Positions 1 to 64,000 of a DNA stretch of 64,000 bases are shown piece after piece (position 1 is the first letter of the stretch; each line of letters begins with the position of its first letter). The stretch lies in contig JAISEK010000148.1 of the NCBI GenBank assembly GCA_031264145.1, forward strand, positions 1 through 64,000. The letters run 5' to 3'. The notes below the pieces were generated by a model. That model worked only from the letters and a program-made list of their open reading frames with translations, ran no database searches and was not told where the DNA came from. Source of the stretch: Deltaproteobacteria bacterium. GTDB lineage: Bacteria; Desulfobacterota; Desulfarculia; Adiutricales; Adiutricaceae. Position numbers and translations under genes: made by a program.

Positions 1-77
1 TTTTGGCCAGTTTTCATGTCTTGCCAGTTCTTCCTAAACCCCATGGTTTACATGGGGTTTTCGTTTTTTATGTTGTC

Positions 78-302
78 ATGGGTACTCATGGAGCAGTTTA
101 CAAGCTCATGAATTTAGGGCCATTTAGGGTAATGCGAAGGGTAATGGAGGCAGTCATGAGGCTATCATTACCCTTGACCGAGCTTAAGATACGGAATCTT
201 AGCCCGAAAGATAAAAATTACAAGGAATTTGACGGCGGATCGCCGGGGCTCTACCTAGAAGTCTTGGCGACAGGGACCAAGAGCTGGCGAGTCAAATACT
301 AG
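78..302 (+). pseudogene. Tyrosine integrase, N-terminal fragment (DUF4102-like)
   Basis: Translation from the ATG at 156 gives a peptide with the motifs LKIRNLSPKDK, DGGSPGLYLEV and SWRVKY. This is the start of the N-terminal arm-binding (DUF4102) domain of P4/CTX-type phage and island integrases. It stops at TAG (300-302) after about 48 residues. An intact enzyme is about 400 residues, so the core-binding and catalytic domains with their Arg/His/Tyr residues are missing. The upstream DNA from 78 to about 216 is repeated at 1127-1250. The identification rests on motif resemblance only. The fragment is probably the scar of a lost or rearranged integrative element. Confidence 0.7.
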
Positions 303-374
303 GCCAATATAATCGATCGACGGGAAACGCTTGGGCATTGGCCAGAGGTCGGCCTGAAGATGGCAATTGGGCAC

Positions 375-464
375 TAACCACTTGATGATGTCTACGACTG
401 AAAAGAACAAAGTCTCCGTTTCCTTGTCATAGATGCGGCGGATTTCATTTTCTTCAAAAAGCAC
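375..464 (-). pseudogene. BRO-N / phage antirepressor N-terminal fragment
   Basis: The minus-strand reading frame from GTG at 464 gives FEENEIRRIYDKETETLFFS followed by VVDIIKWL. This matches the opening of BRO-N antirepressor domains found in prophages and mobile islands (typical pattern F.E..IRR.W.E....WYFSVVDVI). Only about 30 residues are recognisable before the similarity is lost, so this is a truncated remnant. It lies next to the integrase fragment, which supports a decayed mobile element. Confidence 0.55.
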
Positions 465-1126
465 GACGCAATTGTTCTAAAAACAACATTACTTTGGCAT
501 GTGGGTCAATAAGCGTTAAACATTATACCATACTAATATCATTTTTAGGCAGTGTTGACCTTTTGGTTTGTCTGGTTAAAGTGGTTGAATTCGGCCACTT
601 TGGGATGTCGGGCTCCTTTTCCCCTGGGCTAGGGCGGCTTCTCCTTAAAATTATACCAGAACCCTAATAACGATTAACGGGATTTTCCGTGACCAGGCCT
701 CGGCCTTGGCTGCCTGGCCCATGCCAGGGGCCGGGCTGCCAATTGCCATGAAGACGTGGGGTTGACCAAGGGGGCAACCCACAAGCATTGTGGATTGCCA
801 GGCATGTCTCGCCGCGACCCTGCTCGCCTTGACCTCGAGGCCAATGTTCCTAAAGGCCGTGCCAAGCCAGAAACCGCAGAACGTGGCCAGTGAATGCTGT
901 GCCGCCGCTTCGTCTCTTCACATTCCGTACGTAACAATCCCTCTCGATGAACAGCATGTGGTCGCAGTAGAACAACAGTGGATAATACCGCCCGCCGATT
1001 TTATGGAACAACACCGCGCGGTCAGATTCGAACCTGTCGCCTTACCGCAGGATGGTCGTGATCTCAATGGTCCCGCCATGGTTAACGCACTCTGACAACG
1101 GCTGGTTGCCGACTCCAGCACGTTTT
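465..1126. other. Degraded accessory DNA without a recognisable gene
   Basis: No reading frame in this stretch gives a protein I recognise. The two longest ORFs (790-1095 plus and 918-1121 minus) overlap each other and look like low-complexity shadows. The segment lies between the two copies of the integrase 5' repeat. Confidence 0.5.
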
Positions 1127-1250
1127 ATGGGTAATCATGGAACAGTTTACAAACTCATGAATTTAAGGTAATGTAAAGGGTAATGGAGCCAGGTATGAGG
1201 CTAGCATTATCCTTGACCAAGCTTAAGATACAAAATATTAATCTATAAAA
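1127..1250 (+). repeat. Second, diverged copy of the integrase 5' region
   Basis: This segment repeats 78-216 in the same orientation. Shared words include CATGGA.CAGTTTACAA, CTCATGAATTTA, GGGTAATGGAG and AGCTTAAGATAC. The copy carries a small deletion. Its coding frame ends soon after the point where the first copy reads into DUF4102, at TCTATAAAATAA. The pair of direct repeats is about 1.05 kb apart. Confidence 0.7.
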
Positions 1251-1489
1251 TAACCATAACATTTTAAATTAACTAATTTTTATAAATTATTGACATAGCA
1301 GTGATTAAATCGACATCTATAAATGCAATAAATATATACATATTATATATAAAAATATAAATATTTCTAATATTTTTAATTTATAATTTCATAATAGCAA
1401 TACTTAAAAGATGTAATTTATCTTACTATTTTTGATTTTCAGTAAAAATTACTTCTAAAATGATGATAGCTTATTAATCATCAATAAAT

Positions 1490-2656
1490 TTGAATGCGAA
1501 ATGGCATATGAAAAATAAATTAAAAAATCCATTAGAGATAATCTCTATAGAAGGATTTAAATCTTTCCGTAATTTAAAAAATTTTACACTTAATCATGGA
1601 TTAAACATATTAATTGGTGCCAATGGCGCAGGAAAAAGTAATTTTGTTGATTTTTTTCGTGTCATGGAACGTATAGCCCTCAATTGTCTCATAGAATACG
1701 TTGCTCAATATGGGCAAGCGGAAACGTTCTTTTTTCAAGGCACTAAAAAGACTCCCGCAATTAAGATTGAAATTATTATTTCCAGCATGGCGTATTCTTT
1801 TTCTTTGATTCCAAAAGTTGACGGTTCAGTGATGGTCAAGGACGAAACCTTGACCATGCCAAAATCTCTTAGTTTTCACGTTGAAAATGAGTTCATCGAG
1901 TCAGATAAAGAAAATTCCAAAGGATCAATTCTTGGTTCTACCATTCACTCTAATAAAATTGTGGACGATAAAACAATAAAGAAACATATCCATGACACTA
2001 TCGCCAAATGGCGCATCTATCACTTCCACGATACATCGCCATTTTCCACATTGCGTAAAGCGGCTTCGATTTACAACCACAAAGAACTGTTTGACGATGG
2101 ATCAAATTTACCCGCTTTTTTATGGGCCTTGAAAGGCAAACGTTCACGGGCCTATGAAAAAATAACCGCCTCCATGCGCCGTATAATGCCACTCTTTGAG
2201 GATTTCGTGTTGGAACCCGAGCCAAACGGCGCGACCCCGGATCGTCTGGTGCGCCTATGCTGGCGTGAACGAGGCTCACAGTATATTTATCAGCCATGGC
2301 AGATGTCTGATGGCACTTTGCGCGCCCTCGCCCTAATGACCGTTCTCATGCAGCCTGACCCACCATCGACCATAATCATAGATGAACCGGAACTCGGCCT
2401 TCATCCAAACTCCTTGGATTTTATGGCTGGGCTGATGCATGCGGCGGCTGAGGAAACCCAACTGGTCGTGACCACTCAATCCCCCGACTTGCTACGTTCC
2501 ATGGAGCCTGAGGATGTCATGGTTGTTCACAACTTTAGGGGAGAAACTATTCTCGAACGCCTGGAACGTGCTCCCCTGGCTGCCTGGCTGGAAGAATATT
2601 CCTTGTCAGAGCTATGGTTGAAAAACGTCATTCAGGCCGGGCCTGACGATGCCTAA
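1490..2656 (+). CDS. AAA family ATPase of an ATPase/DUF4276 pair
   Basis: This 388-residue protein has SMC/RecF/OLD-type ATPase architecture. An N-terminal strand (IEGFKSFRNL) is followed by Walker A GANGAGKSN (about 43-51). A Walker B and D-loop segment, IIIDEPELGLHP, lies near residue 297, followed by VVTTQSPDLLRSM, typical of the AAA_15/AAA_21 families. The listed start is TTG; an in-frame ATG at 1508 is an alternative, and no strong Shine-Dalgarno decides between them. The stop overlaps the downstream DUF4276 gene by 8 bases, so the two are translationally coupled. The upstream 240 bp are very AT-rich. By analogy with other ATPase plus nuclease pairs (OLD, Gabija, PARIS-like) I infer a phage-defence role; that function is not proven here. 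Confidence 0.85.
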   Translation: MNAKWHMKNKLKNPLEIISIEGFKSFRNLKNFTLNHGLNILIGANGAGKSNFVDFFRVMERIALNCLIEYVAQYGQAETFFFQGTKKTPAIKIEIIISSMAYSFSLIPKVDGSVMVKDETLTMPKSLSFHVENEFIESDKENSKGSILGSTIHSNKIVDDKTIKKHIHDTIAKWRIYHFHDTSPFSTLRKAASIYNHKELFDDGSNLPAFLWALKGKRSRAYEKITASMRRIMPLFEDFVLEPEPNGATPDRLVRLCWRERGSQYIYQPWQMSDGTLRALALMTVLMQPDPPSTIIIDEPELGLHPNSLDFMAGLMHAAAEETQLVVTTQSPDLLRSMEPEDVMVVHNFRGETILERLERAPLAAWLEEYSLSELWLKNVIQAGPDDA

Positions 2657-3368
2657 GCCGAATCTCGTCATTATCACCGAAGGCCAGACGGAAACACGGG
2701 CACTTCCGGAACTGTTGGCGGCACATCTGCGTAGTTTCGGCTGGGAGCCAATCTTCCCCACCATAGGCCGGCCGGGAGCAGCTAAAGGCGGCTCCAAGAA
2801 CTTTGAAATCCTGCTCGACAACATCAAGTTCTCCGCCCTGCAACACAGAGCCTGCTATATTTCAACCTTTTTTGATTATTACGGATTGAATATTGCCTGG
2901 CCTGGTGTGAGCGAGGCAAAAGCCGCAAGCAATGCCAACTATCGTCAGCGGCTAGTTTCCATTGAAGACAGACTGGCCAAAGAAGTAGAGGAGCGGATCA
3001 GCCGCAACGTGTTGTGGCATGGCCACTTCATACCCCACATACAACCGCATGAGTTTGAGGCACTATTGCTCTCACTCCCTGACGAGACTGCATTTGCTTT
3101 GAGTTCAAGCCACCCTGATGTGTCTGTGGATGACTTGGCCGGTAAACTTAAAAATATCGTCGCCAATTTCAACTCGTGTGAGGAAATCAATGACAGCTAC
3201 GACACTGCGCCGTCAAGACGCCTTGCCTCTCTTACCCCCTACCGCAAAGGAAAATCATCCGGGGCCCATGCATGGCAAATATTCCAGAGAGGAAAATTGG
3301 AATCTGTGCGGCAGGCTTGCCCTCATTTCAGCGCATGGTTGAGCAAGCTGGAGGGGCTGGAGAAGTGA
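2649..3368 (+). CDS. DUF4276 family protein, predicted TOPRIM-like effector
   Basis: This 239-residue protein begins with the strand-glutamate motif IITEGQTE, as in TOPRIM/OLD-type nucleases. It continues with FFDYYG at about 75-80 and HIQPHEFEALL near 133, all typical of DUF4276. It starts inside the ATPase stop region (8-base overlap), so the two proteins are very likely made together and may form a complex. Families with this layout pair an ABC/SMC-like ATPase sensor with a DNA- or RNA-cleaving partner. The nuclease assignment is an inference from the motif; the DUF4276 family itself has no function I can state with confidence. Its length is normal and the gene looks intact. Confidence 0.85.
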   Translation: MPKPNLVIITEGQTETRALPELLAAHLRSFGWEPIFPTIGRPGAAKGGSKNFEILLDNIKFSALQHRACYISTFFDYYGLNIAWPGVSEAKAASNANYRQRLVSIEDRLAKEVEERISRNVLWHGHFIPHIQPHEFEALLLSLPDETAFALSSSHPDVSVDDLAGKLKNIVANFNSCEEINDSYDTAPSRRLASLTPYRKGKSSGAHAWQIFQRGKLESVRQACPHFSAWLSKLEGLEK

Positions 3369-3387
3369 ATTCCCCTTATCAAATAAT

Positions 3388-3430
3388 GCCATAAAACTCC
3401 TAACTTCAGTCGAAGATATAATGCGCTTCC
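3388..3430 (+). repeat. Short dispersed repeat, copy 1
   Basis: The stretch TAAAACTCC.AACTTCAG.CGAAGA recurs at 33479-33521 with scattered substitutions. It lies just after the DUF4276 stop. It may be the relic end of a mobile element or a shared downstream segment. Confidence 0.45.
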
Positions 3431-3574
3431 AGATCTTGTCTCGCCGTCAGTTCGGTCTACGTCAATTTCAATATCCAGCCTAAATTCACATTGGCTCTCC
3501 CTCCCCCAACTTCCGACAAACAGCCGGCGGAGAGCATTCAGATGAGCGTCGCACGAATTAACCGGCAATCCGGT

Positions 3575-4190
3575 CTCGGCGGCCGGCCCGTTCTTTCCTG
3601 GCCTTTCAGCCCCAGCGGCTCATATCTGGCCAGCATGCATCAGGAAGCCGGCAGGGAAGTGGGCGGCCTGGTGCCTCAAAGCCCGGACTGCCCGGAGGGG
3701 CTTGAGACGGTCAAGGTCGATTCCATGGATTTTTCCAAAACGGACGAGTCGGCCAAAGCTCTGGACGGGGCCGACGTTTTCTGCAACACCTAATTGGACG
3801 CGCTTCAATGACCGCCGCTTCAGCCATGATGAGGCGGCCAGGAACACCCACATTTTCTTTCAGGCCGCAAGACCAGACCGAAGTCAGACGCAAGGGGCAA
3901 GGCGGAGCTGGCCGAAAGCGGCCTGTCCCAGGCCATTATGCGCCCGGCCTTGCTTTGCGGTAAATTTTGATCAACGACATCGCCTGGGCTTTACTGACTT
4001 TTCGACCTCCTGAGTTTTCTGCAGGGGCGATTACGGCCTGAGACAGTTTGCGGATGTAGGCCGTTTTGCCGGCGTGGAGCAGATCCTGGGCGATTATCTC
4101 GCCGAATGGCACGTCGGATACGGGCAATCCCTTCAAGCCACCGTCCTGTCGGGTCTGGAAGCCGAAAGACGTTTGGGTCCCGCCCGGCCC
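3575..4190 (+). pseudogene. NAD(P)-dependent epimerase/NmrA-like gene, frameshifted
   Basis: Joining frames restores an atypical-SDR protein. FSPSGSYLA replaces the usual glycine-rich start, then come REVGGLVPQ and GLETVKVDSMDF, and ALDGADVFCNT. After a frameshift at about 3790 come WTRFNDRRFSHDEAARNT and IFFQAAR. A further shift gives ESGLSQAIMRPALLCG and then INDIAWAL. This order (N.YW.RF, AAR, LRP, INNIAW) is that of NAD-dependent epimerases of the YbjT/NmrA type. At least two frameshifts and an in-frame stop make it non-functional. Decay seems moderate, because motif spacing is still preserved. The 3' end is uncertain. Confidence 0.7.
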
Positions 4191-4214
4191 CGGCCTGGCT
4201 GGGCGGGCCTGGGG

Positions 4215-4712
4215 TCAAAAGGTCTCGGTCCAGCCTTCCTTGGAAAATGACTGCAGCCTGGCCTTGGCGTCCCTCAGATAGAAGACCTGGGTGTTGCCGT
4301 CGTCGGCCGAGTACATGGCCTTGAGCTCGGGGTGGGCGTCCAGCAGGAACTGCTTTGCCTCGAGGCGGTCGTCCTCCACGGCCACGGCCTCGACTCGGAT
4401 CCAGGCGTCCTTGCCGTCGAAGGCGCAGATCTCTATCTTGGGGTTGGCCAGAAGCTGTCTGGAGACGTCCTTGACCTTGCCGGTCTGGAAGTAGATCCTG
4501 CCCTCGAAGATGGCCAGGCTCCCAAAGGGCCTGACCCTGGGCTGGCCGCCCTCGTCCGTGGCCAGGAAGTAGACGCCGCAGCTCCTCAGGAAGTCGAAGA
4601 CCTTCCGAGTCGCCGCCTGGCCATCGCCGTTCTGGGCGGAAAGGGACTGGGCCAGCAAAAGGACGGCCAGCAGGGCCGCGGGGACCAGAAGCGACAGGGA
4701 TGCCTTTCTCAT
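4215..4712 (-). CDS. Exported pyridoxamine 5'-phosphate oxidase-fold protein
   Basis: This 165-residue protein starts at an ATG preceded by GGAG. Residues 1-26 form a signal peptide (basic start, LLVPAALLAVLLLAQ core, cleavage after LSA). The mature part reads FDFLRSCGVYFLATDEGGQP, RPFGSLAIFEGRIYFQTG, KDVSRQLLANPKIEICAF and WIRVEA. This is the split-barrel pattern of the PNPOx/NimA-like FMN-binding family, usually cytosolic and about 130-150 residues. Export would be unusual for a flavin protein, although periplasmic members exist. A role as a flavin- or heme-binding reductase is a family-level guess. It is transcribed away from flagellin. Confidence 0.8.
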   Translation of the reverse strand: MRKASLSLLVPAALLAVLLLAQSLSAQNGDGQAATRKVFDFLRSCGVYFLATDEGGQPRVRPFGSLAIFEGRIYFQTGKVKDVSRQLLANPKIEICAFDGKDAWIRVEAVAVEDDRLEAKQFLLDAHPELKAMYSADDGNTQVFYLRDAKARLQSFSKEGWTETF

Positions 4713-5149
4713 TTATTCTCCTTCGTGACGCTACGGGGGGAAGGCAGGGCCTTCCGAAAGTGGCCAGGGCGGACAATTGGGGTGGCGTCTTGACGGGATC
4801 GATTTTACCAACAACGCCCGCAGACATCAATGCTTGGCCCTTTCCTGGCCTGAATATCATCATAATTTTGTATTTTTTCGTGATAAATATTATAATAAGT
4901 ATTAATTATATTAATAATTTATTATAATATTTTACTTAAAAATTATTTATATACTATAAATATTCCATATATTTAAAATAATACGCATCATATAGTTTTT
5001 TTTGCTTTGTCATTTTCTATGCATTTGGCCAAATTGCCCTCCCCTGGCTGGCATCCCTGGCGACGGCCCACTAACGTGCTGAAAACAATGATCTTTCAGT
5101 CAAACCTCAGGCCAAGCTGGAGGGGAGCTAAATTTTTTTCAAAAATGCT
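4713..5149. other. AT-rich intergenic region
   Basis: The first 100 bp are GC-rich and carry no recognised gene. 4860-5000 is almost pure A/T and probably holds promoter or curvature elements for the flanking divergent genes. No coding sequence is supported. Confidence 0.5.
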
Positions 5150-5176
5150 TAAGTCTTTCCGATCGGTTGCCGATAA
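5150..5176 (+). promoter_or_regulatory. Sigma-28 (FliA) promoter of flagellin
   Basis: A -35 element TAAGTCTT (5150-5157) is followed by exactly 11 bases and the -10 element GCCGATAA (5169-5176). The -10 matches the FliA consensus perfectly. It lies 79 bp upstream of the flagellin ATG in the correct orientation, so flagellin should be a late, class-3 flagellar gene. Confidence 0.85.
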
Positions 5177-5254
5177 GAGTCTTGAAGAAAGCTTGACGGC
5201 TATCGAGCTTCCCTCAAGACTGGGTTTCCGAACCGAAAAAAGAGAAGGTGTCCC

Positions 5255-7147
5255 ATGGGTCTCGTCATCAACCACAACATGCCGGCGATATTCTCCAGCT
5301 ACATGCTGGACAACCACTATGGCCGCCTGGCCACCAACACCGAGCGGCTGTCCTCCGGGCTGCGGATCAACTCGGCCGAGGACGACCCGGCAGGCTTCGG
5401 CATCAGGGAGTTGATGCGCTCGGAGATACAGAACATGGGGCAAGGCATCAGGAACACCGCCGACGGCATCAGCCTCTTGCAGACCGCCGAGGGGGCCCTG
5501 GCCGTCATCGACGAGAAGCTCATAAGGATGCGGGAGCTGGCCGAGCAGGCGGCCACAGGCACCTACACCACCCTCCAGAGGGAGATAATAAACTCGGAGT
5601 ACCAGGCCATGGCCGCCGAGATTGACCGGATAGCCACGGCCACCAACTTCAACGGGGTCAAACTGCTCGACGGCAGCCTGAGCTCCATGCACCACGGCCA
5701 GGGCCTGAAGATCCACTTCGGGGCCGGCGACAGCAAGGCCGAAGACTACTACTTCGTGCGGATTGACGACGTCAGGGCCACCACCTCCACCGGCCTCAGG
5801 GTCGGCGGCGACGCCAAGAACGACATCTGGAGCACCTCCAGCCTGTCCGGGACCGACGCCGCCGAGGGCTGCTGCGGCGGCGGCATCCCCAGCCTCAACC
5901 AGCCGGTCTCCGCCTGGGCCGGGGGCAGCATCTTCTCCTTCGGCTACAACTGGGACCAGCAGGAGAGCGTCGACTCCAACCTCGGCCGCGGCCGCTACGT
6001 GGCCGGGGCCTACGAGCTGGCCCCTGGCACCTCCCTGGAAAGGCTCATCGACTCAGTGAACCGGGGCAGCCAGTCCAGGGTAAGGGCCGACTTCCGGGTA
6101 GGGCTTTCCGGGACCGAGCTGGTCGGCGGCGACTCCGCCGAAAACGTGGCCCGCATCTGCCTGGCCGACGAAATATACTACCTGGGCAGCTCCGAGCTGG
6201 CCGCCAGCGCCTGCGGCTCGGCCAGCCTTTTCGTGAACCTGGCCGACTATTACGTCGACGCGGGAGAGTTTTCCGGGACGTCCTCCAACGTGGCCGTGAA
6301 CGCCAGCGTGGCCTCGGCCTTCGTGGCCGCCGTCAATACCCAAAGCCGCCAGTTCTGGGCCAAGGCCGAGACCTGGTCCTATCGCTCGGGCTACGTCTCG
6401 GTCTACGTCTTCAACCGGGAGGGTGGCGACCACGACGACCTCGCGGCCAGCGACCAGCTCCTGGGCCCCGGGGTGGCCGGCAGCGCCGGCCTGGACAGGG
6501 CCATCACCTGGTACAACGACGAGACCGGCGCCGAGGGCTACAACGGCGCGTTCTTCGGCAACGGCGGCGAGCGCTGGGGGGTCTTGCGGGCCCAGCCAAC
6601 CGGCTACGGCACCTGGGGCTTGAGCCTCCACGGGCGCGACGTGGGCCTGGAGCGGGATCTGTGGATCCTGAACACCGGGGCCAGCTCCGCCGCCGAGAAC
6701 GGCCTCGACATCAACTTCTATGGCTACTCGGTCAGTTCCGCTGACCTGGGCCTGGCCGGGTTCGGCCTGGTCGGCACAGCCGGCGGCCTGAACAGGGAGT
6801 CCTTCTTCGAGGTCCAGAACGCCTCGGACGGCGACTGGAACGGGGCCAGCCTCCGCAGCCAGTCCACAGCGCAGTTAGCCCTCGAGGCCTTAGCCGAGGC
6901 CATCGCCCGGAAGGACACCATTCGGGCCAAGCTGGGGGCGCTGGTGAACAGGCTCGAGAACACCTTGACCAACCTGGAGACCATGCACGACACCCTGCAG
7001 GGGGCCGAGAGCCGCATCTCCGACGTTGACGTCGCCACCGAGATGACCGACTTCGTGCGCAACCAGGTCCTCAGCCAGGCGGCCGTCTCCATCCTCAGCC
7101 AGGCCAACGCCCTGCCCGAGATGGCCCTATCCCTCTTGAACGGCTAA
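5255..7147 (+). CDS. fliC: Flagellin
   Basis: This 630-residue flagellin starts at the ATG after AGAAGG. The N-terminal D0/D1 helices occupy about 1-150 (GLVINHNMPAIFSSYML, RLSSGLRINSAEDDPAGF, ATNFNGVKLLDG). The C-terminal D1/D0 segment is about 535-630 (ISDVDVATEMTDFVR, QAAVSILSQANALP). Both are conserved and needed for filament assembly. Between them is a hypervariable insert of about 380 residues, rich in Gly, Ser, Ala and aromatic residues, with an unusual CC pair (EGCCGGG) and a few more cysteines. Minimal flagellins are about 280 residues, so this makes a thick, surface-decorated filament. A FliA promoter precedes it. The next gene follows in the same direction after 42 bp. Confidence 0.95.
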   Translation: MGLVINHNMPAIFSSYMLDNHYGRLATNTERLSSGLRINSAEDDPAGFGIRELMRSEIQNMGQGIRNTADGISLLQTAEGALAVIDEKLIRMRELAEQAATGTYTTLQREIINSEYQAMAAEIDRIATATNFNGVKLLDGSLSSMHHGQGLKIHFGAGDSKAEDYYFVRIDDVRATTSTGLRVGGDAKNDIWSTSSLSGTDAAEGCCGGGIPSLNQPVSAWAGGSIFSFGYNWDQQESVDSNLGRGRYVAGAYELAPGTSLERLIDSVNRGSQSRVRADFRVGLSGTELVGGDSAENVARICLADEIYYLGSSELAASACGSASLFVNLADYYVDAGEFSGTSSNVAVNASVASAFVAAVNTQSRQFWAKAETWSYRSGYVSVYVFNREGGDHDDLAASDQLLGPGVAGSAGLDRAITWYNDETGAEGYNGAFFGNGGERWGVLRAQPTGYGTWGLSLHGRDVGLERDLWILNTGASSAAENGLDINFYGYSVSSADLGLAGFGLVGTAGGLNRESFFEVQNASDGDWNGASLRSQSTAQLALEALAEAIARKDTIRAKLGALVNRLENTLTNLETMHDTLQGAESRISDVDVATEMTDFVRNQVLSQAAVSILSQANALPEMALSLLNG

Positions 7148-7189
7148 AGGCCGCGGCCTCAGCCAAAAACCGCCCCAAGGAGAACAGCC

Positions 7190-7810
7190 ATGCTAAAGAT
7201 AAGAGAGTTTGACGAGATGAGCGAAATAACCGGACTTTTGGCCCAAAGCCTCGCCGGTCCTGTGGGCGGGGACATCCCCCAGGACGTGGCCGTGACCATC
7301 AGGGCGGCCAAGAAGCAGATGGAGGGCCTGCCGGAGGTCATCGAGGATCTGAACCTGGCCTTCAGCCGCTACCTGACCCTGAACGAGTCCCTGGGCCGGA
7401 TGTGGGTACTGGCCAGCGAGTCCTCCCACATGGTCGACGGGCCGCAGGTCCTGGCCGTCCGCCAGGATATGGAGGAGGAGTTCCAGGCCCTGGCCAGGGT
7501 GGTGGCCGCGGAGGCCGGCCACAAGCGCTTCCAGGGCTCTAGCCTCACGATCATGGACGCCGGCTCGGCCCTGACGGCGGCCTCAATCCTGTCCTGCCTC
7601 AAGCCGGTCATGGAGAAGCTGGACCACGAGCTCAGGGGCCAGAAGGAACTCATCATGGAGGCCATCGCCGAGACGATGAACTTTCTGGGCATCGTGGCCA
7701 TGAGCTACCCCGAGGCCGACGGCGTGGCCGGGATCCGCGAGACCCTCAGCAGGGTCAAGCTTCCCCAGACCATCGAGGGCCCGATCGTCCATGCCCCGAC
7801 CCTCCACTGA
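7190..7810 (+). CDS. Flagellin-linked helical protein of unknown function
   Basis: This 206-residue protein starts at an ATG preceded by AAGGAGA and lies 42 bp after flagellin, so it is probably co-transcribed from the FliA promoter. It has no signal peptide or membrane segment and is predicted to be almost entirely helical. Residues 60-140 follow the spacing of flagellin D1 (LNLAFSRYLTLNESLGRM, then RQDMEEEFQALARVVA, KRFQGSSLTIMDAGSAL), but sequence identity is too low to call it a flagellin. A flagellin chaperone (FliS-like), a minor filament protein or a motility regulator are possible. I cannot assign it to a family. Confidence 0.75.
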   Translation: MLKIREFDEMSEITGLLAQSLAGPVGGDIPQDVAVTIRAAKKQMEGLPEVIEDLNLAFSRYLTLNESLGRMWVLASESSHMVDGPQVLAVRQDMEEEFQALARVVAAEAGHKRFQGSSLTIMDAGSALTAASILSCLKPVMEKLDHELRGQKELIMEAIAETMNFLGIVAMSYPEADGVAGIRETLSRVKLPQTIEGPIVHAPTLH

Positions 7811-7825
7811 GAAAGCCGTGGCCCC

Positions 7826-8548
7826 TCAGACGGCCGGCGGGGACAGCCTGGCCGGGGGGACCCATTTCTTGAAGATGTCCGGGGAACGGCCGTAAAGGGG
7901 GACGGCGGGACATTCGGCCTCCAGGCCCCTGGCCAGGAAAAAGGCCGCCTGGGCGGCCAGGATGGCCGGATCCGGGGGGGCCGCCGGGCCCAGGGCGAAG
8001 CCCTGGGCCAGAGGCGGCAGCAGACCAAGGGCGGGGCCGCCGATGGCGACCTCCTCCGCTGGTCCGGCCAGCTCGCGCAGGGCCGGCATGGCCAGGTCTG
8101 GCCTCAGGACCAGGATGTCGGAGACCTGCTCAGGGCAGCCCCCCCCCTGGCCCTGGCGGAAAAGGGCGGCGAACAGCTCCCCGTGCCTGGCGTCGACCAG
8201 CGGGGCTACCAGCCCTGGGCCCGGGAAGGCCCCGGCCAGCACGGCCAGCGACGGGACGCCCAGGACGGGCTTGCCGGCCCCCATGGCCAGGCCCTTGGCC
8301 AGGGCCAGGCCGGTCCTGAGGCCAGTGAAGCTGCCCGGTCCGCGGCCGGCGGCCACCAGGTCAAGGCCAGACGGCGTGAGGCCGTGGCGGCCCAGCAGCG
8401 CCTTTACCGCCGGCGGCAGGAAGGAGGAGTGGCTGCCCAGGCCGTCGCCATGGACTATCTCCAGCGCCTGGGCCCGGCCCAGACCGTCGGCCCGGCACAG
8501 GCCCAGGGAGGCCACGCCGGATGAGGTGTCCCAGGCCAGGACCAGCAT
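7826..8548 (-). CDS. tsaB: tRNA threonylcarbamoyladenosine biosynthesis protein TsaB
   Basis: This 240-residue cytosolic protein has an ASKHA fold. The N-terminus VLAWDTSSGVASLGL and the segment AAGRGPGSFTGLRTGLALAKGLA are diagnostic of TsaB. TsaB is the scaffold that partners TsaD and TsaE in making t6A at position 37 of ANN-decoding tRNAs. VPSLAVLAGAF and VDARHGELFAALF also match. It lies just downstream of rseP (3-base gap), a plausible operon. It converges on the flagellar-linked gene with only 15 bp between stops, and no obvious terminator fits in that gap. Confidence 0.92.
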   Translation of the reverse strand: MLVLAWDTSSGVASLGLCRADGLGRAQALEIVHGDGLGSHSSFLPPAVKALLGRHGLTPSGLDLVAAGRGPGSFTGLRTGLALAKGLAMGAGKPVLGVPSLAVLAGAFPGPGLVAPLVDARHGELFAALFRQGQGGGCPEQVSDILVLRPDLAMPALRELAGPAEEVAIGGPALGLLPPLAQGFALGPAAPPDPAILAAQAAFFLARGLEAECPAVPLYGRSPDIFKKWVPPARLSPPAV

Positions 8549-8551
8549 GGC

Positions 8552-9961
8552 CTACTCCGAGGTCTGGACCTGCTCCGACGGGGCGCCGCCCCGGCGGGTG
8601 ACGATCCTGGAGATGTCGTTGTAGAAGACCATGACCATCAGGGCCAGGAGGGCGCAGACGCCCACAATCTGGCTGACCTCCTTGAACCTGAGGCTCAGGG
8701 GCCTGCGCCTGAGGGCCTCGATGAGGAATATCAGCAGCTGCCCGCCGTCCAGGACCGGCAGGGGCACCAGGTTGAGGATGGCCAGGTTTACGCTGATTAG
8801 GGCCATCAGGGCGACGAAGTCCCCCAGGCCGTCCCGGATCTTGCTGCCGGCCGCCTCGGCGATGAGAATCGGCCCGCCCATGACCTTGGGCGATATCTTG
8901 GCCCTGATCAGCTTGTATATGGTCAGATAGGTGAGCCTCACGGCATTCCAGCTCTCCGAGAGGCTATAGCCTATGGCCCTTATCGGGCCCACCCGCTCGA
9001 TGACGAGCTCGGGCCTGTGGGCCAGGCCGACCATGGGGGTGAACAGGGTCTTCCCCTCCAGGTTCTGGCTGGCCTCGAGCCTAGGGGTGATGGTGAAGCT
9101 CAGCCTGGCCCCGTCCCTCAGCACCTCAAACTCCATGGGCCTTACCGGGGTCCCCGTCTCCGTGGCCCTGGCGCCCTCCGGGCCCTGGACGGCCTCGACC
9201 AGCTCCGACCAGTCCTCGATGGCCCGGCCATCGATGGCCGTCACCAGATCGCCCGGCTTGATGCCCGCCTCGCTGGCCGGCTTGCCGGGCAGGGCCTGGC
9301 CGATTATCGGCCTGGCGCGGGGCCTGAGGCCCAGGGACCAGTAAGGCGAGCTGTCGCCCAGTATGTCCCGGCCAGCCCTCAGCGTCGTTGCGACCTCGAA
9401 GGACAGGCTCTGGCCGGAGCGGATTGCCCCCACCACAGCGACCCTGTCGCCGCCCTGGTCCACGAGGTCCTCCAGCTGGTCGAAATACCTCACCTCCTGG
9501 CCATCGAGGCTCACTACCAGGTCCCCGGGGCGCAGGCCGGCTGCGTAGGCCGGGCCGTCCTGGGGAAGCTGGCCCAGGACGGGCGGCAGGTGCTGGAAGC
9601 CGATGGCCATTATGAGGACCCACAGGGCCAGGAAGGCGAAGGCCAGGTTGAAGAGCGGGCCGGCGAAGACGACCAGGGCCCGTACCCACAGGGGCTTGTG
9701 GGTGAAGGAGAACCTTTCCTCGCCAGGGGGGATCGTCGAGCCCGGCTCCTCCCCGAAAAGCTTGACGTAGCCCCCAAGGGGCAGCCAGCAGATCTGGTAC
9801 TCGGTCTCGCCTATCCTGCGGGAGAGGATCCGGGGCGGGAACCCCAGGGAAAAGCGCTCCACCCGGACGCCAAGCAGCTTGGCGGCCAGAAAGTGGCCAA
9901 GCTCGTGGACGAAGATGAGAATGAGGAGCAGAACGACGAAGGCGGCTAGCGTAAGGAGCAT
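8552..9961 (-). CDS. rseP: Site-2 intramembrane zinc metalloprotease RseP
   Basis: This 469-residue integral membrane protease has the HELGH zinc motif in the first helix (FVHELGHFLAAKL, about 18-30). Two PDZ domains follow (YAAGLRPGDLVVSLDG near 140 and ASEAGIKPGDLVTAIDG near 230). The second active-site motif NLVPLPVLDGGQ lies near residue 400, supplying the catalytic aspartate. RseP cuts membrane-bound anti-sigma factors and residual signal peptides. Length and motif order are normal (E. coli RseP is 450 residues). The gene forms an operon with tsaB; dxr, which commonly precedes rseP, is not seen upstream. Confidence 0.95.
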   Translation of the reverse strand: MLLTLAAFVVLLLILIFVHELGHFLAAKLLGVRVERFSLGFPPRILSRRIGETEYQICWLPLGGYVKLFGEEPGSTIPPGEERFSFTHKPLWVRALVVFAGPLFNLAFAFLALWVLIMAIGFQHLPPVLGQLPQDGPAYAAGLRPGDLVVSLDGQEVRYFDQLEDLVDQGGDRVAVVGAIRSGQSLSFEVATTLRAGRDILGDSSPYWSLGLRPRARPIIGQALPGKPASEAGIKPGDLVTAIDGRAIEDWSELVEAVQGPEGARATETGTPVRPMEFEVLRDGARLSFTITPRLEASQNLEGKTLFTPMVGLAHRPELVIERVGPIRAIGYSLSESWNAVRLTYLTIYKLIRAKISPKVMGGPILIAEAAGSKIRDGLGDFVALMALISVNLAILNLVPLPVLDGGQLLIFLIEALRRRPLSLRFKEVSQIVGVCALLALMVMVFYNDISRIVTRRGGAPSEQVQTSE

Positions 9962-10686
9962 ACCTGATTACCTTGACCACCCCGGCCATTCCGGCCGGGG
10001 CCTTCCCCAAGCGTCTGTCAGGGCCAGGGCGGAAGGGCGCCCGGCCATTAGGAATAACCTTATACCATATTTGGGGCCCGGACGGGCCCAAAAATGAGCC
10101 ACCCCCTAAAGTGGCCGCCCCTGGCGGGGCGGCCGGCATGGCTTCTCACCGAGTGAGTCCTAAAAATGATCAGTCTTGCTACATATTAACTAGTTTTTAA
10201 CTTAATATAAATCAAAAAAATATTTATTATGCACATATTTTATATTTATAGATATATGAAGACTTATTTTTAAATTTTTATTGATTAAAATATTTGCAAT
10301 AATGTCTAATTAATAATATTGCAAACATATTTGATTCATATATGTTTATAATATATACACATTCCTGGTCTTTTTTGCCCCAAACTTGCCCTTGCCCGCG
10401 AAAGCCTCCCGAAAAATTGCAATAACAAGCCGCCTGGGCTCCTTCCGGGCCAGCGCCCGGGCCTGGACTGGCCATGGGGACCGCCCCGCGCCCAGGTTAT
10501 GGGCACCGGGGCCGGGACGGAAAATGGCCGACGCCCTATCTTTGCTCTTGACCCCAAAGCGGCTTTTAGGCTATCTTTCCAAAGTATCTCAAGTCAGGTC
10601 AGGCCACCCCTCGGACTTGGCGGGCCCGCTCCTGGAAGGCTGGCCGGAGGGGCCCGTTTTGGCCGGACCAGGCTTTTTGGCCTTGA
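9962..10686. other. Divergent intergenic region of rseP and liv operon
   Basis: About 725 bp without a supported gene. 10170-10370 is an A/T block likely to carry promoters. The GC-rich right half has open frames but no recognisable protein. The ORF-track start at 10499 for the binding protein only extends through this noncoding DNA. Confidence 0.5.
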
Positions 10687-10720
10687 AGACGTCCCTTGCC
10701 GGAAGAGGCCAGGGACGTCT
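10687..10720 (+). promoter_or_regulatory. Perfect 10-bp stem-loop in livK leader
   Basis: AGACGTCCCT (10687-10696) pairs perfectly with AGGGACGTCT (10711-10720) across a 14-base loop, 27 bp before the livK ATG. There is no U tract, so it is not a standard terminator. It may stabilise the mRNA or form a regulatory hairpin. Confidence 0.5.
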
Positions 10721-10747
10721 CGCAAAAAACACCGGAGGCACCTTTAC

Positions 10748-11881
10748 ATGAAATCGCTAGTCAAGTTTCTGGCCACGCTGGCCCTGGCCGCCTTCCTGCC
10801 CCTGGCCCCGACGGCCCAGGCCCAGGATGGCGGGACGCTGAAGATCGGCTTTGGCGGGGCTCTTTTGGGAGACACCGCCAGCTACGGCCTTTCAAACCTC
10901 TACGGCATCGAGTACGCCGCGGCCCAGGTCAACGCCAAGGGCGGCCTCCTCGGCCGGCAGATAGAGATTGTCACCGAGGACGACAGCTGCCGTCCTGACC
11001 TGGCGCCCGAAGCAGCCCTCAAGCTGGCCAACCAGGGCCTGAAGCTTATTATGGGGCACACCTGCTCAGGGGCCACCCGTAGCGCGCTTTCCTCCTACAA
11101 CAACAGGGTCATCCTGATCTCCTCCTCGGCCACCGAGGTCGCCCTCACCGAGGACGGGGCCAGCCCCTACTTCTTCAGGACCACGCCCCGCGACGACGCC
11201 CAGGCCACTATCCAGCTGAAGTACATGAAGCAGAAGGGCTACAAGAAGGTGGCCATCCTCCACGACAAGGGCGACTACGGCATTGCCCTGGCCGAGAAGA
11301 TGCAGAACGACATCAAGGCCGATCCCGGGGACATCCAGATCGTCCTCTTCCAGGGCATCACCTCCGGCGAGGTCTCCTATGACGACGTGGTCTCCCTGCT
11401 AAGGCAGAACGAGGCCGAGGTCCTGATCTGGGGCGGCTACTACAGCGACGCCTCCAAGCTGATCATGCAGATGCGCGACAAGGGCCTGACCACGGTCGTC
11501 ATCGGCCCTGACGGCCTCTACAACCCCAGCTTCATCACGCTGGGCGGGACGGCCGTGGAGGGCTCCGTGGCCACCGGCCAGGCCGACCTTAGCAACTCCG
11601 AGGCGGCCAAGGCGGCCATCGCCGACCACAATACCCGCCACACCGAGGAAATAGGGCCCTACTTCTTCTATGCGGCCGGGGCGGCCCAGGCCCTGTTCGC
11701 GGCCGTCGAGAAGGCCGGCACGGCGGACGATCTGGACGCCATCAAGAAGCACCTGACCGAGGACACCGTCGAGACGGTCATGGGCCCGGTTCGCTTTGAC
11801 GCCAAGGGCGACGTAATCGGCGCCGCGTTCGCCCTTTACGAGATCAAGGACGGCAATTTCTCCGAGATCAAGATGGATTGA
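10748..11881 (+). CDS. livK: Branched-chain amino acid ABC transporter, periplasmic binding protein
   Basis: This 377-residue Leu/Ile/Val-binding family protein starts at the ATG preceded by CGGAGG; the longer ORF in the track runs through leader DNA. Residues 1-26 are a Sec signal peptide cleaved near AQAQ. The mature protein shows the type-I fold signatures LKIGFGGALLGDTASYG, GIEYAAAQVNAKGGLLGRQI, IMGHTCSGAT and FFRTTPRDDAQA. It captures branched-chain or other amino acids in the periplasm and delivers them to LivHM. It is the first gene of a complete livKHMGF operon. Substrate cannot be read from sequence; many deltaproteobacterial homologues carry other amino acids. Confidence 0.93.
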   Translation: MKSLVKFLATLALAAFLPLAPTAQAQDGGTLKIGFGGALLGDTASYGLSNLYGIEYAAAQVNAKGGLLGRQIEIVTEDDSCRPDLAPEAALKLANQGLKLIMGHTCSGATRSALSSYNNRVILISSSATEVALTEDGASPYFFRTTPRDDAQATIQLKYMKQKGYKKVAILHDKGDYGIALAEKMQNDIKADPGDIQIVLFQGITSGEVSYDDVVSLLRQNEAEVLIWGGYYSDASKLIMQMRDKGLTTVVIGPDGLYNPSFITLGGTAVEGSVATGQADLSNSEAAKAAIADHNTRHTEEIGPYFFYAAGAAQALFAAVEKAGTADDLDAIKKHLTEDTVETVMGPVRFDAKGDVIGAAFALYEIKDGNFSEIKMD

Positions 11882-11976
11882 CGCCACCCACCTATTCCCT
11901 TCCCCTGAGGCCCCCTGGCCTTGGGGGAGGGCCGGGCCAGAGAATTTTTCCACGGACAGGACGGATTTTTGGGAAA

Positions 11977-12879
11977 ATGAACTTTTTTTTGGATCTTTTC
12001 ATGAGCGGCCTGACCAAGGGCAGCATCTACGCCCTGATTGCCCTTGGCTACACCATGGTCTATGGGATCATAGCCCTGATCAACTTCGCGCACGGCGAGA
12101 TATACATGATCGGGGCCTTCACGGCCCTTCTGGCTTCCATGGTCCTGGGGAGCCTGGGCCTCTCCGGCTGGGGCCTACTCCTGTCGGTGGCGGCCATCGC
12201 TGCCGTCTACTCGGCCATGTACGGCTGGACCGTTGAGCGGGTGGCCTACAAGCCTCTTAGGGGCTCCTCCAGGCTGGCCCCGCTGATCAGCGCCATAGGC
12301 ATGTCGATTTTCCTCCAGAACTACGTCCAGCTGGCCCAGAGCCCCAACTTTCTGGTCTTCCCCGACCTTGTCCCCCAGATAGACTTCCTCGCGCCCGTAG
12401 CCAGGTACATAAGCCGCACCCAGCTGGTCATCCTCCTGTTCACGGTCTTCTCCATGGTGGGCCTGACTGTCTTCATCAAATTCACCAAGATGGGCATGGC
12501 CATGCGGGCCGTGGCCCAGGACCAGACCATGGCCAGGCTGGCCGGGGTCAACATCGACAAGGTCATCTCGGCCACCTTCGTCATTGGCTCGATCCTGGCC
12601 GCCCTGGGCGGGGTCCTCATAGGCTGCAGCATGCGCCAGATAAGCTTCTATATCGGCTTCATCGCCGGCATGAAGGCATTCACGGCCGCCGTCCTGGGCG
12701 GCATAGGCAGCATCCCGGGGGCCGTCGTCGGGGCCCTCATCCTCGGCTTCGCCGAGAGCTTCGCCGCCGGCTACGTCTCCAGCTCCTACAAGGACGTGGT
12801 GGCCTTCATAATCCTCATAATAATCCTGATCTTCCGGCCCGAGGGGATCATGGGGCAGGCCCAGACCCAGAAGGTCTGA
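11977..12879 (+). CDS. livH: Branched-chain amino acid ABC transporter permease LivH
   Basis: This 300-residue inner-membrane permease begins at MNFFLDLFMSGL. The ORF-track start at 11878 overlaps livK and adds a non-conserved tail. Family motifs include GSIYALIALGYTMVYG, LINFAHGEIYMIGAF and AAVLGGIGSIPGAVVGALILG, the EAA-like loop that contacts the ATPase. About eight membrane helices are expected. The 95-bp gap after livK contains a short G/C hairpin (CCCCC...GGGGG, 11911-11927). Such hairpins often let the binding protein be made in excess over the membrane subunits. Confidence 0.93.
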   Translation: MNFFLDLFMSGLTKGSIYALIALGYTMVYGIIALINFAHGEIYMIGAFTALLASMVLGSLGLSGWGLLLSVAAIAAVYSAMYGWTVERVAYKPLRGSSRLAPLISAIGMSIFLQNYVQLAQSPNFLVFPDLVPQIDFLAPVARYISRTQLVILLFTVFSMVGLTVFIKFTKMGMAMRAVAQDQTMARLAGVNIDKVISATFVIGSILAALGGVLIGCSMRQISFYIGFIAGMKAFTAAVLGGIGSIPGAVVGALILGFAESFAAGYVSSSYKDVVAFIILIIILIFRPEGIMGQAQTQKV

Positions 12880-12958
12880 CCACAAGGGCGGAAGGGGCCC
12901 AGGATGGCCCCTGGCCCATATCCTTATCCCCCGCAATAGGTTTCTTGGCTGCGATACT

Positions 12959-14365
12959 ATGACCAACCCCTCAAGTTCCCAAAAACCAGGCCGGGCCATC
13001 CTGGCCGAGATTAAGGCCGGCCTGCTGGCCTCGCTGTGGATCTGCCTTCTGGCCTTCCCATTGATGACGCTGGAAATCAACCCCTCCAGCCACACCATCT
13101 CCTTCTCGGCCTCGCGGCTGCCCTTCCTGGCGGGGGCCACCTTCGTCCTGGCCATCCTGTGGCGCTTCTTTCTGCGCCGCCGAGCCTTCCAGGGCGTCTC
13201 CAAGGCCGTCCTCAAGTCGGAGGGTCTCCCGGAGGGCCTGATCAAGGGGCCCAAGCCGACCTGGCTGACCGTGGTCATGGGCTCCCGCTTTCGCTACCCT
13301 GTGCTGGCCATCCTACTGGGCTTCATGGCCCTGCTGCCCTTCGTCAGCCCGCCCTACCTGGTCAACGTCATGGTCAAGGCCCTCATCTACGTGTCCCTGG
13401 GCCTGGGCCTCAACGTCGTGGTCGGGGTCTCGGGCCTCCTGAACCTGGGCTACGTGGCCTTCTACGCCATGGGGGCCTACACCTACGCCCTCCTGGGCCA
13501 GTACCTGGGGCTGGGCTTCTGGGTCTGCCTGCCCCTGGGGGCCCTGGTGGCCACGCTGATGGGCCTCTTGCTGGGCTTTCCGGTCATCCGCCTGAGCGGC
13601 GACTACCTGGCCATCGTGACCCTTTCCTTCGGCGAGATAACCCGGCTGGTCTTGACGAACCTCGACATCACCAGGGGGCCGAGGGGCATCAGCAACATCA
13701 GGCCGGCCGGTTTTTTTGGCCTCGACCTCAACGGCCCGATCAAGGATTTCCTCGTCGCCAACCTTGGCGTCGACAAGGACATGGACATCAACAAGATCCT
13801 GACCTACTTCATCATCCTGGGCCTGGTCATCCTGACGATCATCTGCGTCTTCAGGCTCGAGAACTCCCGCCTGGGCCGGGCCTGGCTGGCCATGCGCGAG
13901 GACGAGGTGGCCTGCCAGGCCATGGGCATCAACAAGACCAGGGCCAAGCTGACCGCCTTCGCCCTGGGCTCCACCTGGGCCGGCCTGGCCGGGGTCGTCT
14001 TCGCCTCCCATCTCTCCTTCATAAACCCCACCATCTTCTCGTTCATGGAATCGATCATGATCCTCTCCATCGTCGTCCTGGGCGGCATGGGCAGCATCCC
14101 AGGGGTCATCCTGGGGGCCCTGGTCCTCATCGTCCTCCCCGAGCAGCTGCGGGCCTTCTCCCAGTACCGCATGCTCATCTTCGGGGCCCTGATGGTCCTG
14201 ATGATGGTCTTCAGGCCGGGGGGCCTCATCCAGAGCGCCAGGGAGGTGTACCTGCACAAGCTGGGCGGGCAGGACGGGCCCCAGGGTGGCCCGGCGGGCG
14301 GTGCCGCCAGGATCGAGGCCCTGAACGGCGCCGGCCGCCCGGTCGAGGGGGATGGCCGTGGCTGA
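12959..14365 (+). CDS. livM: Branched-chain amino acid ABC transporter permease LivM
   Basis: This 468-residue permease has a long N-terminal extension of about 125 residues with two hydrophobic segments, followed by the conserved core. Core motifs are LGLGLNVVVGVSGLLNLGYV, FAYFAMGAY-like FYAMGAYTYALLGQ, RLSGDYLAIVTLSFGEI and VVLGGMGSIPGVILGA. It forms the channel with LivH. It follows livH by 79 bp and overlaps livG by 14 bp. A hydrophilic Gly/Ala-rich tail of about 40 residues follows the last helix. Confidence 0.93.
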   Translation: MTNPSSSQKPGRAILAEIKAGLLASLWICLLAFPLMTLEINPSSHTISFSASRLPFLAGATFVLAILWRFFLRRRAFQGVSKAVLKSEGLPEGLIKGPKPTWLTVVMGSRFRYPVLAILLGFMALLPFVSPPYLVNVMVKALIYVSLGLGLNVVVGVSGLLNLGYVAFYAMGAYTYALLGQYLGLGFWVCLPLGALVATLMGLLLGFPVIRLSGDYLAIVTLSFGEITRLVLTNLDITRGPRGISNIRPAGFFGLDLNGPIKDFLVANLGVDKDMDINKILTYFIILGLVILTIICVFRLENSRLGRAWLAMREDEVACQAMGINKTRAKLTAFALGSTWAGLAGVVFASHLSFINPTIFSFMESIMILSIVVLGGMGSIPGVILGALVLIVLPEQLRAFSQYRMLIFGALMVLMMVFRPGGLIQSAREVYLHKLGGQDGPQGGPAGGAARIEALNGAGRPVEGDGRG

Positions 14366-15179
14366 CCTGCGGCCGGCCGCCGGCCAGGCGGGCCACGCTG
14401 GGGACCCGGTCCTCCAGACCAGGGGCCTCTCCATGGTCTTCGGGGGCCTGGAGGCCCTGAACAACGTGGACCTTGAGGTCGGCCGCGATACCATTACCGC
14501 CCTCATAGGCCCAAACGGCTCGGGCAAGACCACGTTCTTCAATTGCATAACCGGCATCTACCGTCCAACCAGGGGCCAAGTGACCCTTTTCCCGGCGGGA
14601 CTTCCGGCCATCGGCCTCAAGGGCCTGGCCCCGGACGTCATCACCCACCACGGGCTGGCCCGGACCTTCCAGAACATCAGGCTCTTCAACAACCTGACGG
14701 TCCTGGAGAACGTCCTCATAGGCCGCCACACCCGCATGAAGGCGGGCCTGTGGGGCGCCCTCTTCAGGGACCGGGCCACCAGGCGCGAGGAAAGGGAGGC
14801 CATCGGGCACAGCTTCGAGCTCCTGGTCTCCTACGGCCTTGACCACATGGCCAACGAGCTGGCCAAGAACCTGCCCTACGGCGACCAGAGGCGGCTGGAG
14901 ATAGTCCGGGCCCTGGCCACCGAGCCAAGGGTCCTCCTCCTGGACGAGCCGGCGGCCGGCCTGAACATCGGCGAGACGTCCTCCCTGAGGGATCTGATCA
15001 CCTCCATCAGGGAGCGCGAGAGGGTTTCAATTTTGCTTATAGAGCACGACATGAGTCTGGTCATGAGCGTTTCGAGGAAGATTTACGTCATCGACTACGG
15101 CCGCCTGATCGCCCAGGGACCGCCGGACGAGATCCGCCGCGACCCCAAGGTCATCAAGGCCTACCTGGGGGAGGAATGA
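14352..15179 (+). CDS. livG: Branched-chain amino acid ABC transporter ATP-binding protein LivG
   Basis: This 275-residue cytoplasmic ATPase has Walker A LIGPNGSGKTTFFN (about 55-68) and FQNIRLFNNLTVLENVLIG (Q-loop region). The signature is NLPYGDQRRLEIVRAL, Walker B VLLLDEPAAGLN, and the H-loop ILLIEHDMSLV. The insertion after the Q-loop (about 120-150) is typical of LivG compared with LivF. The first 20 residues before VLQTRGLSMVFGG are unconserved, so translation may start later. It overlaps livM upstream and livF by 4 bases (ATGA), so translation is coupled. Confidence 0.94.
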   Translation: MAVADLRPAAGQAGHAGDPVLQTRGLSMVFGGLEALNNVDLEVGRDTITALIGPNGSGKTTFFNCITGIYRPTRGQVTLFPAGLPAIGLKGLAPDVITHHGLARTFQNIRLFNNLTVLENVLIGRHTRMKAGLWGALFRDRATRREEREAIGHSFELLVSYGLDHMANELAKNLPYGDQRRLEIVRALATEPRVLLLDEPAAGLNIGETSSLRDLITSIRERERVSILLIEHDMSLVMSVSRKIYVIDYGRLIAQGPPDEIRRDPKVIKAYLGEE

Positions 15180-15898
15180 TGGCCGCCCCCATGCTGGAAC
15201 TCAAGGGCGTCCGGACCGCCTACGGCAACATCGAGGCCCTGAAGGGGGTGGACCTGGACATCCGGGAAGGCGAGATCATCGCCCTTCTGGGGGCCAACGG
15301 TGCCGGCAAGACCACCACCCTCTGCTCCATCACCGGCCTGGTCCCGCCCAAGTCCGGGAGCATCGTCTTTGACGGCCAGGACATAAGGGGGGCCAGGACT
15401 GAATCGCTGGTAAGGAAGGGCCTCATCATGGTCCCTGAGGGCCGGCGCATCTTCCCTGGCCTCACGGTCCTGGAGAACCTCAAGATGGGTGCCTACCTGA
15501 TCTCCGACAAGCGGGCCATCAGCCAGGACCTGGAGTACATATTCAACCTCTTCCCCATCCTGGCCACCCGCTCCAGGCAGAGCGGCGGAACCCTCTCCGG
15601 CGGCGAGCAGCAGATGCTGGCCATCTCCAGGAGCCTGATGGGGCACCCCCGCATGCTGCTACTGGACGAGCCCAGCCTGGGCCTGGCGCCCATCGTCATC
15701 CGCAACATATTCGACATCATACGGAAGATTAACAGGGAGAACGGCACAACGATTCTATTGGTCGAGCAGAACGCCAACCTGGCCCTGATGCTGGCCCACC
15801 GGGCCTACATAATGACCACCGGCCTCATCACCCTTTCGGGCACTGCCTCCGAGTTCCTGAACGACGAGAGCGTCCGCAAGGCCTACCTGGGCGGCTAG
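15176..15898 (+). CDS. livF: Branched-chain amino acid ABC transporter ATP-binding protein LivF
   Basis: This 240-residue ATPase completes the transporter. Walker A is LLGANGAGKTTTL (about 38-50), the signature is GTLSGGEQQMLAISRSL, Walker B is MLLLDEPSLGLAP, and the H-loop is ILLVEQNANLAL. The PEGRRIFPGLTVLENL segment is characteristic of LivF. Two adjacent ATG codons mark the start, overlapping the livG stop. It is the last gene of the liv operon; the next gene begins 137 bp on and belongs to another function. Confidence 0.94.
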   Translation: MMAAPMLELKGVRTAYGNIEALKGVDLDIREGEIIALLGANGAGKTTTLCSITGLVPPKSGSIVFDGQDIRGARTESLVRKGLIMVPEGRRIFPGLTVLENLKMGAYLISDKRAISQDLEYIFNLFPILATRSRQSGGTLSGGEQQMLAISRSLMGHPRMLLLDEPSLGLAPIVIRNIFDIIRKINRENGTTILLVEQNANLALMLAHRAYIMTTGLITLSGTASEFLNDESVRKAYLGG

Positions 15899-16035
15899 CC
15901 CGCCGGGCTGCCCAAAAACGCCTTTTCGGCCTCCCTCATTCCCTTGTCCCACATAAGCCCGGCCAGCTTTCCATTCTCGCCAGTAACCAGCCCTCCCCGC
16001 CGCCAGCGGGCGGGCCAAGACCCCCGGAGCCGCCA

Positions 16036-17148
16036 TTGAAGAAAGGCCCCCGGCATAGCCCCCTGTCCCTGGATGGGGCCCAGGAGGGCCCCATCGTCCT
16101 CAGGGGGGCCCTGACCGCCCAGGTACCGGGCCCGGTCTGGGATCCCCTGCTCAGGTGGCCCAGGGACAGGCTGACCCTTGACCTGGGCTCCCTGGAGGCC
16201 CTGGATCTCAACGGGGCGGCCCAGCTGCTGTGGCTCCGGCGGAGCCTTGGCGGCAGGGGGGTGGCCCTGGACTTCACTCAGCCGCCCCCCGCCCTCCAGC
16301 CCATCTGGGACCTGGCCTCCAGGACCCTGGGCCCGCCGCCGCCCAAGCCGCCCAGGCCGACCTTCCTCGAGCTCACCGGCCGGAACCTCTCCAGGGCCTG
16401 GGCCGATTTGCTGGACCTGGTGGGCTTTCTTGGCGAGCTCCTCTCGCACCTCGCAGGCCTGGCGCCCAGGCCCTGGCGCCTGAGATGGTCGGCCACCATG
16501 CGGGTCGCCGAGACCGCCGCCATCGACGCCCTGCCGGTGACGGCCCTGGTGGCCTTCCTGGTGGGCCTCATCCTGGCCTTCCAGTCGGCCATGTTCATGC
16601 GCCTGTTCGGGGTCGACATCTTCGTGGCCGACCTGGTGGGCCTTTCCATCGTGCGGGAACTGGGGACGCTCCTGACGGCCATCGTCCTTACCGGCCGCAG
16701 CGGCTCGGCCTTCTCGGCAGAGCTGGGGGCCATGAAGGCCAACCAGGAGATCGACGCCTTCGTGACCATGGGCCTGTCACCCTCCAGGGACCTGGTCCTC
16801 CCCAGGGTCCTGGCCCTGACCATCGCCACGCCCCTTCTGACGGTCCTGGCCGACCTGGCCGGCCTTTTGGGCGGCAACCTGGTCATGGTCACCCTGGGCC
16901 ACCCGGTGGCCGTATTCTGGCACGAGCTTTCCAGCCACATCGACGCCTCGGACGTCGCCACCGGGCTCTTCAAGTCATTCGTCTTCGGCTTCACCGTGGC
17001 CGCCATCGGCTGCCAGCGGGGCCTCTCCGCCGGCTCCGGCCCCGCGGCCGTGGGCCAGGCCACAACCAGGGGCGTGGTCACCAACATCATCGTCCTGGCC
17101 ATCCTCGACAGCCTCTTCGCCGTGCTGTTCTACGTGCTAAAATGGTAG
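16036..17148 (+). CDS. mlaE: MlaE-type lipid ABC permease with fused STAS domain
   Basis: This 370-residue protein starts at a TTG with GGAG 8 bases upstream. Residues about 15-95 resemble a STAS domain (PIVLRGALTA, LTLDLGSLEALDLNGAAQLL), equivalent to the separate MlaB protein of E. coli. Residues 150-370 are the MlaE/DUF140 permease: FLVGLILAFQSAMFM, IVRELGTLLTAIVLTGRSGSAF, AELGAMKANQEIDAF and GLSPSRDLVLPRVLAL. MlaE moves phospholipids between the inner membrane and an MCE ring. It overlaps mlaF by 7 bases. Fusions of this type are common outside Enterobacteria. Confidence 0.92.
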   Translation: MKKGPRHSPLSLDGAQEGPIVLRGALTAQVPGPVWDPLLRWPRDRLTLDLGSLEALDLNGAAQLLWLRRSLGGRGVALDFTQPPPALQPIWDLASRTLGPPPPKPPRPTFLELTGRNLSRAWADLLDLVGFLGELLSHLAGLAPRPWRLRWSATMRVAETAAIDALPVTALVAFLVGLILAFQSAMFMRLFGVDIFVADLVGLSIVRELGTLLTAIVLTGRSGSAFSAELGAMKANQEIDAFVTMGLSPSRDLVLPRVLALTIATPLLTVLADLAGLLGGNLVMVTLGHPVAVFWHELSSHIDASDVATGLFKSFVFGFTVAAIGCQRGLSAGSGPAAVGQATTRGVVTNIIVLAILDSLFAVLFYVLKW

Positions 17149-17918
17149 GGTTGGGGGCCTGCCCCCTGGCGGTTTCCGGCCTTGAGGTGGCCTACCCCGG
17201 CTGCCCGCCCCTCCTGTCCGACGTCGGCTTCAGGCTGTCCAAGGGGGAGATCTTTGGCCTCCTGGGTCCCAGCGGCTGCGGCAAGACGACCCTCCTGAGG
17301 CACCTGGTGGGCCTGGAGCGGCCCAGGACGGGCAGGATAGAGTTCTTTGGCCAGGATCTGTGGGCCGCCGACGGGGCCCTTCTGGACGGGCACCGGCGAA
17401 GGTTCGGCGTCATGTTCCAGGGCGGGGCCCTTTTCGGCGACCTGAGCCTCCTGGAGAACGTGGCCCTGCCCCTCACCGAGTTCACCGACCTGAGGCCCGG
17501 GGCCATCATGGCCGCCGCCCAGCTGAAGCTGGGCCTGGTGGGCCTCTCGGGCTACGAGCACTACCTCCCGGCCAGCCTTTCGGGGGGCATGCGGAAGCGG
17601 GCGGCCATCGCCAGGGCCCTGGCCCTGGAACCGGGGCTCCTGTTCCTGGACGAGCCCTCGGCCGGCCTCGATCCGGTCACCTCGGCCGGGCTCGACGGGC
17701 TCATCGTCACCCTGGCCCGCAACCTGTCTCTCTCTTTCGTCATCGTCACCCACGAGCTGGACAGCGTCATGGCCATCATGGACCGGGCCATCCTCCTGGA
17801 CAAGCGCAGGGGGGGCATAGTGGCCAGCGGCTCACCCATGTTCCTGGCCCTGGAGTCGCCGAGCGCGGAGGCGGCCGCCTTCTTCCGGCGCGGCCAGAGG
17901 GGCGGGCCGGGGGCCTAG
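17142..17918 (+). CDS. mlaF: MlaF-type lipid ABC transporter ATP-binding protein
   Basis: The real gene is the 258-residue C-terminal part of the long 16230-17918 ORF; the upstream part of that ORF is an antiregister shadow of mlaE. Features: Walker A GLLGPSGCGKTTLLRHL, FGVMFQGGALFGDLSLLENV (MlaF-specific Q-loop), signature SLSGGMRKRAAIARAL, Walker B LLFLDEPSAGLDP, and H-loop FVIVTHELDS. It powers MlaE at the cytoplasmic face. The ATG lies within the last codons of mlaE. After its stop there is a 255-bp gap before mlaD. Confidence 0.93.
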   Translation: MVGLGACPLAVSGLEVAYPGCPPLLSDVGFRLSKGEIFGLLGPSGCGKTTLLRHLVGLERPRTGRIEFFGQDLWAADGALLDGHRRRFGVMFQGGALFGDLSLLENVALPLTEFTDLRPGAIMAAAQLKLGLVGLSGYEHYLPASLSGGMRKRAAIARALALEPGLLFLDEPSAGLDPVTSAGLDGLIVTLARNLSLSFVIVTHELDSVMAIMDRAILLDKRRGGIVASGSPMFLALESPSAEAAAFFRRGQRGGPGA

Positions 17919-18112
17919 TGCCTTGTTTCCCCTGGGGCTACGGCCAGGCGCGGCCGCATTTCGCCGGCGAGCGGCGGCCCACCAAGATTCGTCCGGGATG
18001 TCATCGCCATTCAGATCATTTCTAGAAAGACGGGGGCCGGGGGACCGGCCCCGCTGGCCTTTCCGGTGGGCCAGAAACCGGCGGCCTTGGATTGCCAGGG
18101 GCCAGATCAATA

Positions 18113-18139
18113 TTGTTCTTATGATTTATTACATATAAT
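18113..18139 (+). promoter_or_regulatory. Possible promoter before mlaD
   Basis: In an AT-rich island, TATAAT (18134-18139) is preceded by TTGTTC (18113-18118) with a 15-base spacer. The -10 is perfect but the spacing is short. It would give mlaD and the downstream genes their own start separate from mlaEF. Confidence 0.35.
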
Positions 18140-18173
18140 ATAAGTTTTTATCTTAAATTAAGAGAAAACAATA

Positions 18174-19124
18174 ATGGCAGTCAAAGCAAATTATGTAAAA
18201 ATAGGTATTTTTACCATATCGGCCCTGGCCATTCTGACCGCCGCCGTGCTATACTTCGGTCTCAGCAGCGCCTTCAAGCCCTCCCTGGACTGCCAGACCT
18301 ACTTCAACCACACGGTCCAGGGCCTGGCCCCGGGGTCGTCGGTCAACTTCAGGGGCTTCAAGGTCGGCCAGGTGTCCAACATCGCCCTGCCGATCCTTCC
18401 TGGGTCCTCGGGCCAGCTCATGGTCAGGGTCGAGTTCACGGTGGAGCCGTCCCTCCTGATCGGCCGGGAGGGAGTCAGCGTGGGCGACGCCAGGGGCCTC
18501 CTGGAGCGGGAGATCGCCAACAAGCTCAGGTGCTTCCTCTCCTACCAGGGCGTTTCCGGACTGAGCTACCTGAACCTGGACTACCTCGACGGCGACAGCG
18601 CCGACGAGCCCGTCCCCAGGGAGGACACGGACAAGCTGGTCATCCCCAGCGCCAGGGGGGCCGTCCTGGCCATCGGCGACTCGCTCTCCAAGGTCCTCCG
18701 GTCACTCTCGGGGGTGGACTTCGAGAAATTGAACGATTCCCTGGCCGCGACCCTCGGTTCGGTCAAGGACCTCTCGGAGACCGTCAACTCCGATCTCCAC
18801 GTCCTCTCCCTGACCATGGGCCAGGCCCTCGCCAGCCTGGAGGAGGCCTCGGGCGATTTCTCCAGGCTGGCCAACAGGCTTTCCCGCGACCTGGAGGCCC
18901 TGGATCTGGCCACCAAGTCGTCCGAGCTGGCCTCCTCGCTCAGGCGCCTGGCCGGCGTCCTCAAGGAGGCCGAGTCCCTGACCAGGTCCACCAGGGCCAG
19001 CCTCCCGGCGACGCTGGAAAACATGCGGGTCATGTCCGAAAACCTCCGGGAGGTATCCGAGATGGCCAGGCGCTACCCAAGCCAGATACTCTTCGGGCAA
19101 CCTCCGCTGGAGATGAACAAATGA
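18174..19124 (+). CDS. mlaD: MCE-domain lipid transport protein MlaD
   Basis: This 316-residue protein starts MAVKANYVKIGIFT, followed by one inner-membrane anchor helix (about 11-31) and the MCE domain (about 38-120: YFNHTVQGLAPGSSVNFRGF, KVGQVSNIAL). It matches MlaD/PqiB/YrbD proteins that form periplasmic hexameric rings carrying lipid. After the MCE domain a long helical, coiled-coil-like region (about 165-310) should form a tube across the periplasm. E. coli MlaD is only 183 residues, so this is the longer type. It overlaps the lipoprotein gene by ATGA. Start codons of the liv and mla groups share the same bias. Confidence 0.92.
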   Translation: MAVKANYVKIGIFTISALAILTAAVLYFGLSSAFKPSLDCQTYFNHTVQGLAPGSSVNFRGFKVGQVSNIALPILPGSSGQLMVRVEFTVEPSLLIGREGVSVGDARGLLEREIANKLRCFLSYQGVSGLSYLNLDYLDGDSADEPVPREDTDKLVIPSARGAVLAIGDSLSKVLRSLSGVDFEKLNDSLAATLGSVKDLSETVNSDLHVLSLTMGQALASLEEASGDFSRLANRLSRDLEALDLATKSSELASSLRRLAGVLKEAESLTRSTRASLPATLENMRVMSENLREVSEMARRYPSQILFGQPPLEMNK

Positions 19125-19783
19125 GCCTTCCTCCGCAGCGGGCCAGGATCCTGGCCAGGCCTCTTGGGGTGGCCGCCGTCCTGGGGCTCCTTCTCCTCTC
19201 GGCCTGCGGCCTCTCCAGGCCCTACCCGGCCATCCGCTCCTTCACCCTTGAGCCGCCGGCCCCAGACCCCGCCCCGGCCGCGGCCAAGAACCGCCGGCCC
19301 CTCCTCGTCCAGGTCTCCCCTGGCGGGGCTGCCCCCCAGTACGAGACGGCCAAGCTGATCTACCGGATAGGCCCCAACGAGTTCCGGGGGGACTTCTACA
19401 ACGAGCTGGTGGGCCTGCCCGCCCGCCTGGTGGCGGATCGGCTGGCCGCCTTCCTGGACCGGCGGAGCCCCCTGGTCCAGGCCAGCCAGGGGATTGGCGC
19501 CCGCGCCCCCGACCTTTCCCTGGACGTGTACCTCCTGGCCTTCCACGGCGACTACACCCAGAGCCCCCCCCTGGCCGTGGTCGAGGCCAAGATCTCCCTG
19601 ACCGATCTGAGGCGCGGCCGATCGAAGGGCCTGTTTTCCAAGACCTATTCGGGCCTGGCGGTCCTCCCGGCCGACCCGCCAGACCGTCCGGCCGACCAGG
19701 CCAGGGGCCTGGCCGAGGCCCTGGCCCCGATCCTGGCCGAGGTCCTTGCCGACCTGGAGCGAAGCCTCCGTGGCCAGCCCTGA
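19121..19783 (+). CDS. PqiC/YmbA-like outer-membrane lipoprotein of MCE system
   Basis: This 220-residue protein starts at the ATGA overlap with mlaD. Its signal peptide ends in the lipobox LLSAC, so Cys at about residue 29 would be lipidated. The mature part begins YPAIRSFTLEPP and contains LLVQVSPGGAAPQYET and YNELVGLPARLVADRLAAFL, the pattern of the ABC-type transport auxiliary family (PqiC/YmbA, PF03886). Such lipoproteins dock the MCE tunnel at the outer membrane. The track ORF starting at 18530 is mostly shadow. Confidence 0.88.
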   Translation: MSLPPQRARILARPLGVAAVLGLLLLSACGLSRPYPAIRSFTLEPPAPDPAPAAAKNRRPLLVQVSPGGAAPQYETAKLIYRIGPNEFRGDFYNELVGLPARLVADRLAAFLDRRSPLVQASQGIGARAPDLSLDVYLLAFHGDYTQSPPLAVVEAKISLTDLRRGRSKGLFSKTYSGLAVLPADPPDRPADQARGLAEALAPILAEVLADLERSLRGQP

Positions 19784-19814
19784 GCCCCCGCAGGGCCGCG
19801 AAGGTAAGCCGCCC

Positions 19815-21425
19815 ATGACCGCCCCATCCGGCGGCGGGCCCTGGGGCCCAGTCCCACTCCTGCTGGTCCTCGGGGCCCTCCTGGGCCTGGCCGTGGCCCC
19901 GGAATACCCCGGCTTCTGGGTCATCCCCCTGGCCGCGGCCCTGGCCGTCCGGCTGGCCAGTGGCCCCCGGGCCCTCCTGGGGGATCTGGCCAGCCTGGCC
20001 GGCCACCGGAAAAAGGCCGTCCCGAGGCTGGCCCTGTTCCTGGCCCTGGCCCTCCTGGCCGGGAGCCTGAGGACCCTGCCTGTCCTTCCCCTGGGGGCCC
20101 CACCAGAGGCCACCCTGCCCCCGGAGACCCTGGCCCTCCTGGGCCGCCTCAGGGTGCCGGTCGCGCTCGAGGCCCGCCTGGGCCGCCGGACGGCCCGCGG
20201 GCCGGCCGGCCACCTAATGGATCTCTACGCCCGGGCCTCGGGGCTGGTGACGGCCACCGTCTCCCTGGCCGAGGGGCAGGCCGACGACATGGAGGGCGGT
20301 CTGAGGGTGGCCAGGCCGGACACCCTCTCCATCAGGGCCGAGGGCTTCTCCGAGACCGTGAGCCCAATCAGCCGGGAAGCCATCGACGCCAGCCTCAGAC
20401 GGATGCTGGCCCCCAACCGCCTGGTCTACAACCTCATGGGTGACGGCGAGAAGTCCGTGCTGGACGAGAGCTTCCAGGGGCTGAGCCTGTGGGCCGGGGC
20501 CCTGGAGGAGGCCCGGATCTTCGTCCAGGACCTGGCCTGGCCCGGCCCCGGCCTCCCGCCAGTGGCCCAGGCGGCGGACGCCCTGGTCCTGGCCGGGCCC
20601 CGGATGCCCCTGGGGCGGGAGCGGGAGACGGCCCTGGTCGATTTCGTCGCCGCCGGCGGCCGGCTGCTGGTCCTCCAGGATCCCCTGGTCTCGGGCCTCG
20701 ACCCCGGCGCGCTGGCCAGCTTCGGCCTGGACATGCCCAGGGGCCTGGTGGTCGACCCGGAGGCCGCCTGGGCCGGGACCGACGACCGCTTCATAGTCTG
20801 CCGCGACTTCCCGGCCCACCCCATCACCCTGGGCCTAGAGCAGCCCGTGGTCTGGCCACTGGCCGGGTCCCTGGCCCTGTCGGGCCAGGAGGGCCAGGAG
20901 GGCGGGGCACAGGAGGACATTCCGGTCCTGAGGCTTTCCGGGGACACGGCGGCCCAGGCCGGCCCGGAAACGCCAGAGCCGGCCCGCCTGGGGCCAGAAA
21001 TCCTCTTCCACACCTGGGCCGTGGCCCTGTCCTCCCAGGCCTCCTGGCTGGAGACCGACACGGCCTCCATCGCCAGGGGCGGCCACCGCTTCCAGTCCGG
21101 CCAGGACCAGGCCGGTCCCCTGGTCCTGGCCACGGCCACGACGGTGGCCGGCGGGGGGCGCCTGGCCCTTCTGGCCGACGCCGACCTGGCCGCCAACGGC
21201 TTCATCGCGCATGGCGGCAACCTGGCCTTCCTGAACAACGCCCTCCATTGGCTCCTGGGCGCGGAGGACGATCTGGGACCGGCCGCCAGGGGGGGCATGG
21301 CCCTGGACATCGACGGCCGGCGGGCCAGGCTCCTCTTCTGGCTGCCCACGGTCTTCTGGCCCCTCCTGGCCCTCACGGCCTGGTACGCCCTCCACCGCCG
21401 ACGCCAAAGGGCGACGTCCCTCTGA
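19815..21425 (+). CDS. GldG-like ABC transporter auxiliary protein, orphan
   Basis: This 536-residue protein starts at the ATG after GAAGG; the track start at 19746 is longer and overlaps the lipoprotein. There are two N-terminal membrane helices (about 12-55) and a third near 85. A periplasmic Rossmann-like region follows (ADALVLAGPRMPLGRE, FVAAGGRLLVLQDPLVSG, LLADADLAANGF), and a final helix lies near 515 with a basic tail. This is the layout of GldG/ABC_transp_aux proteins. Those normally sit with an ATPase and a permease (GldA/GldF). No such partners are present here; instead it closes the MCE operon. Its function is unproven. Confidence 0.72.
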   Translation: MTAPSGGGPWGPVPLLLVLGALLGLAVAPEYPGFWVIPLAAALAVRLASGPRALLGDLASLAGHRKKAVPRLALFLALALLAGSLRTLPVLPLGAPPEATLPPETLALLGRLRVPVALEARLGRRTARGPAGHLMDLYARASGLVTATVSLAEGQADDMEGGLRVARPDTLSIRAEGFSETVSPISREAIDASLRRMLAPNRLVYNLMGDGEKSVLDESFQGLSLWAGALEEARIFVQDLAWPGPGLPPVAQAADALVLAGPRMPLGRERETALVDFVAAGGRLLVLQDPLVSGLDPGALASFGLDMPRGLVVDPEAAWAGTDDRFIVCRDFPAHPITLGLEQPVVWPLAGSLALSGQEGQEGGAQEDIPVLRLSGDTAAQAGPETPEPARLGPEILFHTWAVALSSQASWLETDTASIARGGHRFQSGQDQAGPLVLATATTVAGGGRLALLADADLAANGFIAHGGNLAFLNNALHWLLGAEDDLGPAARGGMALDIDGRRARLLFWLPTVFWPLLALTAWYALHRRRQRATSL

Positions 21426-21869
21426 CCATGGCGCCGGCGGCAGGGCCGGACCCCATCCCCGAAGGCCGGCCCGTCGCCCGGCAAGGCGCCGGCGCCCAGG
21501 GGCGTCGCCCGCCAGATCCCGGCCAGCGGGGGCCGGCGGGACGGTCGGTCTCCCAGCTAAGAGGCTTGACGGGCGCGGCCCAACGGACTCGGGCAACTCT
21601 CCCGGGAGCCTCACCTGGCAGGCCGCACGGACGCCGCCGGGGAGGATGGAACCAAGTCGCCAAGAGACAGTCAGGCTCGGCGCAATAATCTGTAGTCCCC
21701 GAGAGATTTCCTGCCAGCCCAACCGCATGGCGTCCCAACATGCTTGCCAGAGCTTGAAATAGGTCGTTTTTCGAAAAGCCTCTGGCATTTTGCCTCCGAA
21801 TGTTCTGTATTTGTTGGTAGATTAATTATACCAACAAACGGGGGCCGCCATGAATATCGCCCACGAAAG
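21426..21869. other. Intergenic region after the MCE cluster
   Basis: Roughly 440 bp. The first 260 bp are GC-rich with no recognised protein; the remainder shifts to mixed composition leading into a rhuM remnant. No terminator with a U tract was seen. Confidence 0.4.
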
Positions 21870-22276
21870 GAGGCGCGGCGGCGGTTCGGACGCAACTACT
21901 TCTACGGGCTGCTCGAAGGGATACGTGAAATCCGGGCAAACGAACGCAGCGCCTACCAGAAAATAGCCGACGTGTCCGAGCAGTGCGGCTATGGCTACGA
22001 CAAGGACAGCGAGACGACCAGGGCATTCCACGCATTCGCACAGAACAAGCCCCACTTAGCCGTGGCGGGCAAGACCGCTGCAGAGCTTATCCCCGAGCGT
22101 GCCAGCATAGGCCAGCCGACGATGGGCTTGACCACCCGGAAATAGACGCGCCGCTGGGGAAGATACTCAAACGAGACATCGGCATTGCGGAGAACTATCT
22201 GAACGAAAAGGAAATGATGCGGCTCGACCGCCTTGTGGCCATGTTCATCGACCACGCCGAGCTGAGGACGGCGTAG
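21870..22276 (+). pseudogene. RhuM-family protein, central fragment, frameshifted
   Basis: Frame 1 reads GRNYFYGLLEGIREIRANER, then YQKIADV, DKDSETTRAFHAFAQNK and GKTAAELIPERA, ending at a stop at 22145. Frame 2 continues with APLGKILKRDIGIAENYLNE and LDRLVAMFIDHAEL. Together these match the middle of RhuM virulence-associated proteins (about 330 residues). The N-terminal DNA-binding-like part and the C-terminus are missing, and at least one frameshift separates the halves. A different RhuM remnant lies at 52525-52860. Confidence 0.75.
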
Positions 22277-22615
22277 CCATCCATGGGTACGCAGGACTGG
22301 TTGAACTGGACGGGTAACCTTGCGGCAACATCGTCAGGCCGCCGGGCAGGGCGCTGCCGGCACCCAGCTGGTCCAGCCTGGAGTCCATTTAGCCATAAAT
22401 ACTTAAAAGGGAACAGGCCGTATTGCTAAACGTATGGTCAGGAGAAACATGACCGGAGAAGGGTACTACAACGAAAATTTATCACAAGCAAAACACTAGC
22501 CATAAAAAGATAACTAAATTTATTAAAATCATAATGTTGATAAGAAAAGCTGCGGCGTTGAAAGTCAAAATCCCAGTCAAAAACCCCGCTGACTGGTTTG
22601 AGGAGGTATATAAAA

Positions 22616-22834
22616 ATGGGTTTTCTGACCAGCGATGACATCCACGATCCCGAGGTCGTGCGCGCGAAAGGGATTGACTCCCTGACCCAGGTGCTTGGCC
22701 CTGTAGGCATGGTGGCCTTCATGCGCCTTTACGAGCCTGGCGAGGGTGACTATACGGAGTCAAGACACATATACCAGGACGGCGTGCGTTGCGAGACCTA
22801 CGAGGAGCTGAGGGCACTGTTGGATAAGGACTAG
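22616..22834 (+). CDS. Small conserved-looking protein of unknown function
   Basis: This 72-residue protein starts at the ATG 8 bases after a strong GAGGAGG; the track start at 22598 lies before the RBS. It contains GIDSLTQVLGPVGMVAFMRL and YEPGEGDYTESRHIY. I recall the pattern GPVGM..F...E.G.GDYT..R from short bacterial proteins often found in accessory regions, but cannot name a family or function. It is acidic and soluble. A perfect hairpin follows 24 bp after its stop. An antitoxin-like or regulatory role is a guess. Confidence 0.65.
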   Translation: MGFLTSDDIHDPEVVRAKGIDSLTQVLGPVGMVAFMRLYEPGEGDYTESRHIYQDGVRCETYEELRALLDKD

Positions 22835-22858
22835 GAGGCCTGATTTGGCGGCAAGACA

Positions 22859-22920
22859 TCAGAAACAATGAAGGACCCCACTGGAAACACAGATCCCGTG
22901 GGGTCCTTCATTGTTTCTGA
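22859..22920. terminator. 23-bp perfect inverted repeat, possible bidirectional terminator
   Basis: The left arm 22859-22881 and right arm 22898-22920 are exact reverse complements (core AATGAAGGACCCCAC), with a 16-base loop. It sits between the small plus gene and a possible minus ORF, so it may terminate both. No long U run follows; a short T-rich stretch lies after the right arm. Confidence 0.6.
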
Positions 22921-22963
22921 GTTTCTCAAAAATGAAAAGCCACCACGGGGGCTTCGATGTCTA

Positions 22964-23158
22964 TCAGGTTATCAGGAACTCAATCGCAAGGCCGACACAA
23001 GGACTATAGCGCAACCCAAGCCATTCGGCGTCGTTCTCATACCTATCTCTGATCCATATGGCGAAGATCCAGGACGTGGCGGTGAAAAAAGAATGCCTGG
23101 CTTGCATGAAAAATGCTGCGATCATGCTTATGACGAGAAGCGTCACACCCACTGTCAT
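22964..23158 (-). CDS. Possible small membrane protein or fragment
   Basis: This 64-residue ORF reads MTVGVTLLVISMIAAFF at its start, a membrane helix, with a second amphipathic stretch FFTATSWIFAIWI. It has no clear Shine-Dalgarno. The 23-bp hairpin lies just downstream. I do not recognise it. The overlapping plus ORF 22868-23221 is judged a shadow because it starts inside the hairpin. Confidence 0.35.
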   Translation of the reverse strand: MTVGVTLLVISMIAAFFMQARHSFFTATSWIFAIWIRDRYENDAEWLGLRYSPCVGLAIEFLIT

Positions 23159-23178
23159 CGATCACCATACCTAAAAAG

Positions 23179-23290
23179 CTACTTTCCGAACAAACCGGTA
23201 ATTATCCATGCGATAGTGTAAGCAGCGGCAGATGCTATTACAGGAGTTGTAGTATACGCTAAGCCATCATCTTTACGCAAGAATAATACA
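23179..23290 (-). pseudogene. C-terminal remnant of a membrane protein
   Basis: On the minus strand, an open frame ending at TAG (23179-23181) encodes LRKDDGLAYTTTPVIASAAA and then YTIAWIITGLFGK. This has protein-like hydrophobic composition but no start context; upstream the frame runs into unrelated GC-rich DNA at about 23300. It is likely the 3' end of a gene truncated by rearrangement. Confidence 0.35.
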
Positions 23291-23546
23291 ACACTACGCC
23301 CCCGGCCATCAACGACTCCACGGAGCCCTTTCCACCCTCAGCCCAGTTCCCCTGGCCAATCTTACCTGGCCCAGCCAAGGGCGGCACCATGGCCTGACGG
23401 CCTCCCGTTCACCAATGCCGCGCCATCTCTTCCCTGGCATCCAGGGACAATCTGGGAAATCACGGCGATGGCGCACGGTATTGACGCCGCGCACGGGGAA
23501 GGCGACGTGTTTTTCCCCACAGGGTGGAGGGACCTGGCGCCTGGTC

Positions 23547-24770
23547 CTAGTCATCCTCGGGGAAGCGCTCCCTGATCTTCCGGAGTATCGGCCGGATGGC
23601 CAGGAAGGACTCGATGACCGCTGGGTCGAAATGGTGGCCGCTTTCCTGCTCCATGATCTGGACGGCCAGGGACTCGTCGAATGGTTCCTTGTACGTCTTG
23701 CGGCTGCTCAGGGCGTCAAAGACATCGGCCACCGCCAGAATCCTGCCGTAGATGGATATATCCTCCCCCTTCTTGCCCTGGGCCGGCCGGCCATGGCCGG
23801 CCGGCCCGCCGTCGGTCTTGGGCCCGGGGTAGCCCAGGCCGTCCCAGCGCTCGTGGTGGTCGATGATGATGCTGTGGGCCAGCCGGTCGAGAGGGGAGCG
23901 GTTCGCGGCGTACAGCTTGGCTCCCACCAGGACGTGCCCCTCCATGACCTCGCGCTCGAGCCTGTCGAGACGGCCGGGCTTGTTGAGGATGTGGCTGGGG
24001 ATCCAGGCCTTGCCCACGTCGTGGAGCATGGCCGCCAGCGGGAGGATGTTGAGGACGTGCTCGCGCTCCTTGGACGGCACCCTGTTCCTCTGGGACCAGT
24101 TCCTGTAGATGGCCGTGGTCAGCGAGGCCACCCTCTGGACATGGGCGGAGGTCTCCGTGTAGTCGTGGATCTCGACCAGCCTGAGGCTGTTCAGGACCGA
24201 GGCGTGGAGCATGAGGGCCTTTTCCAGGGCCATGGCCGCATGCCGGGCCAGGAGCGTTAGGCTCAGCTCCTCGCCCTTGCCGAACTCGGTCACCTGACCG
24301 GCCGGGTCCATCGGGTTTATGACCTGCAGGACCCCCAAGAGGTCATCGAGGGGGGTGACCAGTGGCAGGGACATGACGGTCTGGCAGACGTAGTTGTTGG
24401 AGCTGTCGATGTTCTTCTGGTGCTGGAAGGGGGCGTCGAGGTCGATGTTGTCGGTATTGTTGACCGTGAGGACGGTCCTGTTGGCGGCGGCGTAGCCGGC
24501 CAGGGTCGTGGGGCCTATATCTATGGACGTGCCCATGAACGGGAGATCCCCTGACTCGGGGACCAGGCGCTCGAGATAGTCGTTCTGGACTGAGGCAAAC
24601 CTGAGCCGCCCACCGGAGACCATGTAGATGGTCCCTGCCTCGGCCATGACCATCTTGCGGGCACTGGCCAGGATCCTGGCGAGGAGAAGGTCGACGTCCA
24701 CCAGCCCGTTGAAGCCCGCCGCCAGATGCGCGGCCTGTCTGTCCTGTCCTTCCAGTTCTTCATGGATCAA
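23547..24770 (-). CDS. GAF and HD-GYP domain cyclic-di-GMP phosphodiesterase
   Basis: I choose the TTG at 24770, 8 bases after AAGGAGG. The listed start at 24848 would overlap the kinase gene. The protein is about 407 residues. A GAF-like domain occupies about 20-200 (AEAGTIYMVSGGRLRFAS, VLTVNNTDNIDLDAPFQ, LLGVLQVINPMD). The HD-GYP domain follows (HDVGKAWIP, KPGRLDRLEREVMEGH, HHERWDGLGYPG, RILAVADVFDALSSRKTYKE, HHFDP). All metal-binding residues and the GYP motif are present, so it should hydrolyse c-di-GMP. It follows the hybrid kinase by 34 bp in the same direction, suggesting joint control of motility or biofilm state. Confidence 0.88.
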   Translation of the reverse strand: MIHEELEGQDRQAAHLAAGFNGLVDVDLLLARILASARKMVMAEAGTIYMVSGGRLRFASVQNDYLERLVPESGDLPFMGTSIDIGPTTLAGYAAANRTVLTVNNTDNIDLDAPFQHQKNIDSSNNYVCQTVMSLPLVTPLDDLLGVLQVINPMDPAGQVTEFGKGEELSLTLLARHAAMALEKALMLHASVLNSLRLVEIHDYTETSAHVQRVASLTTAIYRNWSQRNRVPSKEREHVLNILPLAAMLHDVGKAWIPSHILNKPGRLDRLEREVMEGHVLVGAKLYAANRSPLDRLAHSIIIDHHERWDGLGYPGPKTDGGPAGHGRPAQGKKGEDISIYGRILAVADVFDALSSRKTYKEPFDESLAVQIMEQESGHHFDPAVIESFLAIRPILRKIRERFPEDD

Positions 24771-24804
24771 GGGGCTTCCTCCTTGGCCTATGCCCCACGG
24801 CGTC

Positions 24805-27660
24805 TCAGGGGGCCTCGGGGTGGAGGGCCTTGAAGACGGCCCCGGCAATGTCGTCGATGGTATACGGCTTGCTAACGAAATAGCTTGCCCCCAGGGCCTG
24901 GGCCTTCTCCACCTCGTCGGTCTCGGCCATGCCGCTGGCGATGATGGCCTTCTGGTCCGGCTTTATGGCCAGGATGGCCTCGTAGGTCTGCCGGCCGTTG
25001 ATGCCGGGATCCATGATCATGTCCAGGATGACCAGATCGGCCTCGCTCTTCTTGAGATACTCGACCGCCTCCTCCCCAGAGGAGACCGAGTGGGGATCGT
25101 AGCCCAGGGTCCTGAGCATTTTCTGGGCCAGCTTGCGCTGGATGTCCATGTCATCGACCACCAGGATCTTCTGGCCCTGGCCCTTTAGCTCATCGGGGAC
25201 CGGCAGGCCCTTGCCCTTGGCCGACTTCTCCAGCGCCTTGAAAAAGAGGTTGAAGGTCGTGCCGCCGGTGCCCGTGTTGACCTCTATGGCCCCCCCGTGC
25301 TCCCGCACGATCAGATCCACGACCGCCAGGCCCAGGCCGCGGCCGGCGTCGCCCTTCTTGGAGTAGAAGGGCTCGAAGATGGTCGAGACCTCGTCCTGGG
25401 GGATGCCCGGGCCGTCGTCGGCGATGGAGAGCCGGACGAGGTTCCCTGGGCCAAAGTCGCGCAGCCCCCCCGTGTCGGTCCCGGGCCTCACCGTCTCCAG
25501 GCCGATCTCCACCCGGCCGGCTCCGCCCTTGAGGTCCACGGCCTCGATGGCGTTGACGACGAGGTGCTGGATGGCCTTGACCAGGTGCCTGGGCGAGGCC
25601 TTGATTGTCGCGTCCTTGGCCGGAGGGGCGAAGGAAAGGCCGATCGGCCCCTTGGCCGCGGCCAGGGCCATCCGGACAGGGGGCGAGGCCAGGCTCTTTT
25701 CGACCAGTTCCGAGAGGCTGGCGTCCACCTTGGCCTTGGCCACCCCCCGGGACAGCGTCATCATGTCGCCGACCACGTCCGCGGCCCTCTGGCCCGCGTC
25801 CAGGATCTCGGCCACCGTGGCCCTGTGGGCTGGGCCAAGGGTCTCGTCCCGGAGAAGGAGCTCGGGGTAGCCGATGAGGCCGGAGAGGATGTTGTTGAGC
25901 TCATGGGCCACGGCGGCGGCCATCAGGCCCATGGCCTCCATCCTCTGCGAACGGGAGAGCTTTTCCTTGAGTTCCAGCTTCTCCGTCTCGGCCAGCCTTA
26001 GGTCGGTAATGTCGACGCTTACCCCCAGGACGAACTGCTGGTCCATGTAGGTCATGAGCTTGCCGAAAAGGAGAAGGAACACTTCCCGGCCCCCGTGGTC
26101 CCTGAGAACAAGCTCCGTGCCGCTGACCATGTCCTGGTGGGTGAGATCGTCCATGAACTGGGCCCAGGTGCCCTTGGGGATGTCCAGGATGTCGGCCAGG
26201 CAGCGACCCCGGGCCTGCTCGAAGGAGCACCCCGCGTACCTCTCGAACTGGCCGTTGGCCTCAAGAAGCCTCCCGAGGCTGTCCATGATGGTTATTATCT
26301 GGGGCGAGACCTCGAAGACCGTCCTGAACTTGGCCTCGCTCTCGGCCAGCCTCCGGGCGGCCTCCCTGCGCTGCTCGATCATGCTGTTGGCGGCCTTGGC
26401 CAGCCTGGCCAGCTCGGTGAATGGTTGGGATCTGGGATCGATCTCGACCGAGCCGGTGGCCGCCTCGCCGAAAAAGCGGGTAAAGGCCGAGACGCTGGAG
26501 CCGAGCTTTCTGGAGACCACGACCGAGATGATGGCCACCATGGCCAGCATGCCCAGAGATATGGCCAGGACCCTGTTGGTCTGGTGCCTGAGGTTCCTCT
26601 CGAGGTCACTCTGGAGAACGGCCAGGGACTCGTCCAGGACCGAGGAGCTGACCAGGCTTACCACCACCCACTTCCAGCCGCCCAGGTTACGGTAATAGGC
26701 CACGCAGTCGATGGGCTGGCCGGTATACGAGTCGGGGAGGGAGAAACGGGCCAGCCCCTTGCCCTTTTCCCTGGCCTCGGTGATTACCAGGGCCAGGGTT
26801 TCCGACATGGCCTGGTCGAAGTCCTCCTCGAAGATGTTCCGGCCCACCAAGGCTGGGTCGCCGTAGGACAGGATGTCGCCGTCGTGGTTGATGATTATCA
26901 GGCTCTCCTCAGGTGGCAGGGGCACGTTGTCGGCCCAGCGCAAGAGCTCGGCACCCAGGCTCCCCTCGAAGTCCGAGTAGTAGCCGCTGGCTCCCAGAAT
27001 CCAGTCAAACTTGGGATAGTGCCTGAGGAAGGTCGTAGGGGTCTCGGCGCGGCCCTCCTGCAGGCCGATGCGGTAAAAGCCCTCCCCGATGGCCTTGACC
27101 GACTCGATGGCTTTGGCCAGGGACTCTGGCTCCAGATGAAGCTCCCTGGACGCCTCGCCCTGGGCCCCACCTGGTCCAGGCCCAACAGCCCTGTCGGCGT
27201 GGAAGCCCGGCTCACGGCCGTGCCAGCCCAAGAGCACCTCGCCCTCGGAGGTGGTGCAGAAGTAGCCGCCATGTTCCCCGGAAAAGGAGAGGTGGTCAAG
27301 CATGGCCAGGACGATGTCCTTGGTCGCCCGCTGCCCGAGCGCGGCCAGCCTGGGATCCTCCTCCAGTCCGGAAAGCATGTTCCCAATATCCAGGACCTTA
27401 TTTTTGATGTTTATGTAGAACTTGACCTGGCTGGCGGAAGTCTGGGCGTCGATGTACTCGCATATCCTGTTGGTCTCCATGCTCAGCGAGCTCTCCGCCT
27501 GCTCGTAGTACTCTGAGGCGATCCTCTGGCTCTCCTGGCGGGACCTTGTGATCTCGTAGTTTATCCAGATAACGGCCATGAGGATGATGGAAGCCAGCGA
27601 CACGGCAGTCAAAAGCAACGGGATGACCTTGGCAAGGGCGTGCTTGGGCTCCTTGAGCAT
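24805..27660 (-). CDS. Hybrid sensor histidine kinase with Cache, PAS and receiver domains
   Basis: This 951-residue inner-membrane kinase has TM1 at about 13-33 and a periplasmic dCache-type sensor at about 35-345 (GYFCTTSEGEVLLGWHG, FDWILGASGYYSDFEG, GWKWVVVSLVSS). TM2 is at about 355-375, with a HAMP-like linker and a PAS domain (about 440-560, FRTVFEVSPQIITIMDSLG). The HisKA H-box is VAHELNNILSGLIGYPELLL (about 584). HATPase N/G boxes are LVVNAIEAVD, IADDGPGIP and GRGLGLAVV. The C-terminal receiver (about 825-945) has VVDDMD, VILDMIMD and SKPYT. Cache domains sense small metabolites such as amino acids. No separate response regulator is adjacent. The HD-GYP gene is downstream. Confidence 0.9.
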   Translation of the reverse strand: MLKEPKHALAKVIPLLLTAVSLASIILMAVIWINYEITRSRQESQRIASEYYEQAESSLSMETNRICEYIDAQTSASQVKFYINIKNKVLDIGNMLSGLEEDPRLAALGQRATKDIVLAMLDHLSFSGEHGGYFCTTSEGEVLLGWHGREPGFHADRAVGPGPGGAQGEASRELHLEPESLAKAIESVKAIGEGFYRIGLQEGRAETPTTFLRHYPKFDWILGASGYYSDFEGSLGAELLRWADNVPLPPEESLIIINHDGDILSYGDPALVGRNIFEEDFDQAMSETLALVITEAREKGKGLARFSLPDSYTGQPIDCVAYYRNLGGWKWVVVSLVSSSVLDESLAVLQSDLERNLRHQTNRVLAISLGMLAMVAIISVVVSRKLGSSVSAFTRFFGEAATGSVEIDPRSQPFTELARLAKAANSMIEQRREAARRLAESEAKFRTVFEVSPQIITIMDSLGRLLEANGQFERYAGCSFEQARGRCLADILDIPKGTWAQFMDDLTHQDMVSGTELVLRDHGGREVFLLLFGKLMTYMDQQFVLGVSVDITDLRLAETEKLELKEKLSRSQRMEAMGLMAAAVAHELNNILSGLIGYPELLLRDETLGPAHRATVAEILDAGQRAADVVGDMMTLSRGVAKAKVDASLSELVEKSLASPPVRMALAAAKGPIGLSFAPPAKDATIKASPRHLVKAIQHLVVNAIEAVDLKGGAGRVEIGLETVRPGTDTGGLRDFGPGNLVRLSIADDGPGIPQDEVSTIFEPFYSKKGDAGRGLGLAVVDLIVREHGGAIEVNTGTGGTTFNLFFKALEKSAKGKGLPVPDELKGQGQKILVVDDMDIQRKLAQKMLRTLGYDPHSVSSGEEAVEYLKKSEADLVILDMIMDPGINGRQTYEAILAIKPDQKAIIASGMAETDEVEKAQALGASYFVSKPYTIDDIAGAVFKALHPEAP

Positions 27661-28755
27661 ACGAAAAACCTAAAAAAACGTCTACGCTTCGTCGATGACG
27701 TCCTGGCATCGCTGGGGACGGGCACATGGGGCGGAAAAGGGTCCCTGGCCATCACCAAAAGGAAAACTCCCGGCCACAGGAGGAATTATTCAAAAGCCAA
27801 TCGGCCCTGGAACGGACCTTGACCACAAGGACCGAGCCTTTCCACGCTAAGACCGGCAAGACCACCACCGGCCCCAAATCATCGGGTATTATCGGTAGTG
27901 GTTAATCTTAGTGGACTTTGACAAAAAAAGCAACAGCAGCCCTTGACCGACCCGGCCTGGCGGCCCGGGGCAACCAGTCACCCATACGCATATTTCTTGT
28001 CGGCGCTCCGGCATGATTGGTAAAATCTGGCACCGCGGAATCCCGGCTTGATAATTATTCCAGGACAGGCCCATTTGTCTAATTGTCGCGGAAAGGCTTC
28101 AGGTGTCAGGGTATTTGGCTTGATTGAAATATCCTGTTTCCACGTTTCTCTTCCTGGAGGGGACTCCAGGCCGGTGAAAGGACGCCCCAGGCTTGGCGGG
28201 TAACCCCATCGGAGATGAAGAGTGGGCCCCTTCTCCTCTCCTGGCGTAATTATTGCCATCAGCTTAACTGCCTCGTGGCCTGTTTTGCCCTGATTGCCAT
28301 GAATGACCGTATACGGGCCATGGAGTCTTGCGTTAATGCGTCCATAATGCAATTTTTAAGCAAGGTCTTTATTACGCCTCAGCGCAGCAATATAAGCTCT
28401 ATGGCGGATAAAACAAAGAATATGCCCGATCCACCGGCAGACTTTTCGCCAGTCCGTTCATGCCAGCCAGGTCAAATATGCCCAGAAATACAGAATTTTG
28501 ACGTGAGCCAGCACCAGGCATGCTGGCAGCTTGGGCGATGGCTTGAAGCGTGGTCTTGACCTAGCCAGAAACCCCAAATGTCCTTTAGCGCATTGCGCGC
28601 ATATTTGTGGCTGACAATGGTTTTGATTCTGTTGGATGATGTAGCAAGAACATGCAAGGCTATTGAAATAAGGCCAATACTGAAAAGCAATTTTGCTGAT
28701 GACATTAAAACATAAAAAACTTTGGCTTGGAAAGGGCCAGGAACAACGATAGGAC
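27661..28755. other. Intergenic region with no supported gene
   Basis: About 1.1 kb of mixed composition. Several ORFs (27978-28352 minus, 28215-28559 plus, 28458-28907 minus) overlap one another and give no recognisable protein or RBS. The kinase promoter probably lies near 27660-27760 on the minus strand. Confidence 0.45.
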
Positions 28756-29064
28756 TTGATAAATTCTTTGATTGTTCTGAGGGATGGCCAAAACCATGAC
28801 GACACTGAAAATACCCTGAACTCCGTACGCCCCAGCCAGATGCGCTCTTCTGGCCAGCCCGCCGACTCCGCCAGCAATGACGACTGGCAGACGATTTTGG
28901 GACGCAACGCTTATTTTATTGGAGAACACGGGTCTGATATCGACCGTGTCAGCCTTAAGCTGTCCGTTGCCCAGGCTGACTTTGACGGGCATCAACCCGA
29001 CATGGCCAAACTTGAAGACAGGATTATATTATCCATCAATGAATTTCAAAATAGCCTTTACTAG
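28756..29064 (+). CDS. Hypothetical protein, faint FlgM-like C-terminus
   Basis: This 102-residue, hydrophilic, soluble ORF has no strong RBS. The last half (DIDRVSLKLSVAQADFDGHQ, then KLEDRIILSINEF) loosely resembles the sigma-binding helices of anti-sigma-28 factor FlgM (D.V.LS......R...I..L...I). The typical PDVR motif is missing. Given the FliA promoter in this window, a FlgM relic is conceivable, but the evidence is weak. Confidence 0.3.
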   Translation: MINSLIVLRDGQNHDDTENTLNSVRPSQMRSSGQPADSASNDDWQTILGRNAYFIGEHGSDIDRVSLKLSVAQADFDGHQPDMAKLEDRIILSINEFQNSLY

Positions 29065-29267
29065 TTTAATATAATTATCATAATCACAAATATTTAATTA
29101 TATAAAAAATGACTAAATAGTTCAAAAATACTTTATAGTATTTTTTATAAACAATATTTTATTACTATATAAAAATATACACTCAATATAGACTGAAATA
29201 AATTTTTAGATCATAGAAAAGCCAAAAGCTACAAATTATGAACCAAAAGTCTCGGCACGGCATGGCC

Positions 29268-30230
29268 TCAGTTTGCCACCGTCGCTTTGGCCCCTGGTTC
29301 CTCCGGGGCCCTAAAGCCGGCCCAGCCGCCCGAGTCCCCATCGGCCGGGAAATTGCCCATGATGGCCTGGGCATACAGGTTCTGGTTGGGGTAGAAGTCC
29401 ATGTGTCCCCCAGCCAGCTCGATGAATTCCTTCGGTCCGCCCAGGTAGGCCTCGTATAGCTCCCGGCCCAGGGCATAGGGGACCACGTCGTCATCCTGGC
29501 TGTGTAAGACCAGGAGCCGGGAGGGGCTTATGTCCCCAAGCCTTCCCACCGAGTCATAGGTCTTCCCGACGACCGCCCTGGCGGCCACCCCAAGGATGGG
29601 CATGTGGCTCTCGGCCACGTCGGCCAGGCTGGTGAAGGTCCCGTCCAGGATCAGGGGGTTGCGGTACCCCTTCTTGGCCCGGGCCAGCTCGACGGCCACG
29701 GCGCCTCCCAGGGAGAAGCCGTGGATGATGATGTTGCCTGGCGGGATCCCGTGGTCCTCAAGATAACGCCAGGCGGCCTCAGCGTCGGCGTAGGTCGCCT
29801 CCTCGCCCGGGCTGCCCTGGGACAGCCCGAACCCCTCGTAGTCGATGGCCATGACCCCGTAGCCCATTTTGTGGTAGAGTATAATCCTGCCGGTCATCGT
29901 CTCCAGGTTGCCGGCATTGCCGTGCAGGAGGAGGACCACGGCCGAGCCAGGTGGGCCCGGCAGGAACCAGGCGTTGAAGAGGTTTCCGTCCAGCCCCTGG
30001 AGCATCAGGTCCTCGAACTCCCAGCCGATGATGCCTATTCCTCGCTCGATGCCCCTGGTCGGGGCGAAGATGAGACGGTTCTTGAAGACCATGGCCAGCG
30101 CCATTATGGCCACGACCAGAAAGGCCAGTATCCCCAGGCCCCTGAGGGCCACCTGGCCTGGCGTCATCCGGCGGACGTTGACTCCCCTGGAGCCGATGAA
30201 GAATCCTTTGGTCAGCCAACCCAAACCCAT
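29268..30230 (-). CDS. Membrane-anchored alpha/beta hydrolase
   Basis: This 320-residue protein has one membrane helix at about 29-48 (GILAFLVVAIMALAMVF), then an alpha/beta-hydrolase domain. The oxyanion-hole motif is LLHGNAGN and the nucleophile elbow GFSLGG (Ser near 175). The acid is in LHSQDDDVVP and the catalytic His in AGGHMDFYPN. This fits the YfhR/ABHD13-like serine hydrolase group (Hydrolase_4), possibly an esterase or acyl-transferase acting at the membrane. Substrate is unknown. The start could also be the internal MTPGQ at about residue 22. An AT-rich block lies downstream of its stop. Confidence 0.87.
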   Translation of the reverse strand: MGLGWLTKGFFIGSRGVNVRRMTPGQVALRGLGILAFLVVAIMALAMVFKNRLIFAPTRGIERGIGIIGWEFEDLMLQGLDGNLFNAWFLPGPPGSAVVLLLHGNAGNLETMTGRIILYHKMGYGVMAIDYEGFGLSQGSPGEEATYADAEAAWRYLEDHGIPPGNIIIHGFSLGGAVAVELARAKKGYRNPLILDGTFTSLADVAESHMPILGVAARAVVGKTYDSVGRLGDISPSRLLVLHSQDDDVVPYALGRELYEAYLGGPKEFIELAGGHMDFYPNQNLYAQAIMGNFPADGDSGGWAGFRAPEEPGAKATVAN

Positions 30231-30371
30231 GGTCCGGCCTCCTGGGGCGTTTTTCCCGGCGACAGTCCCCTCCCAGGGCCTTTGGGGACCCGCCCCCCGT
30301 TTTTCCGGGAAACCGGCCCATGATAGCTCTTCGGGCCCGACCCCACAACCCCCTGCCCCAGGCTGGAACGC

Positions 30372-31082
30372 ATGCCCATCCTAAACCAAGCACCGGCGGC
30401 CGGCGGCCGGCGCCTGATCGTCTGGCCGGACATCTGCCCCGAGGGACTTTCCCCTCCCGGGCCCTGCTTTTACCTGACCTGGCCGGCCTGGGAGGCCTTC
30501 AGGCGGTCAGATCTGGGCCAGGAAGTGGCCGCCGCCGGCCTGTCCCCCCTCGAGCTGGCCGATCCCCCGGCCTTCGCTGCCTCGCTGAGGACCCTCCTGG
30601 GGGCGGCCAGTTCGCATGAGGGCCACGGGGCCCTCTCCTACCTGGCCGCCCCCCCCTGGCAGCCGCTGCCCCCGGAATCTCCCCTGAGCCTGGCCAGGTC
30701 CATCAGGGGCGACCCAGCCCCCCCCAGGGGCCAGCTGGCCGGCACCGCCTTCCTGAGCCTGGCCCTGTGGGCCTGCGCCAGACTCCTGGCCCGCGAAGCC
30801 GACGGCCTCCTGGCCAAGGCCATGGACCGGCGGCGGGAGCTCATGTCAGGCCTCAGGGGCCAGGACGACGACGACCAAACGCCGGTGGCGGCCTGGGGCC
30901 CGCCTGGCCCCCCGGCCGCCACCGGCGTCTTTTCGGCCTGGCTCAAGCTGGCCGGGCCAATCCTGGGACCAGAGGACCGGCTCTGGACCCCAGACCCCGG
31001 CCACCGGGAGGAAGCGGCCCTGGCCCTGGCCAAGGCAGGGTCCCCGGCCCATGTCTGGCCCCCGCCGGACGGATCCGCCTAG
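30372..31082 (+). CDS. Hypothetical protein upstream of hydantoinase
   Basis: This 236-residue ORF has codon bias like its neighbours and no overlapping stronger gene. It starts MPILNQAPAAGGRRLIVWPD and contains CFYLTWPAWEAFRRSD and LSLALWACARLLAREADGLL. It is rich in Pro, Ala and Leu, without a signal peptide or recognised domain. It reads in the same direction as the hydantoinase gene, 230 bp ahead. I do not recognise a family, and the start codon is uncertain. Confidence 0.55.
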   Translation: MPILNQAPAAGGRRLIVWPDICPEGLSPPGPCFYLTWPAWEAFRRSDLGQEVAAAGLSPLELADPPAFAASLRTLLGAASSHEGHGALSYLAAPPWQPLPPESPLSLARSIRGDPAPPRGQLAGTAFLSLALWACARLLAREADGLLAKAMDRRRELMSGLRGQDDDDQTPVAAWGPPGPPAATGVFSAWLKLAGPILGPEDRLWTPDPGHREEAALALAKAGSPAHVWPPPDGSA

Positions 31083-31312
31083 GTAGGCACCGGCATCCGG
31101 GCCCGTCCCGGTCCCCCTGGCCGTTTTTTGCCCCCGCGGCCCGGCCTGGTGGGTTTATCCATCGCCGGCTTCGGGTTATAATGGCCCCAGTCATCTCGAT
31201 ACCAGACGCGGCCCCCTGGCCGGCAGGCAGGCCCTGGGCCGGCCCCCCAGCGGGCGATTTCATACGGCATGGACCAGGATGGGGCCCCCTTGCCCCGTCC
31301 GGGAGACGAAAG

Positions 31313-33361
31313 ATGCAGGCATCACCGGCCAGCCTGATCCTGGCACTGGACACCGGCGGCACCAACACCGACGCCGTTCTCTACGATCCCGACAGCGGGG
31401 CCGTCCTGGCCGAGGCCAAGGCCACTACCACCCACCACGACCTGGCCATCGGCATAGTCGGGGCCTTGTCCGCCTTGGCCGGCAAAACCGACTTCGCGTC
31501 CATCAAGGGCAAGATCCGATCGGTCAACCTCTCGACCACCCTGGCCACCAACGCCATCGCCGAGGGCTACGGACACAGGGTGGGCCTGGTCATGGTCGGC
31601 CTCGACAGCGGCCAGGACCTGGTCAGGGACCTTCTTTCCAGGCTCCCGGCGGTCACCCCGATTTTCGTCGATGGCGGCCACGACTATTACGGCCGCGAGG
31701 AGACGCCCCTGGACGAGGCGGACCTCCTCCGGAAGGTATCAGGGGTCGCCTCCTCCGTATCGGCCTGGGCCGTGTCAAGTTTTTTCAGCGTCAAGAACCC
31801 GGCCCACGAGCTCAAGGCCCTGGAGCTCATAAAGTCCCTCAGTGACAGGCCCGTCACGCTGGGCCGACACCTGACCGGGGAGCTGGGGGCCATGCGCCGG
31901 GCGGCCACGGCGGCCCTGAACGCCGGCCTGGTGGTCATCGTCAACAGGCTCCTCGACGCCGTGGCCTCGGGCCTCTCGGAGATAGGCCTCTCGGCCCCGG
32001 TCATGGTGGTCAAGGGCGACGGCGGCCTGGTCGGCGAGGCCTGGGCCCGGACCCGGCCCATCGAGACGGTGGTCTCTGGGCCGGCGGCCGGCCTGGTCGG
32101 GGCCATGCGCCTGGCCCGCGGCTTCCTGGAGGCCGGCCAGGGAAACATGTGGGTCCTGGACATCGGCGGCACGACCTCGGATCTGGCCTACCTTGACGGG
32201 GGGCGCCCGGCCGTCAGCGGCGATGGGGCCATGGTCGGCCAGTGGCACACCATGGTCGAGGCCGTGGACATCCGCACCCGCGGCCTGGGCGGCGACAGCC
32301 TGGTCGAGCTTACCCCGTCTGGGGAACTGCTGATCGGACCCCGGAGGGTCCTGCCCTTGTGCCGGCTCGAGGAACTCCATCCCGGTTCGGTCACCTCCTC
32401 CGGCGTCGGCGCCAGCCCCTACCGGGAGGCCCAGCTGACCTTCCTGATCCCCAACCTGCCCCCTGGCCCAGAGATGGGCGAGGACGAGACCGAGATCCTC
32501 GCCATCCTCGGCAAAAACCACGGTCTGCCCCTGAAGCTGTCCGACTACCAGGCCAGCTGCCTGGCCAGGGGGCGGATCTTCCCTGGCCTGAGCGTCCTCC
32601 GCCACCCGGCCATCCTGGCCTCGGCCCTCACCCCGACCGACTGCATGAACGTCCTGGGCCTTTACGGATGCGGGTCCCTTGAGGCATCACACCTGGGGGC
32701 CGGCCTCATGGCCAGCCGGATGGACGTAGGGGTGGAGGAATTCTGCCGCCGGGTCCTCGACCGCATGGGCCTGATCCTGGCCGGCGACATCCTGGGCATG
32801 GCCCTGGAAAGAGAGAATATCAGGCATGCGGCCGAGGACATGGGGCCGGACCATGTCCTCGGCCGCATGCTGTCGGGCCAAAAAGGCGGCCTGGTAGAGC
32901 TATCCCTCAACCTGAGGGATCCGCTCATCCTCCTGGGCGCCCCGGCCGGGGTCATGGCCCCCTTCGTCGCCAGACACTCCATGGCCGCGGTCGTGGCCCC
33001 GCCAGGCTGCCAGGTGGCCAGCGCGGTCGGTGCAGCCGCCTCCACCGTGTCTCTGGTCCGAAAGGTCGACGTGGTCACCATGCCGGACTTCAGCGGCTTC
33101 AGGGCCTTCCTGCCTGACGGCCTCATGGATGGCCTCAGACTCGATGAGGTCGTGAGCCGGGCCTCGGCCTTCATGTCCAGGCACATGGGCGAGCTGGCCG
33201 CCCTGGCCGGCCTGGCCGGCGAGCCCCTGGTAACCGTGGAAAGGCAGGACCGCGAGGCCAGGCTCAACGATGGCACCCGCATGGTCATGGGGGCCACCCT
33301 TGTCTTCAGGGTTTCCGAGGCCACCCTCGTCCAGGCCCTGGGGGCCGTATCGGCCGCCTAA
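31313..33361 (+). CDS. Hydantoinase/oxoprolinase family protein (HyuA-like)
   Basis: This 682-residue protein starts at the ATG after GGGAGA; the longer track ORF begins in shadow sequence. The N-terminal ASKHA nucleotide-binding motif LALDTGGTNTDAVLYD (about 8-23) is followed by LSTTLATNAIAEG, VVSGPAAGLVGAM, LDIGGTTSDLAYLDGG and VEAVDIRTRGLGGDS, all signatures of hydantoinase A/5-oxoprolinase. The family hydrolyses cyclic amides (hydantoins, 5-oxoproline) with ATP; some members act on acetone or acetophenone. The usual B subunit (HyuB) is not adjacent. The final 200 residues differ from classic HyuA, fitting the DUF1638-like or single-subunit subgroup. Substrate is unknown. Confidence 0.87.
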   Translation: MQASPASLILALDTGGTNTDAVLYDPDSGAVLAEAKATTTHHDLAIGIVGALSALAGKTDFASIKGKIRSVNLSTTLATNAIAEGYGHRVGLVMVGLDSGQDLVRDLLSRLPAVTPIFVDGGHDYYGREETPLDEADLLRKVSGVASSVSAWAVSSFFSVKNPAHELKALELIKSLSDRPVTLGRHLTGELGAMRRAATAALNAGLVVIVNRLLDAVASGLSEIGLSAPVMVVKGDGGLVGEAWARTRPIETVVSGPAAGLVGAMRLARGFLEAGQGNMWVLDIGGTTSDLAYLDGGRPAVSGDGAMVGQWHTMVEAVDIRTRGLGGDSLVELTPSGELLIGPRRVLPLCRLEELHPGSVTSSGVGASPYREAQLTFLIPNLPPGPEMGEDETEILAILGKNHGLPLKLSDYQASCLARGRIFPGLSVLRHPAILASALTPTDCMNVLGLYGCGSLEASHLGAGLMASRMDVGVEEFCRRVLDRMGLILAGDILGMALERENIRHAAEDMGPDHVLGRMLSGQKGGLVELSLNLRDPLILLGAPAGVMAPFVARHSMAAVVAPPGCQVASAVGAAASTVSLVRKVDVVTMPDFSGFRAFLPDGLMDGLRLDEVVSRASAFMSRHMGELAALAGLAGEPLVTVERQDREARLNDGTRMVMGATLVFRVSEATLVQALGAVSAA

Positions 33362-33701
33362 ACCAGTGTCCGTGGAGGATGTTTTGGCATACTCCCCCAT
33401 AAAGACGAAATGATTCCAGCAAAACCAGAAACATCGCCGCTGATCTCCTTGATGGATTGCTGTTTTATCCAAAGATGACGTAAAACTCCGAACTTCAGGC
33501 CGAAGACATGAGGCGCACTGGCAAGTTCAACCATAACGTGGGTTGCGCTACATTATAACAAAAATTACGGAAACTATGGGAAATCTATAGATAATCTTTA
33601 TGCGTTGCACTTGTCCGTATTTTCGGAAGATGATTGGGATTCTTTCCTATTTGCGTTCAAGGTAAGATTTGTCTATAGCGTGCCATGGTGGAGGTGCGGC
33701 C
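33362..33701. other. Intergenic region holding dispersed repeat copy 2
   Basis: 33479-33521 repeats the element seen at 3388-3430 (TAAAACTCCGAACTTCAGGC). The rest is mixed-composition DNA leading into a transposase remnant. No gene is supported. Confidence 0.4.
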
Positions 33702-34411
33702 ATGGCCAGGGTTACTACAATTGATGATACCACCAGACGATATGCCCAAAAGATCTGCATAGCTCCAAGTTCTGTCGGTCAGATGAAAATAGCTCTCTGT
33801 GTCACTTTAGCTGCTACCTTTTGTGCTGATGCTGGAGCGATAGCAAATCTGCTTGGAATTGACAGAAGCACGGTCTTTCGATACCGCGATGAGTTAAAAA
33901 AGGAGGCAAGTGGATTAACAAAACGCACCGCTATTCGATGGGGTGGCCGGCGGAATTGCTTGATGACTGAAGATGACGAGATGGCATTTCTGGAAAAATG
34001 GAAAGAAGCCGCTCTCTCAGACGAAACAGTAAATCTAAAAGCCTTGCACATCGCGCATGAAGAGGCCATAGGGAAGGCCATATCTCTCTCGTCTACTTAT
34101 CGAATGCTAGAAAGAAATGGATGGAGAAAGATTTAACCTGATACTGCGCATCTAAAAAGAAACCATGAAACCCAGGAAGAATTTAAAAAGAAAACTTTGA
34201 AAATATGCTTACCACCCTTGCAAAATACTTAATTAGCCTCAATTATTTGTTGGTGTTTAAGTGTGAAGCAGTGTTTGGGCGTATGAGCTATAAATCACCA
34301 TACTGGGCCCAGGGCCCTAAAAGGCCGATGAACCAATTAGCTTTGGCAAGAGAATTTCGATACATATATGCTACAGTGAGTCCATGGGACGGTAGCCTGC
34401 ATATAGCGTAG
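33702..34411 (+). pseudogene. IS630-family transposase remnant
   Basis: The first ORF (33702-34136) begins after GGAGG and gives an HTH protein: LCVTLAATFCADAGAIANLL, DRSTVFRYRDELK and a Leu-rich wHTH ending SSTYRMLERNGWRKI, the N-terminal half of IS630/Tc1-type transposases. After a stop the same frame continues PDTAHLKRNHETQEEFKKK. A shifted frame (34205-34411) reads EAVFGRMSYKSPYWAQGPKR and YIYATVSPWDGSL, the catalytic-domain segment around the first Asp/Glu of the DDE triad. The remaining C-terminus is not recognisable. Stops and frameshifts show it is dead. Confidence 0.75.
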
Positions 34412-34744
34412 CTTAAAAGGCAAATACTATTTAAACGCAATACCTGAGACATTTGCCGACATGCTGCCATTTCTTCAGACCCATCGTTGACAAATATGCC
34501 GAATCATTTAGCGTCACAACGTGAAAGATATTTCGCAATTAAAATAAGACTGAACATAACCCCAGAAATCTCCTATTGAAGAGAAAGAGGGCCGACATTT
34601 CTTGAGGAAAGGAGTGAAGCGATTGACGTCGGGGATATCAAGCGTTGACTGCCATGGCATCGCGTTATTCTCTTCCGTCCAATCGCATGACGGCTTCCTC
34701 AAGGCCATGAGCCGCAACGTCACCCGCAATCCCACCAATAGGAG

Positions 34745-35310
34745 ATGGACCAAGGTGCTGTCGTGGATTTTAGTCCCAATCTTCCGAAATTAGCAGGAAT
34801 TTCAGCCCCTGTCCCGGAATTGGCCAGCCGCGGCAGGAAGCCCCGGAGACGGCTGGCCGACCTGAAGCCCGCCAGGGCGTCCAAAATCATCGGGAATGAC
34901 GATGTCCCCCGAGAAGCGCCCGGCAACTGGATCGGCTCCAAGGATCAATATAGGGAAGGACAAGCGGATGAGGGTCTGGGAGCAAGGGACGGGTTGCCGG
35001 GAAACCAGGTCTGGGCCGTACGCAGGAAAGATGGCCACCGCCGGCATCAGGAATGCGAATGGCGAAGCCACCGAGGGCACCCCGCATGAGAAATCCAGGG
35101 AACTGCCGCCCAGGCGCTGGTCAATCTGGCAGTGCCACGAGGAATGCCGGCCGAATCTCGGGCTGGATCATTTTGAGGGAAGATCCTGGAAAGGCCGGCC
35201 CCGGCATGTCATGATCGTCTTCGTTCCGCACCTGTTTTATGGCCGGCAAGGAGTAAGTTCATGGATGATGTCGGCCAGTTGTCTGGACAGGCCCAAGTGA
35301 TTTGCCAGGA
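34745..35310 (+). pseudogene. IS701/IS4-like transposase, C-terminal remnant
   Basis: Pieces in two frames resemble the end of IS701-type DDE transposases. They include SRGRKPRRRLADLKPA, then RVWEQGTG-like and LPGNQVWAVRRKD segments. The last piece is ELPPRRWSIWQCHEECRP followed by LGLDHFEGRSWKG and RHVMIVFVPHLFYG. The motif E....LGLDH.EGRSW.G..RH is diagnostic of the C-terminal catalytic Glu region. The N-terminal two-thirds are gone and frameshifts are present. It abuts the IS630 remnant, marking a transposon graveyard. Confidence 0.7.
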
Positions 35311-36206
35311 GACGGGGGGCGGACCCTAGCCATCCGGGCAAGGCGTGGTATTTGCCTGGAGACGGGGCTGCCCCGAATTAAGAATCCAATAACTGACGTC
35401 GCGACAAATCCGTCGAGTCATGAACCAGCATTGACTGGAGACGAATAAAAGTTCAAAATGACGATCGAAAAGGGCTCATATTACGAAAAAATAATTATTC
35501 ATTTTTTGCGTATTAAAGGAAGTCAAATTTTTATCATCAATAATTCGCCTATAGGACCTCGGGATAATTTTTTGCGGATGATAATCATGCACGCTGTATT
35601 GTCAGTGCGTCAGCGTTTTCTGGACATGGATGTTTCCAAGGCAGCCAGCGTAACCGGTGGGACCAGAGATCAGGGGAAAACTCCATATCCGGTTCCATCA
35701 CGCCAGACAGCCATGCGGTTCAGCTAGTCGCCAAAAAAAAGCCAACTGCTGGGCTGCCTATCGGCGGAGGTATCCTCCAAATAGGATCGGCCTGGGCCGG
35801 AAAGGCCAACTTGGACCAGGTTCCGGCATACACATTAACTTGTTGCCATGCTTCTCGGATCCGAACCAGGGAAACTAACTGAATAACTCAAAGGAGCTGG
35901 CATAGCCCTGAACGCCATAATATAAGGAATGATTATTATACGGCTGGATGTCCTGGCGGGCTCCCAGCTTGCTATTGGGGTTACGGCGTACAAAGGTTGT
36001 GACCTTGAGCTACAGCCATCAGCGAACCTCAGAGGACATCTGATGAGCTCTTGGCGCAGGAAAAAATAAAAATAGGATTAAAAATTGGATATATTGTCCC
36101 TAGATAAGATCATTAAACATGAAAATATAGCTTTCAGTCACAATATTTAGCACTAATTTTAGAGCAATAACTTATTTTGCAAAGACCAGAGATCTTCGAC
36201 AAAGGG
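35311..36206. other. Intergenic region with no supported gene
   Basis: About 900 bp. ORF 35458-35727 gives no recognisable protein. 36060-36180 is AT-rich. No terminator or RNA gene was identified. Confidence 0.45.
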
Positions 36207-37433
36207 TCAGGCCCACTTTTCCTGGAAGGCCCTCACAGCAGCGGCGCACTCGCTGCGACCCAGCGTGTCCTCGACCTGGCCCATCAGGGCCAGGGTCTGG
36301 GGCCGCATGAAGCCGTGGTCGAGCTCGCCGGACAAAAGCTCCAGGACCAGGTCCCTGGCCTCGTCTGGGTCGGTTCCCACTAGATCCCAAAAACGAGCGA
36401 CGAGGGCGGTCTCCCTTTGGTCCAGGTCCGGCAGTTGGACCGCCGAGTCCCTTGGCCCCCTTGGCGCCTTCTTGGGCACGTGGAACACGTTGGCCTTGGC
36501 CCTGCCCTTCTGGACGGCCTTGCGGCCGTAGACCACCCCGGAGCGCTCCTCCAGGCCCAGGCCGGGCACCTCCGGCCAAATCTCGCCGGGAGCGGTGAAG
36601 AGGAGCCCATCCGGGGCCAGCATGGCCACTATCTTGCTGGCCATGAGGGGGACCTGGTGGTCGGGGCAGTCAAAGGCCTGGCCCCGGCAGAAGACGACGT
36701 CGTAGGCCCCTTCCAGCGATTCCAGCTCCGTCTCGGCCAGGTTGAGCTTGAAGAACTCTACGCGGGGACCGAGCTCGGATCTGAAGTGCCAGCCGGCCGC
36801 CCTTGGGGTGAACCAGCGTCTGGCCGCCTCCGGGCCCAGCCAGTCCAGATCGGCCTGGGAAAAATTGCCGGCCATGGCCCTGGCGACGAGTGGCCGGCTC
36901 AGGTCGAAGGCCCTGACGGACAGATCCCAGCCTTTGCCGGCCAGACGGGTGGCGGACAGGGACATGGCCAGTGAATAGGGCTCGTAGCCTGGCCCGCAGC
37001 CTGCCGACAAGACCCGCAACCTGCGGTCGGCCGCCGTCACGGCCCTTTCCTGGAGGAGTTTTCCCAGGAGTTCGAACTGGGCGGGGAAGCGAAAAAAGGA
37101 ATCTCCTCGATCCGAGTCGGCCAGATTCCAGAGCTCGTCCCACTCTGAAGAGTCTTTCCTCAGGATGGCCAGATAGTCGCTCTCGGTGGCCGAGCACCTC
37201 CTCCTCCTGGCCGCAGCCGCGGCCAGGAGCCTCCTCCGTCCCCTTGGGCTGGCCGCCCGGCCAAAGAAGAGACCGGCCTGGCGGATGAGCTCAATCTCCG
37301 ATGGATGCCCCTTTGGTTCCCAAAGTGGCCCGGGGTCATCCTTGGCGTTCTGCCCCAAGGTCTCACAGGGGCCTTCCCCTGGACTGACGGCCGGGCCTCC
37401 CGGCGTCTCCAAATCTTCCGGGGCCATGCTCAC
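36207..37433 (-). CDS. CheR-like methyltransferase with altered motifs
   Basis: This 408-residue protein resembles chemotaxis methyltransferase CheR. It has FFRFPAQFELLGKLLQE (like the FFR...F motif), a SAM-binding loop LSAGCGPGYEPYSLAMSL, FDLSRPLVARAMAGNFS and VEFFKLNLAE. The canonical CRNV.IYF segment is replaced by FCRGQAFDCPDH, and GCSTGEEPYS is GCGPGYEPYS. It may therefore methylate something other than chemoreceptors, or be a diverged CheR. A helical, TPR-like C-terminal region (about 330-408) is present. It overlaps merR by 4 bases and is last in the pheT-ihfA-merR direction. Confidence 0.75.
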   Translation of the reverse strand: MSMAPEDLETPGGPAVSPGEGPCETLGQNAKDDPGPLWEPKGHPSEIELIRQAGLFFGRAASPRGRRRLLAAAAARRRRCSATESDYLAILRKDSSEWDELWNLADSDRGDSFFRFPAQFELLGKLLQERAVTAADRRLRVLSAGCGPGYEPYSLAMSLSATRLAGKGWDLSVRAFDLSRPLVARAMAGNFSQADLDWLGPEAARRWFTPRAAGWHFRSELGPRVEFFKLNLAETELESLEGAYDVVFCRGQAFDCPDHQVPLMASKIVAMLAPDGLLFTAPGEIWPEVPGLGLEERSGVVYGRKAVQKGRAKANVFHVPKKAPRGPRDSAVQLPDLDQRETALVARFWDLVGTDPDEARDLVLELLSGELDHGFMRPQTLALMGQVEDTLGRSECAAAVRAFQEKWA

Positions 37434-38152
37434 CGCCTGTCCACTGGCCGGGCCAAAATCTCCCGGATGGCCCGCAGCTCCCTTATCAGTCCCTCAAGGC
37501 CGTCTTTCCCATCGGCACCGCCGGGCTCTTTGGCCGGCTGGGGTACGTTGGGGCTTTGGGACAGCCTATCGATGAATTTTATGGAGTCCGGCTCCAGGCC
37601 GGCTACAAGCCCAACGTTACTGAAGGGGGCCTGGGCGTCAAGGCCTGGTGACGGCCTATCCTGCCCTACACCCCCTGGACAATGATCGCTTTGGGAAACT
37701 TCTCCCGGCTGTCCGCCTGGCCAGGTGGCTTGCGGGAAGCCGTCTTGTGGCGGCCGTTCCCCGCCCCTGACGTCGGGCCCGCACGCCAGGCCGCCATCGC
37801 CTGACGGGGGTTGGGCGAGATCGCCAGACGGCTCTGCGCCATCCGAAAAGGCGTCCTGGTTTCCGCCATCCTCCTGGACCAGGCCAGGATCCTCCGGCGC
37901 AGGCTCGGAAAGACGCTGCCGGGCCCCGGCCACTGTGTAGCGCTCATCGTAGAGAAGGCGCTTTATCTCCTTGAAGATATCCACGTGCCCCTGGGTGTAG
38001 AGGTTGCGCCTCTGGCCGATCCTGATGGGCTCTATCTGGGGAAACTCCTTCTCCCAGTATCGCAGGACATGCTTTCCAACGTCCAGGATGTCCGAGACGT
38101 CCTTCAGCTTTAGGAAGACCTGCCGGCCCCTTGGTTCGCTATCAGAGCTCAT
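37430..38152 (-). CDS. MerR-family transcriptional regulator
   Basis: I choose the ATG at 38152 (MSSDSEPRGRQ); the track start 38260 adds an unconserved Arg/Ala-rich tail. The N-terminal winged helix (about 10-80) reads FLKLKDVSDILDVGKHVLRY, then WEKEFPQIEP, RNLYTQGHVDIFKEIKRLLY and YTVAGARQRL, typical of the MerR_1 proteins encoded after ihfA in many proteobacteria. The remaining 150 residues are low-complexity, rich in Pro, Gly, Asp and Gln, ending in a helix (LEGLIRELRAIREIL). No cysteine metal site is seen. The ihfA-merR order is a known syntenic block; the regulon is unknown. Confidence 0.85.
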   Translation of the reverse strand: MSSDSEPRGRQVFLKLKDVSDILDVGKHVLRYWEKEFPQIEPIRIGQRRNLYTQGHVDIFKEIKRLLYDERYTVAGARQRLSEPAPEDPGLVQEDGGNQDAFSDGAEPSGDLAQPPSGDGGLACGPDVRGGERPPQDGFPQATWPGGQPGEVSQSDHCPGGVGQDRPSPGLDAQAPFSNVGLVAGLEPDSIKFIDRLSQSPNVPQPAKEPGGADGKDGLEGLIRELRAIREILARPVDRR

Positions 38153-38266
38153 GTGGGTCCCGCCCGGAAGGCCCCTGGCCTCCCGCCCTCTGGCCGAAGG
38201 GGCAGTTTCCCGTTTGGCCGGCCATGGCCGCCTGGGCGCCGGCGGCCGGGAAGTCCGCACGGCCGG

Positions 38267-38641
38267 TCACCGCTCCTCTCCTGGCCCTTCCCCCGGCCCC
38301 GGCGCTTCGTCCGCCTGGGGCCCGGCGTACCGCTCGGCCATGGCCGTCCTCAGTTCCCGGCTCATGCTGAATGATGGGCGGTTTTTCGCCGGAACCTTGG
38401 CTGGGTGGCCTGTCTTGGGGTTGCGCCCAGGCCGGGACGGGGTTTGCCTGGCCTGGAAGGTGCCCAGGCCTGAAAGCGAGACCTTGGCACCGCCCTCCAG
38501 GCCATGGCAGATGACCTCAAGAAAACCCTCCAGGATATTCTGGGCATCCCGCCCGGAAATGGACAGGCTCTCCCTGAGGATCTGGACGATCTCGGCCCTG
38601 GTCAGGCCTACGGATTCGATAGGGGTCACTTTTCCCGCCAT
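38267..38641 (-). CDS. ihfA: Integration host factor alpha subunit / HU-family protein
   Basis: The 124-residue protein starts at MAGKVTPIESVGLTRAEIVQ; the track start adds 14 residues. The HU/IHF pattern is clear: FLEVICHGLEGGAKVSLSGL, GTFQARQTPSRPGRNPKTG (beta-arm with the DNA-intercalating Pro region) and VPAKNRPSFSMSREL. It bends DNA and supports site-specific recombination and sigma-54 promoters. The C-terminal extension is Gly/Pro/Glu-rich. It lies between pheT and merR, the standard position of ihfA, which favours IhfA over HU. Confidence 0.9.
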   Translation of the reverse strand: MAGKVTPIESVGLTRAEIVQILRESLSISGRDAQNILEGFLEVICHGLEGGAKVSLSGLGTFQARQTPSRPGRNPKTGHPAKVPAKNRPSFSMSRELRTAMAERYAGPQADEAPGPGEGPGEER

Positions 38642-38780
38642 TGGGATGGCCCCTGGCGGGCAAGCCGCCCGTTCTGGGGCCAAGAAAATCCGGCCCGGCT
38701 CGAAGGCCGGCGCCTAGTGCCCGACGCGGCGCCTGGCGAGGGACTATCGGCCCGCCACCAGGGCATCCCCAGGCAGGCCC

Positions 38781-41195
38781 CTAGCTCCGGAGCTCGGCCT
38801 GGAAGAGGTTCTTGAGACATGAGACTATGTCGTTAAAATACCCGTTTACCAACTCGTCCGTCAAGGTCCTGTCCGGTTCCTGGAAGAAAAGCCTCAGGGC
38901 CAGGCTTTTCTTGTCAGCCGGGATCTTGTCGCCCTGGTAGAGGTCAAACACGGCCACATCCGCCAGGGGCCAGGACGGATCCGACCTCATGGCGGCCAGG
39001 ACCTCGGCCGCCGGGACCTTCTGGTCCAGGAGGATGGCCATGTCGCGGGTCACCCCTGGGTAGTTGGACCAGATCCTGAAGGCCTGCCTTGACTCCGGCG
39101 GCAGACCGTCGGCCTCCAGCTCAAAGACGAAGACCTGCCCCCCGGCCTCCTTGAGGCCCAGCCGGCCGGCGACCTGGGCGGAGAGGAGACCAAGGTGGCC
39201 GACCTCCGCACCGTCCCTCAGGATCAGGCATGACTGAGAACGCTCGTAGAAGGGCGGAATCTGGCCAGGGTGCCTGGTGAAGGACAATTCCACCCCCAGG
39301 GACTGGGCCAGAAACTCAATCAGTCCCTTCGCATCCCAAAAATCGACCGGGCGCCGAGGATCGTTCCATTGGCCGTTGCCGGAGGCCCCGGCGAGAAGCC
39401 CGCCCAGCATCTGGGTCTCCACCGGCTTAGGCCCGTCTGGATTGGCCCAAAAAACCGTCCCCACCTCGAAGAGGGCAGCGTCCCACTGGCCGTGGTACTG
39501 GTTCAGCCTGAGGGCGGACAAAAGACCGGGAATGACGCTGGGCCGCAGGACCCCGTGGTCCTCGGACAGTGGATTTAGGACCGGGACCAAACGGGCCCGC
39601 CAGGGGTGGTCCGGGCCAAGCCCCATCTTGTCGGCGAAGTTCCGGTTTATGAATGAAAAGGTCAGCAACTCTGAGAGGCCGGCCCCGCAAAGGACGGAGC
39701 GGACCTTTTCCCGCAGGCGGTAAGCGGCAGGGGGCTCAGAGGCCGGGGCCTTGGGCTTGGGGAGGGTGGCCGGCAAGGCCTCGAAGTCGAGGAGCCGGCT
39801 GACCTCCTCGAAAAGGTCCACTTCCCTGGACAAATCGGGCCTCCAGGTCGGCAGGGAGGCCTGATAGACGCCTGGTTCCTGGCCGGAAAGGACCACGCCG
39901 ATGGCCCCCAGGACCCTCTCCATGTCCTTGGGTTTGTGGGCCGTGCCCAGAAGGGCATTGCATTTTTCGGGGGAGAAACTTACCGTCTTGCGCCCTATGA
40001 GCCTCGGGTAGGAGTCCAGCCTGCCGCTGGCCACCTGGCCGCCGGTCAGCTCGGCTATCAGGGCCGCGGCCCGGTCAACGGCCAAATGGCAGGCGTTGGG
40101 ATCCAGGCCGCGCTCAAAGCGGAAGGAGGCATCGGTCGACAGGCCCAGGGAGCGTGAGGTCCTGCGTATGGTGGCCTGGTTGAAGCAGGCCCCCTCCAGG
40201 AACACGTCCGTGGTCGAGTCGTCGACCTCAGTGTTCTGGCCGCCCATGACCCCGCCTATGGCCACCGGCCTCATGGCATCGCAAATCATGACGTTGCGCT
40301 CGGCCCTGAGGGTCCTCTCCTGGCCGTCGAGGGTGGTGAAGACCTCGCCGGCCGGGAACACCCTGACCACGATTTGCGGGCCGGCTATCTTGGCCAGATC
40401 GAAGGCATGCAGCGGGAGCCCGATCTCCAGCATGACATAGTTGGTCACGTCGACAATGTTGTTGATGGGCCGCAGGCCGGCGGACAGGAGCCTTTCGGCC
40501 ATCCAGGCCGGGCCAGGGCCGGTCGAGACGCCGTTGATGACCCGGCCGGCGTAGCGGAAACAGTGGTCCGGGTCCTCTATACCAACGCCAATCTGGTCAA
40601 AGGCCGAGCGGCCGGACTCCCTGAGGGAGGCCCGAGGCTCCTTGAGGGGCCTGTCCAGCAGGGCCGAGAGGTCCCTGGCGATGCCGACCATGGACAAGGC
40701 GTCTGCCCTGTTGGGGGTCACGCCAATCTCCATTACCAGATCGGACTTCCCCAGGAAGTCCGAGAGCCTGGTTCCAGGGGCGGCGGCCTCCAGGAGCATG
40801 ACCCGGCTGGCCTCGGCCGAGAGGCCCAGCTCCAGCTCCGAGCACAGAAAGCCCTTGGAGCATATCCCCGAGATGTTCCTTTCCTTGACCTGGCCAGCCG
40901 GCAGCTCCGTGCCGACCAGGGCCAGTGGGTAGACCAGGCCCAGATCGACCTGGGGGTCGCCGCACAGGACCTGTATCTCGCCGTGCTCACCGGCGGCAAG
41001 CTCCAAAAGCCTAAGGGCACCGCCGACGTCCCTGATCCTGGTCACCTTGGCGGCCACCACCGTCTGGAGGAAGGAGTAGCGGTCGCGGAGGTCCTCCACC
41101 TCCAACCCAGCCATGGTCAGCCGGTTGGCCACCTCCCGGGGCCCCAATCCTCCCAGGTCAACGTAATCCCCGAGCCAGGCTATCGATGCCAGCAT
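38781..41195 (-). CDS. pheT: Phenylalanine-tRNA ligase beta subunit
   Basis: This 804-residue protein is read from the ATG at 41195 (GAGG 8 bases upstream); a GTG at 41201 is the alternative. It has the N-terminal tRNA-binding OB domain (about 40-150: LQTVVAAKVTRI, CGDPQVDLGLVYPLA) and the B3/4 editing domain (about 200-400: FRYAGRVINGVSTG, INNIVDVTNYVMLEIG). The B5 domain is near 405-475 (VSFSPEKCNALLG). The core (PTWRPDLSREVDLFEEVSRL) and a C-terminal ferredoxin-fold anticodon-binding domain (WSNYPGVTRDMAILLD) follow. Length is normal. pheS is not upstream as it usually is; leuA is there instead. Confidence 0.95.
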   Translation of the reverse strand: MLASIAWLGDYVDLGGLGPREVANRLTMAGLEVEDLRDRYSFLQTVVAAKVTRIRDVGGALRLLELAAGEHGEIQVLCGDPQVDLGLVYPLALVGTELPAGQVKERNISGICSKGFLCSELELGLSAEASRVMLLEAAAPGTRLSDFLGKSDLVMEIGVTPNRADALSMVGIARDLSALLDRPLKEPRASLRESGRSAFDQIGVGIEDPDHCFRYAGRVINGVSTGPGPAWMAERLLSAGLRPINNIVDVTNYVMLEIGLPLHAFDLAKIAGPQIVVRVFPAGEVFTTLDGQERTLRAERNVMICDAMRPVAIGGVMGGQNTEVDDSTTDVFLEGACFNQATIRRTSRSLGLSTDASFRFERGLDPNACHLAVDRAAALIAELTGGQVASGRLDSYPRLIGRKTVSFSPEKCNALLGTAHKPKDMERVLGAIGVVLSGQEPGVYQASLPTWRPDLSREVDLFEEVSRLLDFEALPATLPKPKAPASEPPAAYRLREKVRSVLCGAGLSELLTFSFINRNFADKMGLGPDHPWRARLVPVLNPLSEDHGVLRPSVIPGLLSALRLNQYHGQWDAALFEVGTVFWANPDGPKPVETQMLGGLLAGASGNGQWNDPRRPVDFWDAKGLIEFLAQSLGVELSFTRHPGQIPPFYERSQSCLILRDGAEVGHLGLLSAQVAGRLGLKEAGGQVFVFELEADGLPPESRQAFRIWSNYPGVTRDMAILLDQKVPAAEVLAAMRSDPSWPLADVAVFDLYQGDKIPADKKSLALRLFFQEPDRTLTDELVNGYFNDIVSCLKNLFQAELRS

Positions 41196-41201
41196 AAACA
41201 C

Positions 41202-41476
41202 GTCCTCGCGGCCAGGCCCAGCCGGCGGCCGTCATTCACCGCGGCCTCATCGGGGCCGAAAGCGTTTCCCGGAGGCCCGGCCTTGGCGCAGGCCCTATGG
41301 GCCGGCACCAATTTCCATCAGTCTTTGGCCGCCTTTGGGCCACGGGCCCGGCCATTGTAGCACCCGCCGGCCAAAGAGGCAAACCGCCCAGGGGCCCCGC
41401 CCCGGGGCCCCTCAGGAAGGCCGGCGGGCGCGCCTGGCGGCCGCCAGGGCACCCCTGGATCGATCCCCTGGCTGCC
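41202..41476. other. Short intergenic region between leuA and pheT
   Basis: About 275 bp of GC-rich DNA. No pheS, no U-tract terminator and no promoter could be identified with confidence. Confidence 0.35.
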
Positions 41477-43051
41477 CTAGGCCCCGGCCGGGGCCCCGCC
41501 GCCGTTGCCGTTGCCGAGCTTGACCTCCTTGACAGCGGCCACGCTGTAGAGGCGGTTGACGGCGTTGACGTAGGCCCTCACGCTGGCCTTGATGACGTCG
41601 GTCGAGGCCCCGTTCCCTTGGGCCCTCAGGCCGTTTAGGGACAAGACCACCTGCGCCTCGCCCATGGCGTTGGAGCGCTCCGAGGTGGCGGCTATCCTGA
41701 ACGAGTCGAGCTTGGGATCGAGCCCGATTATGCGCTTGACTGCCGAGTAGGCCGCATCGACCGGGCCATTACCGGTGGCGGCGTCCTTGAGCTCGGCCCC
41801 GTCCCTGGCAAGGACTATGGTGGCCGTGGTCAGCCCGGGGCCGACGAAGACGGTGTAGTCCTTGAGCTCGTAGTGGCACTCGGGCCTGACGGAGAAGATC
41901 TCGTCGGCTATGATGGCCTCGATGTCGCCATCAGTGGCCTCCTTCTTTTCATCGCAGAGCTTCTTGAAGCTCTCGAAGGCCCTGGTAATCTGGATGTCGT
42001 CGAGGTTGTAGCCCAGAGACTCAAGCCTGTCCTTGAAGGCGTGGCGACCTGAGTGTTTGCCCAGGACCATGACCGCTGGGGTGCAACCAACGTCCTCGGC
42101 CCTCATGATCTCGTAGGTCTCCCTCTTGGCCAGTACCCCGTGCTGGTGGACGCCGGCCTCGTGAGCGAAGGCGTTGGCCCCGACCACGGCTTTGTTGGGA
42201 GGCACGAAGACGCCCGAGAGCCTTGAGACCAGACGGCTGACCGGGTACAGGCGCTTGGTCTCGATGCTGGTGGAGAGCCCGAAGAAGTCGGACCGGGTCT
42301 TGAGGCCCATGACCACCTCCTCGATGGCCGAGTTACCGCCGCGCTCCCCCATGCCGTTGATGGTGCCCTCGACCTGCCTCACCCCGGCCCGGATCGCGGC
42401 CAGCGAATTGGCGGTGGCCAGGCCCAGGTCATTGTGGGCATGTACGGAATAGATGACGTTCCCCGGGGCCCCGACCCCATCGATTATGGCCCCGCAGAGC
42501 CTCAGGAACTCCTCGGGCATGGCGTAGCCCACGGTATCCGGGATATTCAGGATGGTGGCCCCGGAATCAACGGCTATCTTGAAGGCGCGTATCAAGAACT
42601 CGACGTCCGAGCGGCTGGCGTCCTCGGCCGAGAACTCCACCTCGGCCATGAGAGAGCGGGCCAGGCTGACACCCGAGCGAATCTCGGCCAGGACCTCCTC
42701 CTGGCTCATCTTGAGCTTGTACTCCATATGGATGGGGCTGGTGGCCAGAAAGACGTGGAGCCTCGCATTCTCCGCCGGGGCCAGGGCCTGGGCGGCCGCC
42801 CTGATGTCCCCCTCCTTGGTCCTGGCCAGGCCGCAGACCGTGGTCTTCTTGAGCTCCCTGGAGATGGACTGGACGCAGTTGAAGTCGCCCGGGCTGGCGG
42901 CCGGGAAGCCGGCCTCGATGACGTCGACGCGCATTTTCTCCAGCTGCTTGGCGATCTGCAGCTTCTCGGCCACGTTCAGGTTGACGCCGGCTGCCTGCTC
43001 GCCGTCGCGCAGCGTGGTGTCGAAAAAATACACCCTGTTGGGATCAAACAT
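41477..43051 (-). CDS. leuA: 2-isopropylmalate synthase
   Basis: This 524-residue enzyme starts at MFDPNRVYFFDTTLRDGEQA, preceded by TGGAGG 6-8 bases upstream. The longer track start lacks conservation. The TIM barrel shows DTTLRDGEQ (metal Asp), VIEAGFPAASPGDF, and VHAHNDLGLATANSL with the His-x-His metal site, plus NGMGERGGNSA. The C-terminal LeuA dimer domain (about 390-510) carries the leucine feedback site (HYELKDYTVF, ATGNGPVDAAYSAVKRIIG). It condenses acetyl-CoA with 2-oxoisovalerate as the first step to leucine. A possible attenuator-type terminator lies about 180 bp upstream. Confidence 0.95.
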   Translation of the reverse strand: MFDPNRVYFFDTTLRDGEQAAGVNLNVAEKLQIAKQLEKMRVDVIEAGFPAASPGDFNCVQSISRELKKTTVCGLARTKEGDIRAAAQALAPAENARLHVFLATSPIHMEYKLKMSQEEVLAEIRSGVSLARSLMAEVEFSAEDASRSDVEFLIRAFKIAVDSGATILNIPDTVGYAMPEEFLRLCGAIIDGVGAPGNVIYSVHAHNDLGLATANSLAAIRAGVRQVEGTINGMGERGGNSAIEEVVMGLKTRSDFFGLSTSIETKRLYPVSRLVSRLSGVFVPPNKAVVGANAFAHEAGVHQHGVLAKRETYEIMRAEDVGCTPAVMVLGKHSGRHAFKDRLESLGYNLDDIQITRAFESFKKLCDEKKEATDGDIEAIIADEIFSVRPECHYELKDYTVFVGPGLTTATIVLARDGAELKDAATGNGPVDAAYSAVKRIIGLDPKLDSFRIAATSERSNAMGEAQVVLSLNGLRAQGNGASTDVIKASVRAYVNAVNRLYSVAAVKEVKLGNGNGGGAPAGA

Positions 43052-43770
43052 AAAAGCCTCCAAAAAAAGGATCAGGCCCTGGGAAAGGACGCTCCCCGGC
43101 TGGAACGGCCCCCGTCCGGCCAAGGCGGCCGGGCATGGCATACGAGCCCCGCCAAAAAGAAAGATTTATCCGCAAATGCCGAAAAAAACGCCGACAAACC
43201 CAAGGTCGGCCACCGGGGGCCCAGAAACAAAAAAAGCCGGGGAGCCCCGGCCTGGATTGAGTCGCCTATGCCTTACCTCGGCGTTAGGCGGTACACCCAT
43301 GGCCGGACGACCGGTCAAGGCTAAGCAACAGGCTAAGGAGGAGCGGATCCTTCCCTGCCCCGATGGGGCCGGCCAGGACCTGGCTCTTTGGCAATGGATG
43401 GAACATGGCTCTTCCCAAACAATCTTGAATACTTAGTCCGCCCAAAAGGCCTTGGGCAAAAACGGCCTCATGGCAAATTGACTAGAAATGTTTACCAAAG
43501 ACGGACAAAAAAATCAAGCATAAAAACGACCCTCCCTGTCCACGATATCTGACGCCCCTCGCACCCCTTTTCCCTGGCCCAGGCCGGCCCCCCGCTGACC
43601 ATGGCCGGCAAGCCTTCCAGCGCTGGCCGGCGTTGCCCCCGGAATACCAGCCCAAAGGCATCCCCCCTGGAGGCGCATGCCCCAGAATTGACAGCCAGCC
43701 GGCGCGCTGGATGACCAGGCGCCTATACTTCACCGCCGGGCCTTGTGCCGTCCATGTTGGGTACATTCGC
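43052..43770. other. Intergenic region between leuA and ykgJ-like gene
   Basis: About 720 bp. It contains the terminator/hairpin unit described at 43229-43290. The remaining DNA has no recognised gene. ORFs on both strands overlap and lack RBS. Confidence 0.4.
43229..43290 (-). terminator. Intrinsic terminator with a second hairpin upstream of leuA
   Basis: On the minus strand GCCGGGGCTCCCCGGC is followed by a run of seven T (43229-43251). Another hairpin (CGCCTA...TAGGCG, 43263-43290) lies just before it. The terminator is 178 bp ahead of the leuA start, so it could be an attenuator in the leuA leader. It may also terminate the upstream pfk-ykgJ unit, although that ends 480 bp earlier. I found no leucine-rich leader peptide. 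Confidence 0.6.
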
Positions 43771-44223
43771 CTAGCCAGAGAAGCCATCGAGGGCCTTTTT
43801 GAGACTTTTTGGGGGCATTGGCCGCCCAAGGTCCCCAAAGGCTGACAGAAAGGACTGATAGTCCCAGCCAGCCAGGGCGGGGCAGGTGCCCTGGGCCTCC
43901 GCGAAGGCTCCCTCATTTTTGAATAAGGTCCAGTAGAAGGGCCACGCGCCGCAGGCAAGTGGCTTGGCCTGGTGAATCAGGCAGGCCTTGTCCCTTGGAT
44001 CATAGAAGAGGCAGAAACCGTCTTGGCCGGACTTGACTCCCCAGAGCCGGCCCTCCGGCCAGAGATATCGCGTCTTGAGGAGGCCCGGGCCAACGCCAAT
44101 CAATGAGGCCGCCTCCAGAATCTGGCCCTGGCCCAGCCACACGCCCCCGCGGCCCTGGCAGCACTGGCCGCACCTTCGGCAGACGAAGGCACCGCCCGCC
44201 ACAGCTCCGCCATTTTCGGTCAC
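43771..44223 (-). CDS. YkgJ-family Cys-cluster protein
   Basis: This 150-residue soluble protein opens with the cysteine cluster CRRCGQCCQGRGGVW (C..C..CC), followed by FCLFYDPRDKACLIHQAKPL and ACGAWPFYW. This is the YkgJ/UPF0153 zinc- or iron-sulfur-binding pattern (CxxCxxCC plus CxxY....CxIH..RP..CR..P). Its role in metal chelation or redox is unknown. It starts 4 bases into the pfk stop (ATGA overlap), so it is co-translated with phosphofructokinase. Confidence 0.85.
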   Translation of the reverse strand: MTENGGAVAGGAFVCRRCGQCCQGRGGVWLGQGQILEAASLIGVGPGLLKTRYLWPEGRLWGVKSGQDGFCLFYDPRDKACLIHQAKPLACGAWPFYWTLFKNEGAFAEAQGTCPALAGWDYQSFLSAFGDLGRPMPPKSLKKALDGFSG

Positions 44224-45350
44224 TCGGACTGCCTGGACCAGGGGAGCATTGAGGAGCGCCGGCCATTGTAGCGGGCCGGATCGTAGTACTTGTCCACCTC
44301 GACCAGGTTAAGGCGCTCGATGGCCTGCTTGAGGGAGACGGAGGTGATGTGTCCTTCCCGGTAGGCGACCATGCGCCCGAAATCCTGCTCCAGGATCAAA
44401 TCCACGGCCGCAATCCCAAAGTAGCGGCCCATTAGCCTGTCCCTGGCCGAGGGGTTGCCGCCCCTCTGGATATGGCTCAGGACCACGTGCCGGGTCTCAA
44501 ACCCGGTCAACTCCTCCAGCTTCTTGGCCAGGGTCTCGCCAATGCCTCCCAAGACCTTATGGCCGAAGCTATCGACCTTGTCCGAGATATAGACCTCTTC
44601 TTGGCCCTTTATCTTGGCCCCCTCCGAGACGACCACGATGTCGTAGCGGACCCCGGCCGCGCGGCGCTTTTCCAGAAGCGCGGCCACCTTCTCAACCTCA
44701 AAGGCATACTCGGGGATGAGGATGACGTGGGCCCCGGAGGCCTGGCCGCCCTCAAGGGCCAGCCAGCCGGCATGGCGGCCCATGACCTCGACCACGAACA
44801 GGCGGTTATGGCTTCCGGCCGTGGTCCTCAGGCGATCGACCTCCTCAATGATGACGTTGAGGGCCGTGTCGTAGCCCAGGGTGTAGTCGGTCCCGTTGAG
44901 ATCCCGGTCGATGGTCTTGGGTATGCCGACCACCTTCTGGCCCAGGTCATGGTAGAGCTTGTAGGCCACCGAAAGGGTGTCCTCCCCGCCTATGGCCACC
45001 ACCGCATCCAAGCCAAGGGCCTGGATGTTCTCCACGCACTTTTGGCTCTTGTTTATCGTCTGGTTGAAGGGGTTGGTCCTGGAACTCCCCAGGATCGTGC
45101 CGCCCTGGCGATCCCAGGTCCTGACGACCAGCTCGTCAAGCGCGGTCGTCCACTTTGCCAGGGAATCAGAATCATTGGGCTCTACCTCTATCAGGCCACG
45201 CCATCCCTCGCGGATGCCGATTACCTCCAGGCTCTGGCCGCTATGGACGGCCAGATTCGGATCGGTGGCCGTTTTCGTCACCCACTTGATGGCACTGTTT
45301 AGGCCGGCACAGTCGCCTCCGCCGGTTAGAACGCCAATCCTTCGCACCAT
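44220..45350 (-). CDS. pfp: 6-phosphofructokinase, probably pyrophosphate-dependent
   Basis: I choose the ATG at 45350 (MVRRIGVLTGGGDC), 8 bases after GGGAGA, giving 376 residues; track start 45452 is too long. The fold is PfkA: GGGDCAGLNSAIKWV, GGTILGSSRTNPF, DAVVAIGGEDTLSVA, VGIPKTIDRDLNGTDYTLGYDTA and FVVEVMGRHAGWLAL. In ATP-PFKs the loops are GGDGS and PGTIDND. Here they are GGEDT and PKTIDRD, placing Asp and Lys at the positions (104 and 124 in E. coli numbering) that block ATP and favour pyrophosphate. A reversible PPi-PFK saves energy and suits anaerobes. The Asn-to-Arg change in TIDND is unusual. It is coupled to the ykgJ-like gene. Confidence 0.88.
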   Translation of the reverse strand: MVRRIGVLTGGGDCAGLNSAIKWVTKTATDPNLAVHSGQSLEVIGIREGWRGLIEVEPNDSDSLAKWTTALDELVVRTWDRQGGTILGSSRTNPFNQTINKSQKCVENIQALGLDAVVAIGGEDTLSVAYKLYHDLGQKVVGIPKTIDRDLNGTDYTLGYDTALNVIIEEVDRLRTTAGSHNRLFVVEVMGRHAGWLALEGGQASGAHVILIPEYAFEVEKVAALLEKRRAAGVRYDIVVVSEGAKIKGQEEVYISDKVDSFGHKVLGGIGETLAKKLEELTGFETRHVVLSHIQRGGNPSARDRLMGRYFGIAAVDLILEQDFGRMVAYREGHITSVSLKQAIERLNLVEVDKYYDPARYNGRRSSMLPWSRQSE

Positions 45351-45974
45351 GATGGAAATCTCCCTGCCCATGTGGCCATAGGCCAATATTATTCGCAAGT
45401 TGGTGCCTGGGGACAAAGTGCCTAGGCCCTCAACCGTCCAACATGATAGCACATTTTCCGTTGATATTGATAGATTCGCTCTTAGTGAGCCCTTAATTGA
45501 CTTTAGCTAACTATATAACAAAAAGCAATGTTTTTACCGCACCCATAGGCCCTCCAGGGAAGGCGACGATCTTTAGTGGCGACCCCACGGGACCACCCAG
45601 GACCCGGATCTCCTGGGCCACGGCGGGGCAGCCACAGGCCGTGAAAGGAAACCGCATCCGTATTTTCCCGAGAAATGATCCTGATAGTCCAGGCCATTTC
45701 GGGTGGCCTGGACCTAGGGCCAGGGGAGGGCTAGAAAAAACTGGCCCAAGGTCTCCGAGCTAGTCTTGGAGGCTTTTAAATTTCATTAGAAAAATCAGAT
45801 AGTTCTTTAAACCATTTTACAATATACTGACAGTAACTATATCAAACTAATATAAATTATTGGCAAATAAATATTGGAACAAAACATAATTTTTATAAGA
45901 CTAAAGCTCTTGTTTGCACTTTACCATCCTCTGGAACACCAAAAGCCGAGCTATTTTTTTGCCTTATCCCTACG
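45351..45974. other. AT-rich intergenic region between pfk and the unknown operon
   Basis: About 620 bp. 45780-45910 is almost pure A/T. The promoters of the divergent pfk and 46070 genes must lie here; only the latter is clear. No gene is supported in 45497-45763. Confidence 0.45.
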
Positions 45975-46003
45975 TTGACATTTTAGCTAATTTTATGTAC
46001 TCT
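45975..46003 (+). promoter_or_regulatory. Sigma-70-type promoter of the unknown two-gene operon
   Basis: TTGACA (45975-45980), a perfect -35, is followed by a 17-base spacer and TACTCT (45998-46003). The predicted transcript start is near 46010, so the hairpin at 46024 falls just inside the leader. Confidence 0.6.
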
Positions 46004-46023
46004 TTGATATCCTTATTTAGGAT

Positions 46024-46044
46024 AACCCGACTTCGAAGCGGGTT
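46024..46044 (+). promoter_or_regulatory. Inverted repeat in leader, operator or hairpin
   Basis: AACCCG-A-CTTCGAAG-CGGGTT is a near-perfect palindrome (one unpaired A) about 14 bp downstream of the predicted transcript start and 26 bp upstream of the first ATG. It could bind a repressor dimer as DNA, or fold as RNA. Confidence 0.5.
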
Positions 46045-46069
46045 CAAACTCCAAGAAAGGGGCTTGAAA

Positions 46070-46507
46070 ATGGAACTATTGCGTCGAAAGACAAGCAGAC
46101 GCAGCCTGGCAGACTCTCGATGCCGCCAATGGCGTCTGGGCGGCCTGCAAGCAGACCTTGTGCCTAGGCCAAAACGGGGGCCTTTATGGGAAATAGAGGA
46201 GCTGCTGCCTTACTTGGCCCAATCAGAGGGACTGGATTTCGCCTCGGATGGTACTGTCTTTTTGCCTCCATCCAGGTCAGCCCGAAAGACCCGCCCGACA
46301 AAATCGTCGAGACTGGCCAAGCCACGCCCCCGTGATCCCCGAACACGATTTTGTTGGGCTGCCTTTTTCGGCTCCTCGTCAGGCCTCAAAAAGAAAAAGC
46401 CATATCTGACGATAGGTCCGGGGAACCAATATAGCGCGGCTTATCCCCGCCAAGCCCGGGCCAGGGTCTTCGGCCAGGTCCAGGGAAAGGGGGGCGACGT
46501 AATATGA
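46070..46507 (+). CDS. Unknown basic protein, first gene of two-gene operon
   Basis: This 145-residue protein starts at the ATG after AAGAAAGGGG; the track ORF began earlier at 45914. It is rich in Arg, Lys, Ser and Pro (MELLRRKTSRRSLADSRCRQ, then SRSARKTRPTKSSRLAKPRP), with a short acidic segment WEIEELLPYLAQSEGLDF. No signal peptide, membrane helix or known domain is visible. High positive charge suggests nucleic-acid binding or pairing with the very acidic partner encoded next. The stop and the next start overlap as ATGA, so the two are co-translated. I do not recognise a family, and it may be lineage-specific. Confidence 0.6.
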   Translation: MELLRRKTSRRSLADSRCRQWRLGGLQADLVPRPKRGPLWEIEELLPYLAQSEGLDFASDGTVFLPPSRSARKTRPTKSSRLAKPRPRDPRTRFCWAAFFGSSSGLKKKKPYLTIGPGNQYSAAYPRQARARVFGQVQGKGGDVI

Positions 46508-48903
46508 AAACCATAAGCCGTCCCCAAATCGACCTGCAGGGCCGCCTTCTGGCCGCCAAATTACTGCAACTCGGCGACAACTTGACCTTTGACCAGAGAG
46601 CCGACCTGTTGTATGGGTTCCTCAAGGATCGCAGGGCCCATGTCCTGGTTAGCTATGCCGAGATGATTAATAATAACTTATTGCCAAATAACAATTTATA
46701 TTCCATGCCGATTGACGACAGTATTTTTGAGAACGCCTATTTCGATGATTATGAAGAAGAAGACGAAACCGATGAAGATGATGGCGATATCTGGGACAAT
46801 GATGATGACTTCTCTGAGGAAAATGAGGCCACTGCGAACATATTTTTCACGAATATCAATTTGGGCTGGATCAATCCCCTCTTCTCAAGATCCATGACCA
46901 ACGCCAAATCGGTGTTCCTGATGCCTGCCCCAGGCTTGGTGCTTCTGGACATCACCTCCCGCCAAGGAAGGGGTTTAATCTACAATTACCAAGCCGTCAA
47001 CTCCGAGATCAAATTTAGCCCGAACCTAGTCAAAAGGGCGGCTCAATTGCTTGGCAAAGATTTGGCCGCTGAATCGTCAAGCCTGGCCAGGCGCCCCCCT
47101 AGGCTCGACAAGCGGTTGGTCCCCATTGGCCTCGACACGGTCCTGGACGACCCCGAGATCCATGATCCGGCCCCCTCCATTGTCCTTGACGAGATTGATC
47201 CCTACCAGGCCTTCCGGCTAATCAACTGGTGGGCCAGGCCAGACCAAGATCAATCCAAGAGGCCAGCCTGGGCCAACGTGTTTTTCAGGGTGAAAATTGA
47301 CCAGAACATGTATTCATATCATCCCACCTCGAGCGTCTTCCACCAGGTTAAGCTGAGATCGTTCTTTCCCGGCTCGCTTGACTTGTCCGCCCTGCCCCCT
47401 GGCCTTGCCGCTTTGGCCAGAGGAATAGGCCCTTTGGGGGACATTGGTCTACCACAAATCGTCAATTCCGAGCTGAATGCAGAGTTTGACATAAATATTG
47501 ATGATCAGGAACTAGATTTATTTGGTGATGACGATGACGATCTTGACTTTGATGATGATGATGATGATGATGTCGACGACTTCGGGGGTGATGACTTCGA
47601 TGATGACCAGGATAATGTCACTGAAGTTAAGGAGAATTATCCGGGTTCCGTTGGCGAAAAATGTCCGGCCAATGTTCTGGACAGGGATACCGAAGAGGAT
47701 CCTGGCGATGACTTTCCTGCATCGCCGGAAGAGTCACGTGATCAGCTACCAGGCGTCACCGGCGAGACGAGTGATGCCAGCCTGACCAATGTCACCAGCG
47801 ATGCTAATGGCAATAACAGCAACGAAAGAAAAAATGTCTTAAAAAAAGAAAAAACTGTGATATCTCCCTTCGATCTAACCTCACAACTACAAAAATCACT
47901 AATTCGCAATAGAGAATATTATTCTAAATACTATAAAACTCGTAAAAAAAATAAAAAATTGACCTTTAGGCTTAATGAATCTGAAGAGCAACTTAAAACT
48001 AGCCGAATACAACTCAAGGCTGTCGTGGCTGAACGAAACGGCATTCAAGAGGCCCTCCAAAAGACACAGGACGAGAACCTCGAACTTAGGCTGCGTCTAG
48101 ATAAACATGCGGAAAACGCAAAGCCATTCGCAGAAGAAATACAAAGCCTCAAGAACGAGAATGCGGAATTAAAGACAAAATACGATTCTACCCTTCGAGA
48201 ACTTGAAGCCGCCGACAAGAAAAATGAGGAGCTTTCCAAAGATCCCGACGAAGTGGCCATCGAAAACCTGGAGCTAATGTCTTCCCTCGATGAGGCCTTG
48301 AGCAAGATTAAGGAGCTTGAAAGTCTTTCCGCCAGCCAAGCCCTGGCCATAAACGATGCCAACCAAGAAAAACAGGAGTCCAATAAGGTCATAGCCAGCC
48401 TCAAGCTGGATCTGGAAAACTCTGGCCAGTGGATAGTGCCGGAATCCCTTTCCGATGTAGTGATAGCCGGCAAGCAATACTACAGCTCCAAGTTGATCTT
48501 CCATGACCGCCTGGCCCAGACCATTGCCGCCTTTCCCCAGGCCGAGTCGGACAAAAAGCACCGCATTGTCATGGAAGCGGTCAAAATAGTCAAGGCTTTG
48601 GCCGATACCATGTACACCATGAAGTTCGTGGACAACAACCTTTCCCAGGAACTGTTCCAGAGCATAACCGGCATCCGTTTCTCCATGACCGAGCGCCGGG
48701 CCACCAAACGGGAGAGGGCCTTGGAACTGGCCAGGACCTGCACCTACAATGGCAAGAAAGTCCAGTTTTTCCCCCACATAAAGTCGTCGATCCAGGGAAC
48801 TGAGTTCAGGGTGCACTTCCAATTCCTTGACGAGGAACGCAAAATTCTAATCTGCCACATGGGGGACCACCTGCCTACTGCCTATACCAAGTTCATAAAC
48901 TAA
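46504..48903 (+). CDS. Large acidic coiled-coil protein with conserved-looking C-terminal domain
   Basis: This 799-residue cytosolic protein has no signal or membrane segment. Residues about 1-75 and 105-330 look globular (WINPLFSRSMTNAKSVFLMP, NYQAVNSEIKFSPNLVKR). Asp/Glu runs lie at about 77-106 and 339-375 (DDDDDLDFDDDDDDDVDD). Residues 430-465 are Lys-rich and 465-640 form a long coiled coil. The last 150 residues contain SMTERRATKRERALELARTC, YNGKKVQFFPHIKSS and RKILICHMGDHLPT. I recall this kind of domain (E..MTK.........YNG..I...PHIK....R.HF.....KI.IGHCG.HL) closing many large bacterial accessory proteins. Function is unknown. The ATGA overlap links it to 46070. Confidence 0.8.
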   Translation: MKTISRPQIDLQGRLLAAKLLQLGDNLTFDQRADLLYGFLKDRRAHVLVSYAEMINNNLLPNNNLYSMPIDDSIFENAYFDDYEEEDETDEDDGDIWDNDDDFSEENEATANIFFTNINLGWINPLFSRSMTNAKSVFLMPAPGLVLLDITSRQGRGLIYNYQAVNSEIKFSPNLVKRAAQLLGKDLAAESSSLARRPPRLDKRLVPIGLDTVLDDPEIHDPAPSIVLDEIDPYQAFRLINWWARPDQDQSKRPAWANVFFRVKIDQNMYSYHPTSSVFHQVKLRSFFPGSLDLSALPPGLAALARGIGPLGDIGLPQIVNSELNAEFDINIDDQELDLFGDDDDDLDFDDDDDDDVDDFGGDDFDDDQDNVTEVKENYPGSVGEKCPANVLDRDTEEDPGDDFPASPEESRDQLPGVTGETSDASLTNVTSDANGNNSNERKNVLKKEKTVISPFDLTSQLQKSLIRNREYYSKYYKTRKKNKKLTFRLNESEEQLKTSRIQLKAVVAERNGIQEALQKTQDENLELRLRLDKHAENAKPFAEEIQSLKNENAELKTKYDSTLRELEAADKKNEELSKDPDEVAIENLELMSSLDEALSKIKELESLSASQALAINDANQEKQESNKVIASLKLDLENSGQWIVPESLSDVVIAGKQYYSSKLIFHDRLAQTIAAFPQAESDKKHRIVMEAVKIVKALADTMYTMKFVDNNLSQELFQSITGIRFSMTERRATKRERALELARTCTYNGKKVQFFPHIKSSIQGTEFRVHFQFLDEERKILICHMGDHLPTAYTKFIN

Positions 48904-49144
48904 ACAGATATCACCATGCATATCAATACTCATCATTTGATATATATTTATGATATTTATAAATAAAAATGACCCTTTATAGCCAATTATATTGATTTTG
49001 GATTTGATTTAGTACCATAAATATAGATTTAACAATGTCCATGGACATCAAAAAAAATATGAAAACACAAAAACCCAATAGTGACCAAGCTGGTCGTGTC
49101 TAGCCCCATTAACAGACCCCTAGCGGTCAACTACTCGTTGACGC
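48904..49144. other. Intergenic AT-rich region after the acidic protein
   Basis: About 240 bp, A/T-rich at first and then mixed. A small inverted pair (GGTCAACTACTCGTTGACGCC) lies just before the MITE-like element. No gene. Confidence 0.35.
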
Positions 49145-49288
49145 CAATGTCAACAACTTAAGCCAGTTTCACCACCAAGTCTCGGTACCCAGAACAAAAA
49201 ATCGATCGTCGTGCCCCTAGTTAACGATCCATGGACGAGTACCATTTTTGCATATCTGAGGATGGAAGGCATTAAGTTGTTGACATTG
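49145..49288 (+). mobile_element. MITE-like element, copy 1
   Basis: This 144-bp element is bounded by a perfect 17-bp terminal inverted repeat, CAATGTCAACAACTTAA at 49145-49161 and its reverse complement at 49272-49288. The interior has no ORF. A related copy in opposite orientation lies at 56293-56412 and shares internal words such as CGGTACCCAG and AGTTAACG. It may be mobilised by a transposase not present here. Confidence 0.75.
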
Positions 49289-49305
49289 TGTGCCAAACCA
49301 AAGCC

Positions 49306-49334
49306 TTGACAGCCTTATGTCCTTGGGGTAGGAT
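49306..49334 (+). promoter_or_regulatory. Promoter of tRNA-Thr
   Basis: TTGACA (49306-49311), a 17-base spacer and TAGGAT (49329-49334) form a near-consensus sigma-70 promoter. Its predicted start is about 65 bp upstream of the tRNA. Confidence 0.7.
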
Positions 49335-49405
49335 TAGCAGCCTGGCAAACCCCATGGGGCGTAAAACCATGGCCTTTTGAAGATATCTTGAATGTGACTC
49401 ATTTT

Positions 49406-49481
49406 GCCAACTTAGCTCAGCTGGTAGAGCAGCTGATTCGTAATCTGCTGGTCGAGAGTTCGAGTCTCTCAGTTGGCTCCA
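49406..49481 (+). tRNA. tRNA-Thr (anticodon CGT)
   Basis: This 76-nt tRNA includes an encoded CCA. The acceptor is GCCAACT/AGTTGGC, the D-arm GCTC...GAGC, and the T-arm GAGAG TTCGAGT CTCTC. The anticodon loop TTCGTAA has CGT at 49439-49441, decoding ACG. The anticodon stem GCTGA/TCTGC has one U-U mismatch in the middle. The discriminator is U. It follows its own promoter, and an insertion sequence begins 62 bp downstream. Confidence 0.93.
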
Positions 49482-49534
49482 GTAAATCCGCTTAGTTATG
49501 ACATAATCAAGACCTCTGATAAGCCGTTTGCCTA

Positions 49535-49543
49535 CGAATTGCC
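49535..49543 (+). repeat. Left target-site duplication of the IS
   Basis: CGAATTGCC here is identical to 51538-51546. The pre-insertion sequence can be restored as GCCTACGAATTGCCTACGG, itself a short tandem duplication. Confidence 0.9.
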
Positions 49544-49672
49544 GGGTGCATCTATTTTTTTGATGTAATTTGAACTCATCTATGGTAATATGCTAAAGTA
49601 GGCTAGCTAGCCTGTAAATTGTATTGACTGAAGAAATAGGCTACAAAACGAATCTGACATTGAGGCTATCCC

Positions 49673-49948
49673 GTGCCAAAGGAAAAATCAATTCCAGAAC
49701 CTAATTTTGGTAAAAATTTTGATAGAAATACTATAGAATATTTTTTAAAGAACGATTTATTAAACGGAGATCTTTATAATAATATTAAAGAGATTGAAAA
49801 TGAATATATAAATAATATTATACAGTTCTTAGAAGATAAAAAGTTAAATTCTTTTATGTCTTTAGATACAATTTTATTAGATACTAATCATAAATTAGAC
49901 ACTTTATTTAGTAAGTTTCTTGCTGAAATCAAAAAAATAATGAAATAA
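49673..49948 (+). CDS. Passenger ORF of the IS, unknown
   Basis: This 91-residue ORF starts at GTG with GAGG 8 bases upstream. It is hydrophilic, helical and Lys/Asn-rich (NNIKEIENEYINNIIQFLED), with no recognised domain. It ends 2 bp before the end of the opposing transposase gene, so it is convergent with it. Composition matches the transposase, so it belongs to the IS. ISLre2 elements usually carry only the transposase, so this may be a passenger or regulatory gene. A palindrome AGGCTAGCTAGCCT (49600-49613) lies upstream. Confidence 0.6.
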   Translation: MPKEKSIPEPNFGKNFDRNTIEYFLKNDLLNGDLYNNIKEIENEYINNIIQFLEDKKLNSFMSLDTILLDTNHKLDTLFSKFLAEIKKIMK

Positions 49949-49950
49949 TG

Positions 49951-51504
49951 TCATTTTATTAATCCATAATACTCTCTAGTTGGTATTATAACATCTTGGA
50001 ACCATAAACCACTTTCGTATTTTGATCTCAAAGTTACTAATGACTGAACAGAAGTCTTATTCCACCGCATACCAGATTGTTTCATTCTCTTTTCTAGGAT
50101 ATTTTTATTGGCACCTTCTATAGCTCCACTACCAATAAAGTATCCTTTTTCTCTATATGTTTTATAATCTATAATATTTTTGTTATTAACAAGATAAGAT
50201 AGTAAATTAAGATATTTGTCTAGCTTAGTTACTTTCTTTTGCATTTTTTCAATTTCTTCTATGGTATTTTGGTATTGACTTACCCGTAATTGGCCACAAA
50301 TTTTTTCACACCAAGGAGTATATCTTTTTTTATTATTTGAAAAGAATAACTTTCCAAAGTTATATATTTTTTCTTTTAAGTGAAAAAAATCAAGGATATG
50401 TTGTGCATCTGGAAAAAGTTCATCTTTAATGGTTTTAATCCATCCTGCACCATCACTTATTAAAACTGATTCTTTATATAGACCATAATTATTTCTTAAA
50501 GCACAAGAAAATAAAAATTTTTTAAATTCAGATGATTTACCAACATAAGAAGTATATTCTTTTTTCAGTATTCGATTTTTATATTCACCAGTTTTTATAT
50601 CTTTTATGACTTTTATATTGTCACTTGTAAATATCATCCCTAGTTTATTTTCCGACCAAATAGAGCCTTCATCGTCTTTTTCTCGAGTTCGAAACATTGC
50701 GCCATCTGTTTCTATATATAAAACTCCTTTCTTCTTTTCTTTCGAGAACATTAATTTACCGCTATTTAAAAGCTCAAATGCTTTTTCAGCTTTTTCCTGT
50801 TCATTTTTAAAAGCAATTCCACCTACAATATTTGTGACATTCATGATAGTAGTTGGACAAATATTAATTCCAAGGTCCTCGTCGATAGTTTCTTTGGTCA
50901 ATTTATAAGATGTGAGTTTTTGAGCATGTTTAGCTGTTAACAACATTGCTTCTACTGATAACTTTGTTGGCAAGGCAGAAATACCTAAAAATTCATCTTT
51001 TGGAACTATAGTTGTAACCCCTTCTAATTTTTGTAACTTTTCATAGTCTGAAATAGTTTTAGGCCGTAACACATATCTTTCTATTGTTATTTCGCCATTT
51101 AATGTGATAATTGTAATATTACATTTCCTATTTGTCCTTAATATTATACCATTATCTCTATATAATTTTTTAAAATATTTAATTAATTCTGCTTCATCAA
51201 ATGAATTAATTATTTCTGATGCTATAACATTGTTTTTCAATTTAATAATCTTGTTATACTCTTTTGTAATATGTTCAACGCCATCTAATCCTTTAAATTT
51301 TGATTCATTATTTAATATTTGCTTAATTATATCTTCAAATTCAATGTATTTATTTGCTATTTCACTATTATTTAATTCTAATTTTTCATCTAATGAACAT
51401 AAAAATGACATAATTTCCTGCCTCATCTTGCTGTGCTTTTTCCAAAAACATAACCCAAAATGGGTAATGACAAAATCGTGTAGGGCAGGACTAGTGTAAC
51501 ACAA
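49951..51504 (-). CDS. DDE transposase, ISLre2/UPF0236-like
   Basis: This 517-residue transposase has the DDE-type motifs VLYIETDGAMFRTREKDD (first Asp), VLISDGAGWIKTIKDELFPD (second Asp) and ILDFFHLKEKIY. The C-terminal YFIGSGAIEGANKNILEKRM and KQSGMRWNKTSVQSLVTLR supply the catalytic Glu. The order DGA, SDGA.W, DFFHL and GSG.IEG..K matches ISLre2/ISKra4-type enzymes. The frame is intact and AT-rich, with codon use very different from neighbours. The first 25 residues before MRQEIM may be 5' extension, so an internal Met at about 27 is possible. It is likely active or recently active. Confidence 0.9.
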   Translation of the reverse strand: MCYTSPALHDFVITHFGLCFWKKHSKMRQEIMSFLCSLDEKLELNNSEIANKYIEFEDIIKQILNNESKFKGLDGVEHITKEYNKIIKLKNNVIASEIINSFDEAELIKYFKKLYRDNGIILRTNRKCNITIITLNGEITIERYVLRPKTISDYEKLQKLEGVTTIVPKDEFLGISALPTKLSVEAMLLTAKHAQKLTSYKLTKETIDEDLGINICPTTIMNVTNIVGGIAFKNEQEKAEKAFELLNSGKLMFSKEKKKGVLYIETDGAMFRTREKDDEGSIWSENKLGMIFTSDNIKVIKDIKTGEYKNRILKKEYTSYVGKSSEFKKFLFSCALRNNYGLYKESVLISDGAGWIKTIKDELFPDAQHILDFFHLKEKIYNFGKLFFSNNKKRYTPWCEKICGQLRVSQYQNTIEEIEKMQKKVTKLDKYLNLLSYLVNNKNIIDYKTYREKGYFIGSGAIEGANKNILEKRMKQSGMRWNKTSVQSLVTLRSKYESGLWFQDVIIPTREYYGLIK

Positions 51505-51537
51505 TTTTAAAATTACATCAAAATTTTAGATGCACCC

Positions 51538-51837
51538 CGAATTGCCTACGGTCTTGACTTTCACATTCGCTGTTTCCCCTGTTTTTTCCTCGCTTTTTTC
51601 TACTCATAAATTCACCAAACTGACAACTTTATTCCCTAAAGGTCCGTTTAAGGCCCTTTTTAGAGAACGGCCATGTTGCATTCTGCCTCCATAGTTCAAG
51701 AGGCTGTTTGCTCTGGCCGTTTTGTCTTTTGGTCAACACTGCGAAAACACAGGGTTTTTTCGCCTGGCTTCGAGTTCCTGACGGCTAGGATTGGGAAAAT
51801 GGTCCATAGTCTATAGTCTATAGAAAAGGAAAATTAG
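51538..51837. other. Intergenic region after the IS
   Basis: It starts with the right target duplication (51538-51546). A homopolymer-rich segment and the direct repeat TCTATAGTCTATAG occur near 51810. No gene is supported. Confidence 0.45.
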
Positions 51838-51990
51838 ATGTTAAATTCAATTATAAGTTCTATTATCGTATTATTTATTGGTATTTCAACTATAGTATTC
51901 ATCAGAATACTAAAAATGCCATCAGACTTCAGAAATATACGTTCTCGTGGGTATTCCCCTGCTTATCATCCTGACTACGATGGACGCCTG
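51838..51990 (+). CDS. Possible short membrane protein, tail unreliable
   Basis: After AAGGA, an ATG opens an ORF whose first 26 residues form a membrane helix (MLNSIISSIIVLFIGISTIV). A polar segment SDFRNIRSRGYSPAYHP follows. Beyond about residue 50 the composition changes to Pro/Ser/Arg-rich GC DNA and is probably not coding in this frame, although the ORF runs to 52221. It looks like the 5' end of a gene joined to unrelated sequence. No family is recognised. Confidence 0.35.
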
Positions 51991-52524
51991 ACTCTACCCC
52001 CTCCCCCTCCCATCAGTGGTTCCAGTGTCTCGAGATCTCGGCGGCCTCCTGCCCCATTGGGGGCAATAGCGGTGACCTCCTGCCCCAGGATGGCCGCCAT
52101 TTCAGGCAAAAACAGCCGTCATTTGGTTTGGCGATGGTTGCCAGAAAAGCGCACGTGGTCTTTAAGGGAAAACAAGGCCATGGCCAATGGCCATGCCACC
52201 AATGAAAGCGAGGCAAGATAATGATCATGAAACTGGGGGCCAGTAGGTTCGCCCATTGGAGCCGGACATCCTAGGCATGCCGCATCCACGCATGCCTTGC
52301 TTCCCGGATGGTCGGGTTGTAGCATACATGCGGGCCAGGCGAGCAGCGGCCGTTCGCTCTTTGGTGAGCAAGCCTTCGGCGAATACTCCCGTAAATAAGT
52401 GCAAGACCAAATGCACTGAGCCGACCATGGTCATACGGCGGCGGAATTGATCCATCAACGGACAGATGCGGAGCGGCAGCCCATGGGGGTCACAAACTTT
52501 CCAGGCTCCAGGCTGCTGAAACAT

Positions 52525-52860
52525 GATGCAGAAGTGGCCAAAACTATCTGTCCGAAGAAGAACTGGACATTTTGTACCGCCTGGTCACAACCAATCTGGA
52601 GGTGGCCAAAATTCAGGCCCTAAACCGCCAGCCCATGACCATGCGTGACTGGGTCGAACGACTGCACCAGTTTTTGGACATGACCGGCCGGAAGCTTCTG
52701 GACCACGCTGGAACCATTAGCCACAGCCAGGCCCTTAGCAAGGCCCACGACGAATTTGAGAGACACAGAGAAAAGCTTCTGGCTGAACCAACCATCGGGG
52801 AAAAACATTTCGTTTAGGCCGAACAGGGAATGAAAAAAGTCGAGGCTGCCTAAAAAACGG
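52525..52860 (+). pseudogene. RhuM-family protein, C-terminal fragment
   Basis: The frame reads NYLSEEELDILYRLVTTNLE, then QALNRQPMTMRDWVERLHQF, GRKLLDHAGTISHSQALSKA, EFERHREKL and GEKHFV, a stop at 52817, then EQGMKKVEAA. It matches the C-terminal third of RhuM proteins (MTM..W...L..FL...GR.LL.HAG.IS...A...A..E...). The N-terminal two-thirds are absent, so it is dead. It overlaps in family position with the fragment at 21870-22276 but belongs to a different gene copy. Confidence 0.72.
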
Positions 52861-52964
52861 GCCAAACGAAATGCCAGCCGATCAAAAAAAATAAATCCTT
52901 GCTTAATCATGAATGTGCGTCCCCCGAAGTCCTCGCCGGGGTTTTTGTCTGGGCTTGAGACAGA

Positions 52965-53783
52965 TCACATCTCAGTTGTTCGGCATGGCCTTGTCGTGTC
53001 GCCGCAACCAGACGCATCGGGATCGTCTCCGATGGCAGGTTGGCTGGTGGCTTCAGGGGCGGTTCCAACCGGCTGCGCCGCGGTGCCGATTGGAGTCCCG
53101 GAAGTCTCATCTCCTGTGTCTGCTTCCTGGCCGGCCTGTTGGACGTCAGTCTCGGCCACGGCAGACTCCGCAGCCGTAGCCACGTCAGGGGCATGGTCGG
53201 CAGGAGCTTCCTCAGGAGCAGTCGCAGTGCCCTGCGCGGGGATGGGGCCGCCTGCGGCCTCGGCCGTGGGCTCCGCAGGGTCAAGGCCAGTGGCTGCCGG
53301 GAGTTCCGGGCCGTCTGCCTGATCGTCTGATGCGGCTGCCGGCTGGATCTGGGGGGCCTGAAAGTGGGCCGCAGGGAACTCCGTTTTGGAATCAGAAACT
53401 GGAACGGTATACGTTCCCAGGTACTTTTCGCAGACTGGCCGAATCAGGCTTTCATTGGCCATGTAGAGATCATACTCGGCCCGCGTCACGGCGCTGGCCT
53501 CCCCCAATGCCGCCAGCTTCGCCAGCAAGGCCGCCTCGTCGTCCAGCTGACCCTTCAGGATGTAGATTGCGCTCACGCGCCTGACGACCACGGATTGGCG
53601 GTTTAGGTCGACGCCAGCCGCAACGGCCGGCGGATTCTCGTTCCCATACAATCTGACGAAGGAGGCAATGTCGTCCTGGGCCATCGGGGCGTTCGATGCC
53701 GGCTGTGCCAGGGCCGGGGTGGCCGAGATGAGCAGGCCCAAGAGACCAAAATATGTTAGGTTTTCAAGAAAATTTTTAAACAT
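52965..53783 (-). CDS. Exported protein of a two-member local family, long form
   Basis: This 272-residue protein starts at the ATG after AGAGGAG. Residues 1-26 are a signal peptide (YFGLLGLLISATPALAQ). Residues about 35-125 form a helical domain, DDIASFVRLYGNE to AEYDLYMANESLIRPVCEKY, that aligns with the 54807 protein. The remaining 145 residues are Ala/Pro/Glu/Asp-rich low complexity (APEEAPADHAPDVATAAE) with two cysteines near the end. The tail may be a flexible spacer or a composition-driven extension. Location is probably periplasmic. No known family; the neighbouring paralogue suggests duplication. Confidence 0.72.
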   Translation of the reverse strand: MFKNFLENLTYFGLLGLLISATPALAQPASNAPMAQDDIASFVRLYGNENPPAVAAGVDLNRQSVVVRRVSAIYILKGQLDDEAALLAKLAALGEASAVTRAEYDLYMANESLIRPVCEKYLGTYTVPVSDSKTEFPAAHFQAPQIQPAAASDDQADGPELPAATGLDPAEPTAEAAGGPIPAQGTATAPEEAPADHAPDVATAAESAVAETDVQQAGQEADTGDETSGTPIGTAAQPVGTAPEATSQPAIGDDPDASGCGDTTRPCRTTEM

Positions 53784-54741
53784 ATTTGCTCCTCTCTATT
53801 TCATAAAGTTAAAAGAAAAATTCTGAGAAAAAGACATAGGTATCAAGATTATATTTATTGCTTTTATGGCTTAACATATTTCAGTAAAACGTAATTATTT
53901 AATAAATTATTTAAAATCAATAATTACTGTTACTACATAAGCTTTCTCTTAAAAAAGACATAACTTACTCAACGGTTACCCAAGCCATCACCAGACGGTA
54001 AAAGACGAAGACCTCGAGAATCCCACGACATGGGGCCGACCCCATGAGTCCGATTGGTCCCTAGCCGCGGCCAAAGAGGACAGCCGTGGGACCTTCCACT
54101 GCCCTGGGATGGCCGGCGAGACACCTTTTCTTCTCCTGGCCAGCTTTAAAAGAAGGCCCTCTGGTGACTGGGTTCCCTGAAGCGATGAAAACGACCCTCG
54201 TCGTGAGTACAGCAAATTATAACAGAAAAAATCCCCGCTTGAAATATTTTTTTTAAACAAAAGTTCCAAAATAAAGAGTGCAAAACATCAACAACAAAAG
54301 AAAATAAGAAAAATAAATAATATTTACAAATATTATTTATTTTAAAAATATAAAAAATACTCTATATTATCTATTTAAAAGATTTATCAATAAAACAAGG
54401 CTTATAAACGGAAAGTCCACCACCCGTACTAGGGCCCAGATCCTAGTCTTTCTCTTGGATCCTTTTTGACGGCATCATTCAGACACAAAACAATGCGGCC
54501 CAGGCTAGGGCCATGTCCAAAGGTCTTCCGGCTGTCGGCCGTGGGCCCGGCTTGGCTGGGAGTCCTGTACGCCAAAAATGTAGGTCCTTGCCAGCCATAT
54601 AATCAATCAAATCTAGCTATTCACCATAAAAAGATAAAATTACTTGCCGTGTCGGTCTAGGCAACAAACGGCGACTCCCCATCGACGTCCCCAGGCCAGT
54701 AGGCCAATGTGCCTGTATTCCATCTGAACCACCTCAGGGCA
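53784..54741. other. AT-rich intergenic region between the two exported proteins
   Basis: About 950 bp with two A/T blocks (53800-53960, 54240-54400) and GC-rich patches. ORFs 53988-54269 minus and 54466-54660 plus give nothing recognisable. Confidence 0.4.
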
Positions 54742-54786
54742 AGAAAAAAGGCCCAGCCCGCTACAAAAATAGTCGGGCTGGGCCTT
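54742..54786 (-). terminator. Intrinsic terminator of the 54807 gene
   Basis: On the minus strand the 13-bp stem AAGGCCCAGCCCG / CGGGCTGGGCCTT with a 13-base loop is followed by TTTTCTT. It sits 21 bp after the stop of the small exported protein, in the right orientation. Confidence 0.85.
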
Positions 54787-54806
54787 CTGGGAGGCTGGCC
54801 AAAGGC

Positions 54807-55193
54807 CTACTTGGGCATGTTGGCTTCGGAGAACTTGTCGAGGGCATCCTTGATCTGGGCCTCGTTGGCATCATAGATGGCAATCTCTTCGGCGGTCACG
54901 GTGGCTGGGGCAGGCTGGGCGGCCAGCTGGGTCGCCAGCGCATCGCCGCTGAGGCCGCTCTGCTTGGCACCGTAGATGGAAAGAATCTTGACGTTGGCGA
55001 TTGCAAAGCGTTGGGCGTCGGCACCCAGGCCGGCAATGGCCGTGGAAACGGCGGCAGCCGAGGGATCGGCGTAGACCTTCAGGAAGACGGGAATGTCGGC
55101 CTCGGTAATGGTCACGTCCTGGGCGAAGACGGCGGTGGAGGCGATGGCCAAGATGAACATGGCGGCGACGGTAAGAGTGAGCTTTTTCAGCAT
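54807..55193 (-). CDS. Small exported helical protein of a two-member local family
   Basis: I choose the ATG at 55193 (MLKKLTLTVAAMFILAIAST), just after AAGGAGAGG, giving 128 residues; track start 55268 is upstream of the RBS. A signal peptide is cleaved after VFA. The mature part reads ITEADIPVFLKVYADPSAAA, ANVKILSIYGAKQSGLSG and VTAEEIAIYDANEAQIKDAL, predicted all-helical and acidic. It aligns with residues 35-125 of the 52965 protein (pattern DI..F...Y, IL..YG, VT..E...Y.ANE..I). No known domain. A strong terminator follows, so it is probably well expressed as a single gene. Confidence 0.82.
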   Translation of the reverse strand: MLKKLTLTVAAMFILAIASTAVFAQDVTITEADIPVFLKVYADPSAAAVSTAIAGLGADAQRFAIANVKILSIYGAKQSGLSGDALATQLAAQPAPATVTAEEIAIYDANEAQIKDALDKFSEANMPK

Positions 55194-55483
55194 GATTTTC
55201 CTCTCCTTATAGAAGGAATGACAATATTTGGCAACCAAAAAGGTTAACCAAAGCGTGGTAAAGACCACTAAAGCAAAGCCAAAACGATAGTTTGAAAAAA
55301 CAAAATCGACTATATTGTCTCAGGCCAAATATGTGAATTAATCATCATCGGCTCTGGAGAAAAATAATTTAAACAAATAAAAACAATCATTTATCAGGTA
55401 TTATTATATATATTTTGCCAATAAATAGACTCCCAACTCCTAAAAATAGGATCGGAGTATTTTTATTAGCTAAAATATTTAAA

Positions 55484-55861
55484 TCAAATGGAGTTATATA
55501 CAGTAGGAAGGAGCTGGGTTTCTTGAGATCTATAGACGCTTAGTTCAGCCTCTCTATAGACCGAGGTATGGCGGCTAGGGGACCAGGCATGGACATCGGC
55601 CCGGACGGGAGCCAGGTGCTTGGAGACATATGGGGAAACGAGTCTCTTTCCCCGCACAGGCCGGCGGGCAAGGCCAGGGAATCTCTGGGCGGTGACATCA
55701 TCGGAAGAGTCGGCAAGGTCAGGACCGAGAAACGGGGAGACTGACCTTTGGGGACCATCCCCTTCAGGACCCCAAAAATCCTGGCATTCCAGGCTTCCCA
55801 CCATGCAGGTCGCCAGGGACAGTGAAACCAGGACCGTGAAAGCGCTAAGTAGCTTTAAGAT
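55484..55861 (-). CDS. Possible exported hypothetical ORF
   Basis: An open minus frame begins near a TTG at 55861 with a signal-like stretch ILKLLSAFTVLVSLSLATC and a further cysteine (GSLECQDF). It runs about 125 residues with no recognised domain. No clear RBS supports it, and the overlapping plus ORFs are equally long. Treat as unproven. Confidence 0.25.
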   Translation of the reverse strand: MLKLLSAFTVLVSLSLATCMVGSLECQDFWGPEGDGPQRSVSPFLGPDLADSSDDVTAQRFPGLARRPVRGKRLVSPYVSKHLAPVRADVHAWSPSRHTSVYREAELSVYRSQETQLLPTVYNSI

Positions 55862-56292
55862 CAAATTCGTTGCCCAATTACCGACAGCCGGGTAATAACT
55901 TGAATAGGCGTCCCGCCTGTCCTGGAGTACGTCCCCAAAGCAGCGGGTTTGTGGGCCCTGGACAGGGACGACCAAAACGTCATGCCTTTGGCATGGCCCG
56001 GTTCGGAATTCCGCCGTCAGAACCGTCCTGCCCCGAGGCCAGATGCCACTTTGCAGGACAAAAGGCCTGCCCAGGCGAGAACGTTGGAAAGCATACACAA
56101 AAGGTCAACACAATGTCAAATTTTTTTTTGGGTTTGTTCATTGACAAATTTAATAACCAAAACGAAAAACATAAGACATAGATATGCATTGATTATTTTT
56201 ATTTTATTTAAATATGATAAAAGTAACAAAATATAGCCATAAGCAACTATCTTAAATCAGGACAAATAAAGGCCTTGCCCTGCGCTCCAGGC

Positions 56293-56412
56293 TATGTCAA
56301 CGACTTAAGGAGCCCCACCATCAGAGGCCCGTTAACTGAGGAGCAAGTCGTCTGATATTTTGTACTGGGTACCGCGACTGGCTGCCAAGATTGGTTTAAG
56401 TTGTTGACATTG
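56293..56412 (-). mobile_element. MITE-like element, copy 2 (inverted relative to copy 1)
   Basis: About 120 bp bounded by TATGTCAACGACTTAA and TTAAGTTGTTGACATTG. The reverse complement of the interior aligns with the element at 49145 (CGGTACCCAG, CAAAA.ATC, AGTTAACG). Left-end substitutions suggest it is older than copy 1. No ORF. Confidence 0.7.
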
Positions 56413-56874
56413 GCGTTCCAGGCCAAAATGGCACCTTTCAGGATGGGCTGGTCCCCCGATTGCCCGGTCCTCTGGGCCAGATCCCTATATCTTTTATGGC
56501 TGTGGTGCTCCCTGTGACAGAGTTTTTGAGGCTGCGCTTCCAGGGAACCATCTGGTTGCCGGCCCACGGCTCGCACCGATATGGGTATACATGGCACCAG
56601 GGGCCAATTTTGAGGCGACGCCCCAAAAGCACAGCCGATCCCGGTGGCCCCAGGGTCCGGAAGGAACATGGACCAAGACGGCCATTCTCTTGCGGACGGC
56701 CGCCCTCCCGGTGATGCCAGTGTGGGGTGCCCTGGCCCGGTGAATCTTGAAAACAAGGACCCGCTGTGTTATTTTTTAGCCCGATGATGGTCGCCCACCT
56801 GGCCGTCATTCCCCCAATACCCATCCTAGGCCAAGATCCCTCCAGGAAGGCCTACCCCCGATAATGGCCCAACC
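56413..56874. other. Intergenic region upstream of HAD gene
   Basis: About 460 bp of mixed-composition DNA. ORFs 56292-56756 and 56438-56824 (minus) overlap and are not recognisable. No RNA gene was identified. Confidence 0.4.
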
Positions 56875-57504
56875 ATGCTGAGCGCGCTTATCTTCGATCT
56901 GGACATGACCCTGATCGACTCCCTGGAGGCCTGCACCGTAGGAGCCAACCTCCTGGCCAGGAAGTTCGGCCTCCCGGAAAAGACCGAATCCGACGTCATC
57001 AAGGCCATAACGCTGCCAACAAAGGAATTCTGGGCCGAACTGTGGGGCGACTTCAGGGAGGAGTGGCAGATTTTCTTCAGAGACACGGTCCTGGCCGAGG
57101 TCTTCCACTACACGAGGCTATTCCCTGAGGCTGAGGACATCCTGAGATCGGCCAAAAGCAAAGGCCTGTTGCTGGCCTCGGCCACGAACCGCTCCAACCC
57201 CTGGCACGATTTGGCCGCGCTCGACATCGCCAAGTACTTCGACACCGTGGTCGGGGCCAGCGACGTCCCCAGGCCAAAGCCCGAGCCGGACATGATCATG
57301 GCCGTCCTGAGGCAGCTTGGGGTCGAGGCCCAGTCGGCCATATACGTGGGCGACTCGCCCATCGACATGGCCTGCGCCGCCGGTGCCGGCGTCAGGGCCC
57401 TTGGCCTGGCCCAGGGCGGATCCAGCCCCGAGTCCCTCCACCAGGCCGGGGCGGCCGTGGTCCGGCCTTCCCTGGCCGATAGCCGGGACGTCCTTGGCTG
57501 CTAG
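56875..57504 (+). CDS. HAD-superfamily phosphatase (Gph-like)
   Basis: This 209-residue soluble hydrolase opens with ALIFDLDMTLIDSLEACTVG. The catalytic Asp pair is in DLDMT; the usual motif is DxDGT, so Gly is replaced by Met. Motif II ASATNRSNPW and motif III/IV KPEPDMIMAVL with YVGDSPIDMACAAGAGV are present, with a helical cap between (about 15-85). This is phosphoglycolate phosphatase-like; the substrate is not predictable. It lies 57 bp ahead of ubiE in the same direction. Confidence 0.87.
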   Translation: MLSALIFDLDMTLIDSLEACTVGANLLARKFGLPEKTESDVIKAITLPTKEFWAELWGDFREEWQIFFRDTVLAEVFHYTRLFPEAEDILRSAKSKGLLLASATNRSNPWHDLAALDIAKYFDTVVGASDVPRPKPEPDMIMAVLRQLGVEAQSAIYVGDSPIDMACAAGAGVRALGLAQGGSSPESLHQAGAAVVRPSLADSRDVLGC

Positions 57505-57561
57505 GCCGGGCAATCCCCCAGCGGGGAAAGGCACCCCAGGGCCTTCCCCGGAAATGGCAAG

Positions 57562-58320
57562 ATGACCACAGCAGCCAATGCCCCTGGCAGACGGGCACCA
57601 GACAAGATAAGCTCCATGTTCGCCGAGATATCGCCACGCTATGACCTCCTGAACCGGGTCATGAGCCTGGGCCGCGATATTTCTTGGCGCCACGCCCTGA
57701 GCCGCCGGATCCTGGTCCTCCAGCCGCCGGGGAACCTTTTGGATCTGGCCACCGGGACCGGCGATCAGATTGTCTCCATCAAGAGATTTTGGCCCGAGGC
57801 CGAGATTACCGGCCTCGACTTCGCAGCTCCCATGCTGCGGCTGGCCAAGGAAAAGCTCAGGCTGGCCATGGAGGGGCACCGGATCGCGGGCCCCCTGCCC
57901 GGGCTGGTCAAGGGGGACGCCGTGCGCCCCGATCTTCCCTCAGGCTCGTTCGACTCGGTCTCCATATCATTTGGCCTACGGAACATCGCCGACAGGAAAG
58001 GGCTCTATGGGTCGGCCCTAGACCTCCTCCGGCCAGGGGGGCGGTTCCTGGTCCTGGAGATTTTCTTCGACCCCCGCGGACTCTTCGCCCCCCTCTATCG
58101 CCGGCACCTGATGACGGTCATCCCCTTCCTGGCCGCGCGCGTCTTCGGGTGCCCGGCGGAAGCCTACCGCTACCTGGGGGCCTCCATCATGAAGTTTCCC
58201 CACCCCGAGCTCCTGGTGGACGAGCTGGAAAGGGCCGGTTTCGTCGACCTGGGCTTCCACACCTACACCTTTGGCGTGGCCATGGTGGTCTGGGGCCACA
58301 AGCCACCGCGAAACCACTAG
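57562..58320 (+). CDS. ubiE: Demethylmenaquinone / ubiquinone C-methyltransferase
   Basis: This 252-residue SAM-dependent methyltransferase has the UbiE/MenG signatures FAEISPRYDLLNRVMSLG, DISWRHAL and LLDLATGTGDQIVSI (SAM loop, about 58-72). Others are GLDFAAPMLRLAKEKL, GDAVRPDLPSGSFDSVSISF and GLRNIADRKG. It methylates the quinone ring near the end of menaquinone (or ubiquinone) synthesis at the inner membrane. The tail FHTYTFGVAMVVWGHK matches family ends. Length is normal. For a deltaproteobacterium, menaquinone is the expected product (menG). Confidence 0.92.
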   Translation: MTTAANAPGRRAPDKISSMFAEISPRYDLLNRVMSLGRDISWRHALSRRILVLQPPGNLLDLATGTGDQIVSIKRFWPEAEITGLDFAAPMLRLAKEKLRLAMEGHRIAGPLPGLVKGDAVRPDLPSGSFDSVSISFGLRNIADRKGLYGSALDLLRPGGRFLVLEIFFDPRGLFAPLYRRHLMTVIPFLAARVFGCPAEAYRYLGASIMKFPHPELLVDELERAGFVDLGFHTYTFGVAMVVWGHKPPRNH

Positions 58321-58462
58321 CTTCCGCCGGCCAGGGCTGGGGCCGTTTGGTCCACCCCAGGCCGGGTGCCTTCCGATATCCCCCCATCACCAACTGCCAG
58401 GTACGATCCCCCGGCCCCAATAAGCGGTGCCGGGAATAACCAAGCCCCAAGAGGAGAATGCC

Positions 58463-59011
58463 ATGAAAACAGTCGGCGACAAACTCGACAGCTTCGTCGT
58501 GACAGGCGTCAAGCCCGGCTTCAACGAGCCCACCGAGAAGGACGAGTCGGCCTTTGAGACCATCACGGAAAACTCCTTCCCCGGCAAGTGGAAGGTCATT
58601 TACTTCTATCCCAAGGACTTCACCTTCGTCTGCCCGACCGAGATCGTCGGCTACGACAAGCTTGCCAAGGACTTTGGGGATCGAGACGCCGTCCTGATGG
58701 GCGGCTCGCTCGACAACGAGTTCGTCAAACTGGCCTGGCGTCGGGACAACAAGGACCTGAGCCGCCTGTCACATTGGTCCTTCGCCGACTCCAGGGGCTC
58801 CCTGGTTGACCAGCTGGGAATCAGGGACAGACAGGCCGGCGTGGCCTTCCGGGCCACCTTCATCGTGGACCCCGACAACGTCATCAGACACGTCACGGCC
58901 AATCCCCTGTCCGTTGGCCGCAATCCCGAGGAGACCCTGAGGATCCTCGACGCCCTCCAGACCGGTTTCCTCTGCGCCTGCGACCGGCCCATCGGCGGCC
59001 CTACCCTCTAG
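58463..59011 (+). CDS. ahpC: Alkyl hydroperoxide reductase-type 2-Cys peroxiredoxin
   Basis: This 182-residue protein starts at MKTVGDKLDSFVV after AAGAGGAG. The peroxidatic motif FTFVCPTE places Cys57. The conserved segment SLDNEFVKLAWRRDNKDLSR and GVAFRATFIVDPDNVIRHVT follow. The C-terminal resolving cysteine lies in LCACDRPIGGPTL. It reduces peroxides with an external thiol reductant (AhpF, AhpD or thioredoxin; none is adjacent) and would protect an anaerobe from oxygen. A strong G/C hairpin lies 15 bp after the stop. Upstream of the ATG is a 140-bp gap from ubiE. Confidence 0.93.
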   Translation: MKTVGDKLDSFVVTGVKPGFNEPTEKDESAFETITENSFPGKWKVIYFYPKDFTFVCPTEIVGYDKLAKDFGDRDAVLMGGSLDNEFVKLAWRRDNKDLSRLSHWSFADSRGSLVDQLGIRDRQAGVAFRATFIVDPDNVIRHVTANPLSVGRNPEETLRILDALQTGFLCACDRPIGGPTL

Positions 59012-59025
59012 CCCGCCGTCCCTGG

Positions 59026-59055
59026 GGGCCGTGGCGGGCCAGCCCGCCACGGCCC
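59026..59055 (+). terminator. Hairpin after ahpC
   Basis: GGGCCGTGGCGGGC (59026-59039) is the exact complement of GCCCGCCACGGCCC (59042-59055), a 14-bp stem with a tiny loop. No U tract follows, so it may act as an RNA stabiliser or Rho-independent pause rather than a standard terminator. Confidence 0.5.
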
Positions 59056-59741
59056 AGCGGAAGAGGGCCTTTCGTCGTCCTTGTGGCCGGAACCTGGCGG
59101 ACCTCTAAGTCATAAATTTATTTTTATATGTTTTTTACTTATTTTTTGACTATTTTTAAATAAATAACTCATTTTTCTTGTCTTTCACACGACCTAGGCT
59201 GGCCAGCCATAATCACGGCCCAGGCCAAGCGACCGATATGAAGGCCTAATCGCCAAGGGCGCCAGGGGCCTTCAAAACGCTGGACTTTGCCGCCCAAGTG
59301 GGCTAAACTGGAATAACTTCCAAAATAGGAAGTTTGGTGGGGCCCGCCGGCGCCAGGCTTTTTGACAAGGGCCAACGAAAGCGGGGGGCCGGCCTGGTTT
59401 TGACACAATATTTTGGCCTGACGGCACTGACAATCACCTCAGTGGTTGCCTTTTACCCTGTCTGGCCACCCAAAGTTCTTAACGCGACCAATATCCTTGG
59501 CCGCCGCCCTGGACGCATGACCGAAAGACTCTGGACTGGCTGGGCCAGCGGGCGCGTCGGGATGGCTTTCCTGGCCGGCCAGGCCCCTGGCCGTCGGTCA
59601 CGGCGCCGAGGACGGAAATGGGCTTTCAGGGGCACCTCCCGACCTCACGCGATAGGCGGCCGCCAGCACTCAAGGGTTTGAGGAATCAAACCCCCATCCG
59701 TCCCCCGACTTTTGGTCGCGGGCTTGATTCGGGTCAATCCT
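59056..59741. other. Intergenic region before cheW
   Basis: About 690 bp, with an A/T block at 59110-59175 and GC-rich DNA to the cheW start. ORFs 59334-59681 and 59169-59408 are unrecognised and overlap. The cheW promoter was not located. Confidence 0.4.
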
Positions 59742-60263
59742 ATGAGCAACGCCACTTCAGCAAGAACCCAGCCGGAACCAAGCAAGGGCCGCGCGGCCGG
59801 TCAGGAGGGCAAGTTCCTGACCTTCTCCCTGGCCAACGAGGAATACGGCATCGGCATTCTCAAGGTCCGCGAAATCATCGGCATGATGCCCATACGCTCG
59901 GTGCCGCAGACCCCCGGCTTCGTCAAGGGGGTCATCAACCTGCGCGGCAAGGTCATCCCCGTGGTGGACCTGAGGCTCAAGTTCGCCATGAGCGAGGCCG
60001 AATACACCGAGCGGACCAGCATCATCGTGGTCGACGTGGCCGTCAACCCAGAGAAATTCATCCACATAGGCATCGTCGTGGACTACGTCTCCGAGGTGGT
60101 CAACATAAAGGCCGACGAGATAGAGGCCGCCCCGGCCTTCGGCTCCAGGCTCAATACCGAGTACATTCTGGGCATGGCCAAGATTGGCAAGGGCGTCAAG
60201 ATCCTCCTGGACATCGACCGAATCCTGGCCGGCGAGGAACTGTCTGGTCTGGGCATCTTCTAG
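59742..60263 (+). CDS. cheW: Chemotaxis coupling protein CheW
   Basis: This 173-residue protein is read from MSNATSARTQPEPSKG; a 30-bp earlier track start has no RBS advantage. After a 30-residue flexible tail the CheW core shows FLTFSLANEEYGIGILKVRE, IIGMMPIRSVPQTPGFVKG, VINLRGKVIPVVDLRLKF and GIVVDYVSEVVNI, ending VKILLDIDRILAGEEL. CheW links methyl-accepting receptors to the kinase CheA. No che neighbours are in the window apart from the distant CheR-like gene. An intrinsic terminator lies about 55 bp downstream. Confidence 0.94.
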   Translation: MSNATSARTQPEPSKGRAAGQEGKFLTFSLANEEYGIGILKVREIIGMMPIRSVPQTPGFVKGVINLRGKVIPVVDLRLKFAMSEAEYTERTSIIVVDVAVNPEKFIHIGIVVDYVSEVVNIKADEIEAAPAFGSRLNTEYILGMAKIGKGVKILLDIDRILAGEELSGLGIF

Positions 60264-60269
60264 CCTGAC

Positions 60270-60350
60270 CGCCGCCGGGCCAGGGTTTGGCCCGGCGGCG
60301 GGGCTGCCGACACCACGAGGGGCCATTCTTGGTCCCCGTTTTTTTTTCTT
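60270..60350 (+). terminator. Intrinsic terminator after cheW
   Basis: A G/C hairpin (GCCGCCGGGCC...GGCCCGGCGGC, 60271-60300) is followed by a second stem GGGGCC...GGTCCCC and a run of nine T (about 60319-60347). The second is a classic Rho-independent terminator. Confidence 0.75.
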
Positions 60351-60976
60351 GAGGCTGCGGTCGCCTGTTCCTGTCCCGTTTTCCCGAACCGTTCCCCTGG
60401 CCTCCCGTTTACTGGCCCACAGGTCAGATTAGATCCATGCGAGGCCGGGTCCGTCCAGGACTTTCTTGGGCTGGCCATCTGACGTGGTAGGCACCCGCTT
60501 CCCAAATGTCGACATCCAATCCCAACCCGACTCTTGCCCAAGCCATTCCCCAGTAGCCCATATCCAGCAAGGATCGTCCGGCTCGTTTCTTCGGGAACAC
60601 CAGGTGGCCAGACGGGATTCTTTTGGAAATCTTGGCCTTCGTGGACGCTCGATTTCATGAGTGAAATTTTATCATAGATTTCCGTTAGATATATTGCCAA
60701 TCCAAGATAATAATATTAAACTAATTATTATAATGATTTTATTAATATTGTAATTTATCATATATAGCTTCAATAAAATAATTATTTATAAAAATTTAAT
60801 ATTAAAATAATATATAGGCTTGTTTGCCGCCAATTTCGGCGGATTGAACTTGAAACAGTATCTATCTAAGGGCAAAGGAAGGCCTATCAAAGGAATGTCA
60901 GGCCAAAAACGAGGCCGGGCCGGGGGCCGCCAGGGAAAACCTGGAGGCCTTCTTCTTGGGCGGGGGATGGGCCGGT
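60351..60976. other. Convergent intergenic region
   Basis: About 620 bp, AT-rich at 60660-60830. ORFs here are unsupported. The minus-strand IMPase gene ends at 60977; a G/C-rich run downstream of its stop (60905-60960) may help termination. Confidence 0.4.
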
Positions 60977-61798
60977 TCACTTGAGGATGGCGACCAGGGG
61001 CCGGTGGAGGGACTTGCCGGTGGCCAGGAGGCTCTCGCTGCGCTCCAGGACGAATGGCTGCCCGAAAACGTCGCTCAGCACGCCCCCGGCCTCGGACACC
61101 AGGAGACAGCCGGCGGCCACGTCCCAGGGCTTGATGCCGTACTCCCAGTAGCCGTCGGCCCGCCCGGCCGCCAGGTAGGCCAAATCCAAGGAGGCCGATC
61201 CGGCCCGCCTGACGGCCCTGACCATTGGCAGGACCCGGCCCAAGGGCCCAAGGATCTCCTCTGGGCGGTTGGCCACGTCATAGGGAAAGCCGGTGTTGAT
61301 GAGGGCCTCGCCGGGATTGGAGATGTCGGTGACCCTCATCTTTTCCTCTACCACGCCCCGTCCGGGCAGTTCCTGGCTGCGGAAGGCCCCGCCGCCCTCG
61401 AAGGCCCAGAAGGTCTCCCGCAGGACCGGGGCCACTATGGCGGCGGCCAGGGGCCTGGGAGGGCGGCCGGGGACAAGCAGGCAGCAGCCCACAGAGACCG
61501 AGAAGAAGGGGTGGCTGCGGGTGAAGTTGGTGGTCCCGTCAAGTGGATCGACGTACCAGCGGTAGGGCGAGTTGTTGCCGGAGAAGCCCGTTTCCTCGGC
61601 CAGGACTGAGTGGCCGGGAAAACTGCGGGCGATTACTCCCCGGACGATCTTTTCCGAGCCCAGATCGTACTTGGTGACCAGGTCTATGGCGCCCTTGAGG
61701 TTGACCTCCACGGTCCGGCCATAGCCTTCCAGCAGGTGCGTGGCCCCGGCCCTGGCAGCCTCGACGGCCACGTTCAAGAGATTTTCCGGCCTTTCCAT
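60977..61798 (-). CDS. suhB: Inositol monophosphatase family protein
   Basis: This 273-residue Mg-dependent phosphatase shows the IMPase motifs in order: VLAEETGF (metal-binding Glu-Glu), WYVDPLDGTTNFTRSHPFFS (metal-binding Asp residues), and GSASLDLAYLAAGRADGYWE. IKPWDVAAGCLLVSEAGG carries the third Asp. It hydrolyses inositol-1-phosphate or related sugar phosphates; SuhB in E. coli also modulates transcription. The fit is to the family, and the exact substrate is uncertain. The start MERPENLL follows AAAGGAG. Confidence 0.9.
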   Translation of the reverse strand: MERPENLLNVAVEAARAGATHLLEGYGRTVEVNLKGAIDLVTKYDLGSEKIVRGVIARSFPGHSVLAEETGFSGNNSPYRWYVDPLDGTTNFTRSHPFFSVSVGCCLLVPGRPPRPLAAAIVAPVLRETFWAFEGGGAFRSQELPGRGVVEEKMRVTDISNPGEALINTGFPYDVANRPEEILGPLGRVLPMVRAVRRAGSASLDLAYLAAGRADGYWEYGIKPWDVAAGCLLVSEAGGVLSDVFGQPFVLERSESLLATGKSLHRPLVAILK

Positions 61799-62897
61799 CC
61801 AAACGGCTCCTTTCCAGGTCCCAACCGACTTCTTTCAGGCGGCCTATTGGTCACGGCCTCCCCAAAGGGCAGCGACGCCTTGAGGGTTACGGGGGAACAT
61901 GCAGCATGGCCCCGGAACGGCGCGGGGCCACTGGCTGGCCAGGCCTGGAAGGTCTGGTCAAGAATGGGCGATAGGCGATAATACCACCATCTGACGGGAA
62001 AATTCAAGAGTTTCTGTTATCTATATAGATAAAAGGGCACCATAATAATCTAGGCATAAAATCTGGCATATGGAAATCTGTTAACTACGGTTTATGCTCC
62101 CCCAGAGCCTATATATTATTGTTCATTACCAGCGTTCGTTTTTTTGGCAAAAAATAACTTACGGCTCGTTTCTTACTGAAAATGCCGTTAATTGCCCAGG
62201 CCCAAAAATACTCAAATAGCTAAAAAAATCTGATCTTGATCATACAAAAATATACTAAATTAAGATATTAAATACTTAATAGAAAGTAAAAAGTTATTTT
62301 ATTATTTATATACAATTAAATATACTCAACATAGTAAATTATACTATTTAAATATATAATTATATTTAAATAGTATTTTCTGATACTGTAATAGCCCATT
62401 ATATATTTATAACAATATTAGATCTATTATATAGTATAAATTTAATTTTCTATAATTTATATTATTATTTATAACTTTAACTCAATTTTAATATATATTT
62501 TGCTATTTATATATCTAATAAATACATATAACTATATAATTATTTGCTATTATCTAGTGAACGGCTTCTTTCCATAGATTGGCCAAGTGGAAAAAAACTA
62601 ACACAAAAAAAACACCTAAAGGCCTCCCGGCGGGGGCCATTCCCGTCAACAGGGGGGGCATGGACGGGAAAAACCGACGGAAAACCCAAAAAGACCCCAA
62701 AAGCCATCTTTGCCCCTGGCCGAGATCTTGTGGTAAGATGTCCGATGGACAACAGTTTGGGCCCTGTGGCCTCTTTGCCGGCCGCGGCCCTCGGCATCGA
62801 CGCGAAAAAACAATATCGAATCCCCGGTCCAGGTCCCGGCCCCGCAAGGCCAGGGACCGCCGCCGGTCAGAACCAACGGCGCCATATAGAGGGGTCA
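61799..62897. other. AT-rich gap before the GspE/PilB gene
   Basis: About 1.1 kb with no supported gene. 62000-62560 is an extreme A/T block with many short homopolymers and repeats (TATATA...). It may be a promoter/UP region or a curved-DNA domain. ORFs 62540-62932 in several frames overlap and are unrecognised. Confidence 0.5.
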
Positions 62898-64000
62898 ATG
62901 GCCAGAGCCAACCAAGGCAAGTTCACGCTTGAATACCTCCTTAACCTGCTTCTCAACGCCGGTCTCATCGGCCAACAGCAGACGGAGAGCATCGCCTCCG
63001 ACTATCGGACGGCCATAAAGAGCATCCGCCCAAGGGGCGGGGGGACCACGGAGGGCCAGATCCCCACCGATCCCCTGGACTACATCGTCAGCCTCAAGCT
63101 TCCCCTGGCCGGTGCGGTCGAGGGCCGTCTCATCGACGACGACGTCCTGGCCCATCTGATGGCCAGCGACAGCGGCCTTAAGTATCTCAGGGTCGAGCAG
63201 CGGGAGCTGAACATTGAGTACATCACCCGCCTCCTGCCCCGCTCGTTCGCCTTCAAGCACCTGGTCCTGCCCCTGGGCGTGGAGGGGGCCGTCCTCAACG
63301 TGGCCGTCCGCCACCCCTTCTACCAGGCCGTGCTGGAGGACGTCAGGAGGGTGGCCAACCTCAACACCCAGCCGGTCATCCTGAGCCAAGGGAATATCAG
63401 AAAGCTCATCGGCGACATCTACGCCTTCAACATCTCGGTCAAGGGGGCCACGGGCCAGTACGAGGGTGGCTCGACCACCGGCCTGGACGTGACCAACCTC
63501 GAGCAGTACGTAAAGCTCAAAAACGCATCGGAGATCTCTGACGACGACCAGCACATCAAGAACCTCATCGACCTCCTTTTCGCCGAGGCCTTCGAGGGAC
63601 ACGCCTCGGACATCCACCTGGAGCCCAAAAGGGAACACCTCCTGGTCCGGATGCGCTTCGACGGCATCCTCCACGACATGTACAGCCTGCCGGGGGTCAT
63701 CCACTCGGCCATGGTCTCCCGCATCAAGACCATCTCCAGGCTGGACATCGCCGAGCGCCGGCGTCCCCAGGACGGCCGCATAAAGATTGCCCACAAGGAC
63801 AGCGAGGCCGAAATCCGCGTCTCCACGGTGCCCGTCGCCTTCGGGGAAAAGGTGGTCCTTAGGATCCTGAACCCGGAGGCCCTGTTCCTGGATCTCAAGA
63901 CCATGTTCTTCAACCCCGCCGACTACGAGAAGTGGTCCGGATTCGCGGCCACCCCCCACGGCATCATCCTGGTCTCGGGGCCGACCGGCAGCGGCAAGAC
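62898..64000 (+). CDS. GspE/PilB-type secretion or pilus ATPase, 5' part (partial)
   Basis: This gene is open at the right window edge, so only about 367 residues are seen. The N-terminal domain (LEYLLNLLLNAGLIGQQQTE) resembles the MshEN/N1 region of type II secretion or type IV pilus ATPases. The catalytic core then begins: FEGHASDIHLEPKREHLLVR, IHSAMVSRIKTISRLDIAE, RRRPQDGRIK and VPVAFGEKVVLRIL. The sequence ends in the Walker A loop SGPTGSGK at the window edge. Homologues are about 560 residues and power pilus extension (PilB) or protein secretion (GspE). Which one depends on neighbours beyond 64000. The track lists only shadows here. Confidence 0.9.
   Translation, partial: MARANQGKFTLEYLLNLLLNAGLIGQQQTESIASDYRTAIKSIRPRGGGTTEGQIPTDPLDYIVSLKLPLAGAVEGRLIDDDVLAHLMASDSGLKYLRVEQRELNIEYITRLLPRSFAFKHLVLPLGVEGAVLNVAVRHPFYQAVLEDVRRVANLNTQPVILSQGNIRKLIGDIYAFNISVKGATGQYEGGSTTGLDVTNLEQYVKLKNASEISDDDQHIKNLIDLLFAEAFEGHASDIHLEPKREHLLVRMRFDGILHDMYSLPGVIHSAMVSRIKTISRLDIAERRRPQDGRIKIAHKDSEAEIRVSTVPVAFGEKVVLRILNPEALFLDLKTMFFNPADYEKWSGFAATPHGIILVSGPTGSGK

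Follow-up and report, generated by a model that had tools for sequence, protein, structure and literature searches.

What two overlapping open reading frames, ORF A and ORF B, may encode is the question raised by a locus in the 64,000-nt stretch of DNA that was analysed (the window; contig C41 of a 4.0-Mb MAG). The genome belongs among the relatives of Candidatus Adiutrix (Deltaproteobacteria), which are presumably of termite-gut origin, as read from the isolate names and the known habitat of the genus. A preliminary description of the locus had proposed a two-gene operon with a start/stop overlap, a clear promoter and an operator-like palindrome in the leader. The ATGA overlap was confirmed, as were the two Asp/Glu runs, the coiled-coil-like stretch and the conserved C-terminal domain of B (Table 1). 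As to the promoter, a perfect -35 element with a 17-nt spacer is present, but the -10 element agrees with the consensus at three of six positions and the site is absent from the scanner output; the palindrome is present in the leader, but imperfect. The DNA upstream of the pair was also considered as a repeat and was rejected as such, being single copy in the genome.

Table 1. Features of the A-B locus and its downstream neighbours (window coordinates)
Feature	Position	Strand	Remarks
Candidate promoter	45975..46003	+	TTGACA (45975-45980), 17 nt, TACTCT; read directly; no entry in consensus scan
Imperfect palindrome in leader, AACCCGACTTCGAAGCGGGTT	46024..46044	.	Read directly
ORF A, 145 aa, rapidly evolving partner upstream of B	46070..46507	+	A TTG start at 45914 would extend the open frame
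ORF B, 799 aa, multidomain protein	46504..48903	+	
B N-terminal region, aa 1-330	46504..47493	+	Weakly conserved, no confident fold; includes first Asp/Glu run
First Asp/Glu-rich run of B, aa 79-108	46738..46827	+	
Second Asp/Glu-rich run of B, aa 333-371	47500..47616	+	
Coiled-coil-like region of B, aa 458-634	47875..48405	+	Inferred from weak SMC/Rad50-type matches
B C-terminal BECR (RelE/YoeB-like) domain, predicted, aa 635-799	48406..48900	+	Candidate active site H758, K760, R769, H789
MITE, 144 bp, neighbour outside the A-B system	49145..49288	.	17-bp inverted ends
tRNA-Thr(CGT)	49406..49481	+	Downstream neighbour kept in all six genus copies

Relatives of B were searched for in 60 related genomes. 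Within the genus, five of the other six genomes gave a window-type orthologue, as did one genome of another genus (G015), and the rest of the family contributed shorter or more remote relatives; by domain profile search, 12 of 37 family genomes gave a match. Across ten copies, identity to the window over the C-terminal ~165 residues is 37-65%, and the coiled coil and acidic linkers differ in length, the window-type proteins ranging from 415 to 1139 aa (the 415-aa copy runs off its contig). The C-domain of the window-type copies is basic (pI 8.5-9.3), and the remainder of each protein is acidic (pI 4.3-5.8). Searches of Pfam and NCBIfam with B returned coiled-coil noise only, and the AlphaFold model of its N-terminal part (pLDDT 42) was discarded. 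An SseB-like N-terminus was considered and is not claimed for B, because hhalign gave 0.1% for the window group versus 94.5% for two short paralogues. A short paralogue with the SseB-like N-terminus and an altered candidate active site was found in two genomes (L030, 3599-9838; L029, 3352-9291), where the same three-gene neighbourhood recurs, consisting of a TonB-dependent receptor, a ~470-aa protein of no known kind and then the paralogue.

The C-terminal pattern had been likened to a domain that ends large accessory proteins, and PADLOC profiles identified a real domain of this kind: the last ~160 residues of B were matched by NsnC (E 2.3e-12) and HEC-07 (E 7.7e-6), the latter aligning aa 501-794 of B with positions 268-552 of a 553-position model, which is less than full length. 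The C-domain was modelled by AlphaFold (AF2) with a pLDDT of 84.3 and a pTM of 0.80, and in a Foldseek comparison of the model with the PDB, ranks 1-17 were all RelE-superfamily toxins (PfiT, RelE, YoeB, HigB), at a probability of up to 0.85 and a best E value of 0.086, with no match at E < 0.001. The model and these ranks, all at E >= 0.086, point to the BECR fold of the RelE/ParE superfamily and make a nuclease or toxin fold the leading reading for this end of B. The C-domain thus very probably belongs to the RelE-type BECR family; the placement is supported independently, because the C-terminus of PtuZ, encoded in the trio ptuXYZ (DUF262 protein, PtuA-like ATPase and PtuZ), has been assigned to a HigB/YoeB-like BECR fold (Gerdes 2025, PMC11980606). 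By sequence, no Pfam toxin family matched the C-domain of B (one paralogue matched YhaV only, at E 0.17), sequence profiles did not reach RelE, YoeB or YafQ significantly, and no match was found in the PDB; a BFVD fold search gave nothing useful. A profile from ten family members found the Lentisphaeraceae, Klebsiella HEC-07 and DrmE-fusion copies (1e-17 to 3e-10) and did not reach the NsnC copy of L050 (E 1.6). Viral contigs yielded no relatives of either the C-domain or the Klebsiella protein, and phage records yielded none of the latter.

A candidate active site was located by aligning residues by eye with YoeB (K-12), which has E46, K49, R65 and H83 as catalytic residues. In this alignment, FRVHF...KILICHMGDHL of B lies on HRLVY...LLIAACRYHY of YoeB, which places R769 on R65 and H789 on H83, and PHIK lies near PEPLK, which brings H758 and K760 near E46 and K49. 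H758, Lys or Arg at 760, R769 and H789 are found in all ten family copies as well as in L043, NsnC and HEC-07, and in the DrmE fusion H758, R769 and H789 are kept, with Cys at 760. Of the five short paralogues, none retains H758 or H789, and K760 and R769 are each altered in four. This split of residues, as read from the alignments, would suit one set of active RNases and another that has decayed or been put to a different use. Because the five paralogues, which come from the same bacterial family, keep a recognisable domain in which candidate catalytic residues are changed, non-catalytic versions probably exist, and B itself might be a structural or regulatory coiled-coil scaffold whose BECR-fold end binds the ribosome, RNA or protein, as its long acidic linkers, its coiled coil and the position of the locus among core genes would also allow. 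This is judged unlikely for B, since all four candidate residues are invariant in the ten window-type copies while the remaining protein diverges strongly. The domain could also be ParE-like and target DNA gyrase instead of RNA, given that RelE and ParE share a fold and are poorly separated by family databases (Gerdes 2025, PMC11980606). This is very improbable, however, as the RNase catalytic residues are absent from ParE toxins (PMC11980606) and basic residues and histidines are invariant here, and as the top 17 Foldseek matches are RelE, YoeB, HigB and PfiT structures.

Elsewhere, the domain was found in several other settings. In genome G181 (L086, 6707-9523), a 938-aa DrmE-like protein ends in a B-type domain and is encoded beside DrmA, DrmB and DrmC, that is, in a DISARM operon. 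The NsnABC locus L050 consists of genes for GmrSD_N/DUF262, AAA_15/DUF3696 and NsnC and adjoins a type IIG restriction-modification gene; because these parts match those of ptuXYZ, we take the two names to denote a single system. Upstream of the Lentisphaeraceae copy lie a helicase-type ORF and then an N6/N4 DNA methylase gene, and a UvrD-like helicase ORF comes after the copy (helicases assigned by eye); the Klebsiella copy, carried on ~112-kb plasmids, matches HEC-07 positions 37-551, nearly the whole length. A literature search on the names NsnC and HEC-07 returned no description of either. By kinship and context, the domain in these places supports a possible defence role.

Compared with these systems, B resembles NsnC/PtuZ in having a C-terminal domain of predicted BECR fold that closes a longer protein after a helical linker. 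However, NsnC/PtuZ is ~300 aa long, is PIN-like at its N-terminus and is accompanied by a DUF262 protein and a PtuA-like ATPase, whereas B carries acidic runs and has no detectable N-terminal relationship to it, and neither partner gene adjoins A-B despite the NsnC match. HEC-07 is similar in its coiled coil followed by the C-terminal domain and in being a large, single effector-like protein, but the N-terminal half of B is unmatched by it and an overlapping upstream ORF is not known for HEC-07. The DrmE fusion shares the C-terminal domain with its H...R...GxHL pattern, but there the domain is joined to DrmE. The monodomain toxins RelE, YoeB and PfiT share the predicted fold, and yefM-yoeB also shares the order of a small upstream gene and a 4-nt overlap; B, by contrast, is 799 aa long and mostly acidic, and A has no antitoxin or DNA-binding domain. 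The pair lies outside ptuXYZ/NsnABC because the partner genes are absent, and it is neither a full-length HEC-07 nor a standard type II toxin-antitoxin module. As a separate observation, a HEC-07-like protein that lacks the BECR domain is encoded between cas8g (Csx17) and cas56g (Csb2) in a type I-G CRISPR locus (L087, 6031-7416).

For ORF A, no relatives were found by sequence search, Pfam and NCBIfam gave no match, two of its counterparts gave no Pfam match, and no antitoxin or DNA-binding domain was recognisable. It might be a mere translated leader or a chance frame, leaving B as a self-inhibited single-gene effector, as HEC-07 seems to be; the HEC-07 model covers nearly all of the Klebsiella protein, suggesting a one-protein system. 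The small upstream ORFs of the relatives give no reliable alignment between species, and the GC content of ORF A at the three codon positions (0.60/0.57/0.57) carries no signal, the neighbouring genes having roughly 0.6/0.4/0.9. All A products are basic (pI 10-11.8), and shuffled versions of the same DNA also translate into basic products, so that at all six loci the pI of ORF A is what base composition gives; the charge complementarity that had been taken as a sign of a complex therefore loses its force. Against a leader or chance frame, the frame ending at the ATGA overlap is open over 144-265 codons in the window and three orthologues (P <= 0.001 each, Markov simulations) and over 153 codons in a fourth, GC-rich orthologue (P 0.12, Markov model); in a fifth, a 196-codon ORF stops 77 nt upstream of B. 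Because the same frame is kept open upstream of B, ORF A is more than chance, and a non-coding ORF A, which the preliminary description had named as grounds for rejection, is unlikely. The overlap in the window and four relatives gives the two-gene order with a small upstream partner that is typical of type II toxin-antitoxin modules, and ties the pair together as had been proposed. There is thus good evidence from these comparisons that ORF A is a real but extremely fast-changing gene, and its reading as a leader or chance frame is rather unlikely.

The preliminary description had also placed the pair in an accessory, mobile setting, which the comparison of neighbourhoods contradicts. The order leuA-ykgJ-pfkA followed by divergent A-B is common to three genomes; in G003, pfkA and B share a contig, ~4.5 kb apart and separated by an SNF2 helicase, and in G004 and G006, pfkA and A-B are on separate contigs with B or pfkA close to a contig end, so that adjacency is possible there. 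The tRNA that had been noted beside the pair is tRNA-Thr(CGU), which lies 3' of A-B in all six genus copies and is therefore no sign of insertion; integration at a tRNA was rejected on this ground. The MITE was confirmed, with perfect 17-bp inverted ends (49145-49161/49272-49288) and 39 matches in the same genome at 66-100% identity. The window's own locus is accordingly flanked by core genes (pfkA, tRNA-Thr) and the MITE, and not by a defence island. Between the window and two relatives, identity is 88-90% for pfkA, 62-65% for the C-domain of B and 27-31% for its N-terminal part; judged by these values, B diverges much faster than its neighbour genes at a shared site. The stable site in the genus, together with the overlapping small-upstream/large-downstream order (compare yefM-yoeB), would suit a general stress or growth-control toxin-antitoxin pair that is not anti-phage. 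This is considered rather unlikely, since homologous domains occur in DISARM, restriction-modification and NsnABC settings and B has diverged far more than the genes beside it, which is what a gene involved in conflict would be expected to do; phage defence is thus inferred in preference to a general toxin-antitoxin function.

Taken with the predicted fold, these data make it reasonably, though not highly, probable that A-B is a translationally coupled operon in which B acts as an effector that cuts RNA under certain conditions; this effector would probably be lineage-specific and either anti-phage or similar to a toxin-antitoxin system. A defence or toxin-antitoxin role had been raised before and is now the leading reading, by the NsnC and HEC-07 matches, the RelE-like model and the DISARM fusion. 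In this proposal, the rapidly evolving N-terminal part and the acidic linkers of B would be followed by a coiled-coil stalk that bears the predicted BECR RNase domain. In the resting cell, the RNase domain may be kept inactive by A, which would be made just before B as in yefM-yoeB and relB-relE, or by the acidic stretches and N-terminal part of B itself. The variable parts would detect a trigger, related to phage or to stress, and release the domain; by cutting mRNA at the ribosome, the domain would then bring growth to a halt. RNase activity, ribosome dependence, the role of A, the trigger and phage defence are all putative attributes of A-B.

One RelE-like effector domain, for which there is no Pfam model, would thus join NsnC/PtuZ, HEC-07, the DISARM DrmE fusion and an unannotated termite-gut gene pair. 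The locus also provides a series of orthologues, all at one chromosomal site, that have retained the effector end as the putative sensor and partner diverged, and what is sensed therefore becomes testable. A bolder and doubtful reading is that the site between pfkA and tRNA-Thr holds, throughout the genus, an immune locus of hypervariable content. One BECR RNase domain would be kept there, the sensor, acidic linkers and A would turn over too rapidly for A to align from one species to another, and an acidic linker or A would restrain the basic domain; if true, such sensor-toxin effectors would form a new class, located away from defence islands.

Two further ORF sets in the window were inspected. 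The 517-aa ORF at 49951-51504, which had been described as an IS, gave no Pfam match at E <= 0.001. At 1490-3368, a two-gene candidate defence pair (AAA_21 ATPase and DUF4276 protein) was matched by PADLOC as HEC-01A (5e-116) and HEC-01B (6e-49) and is related to AriA of PARIS.
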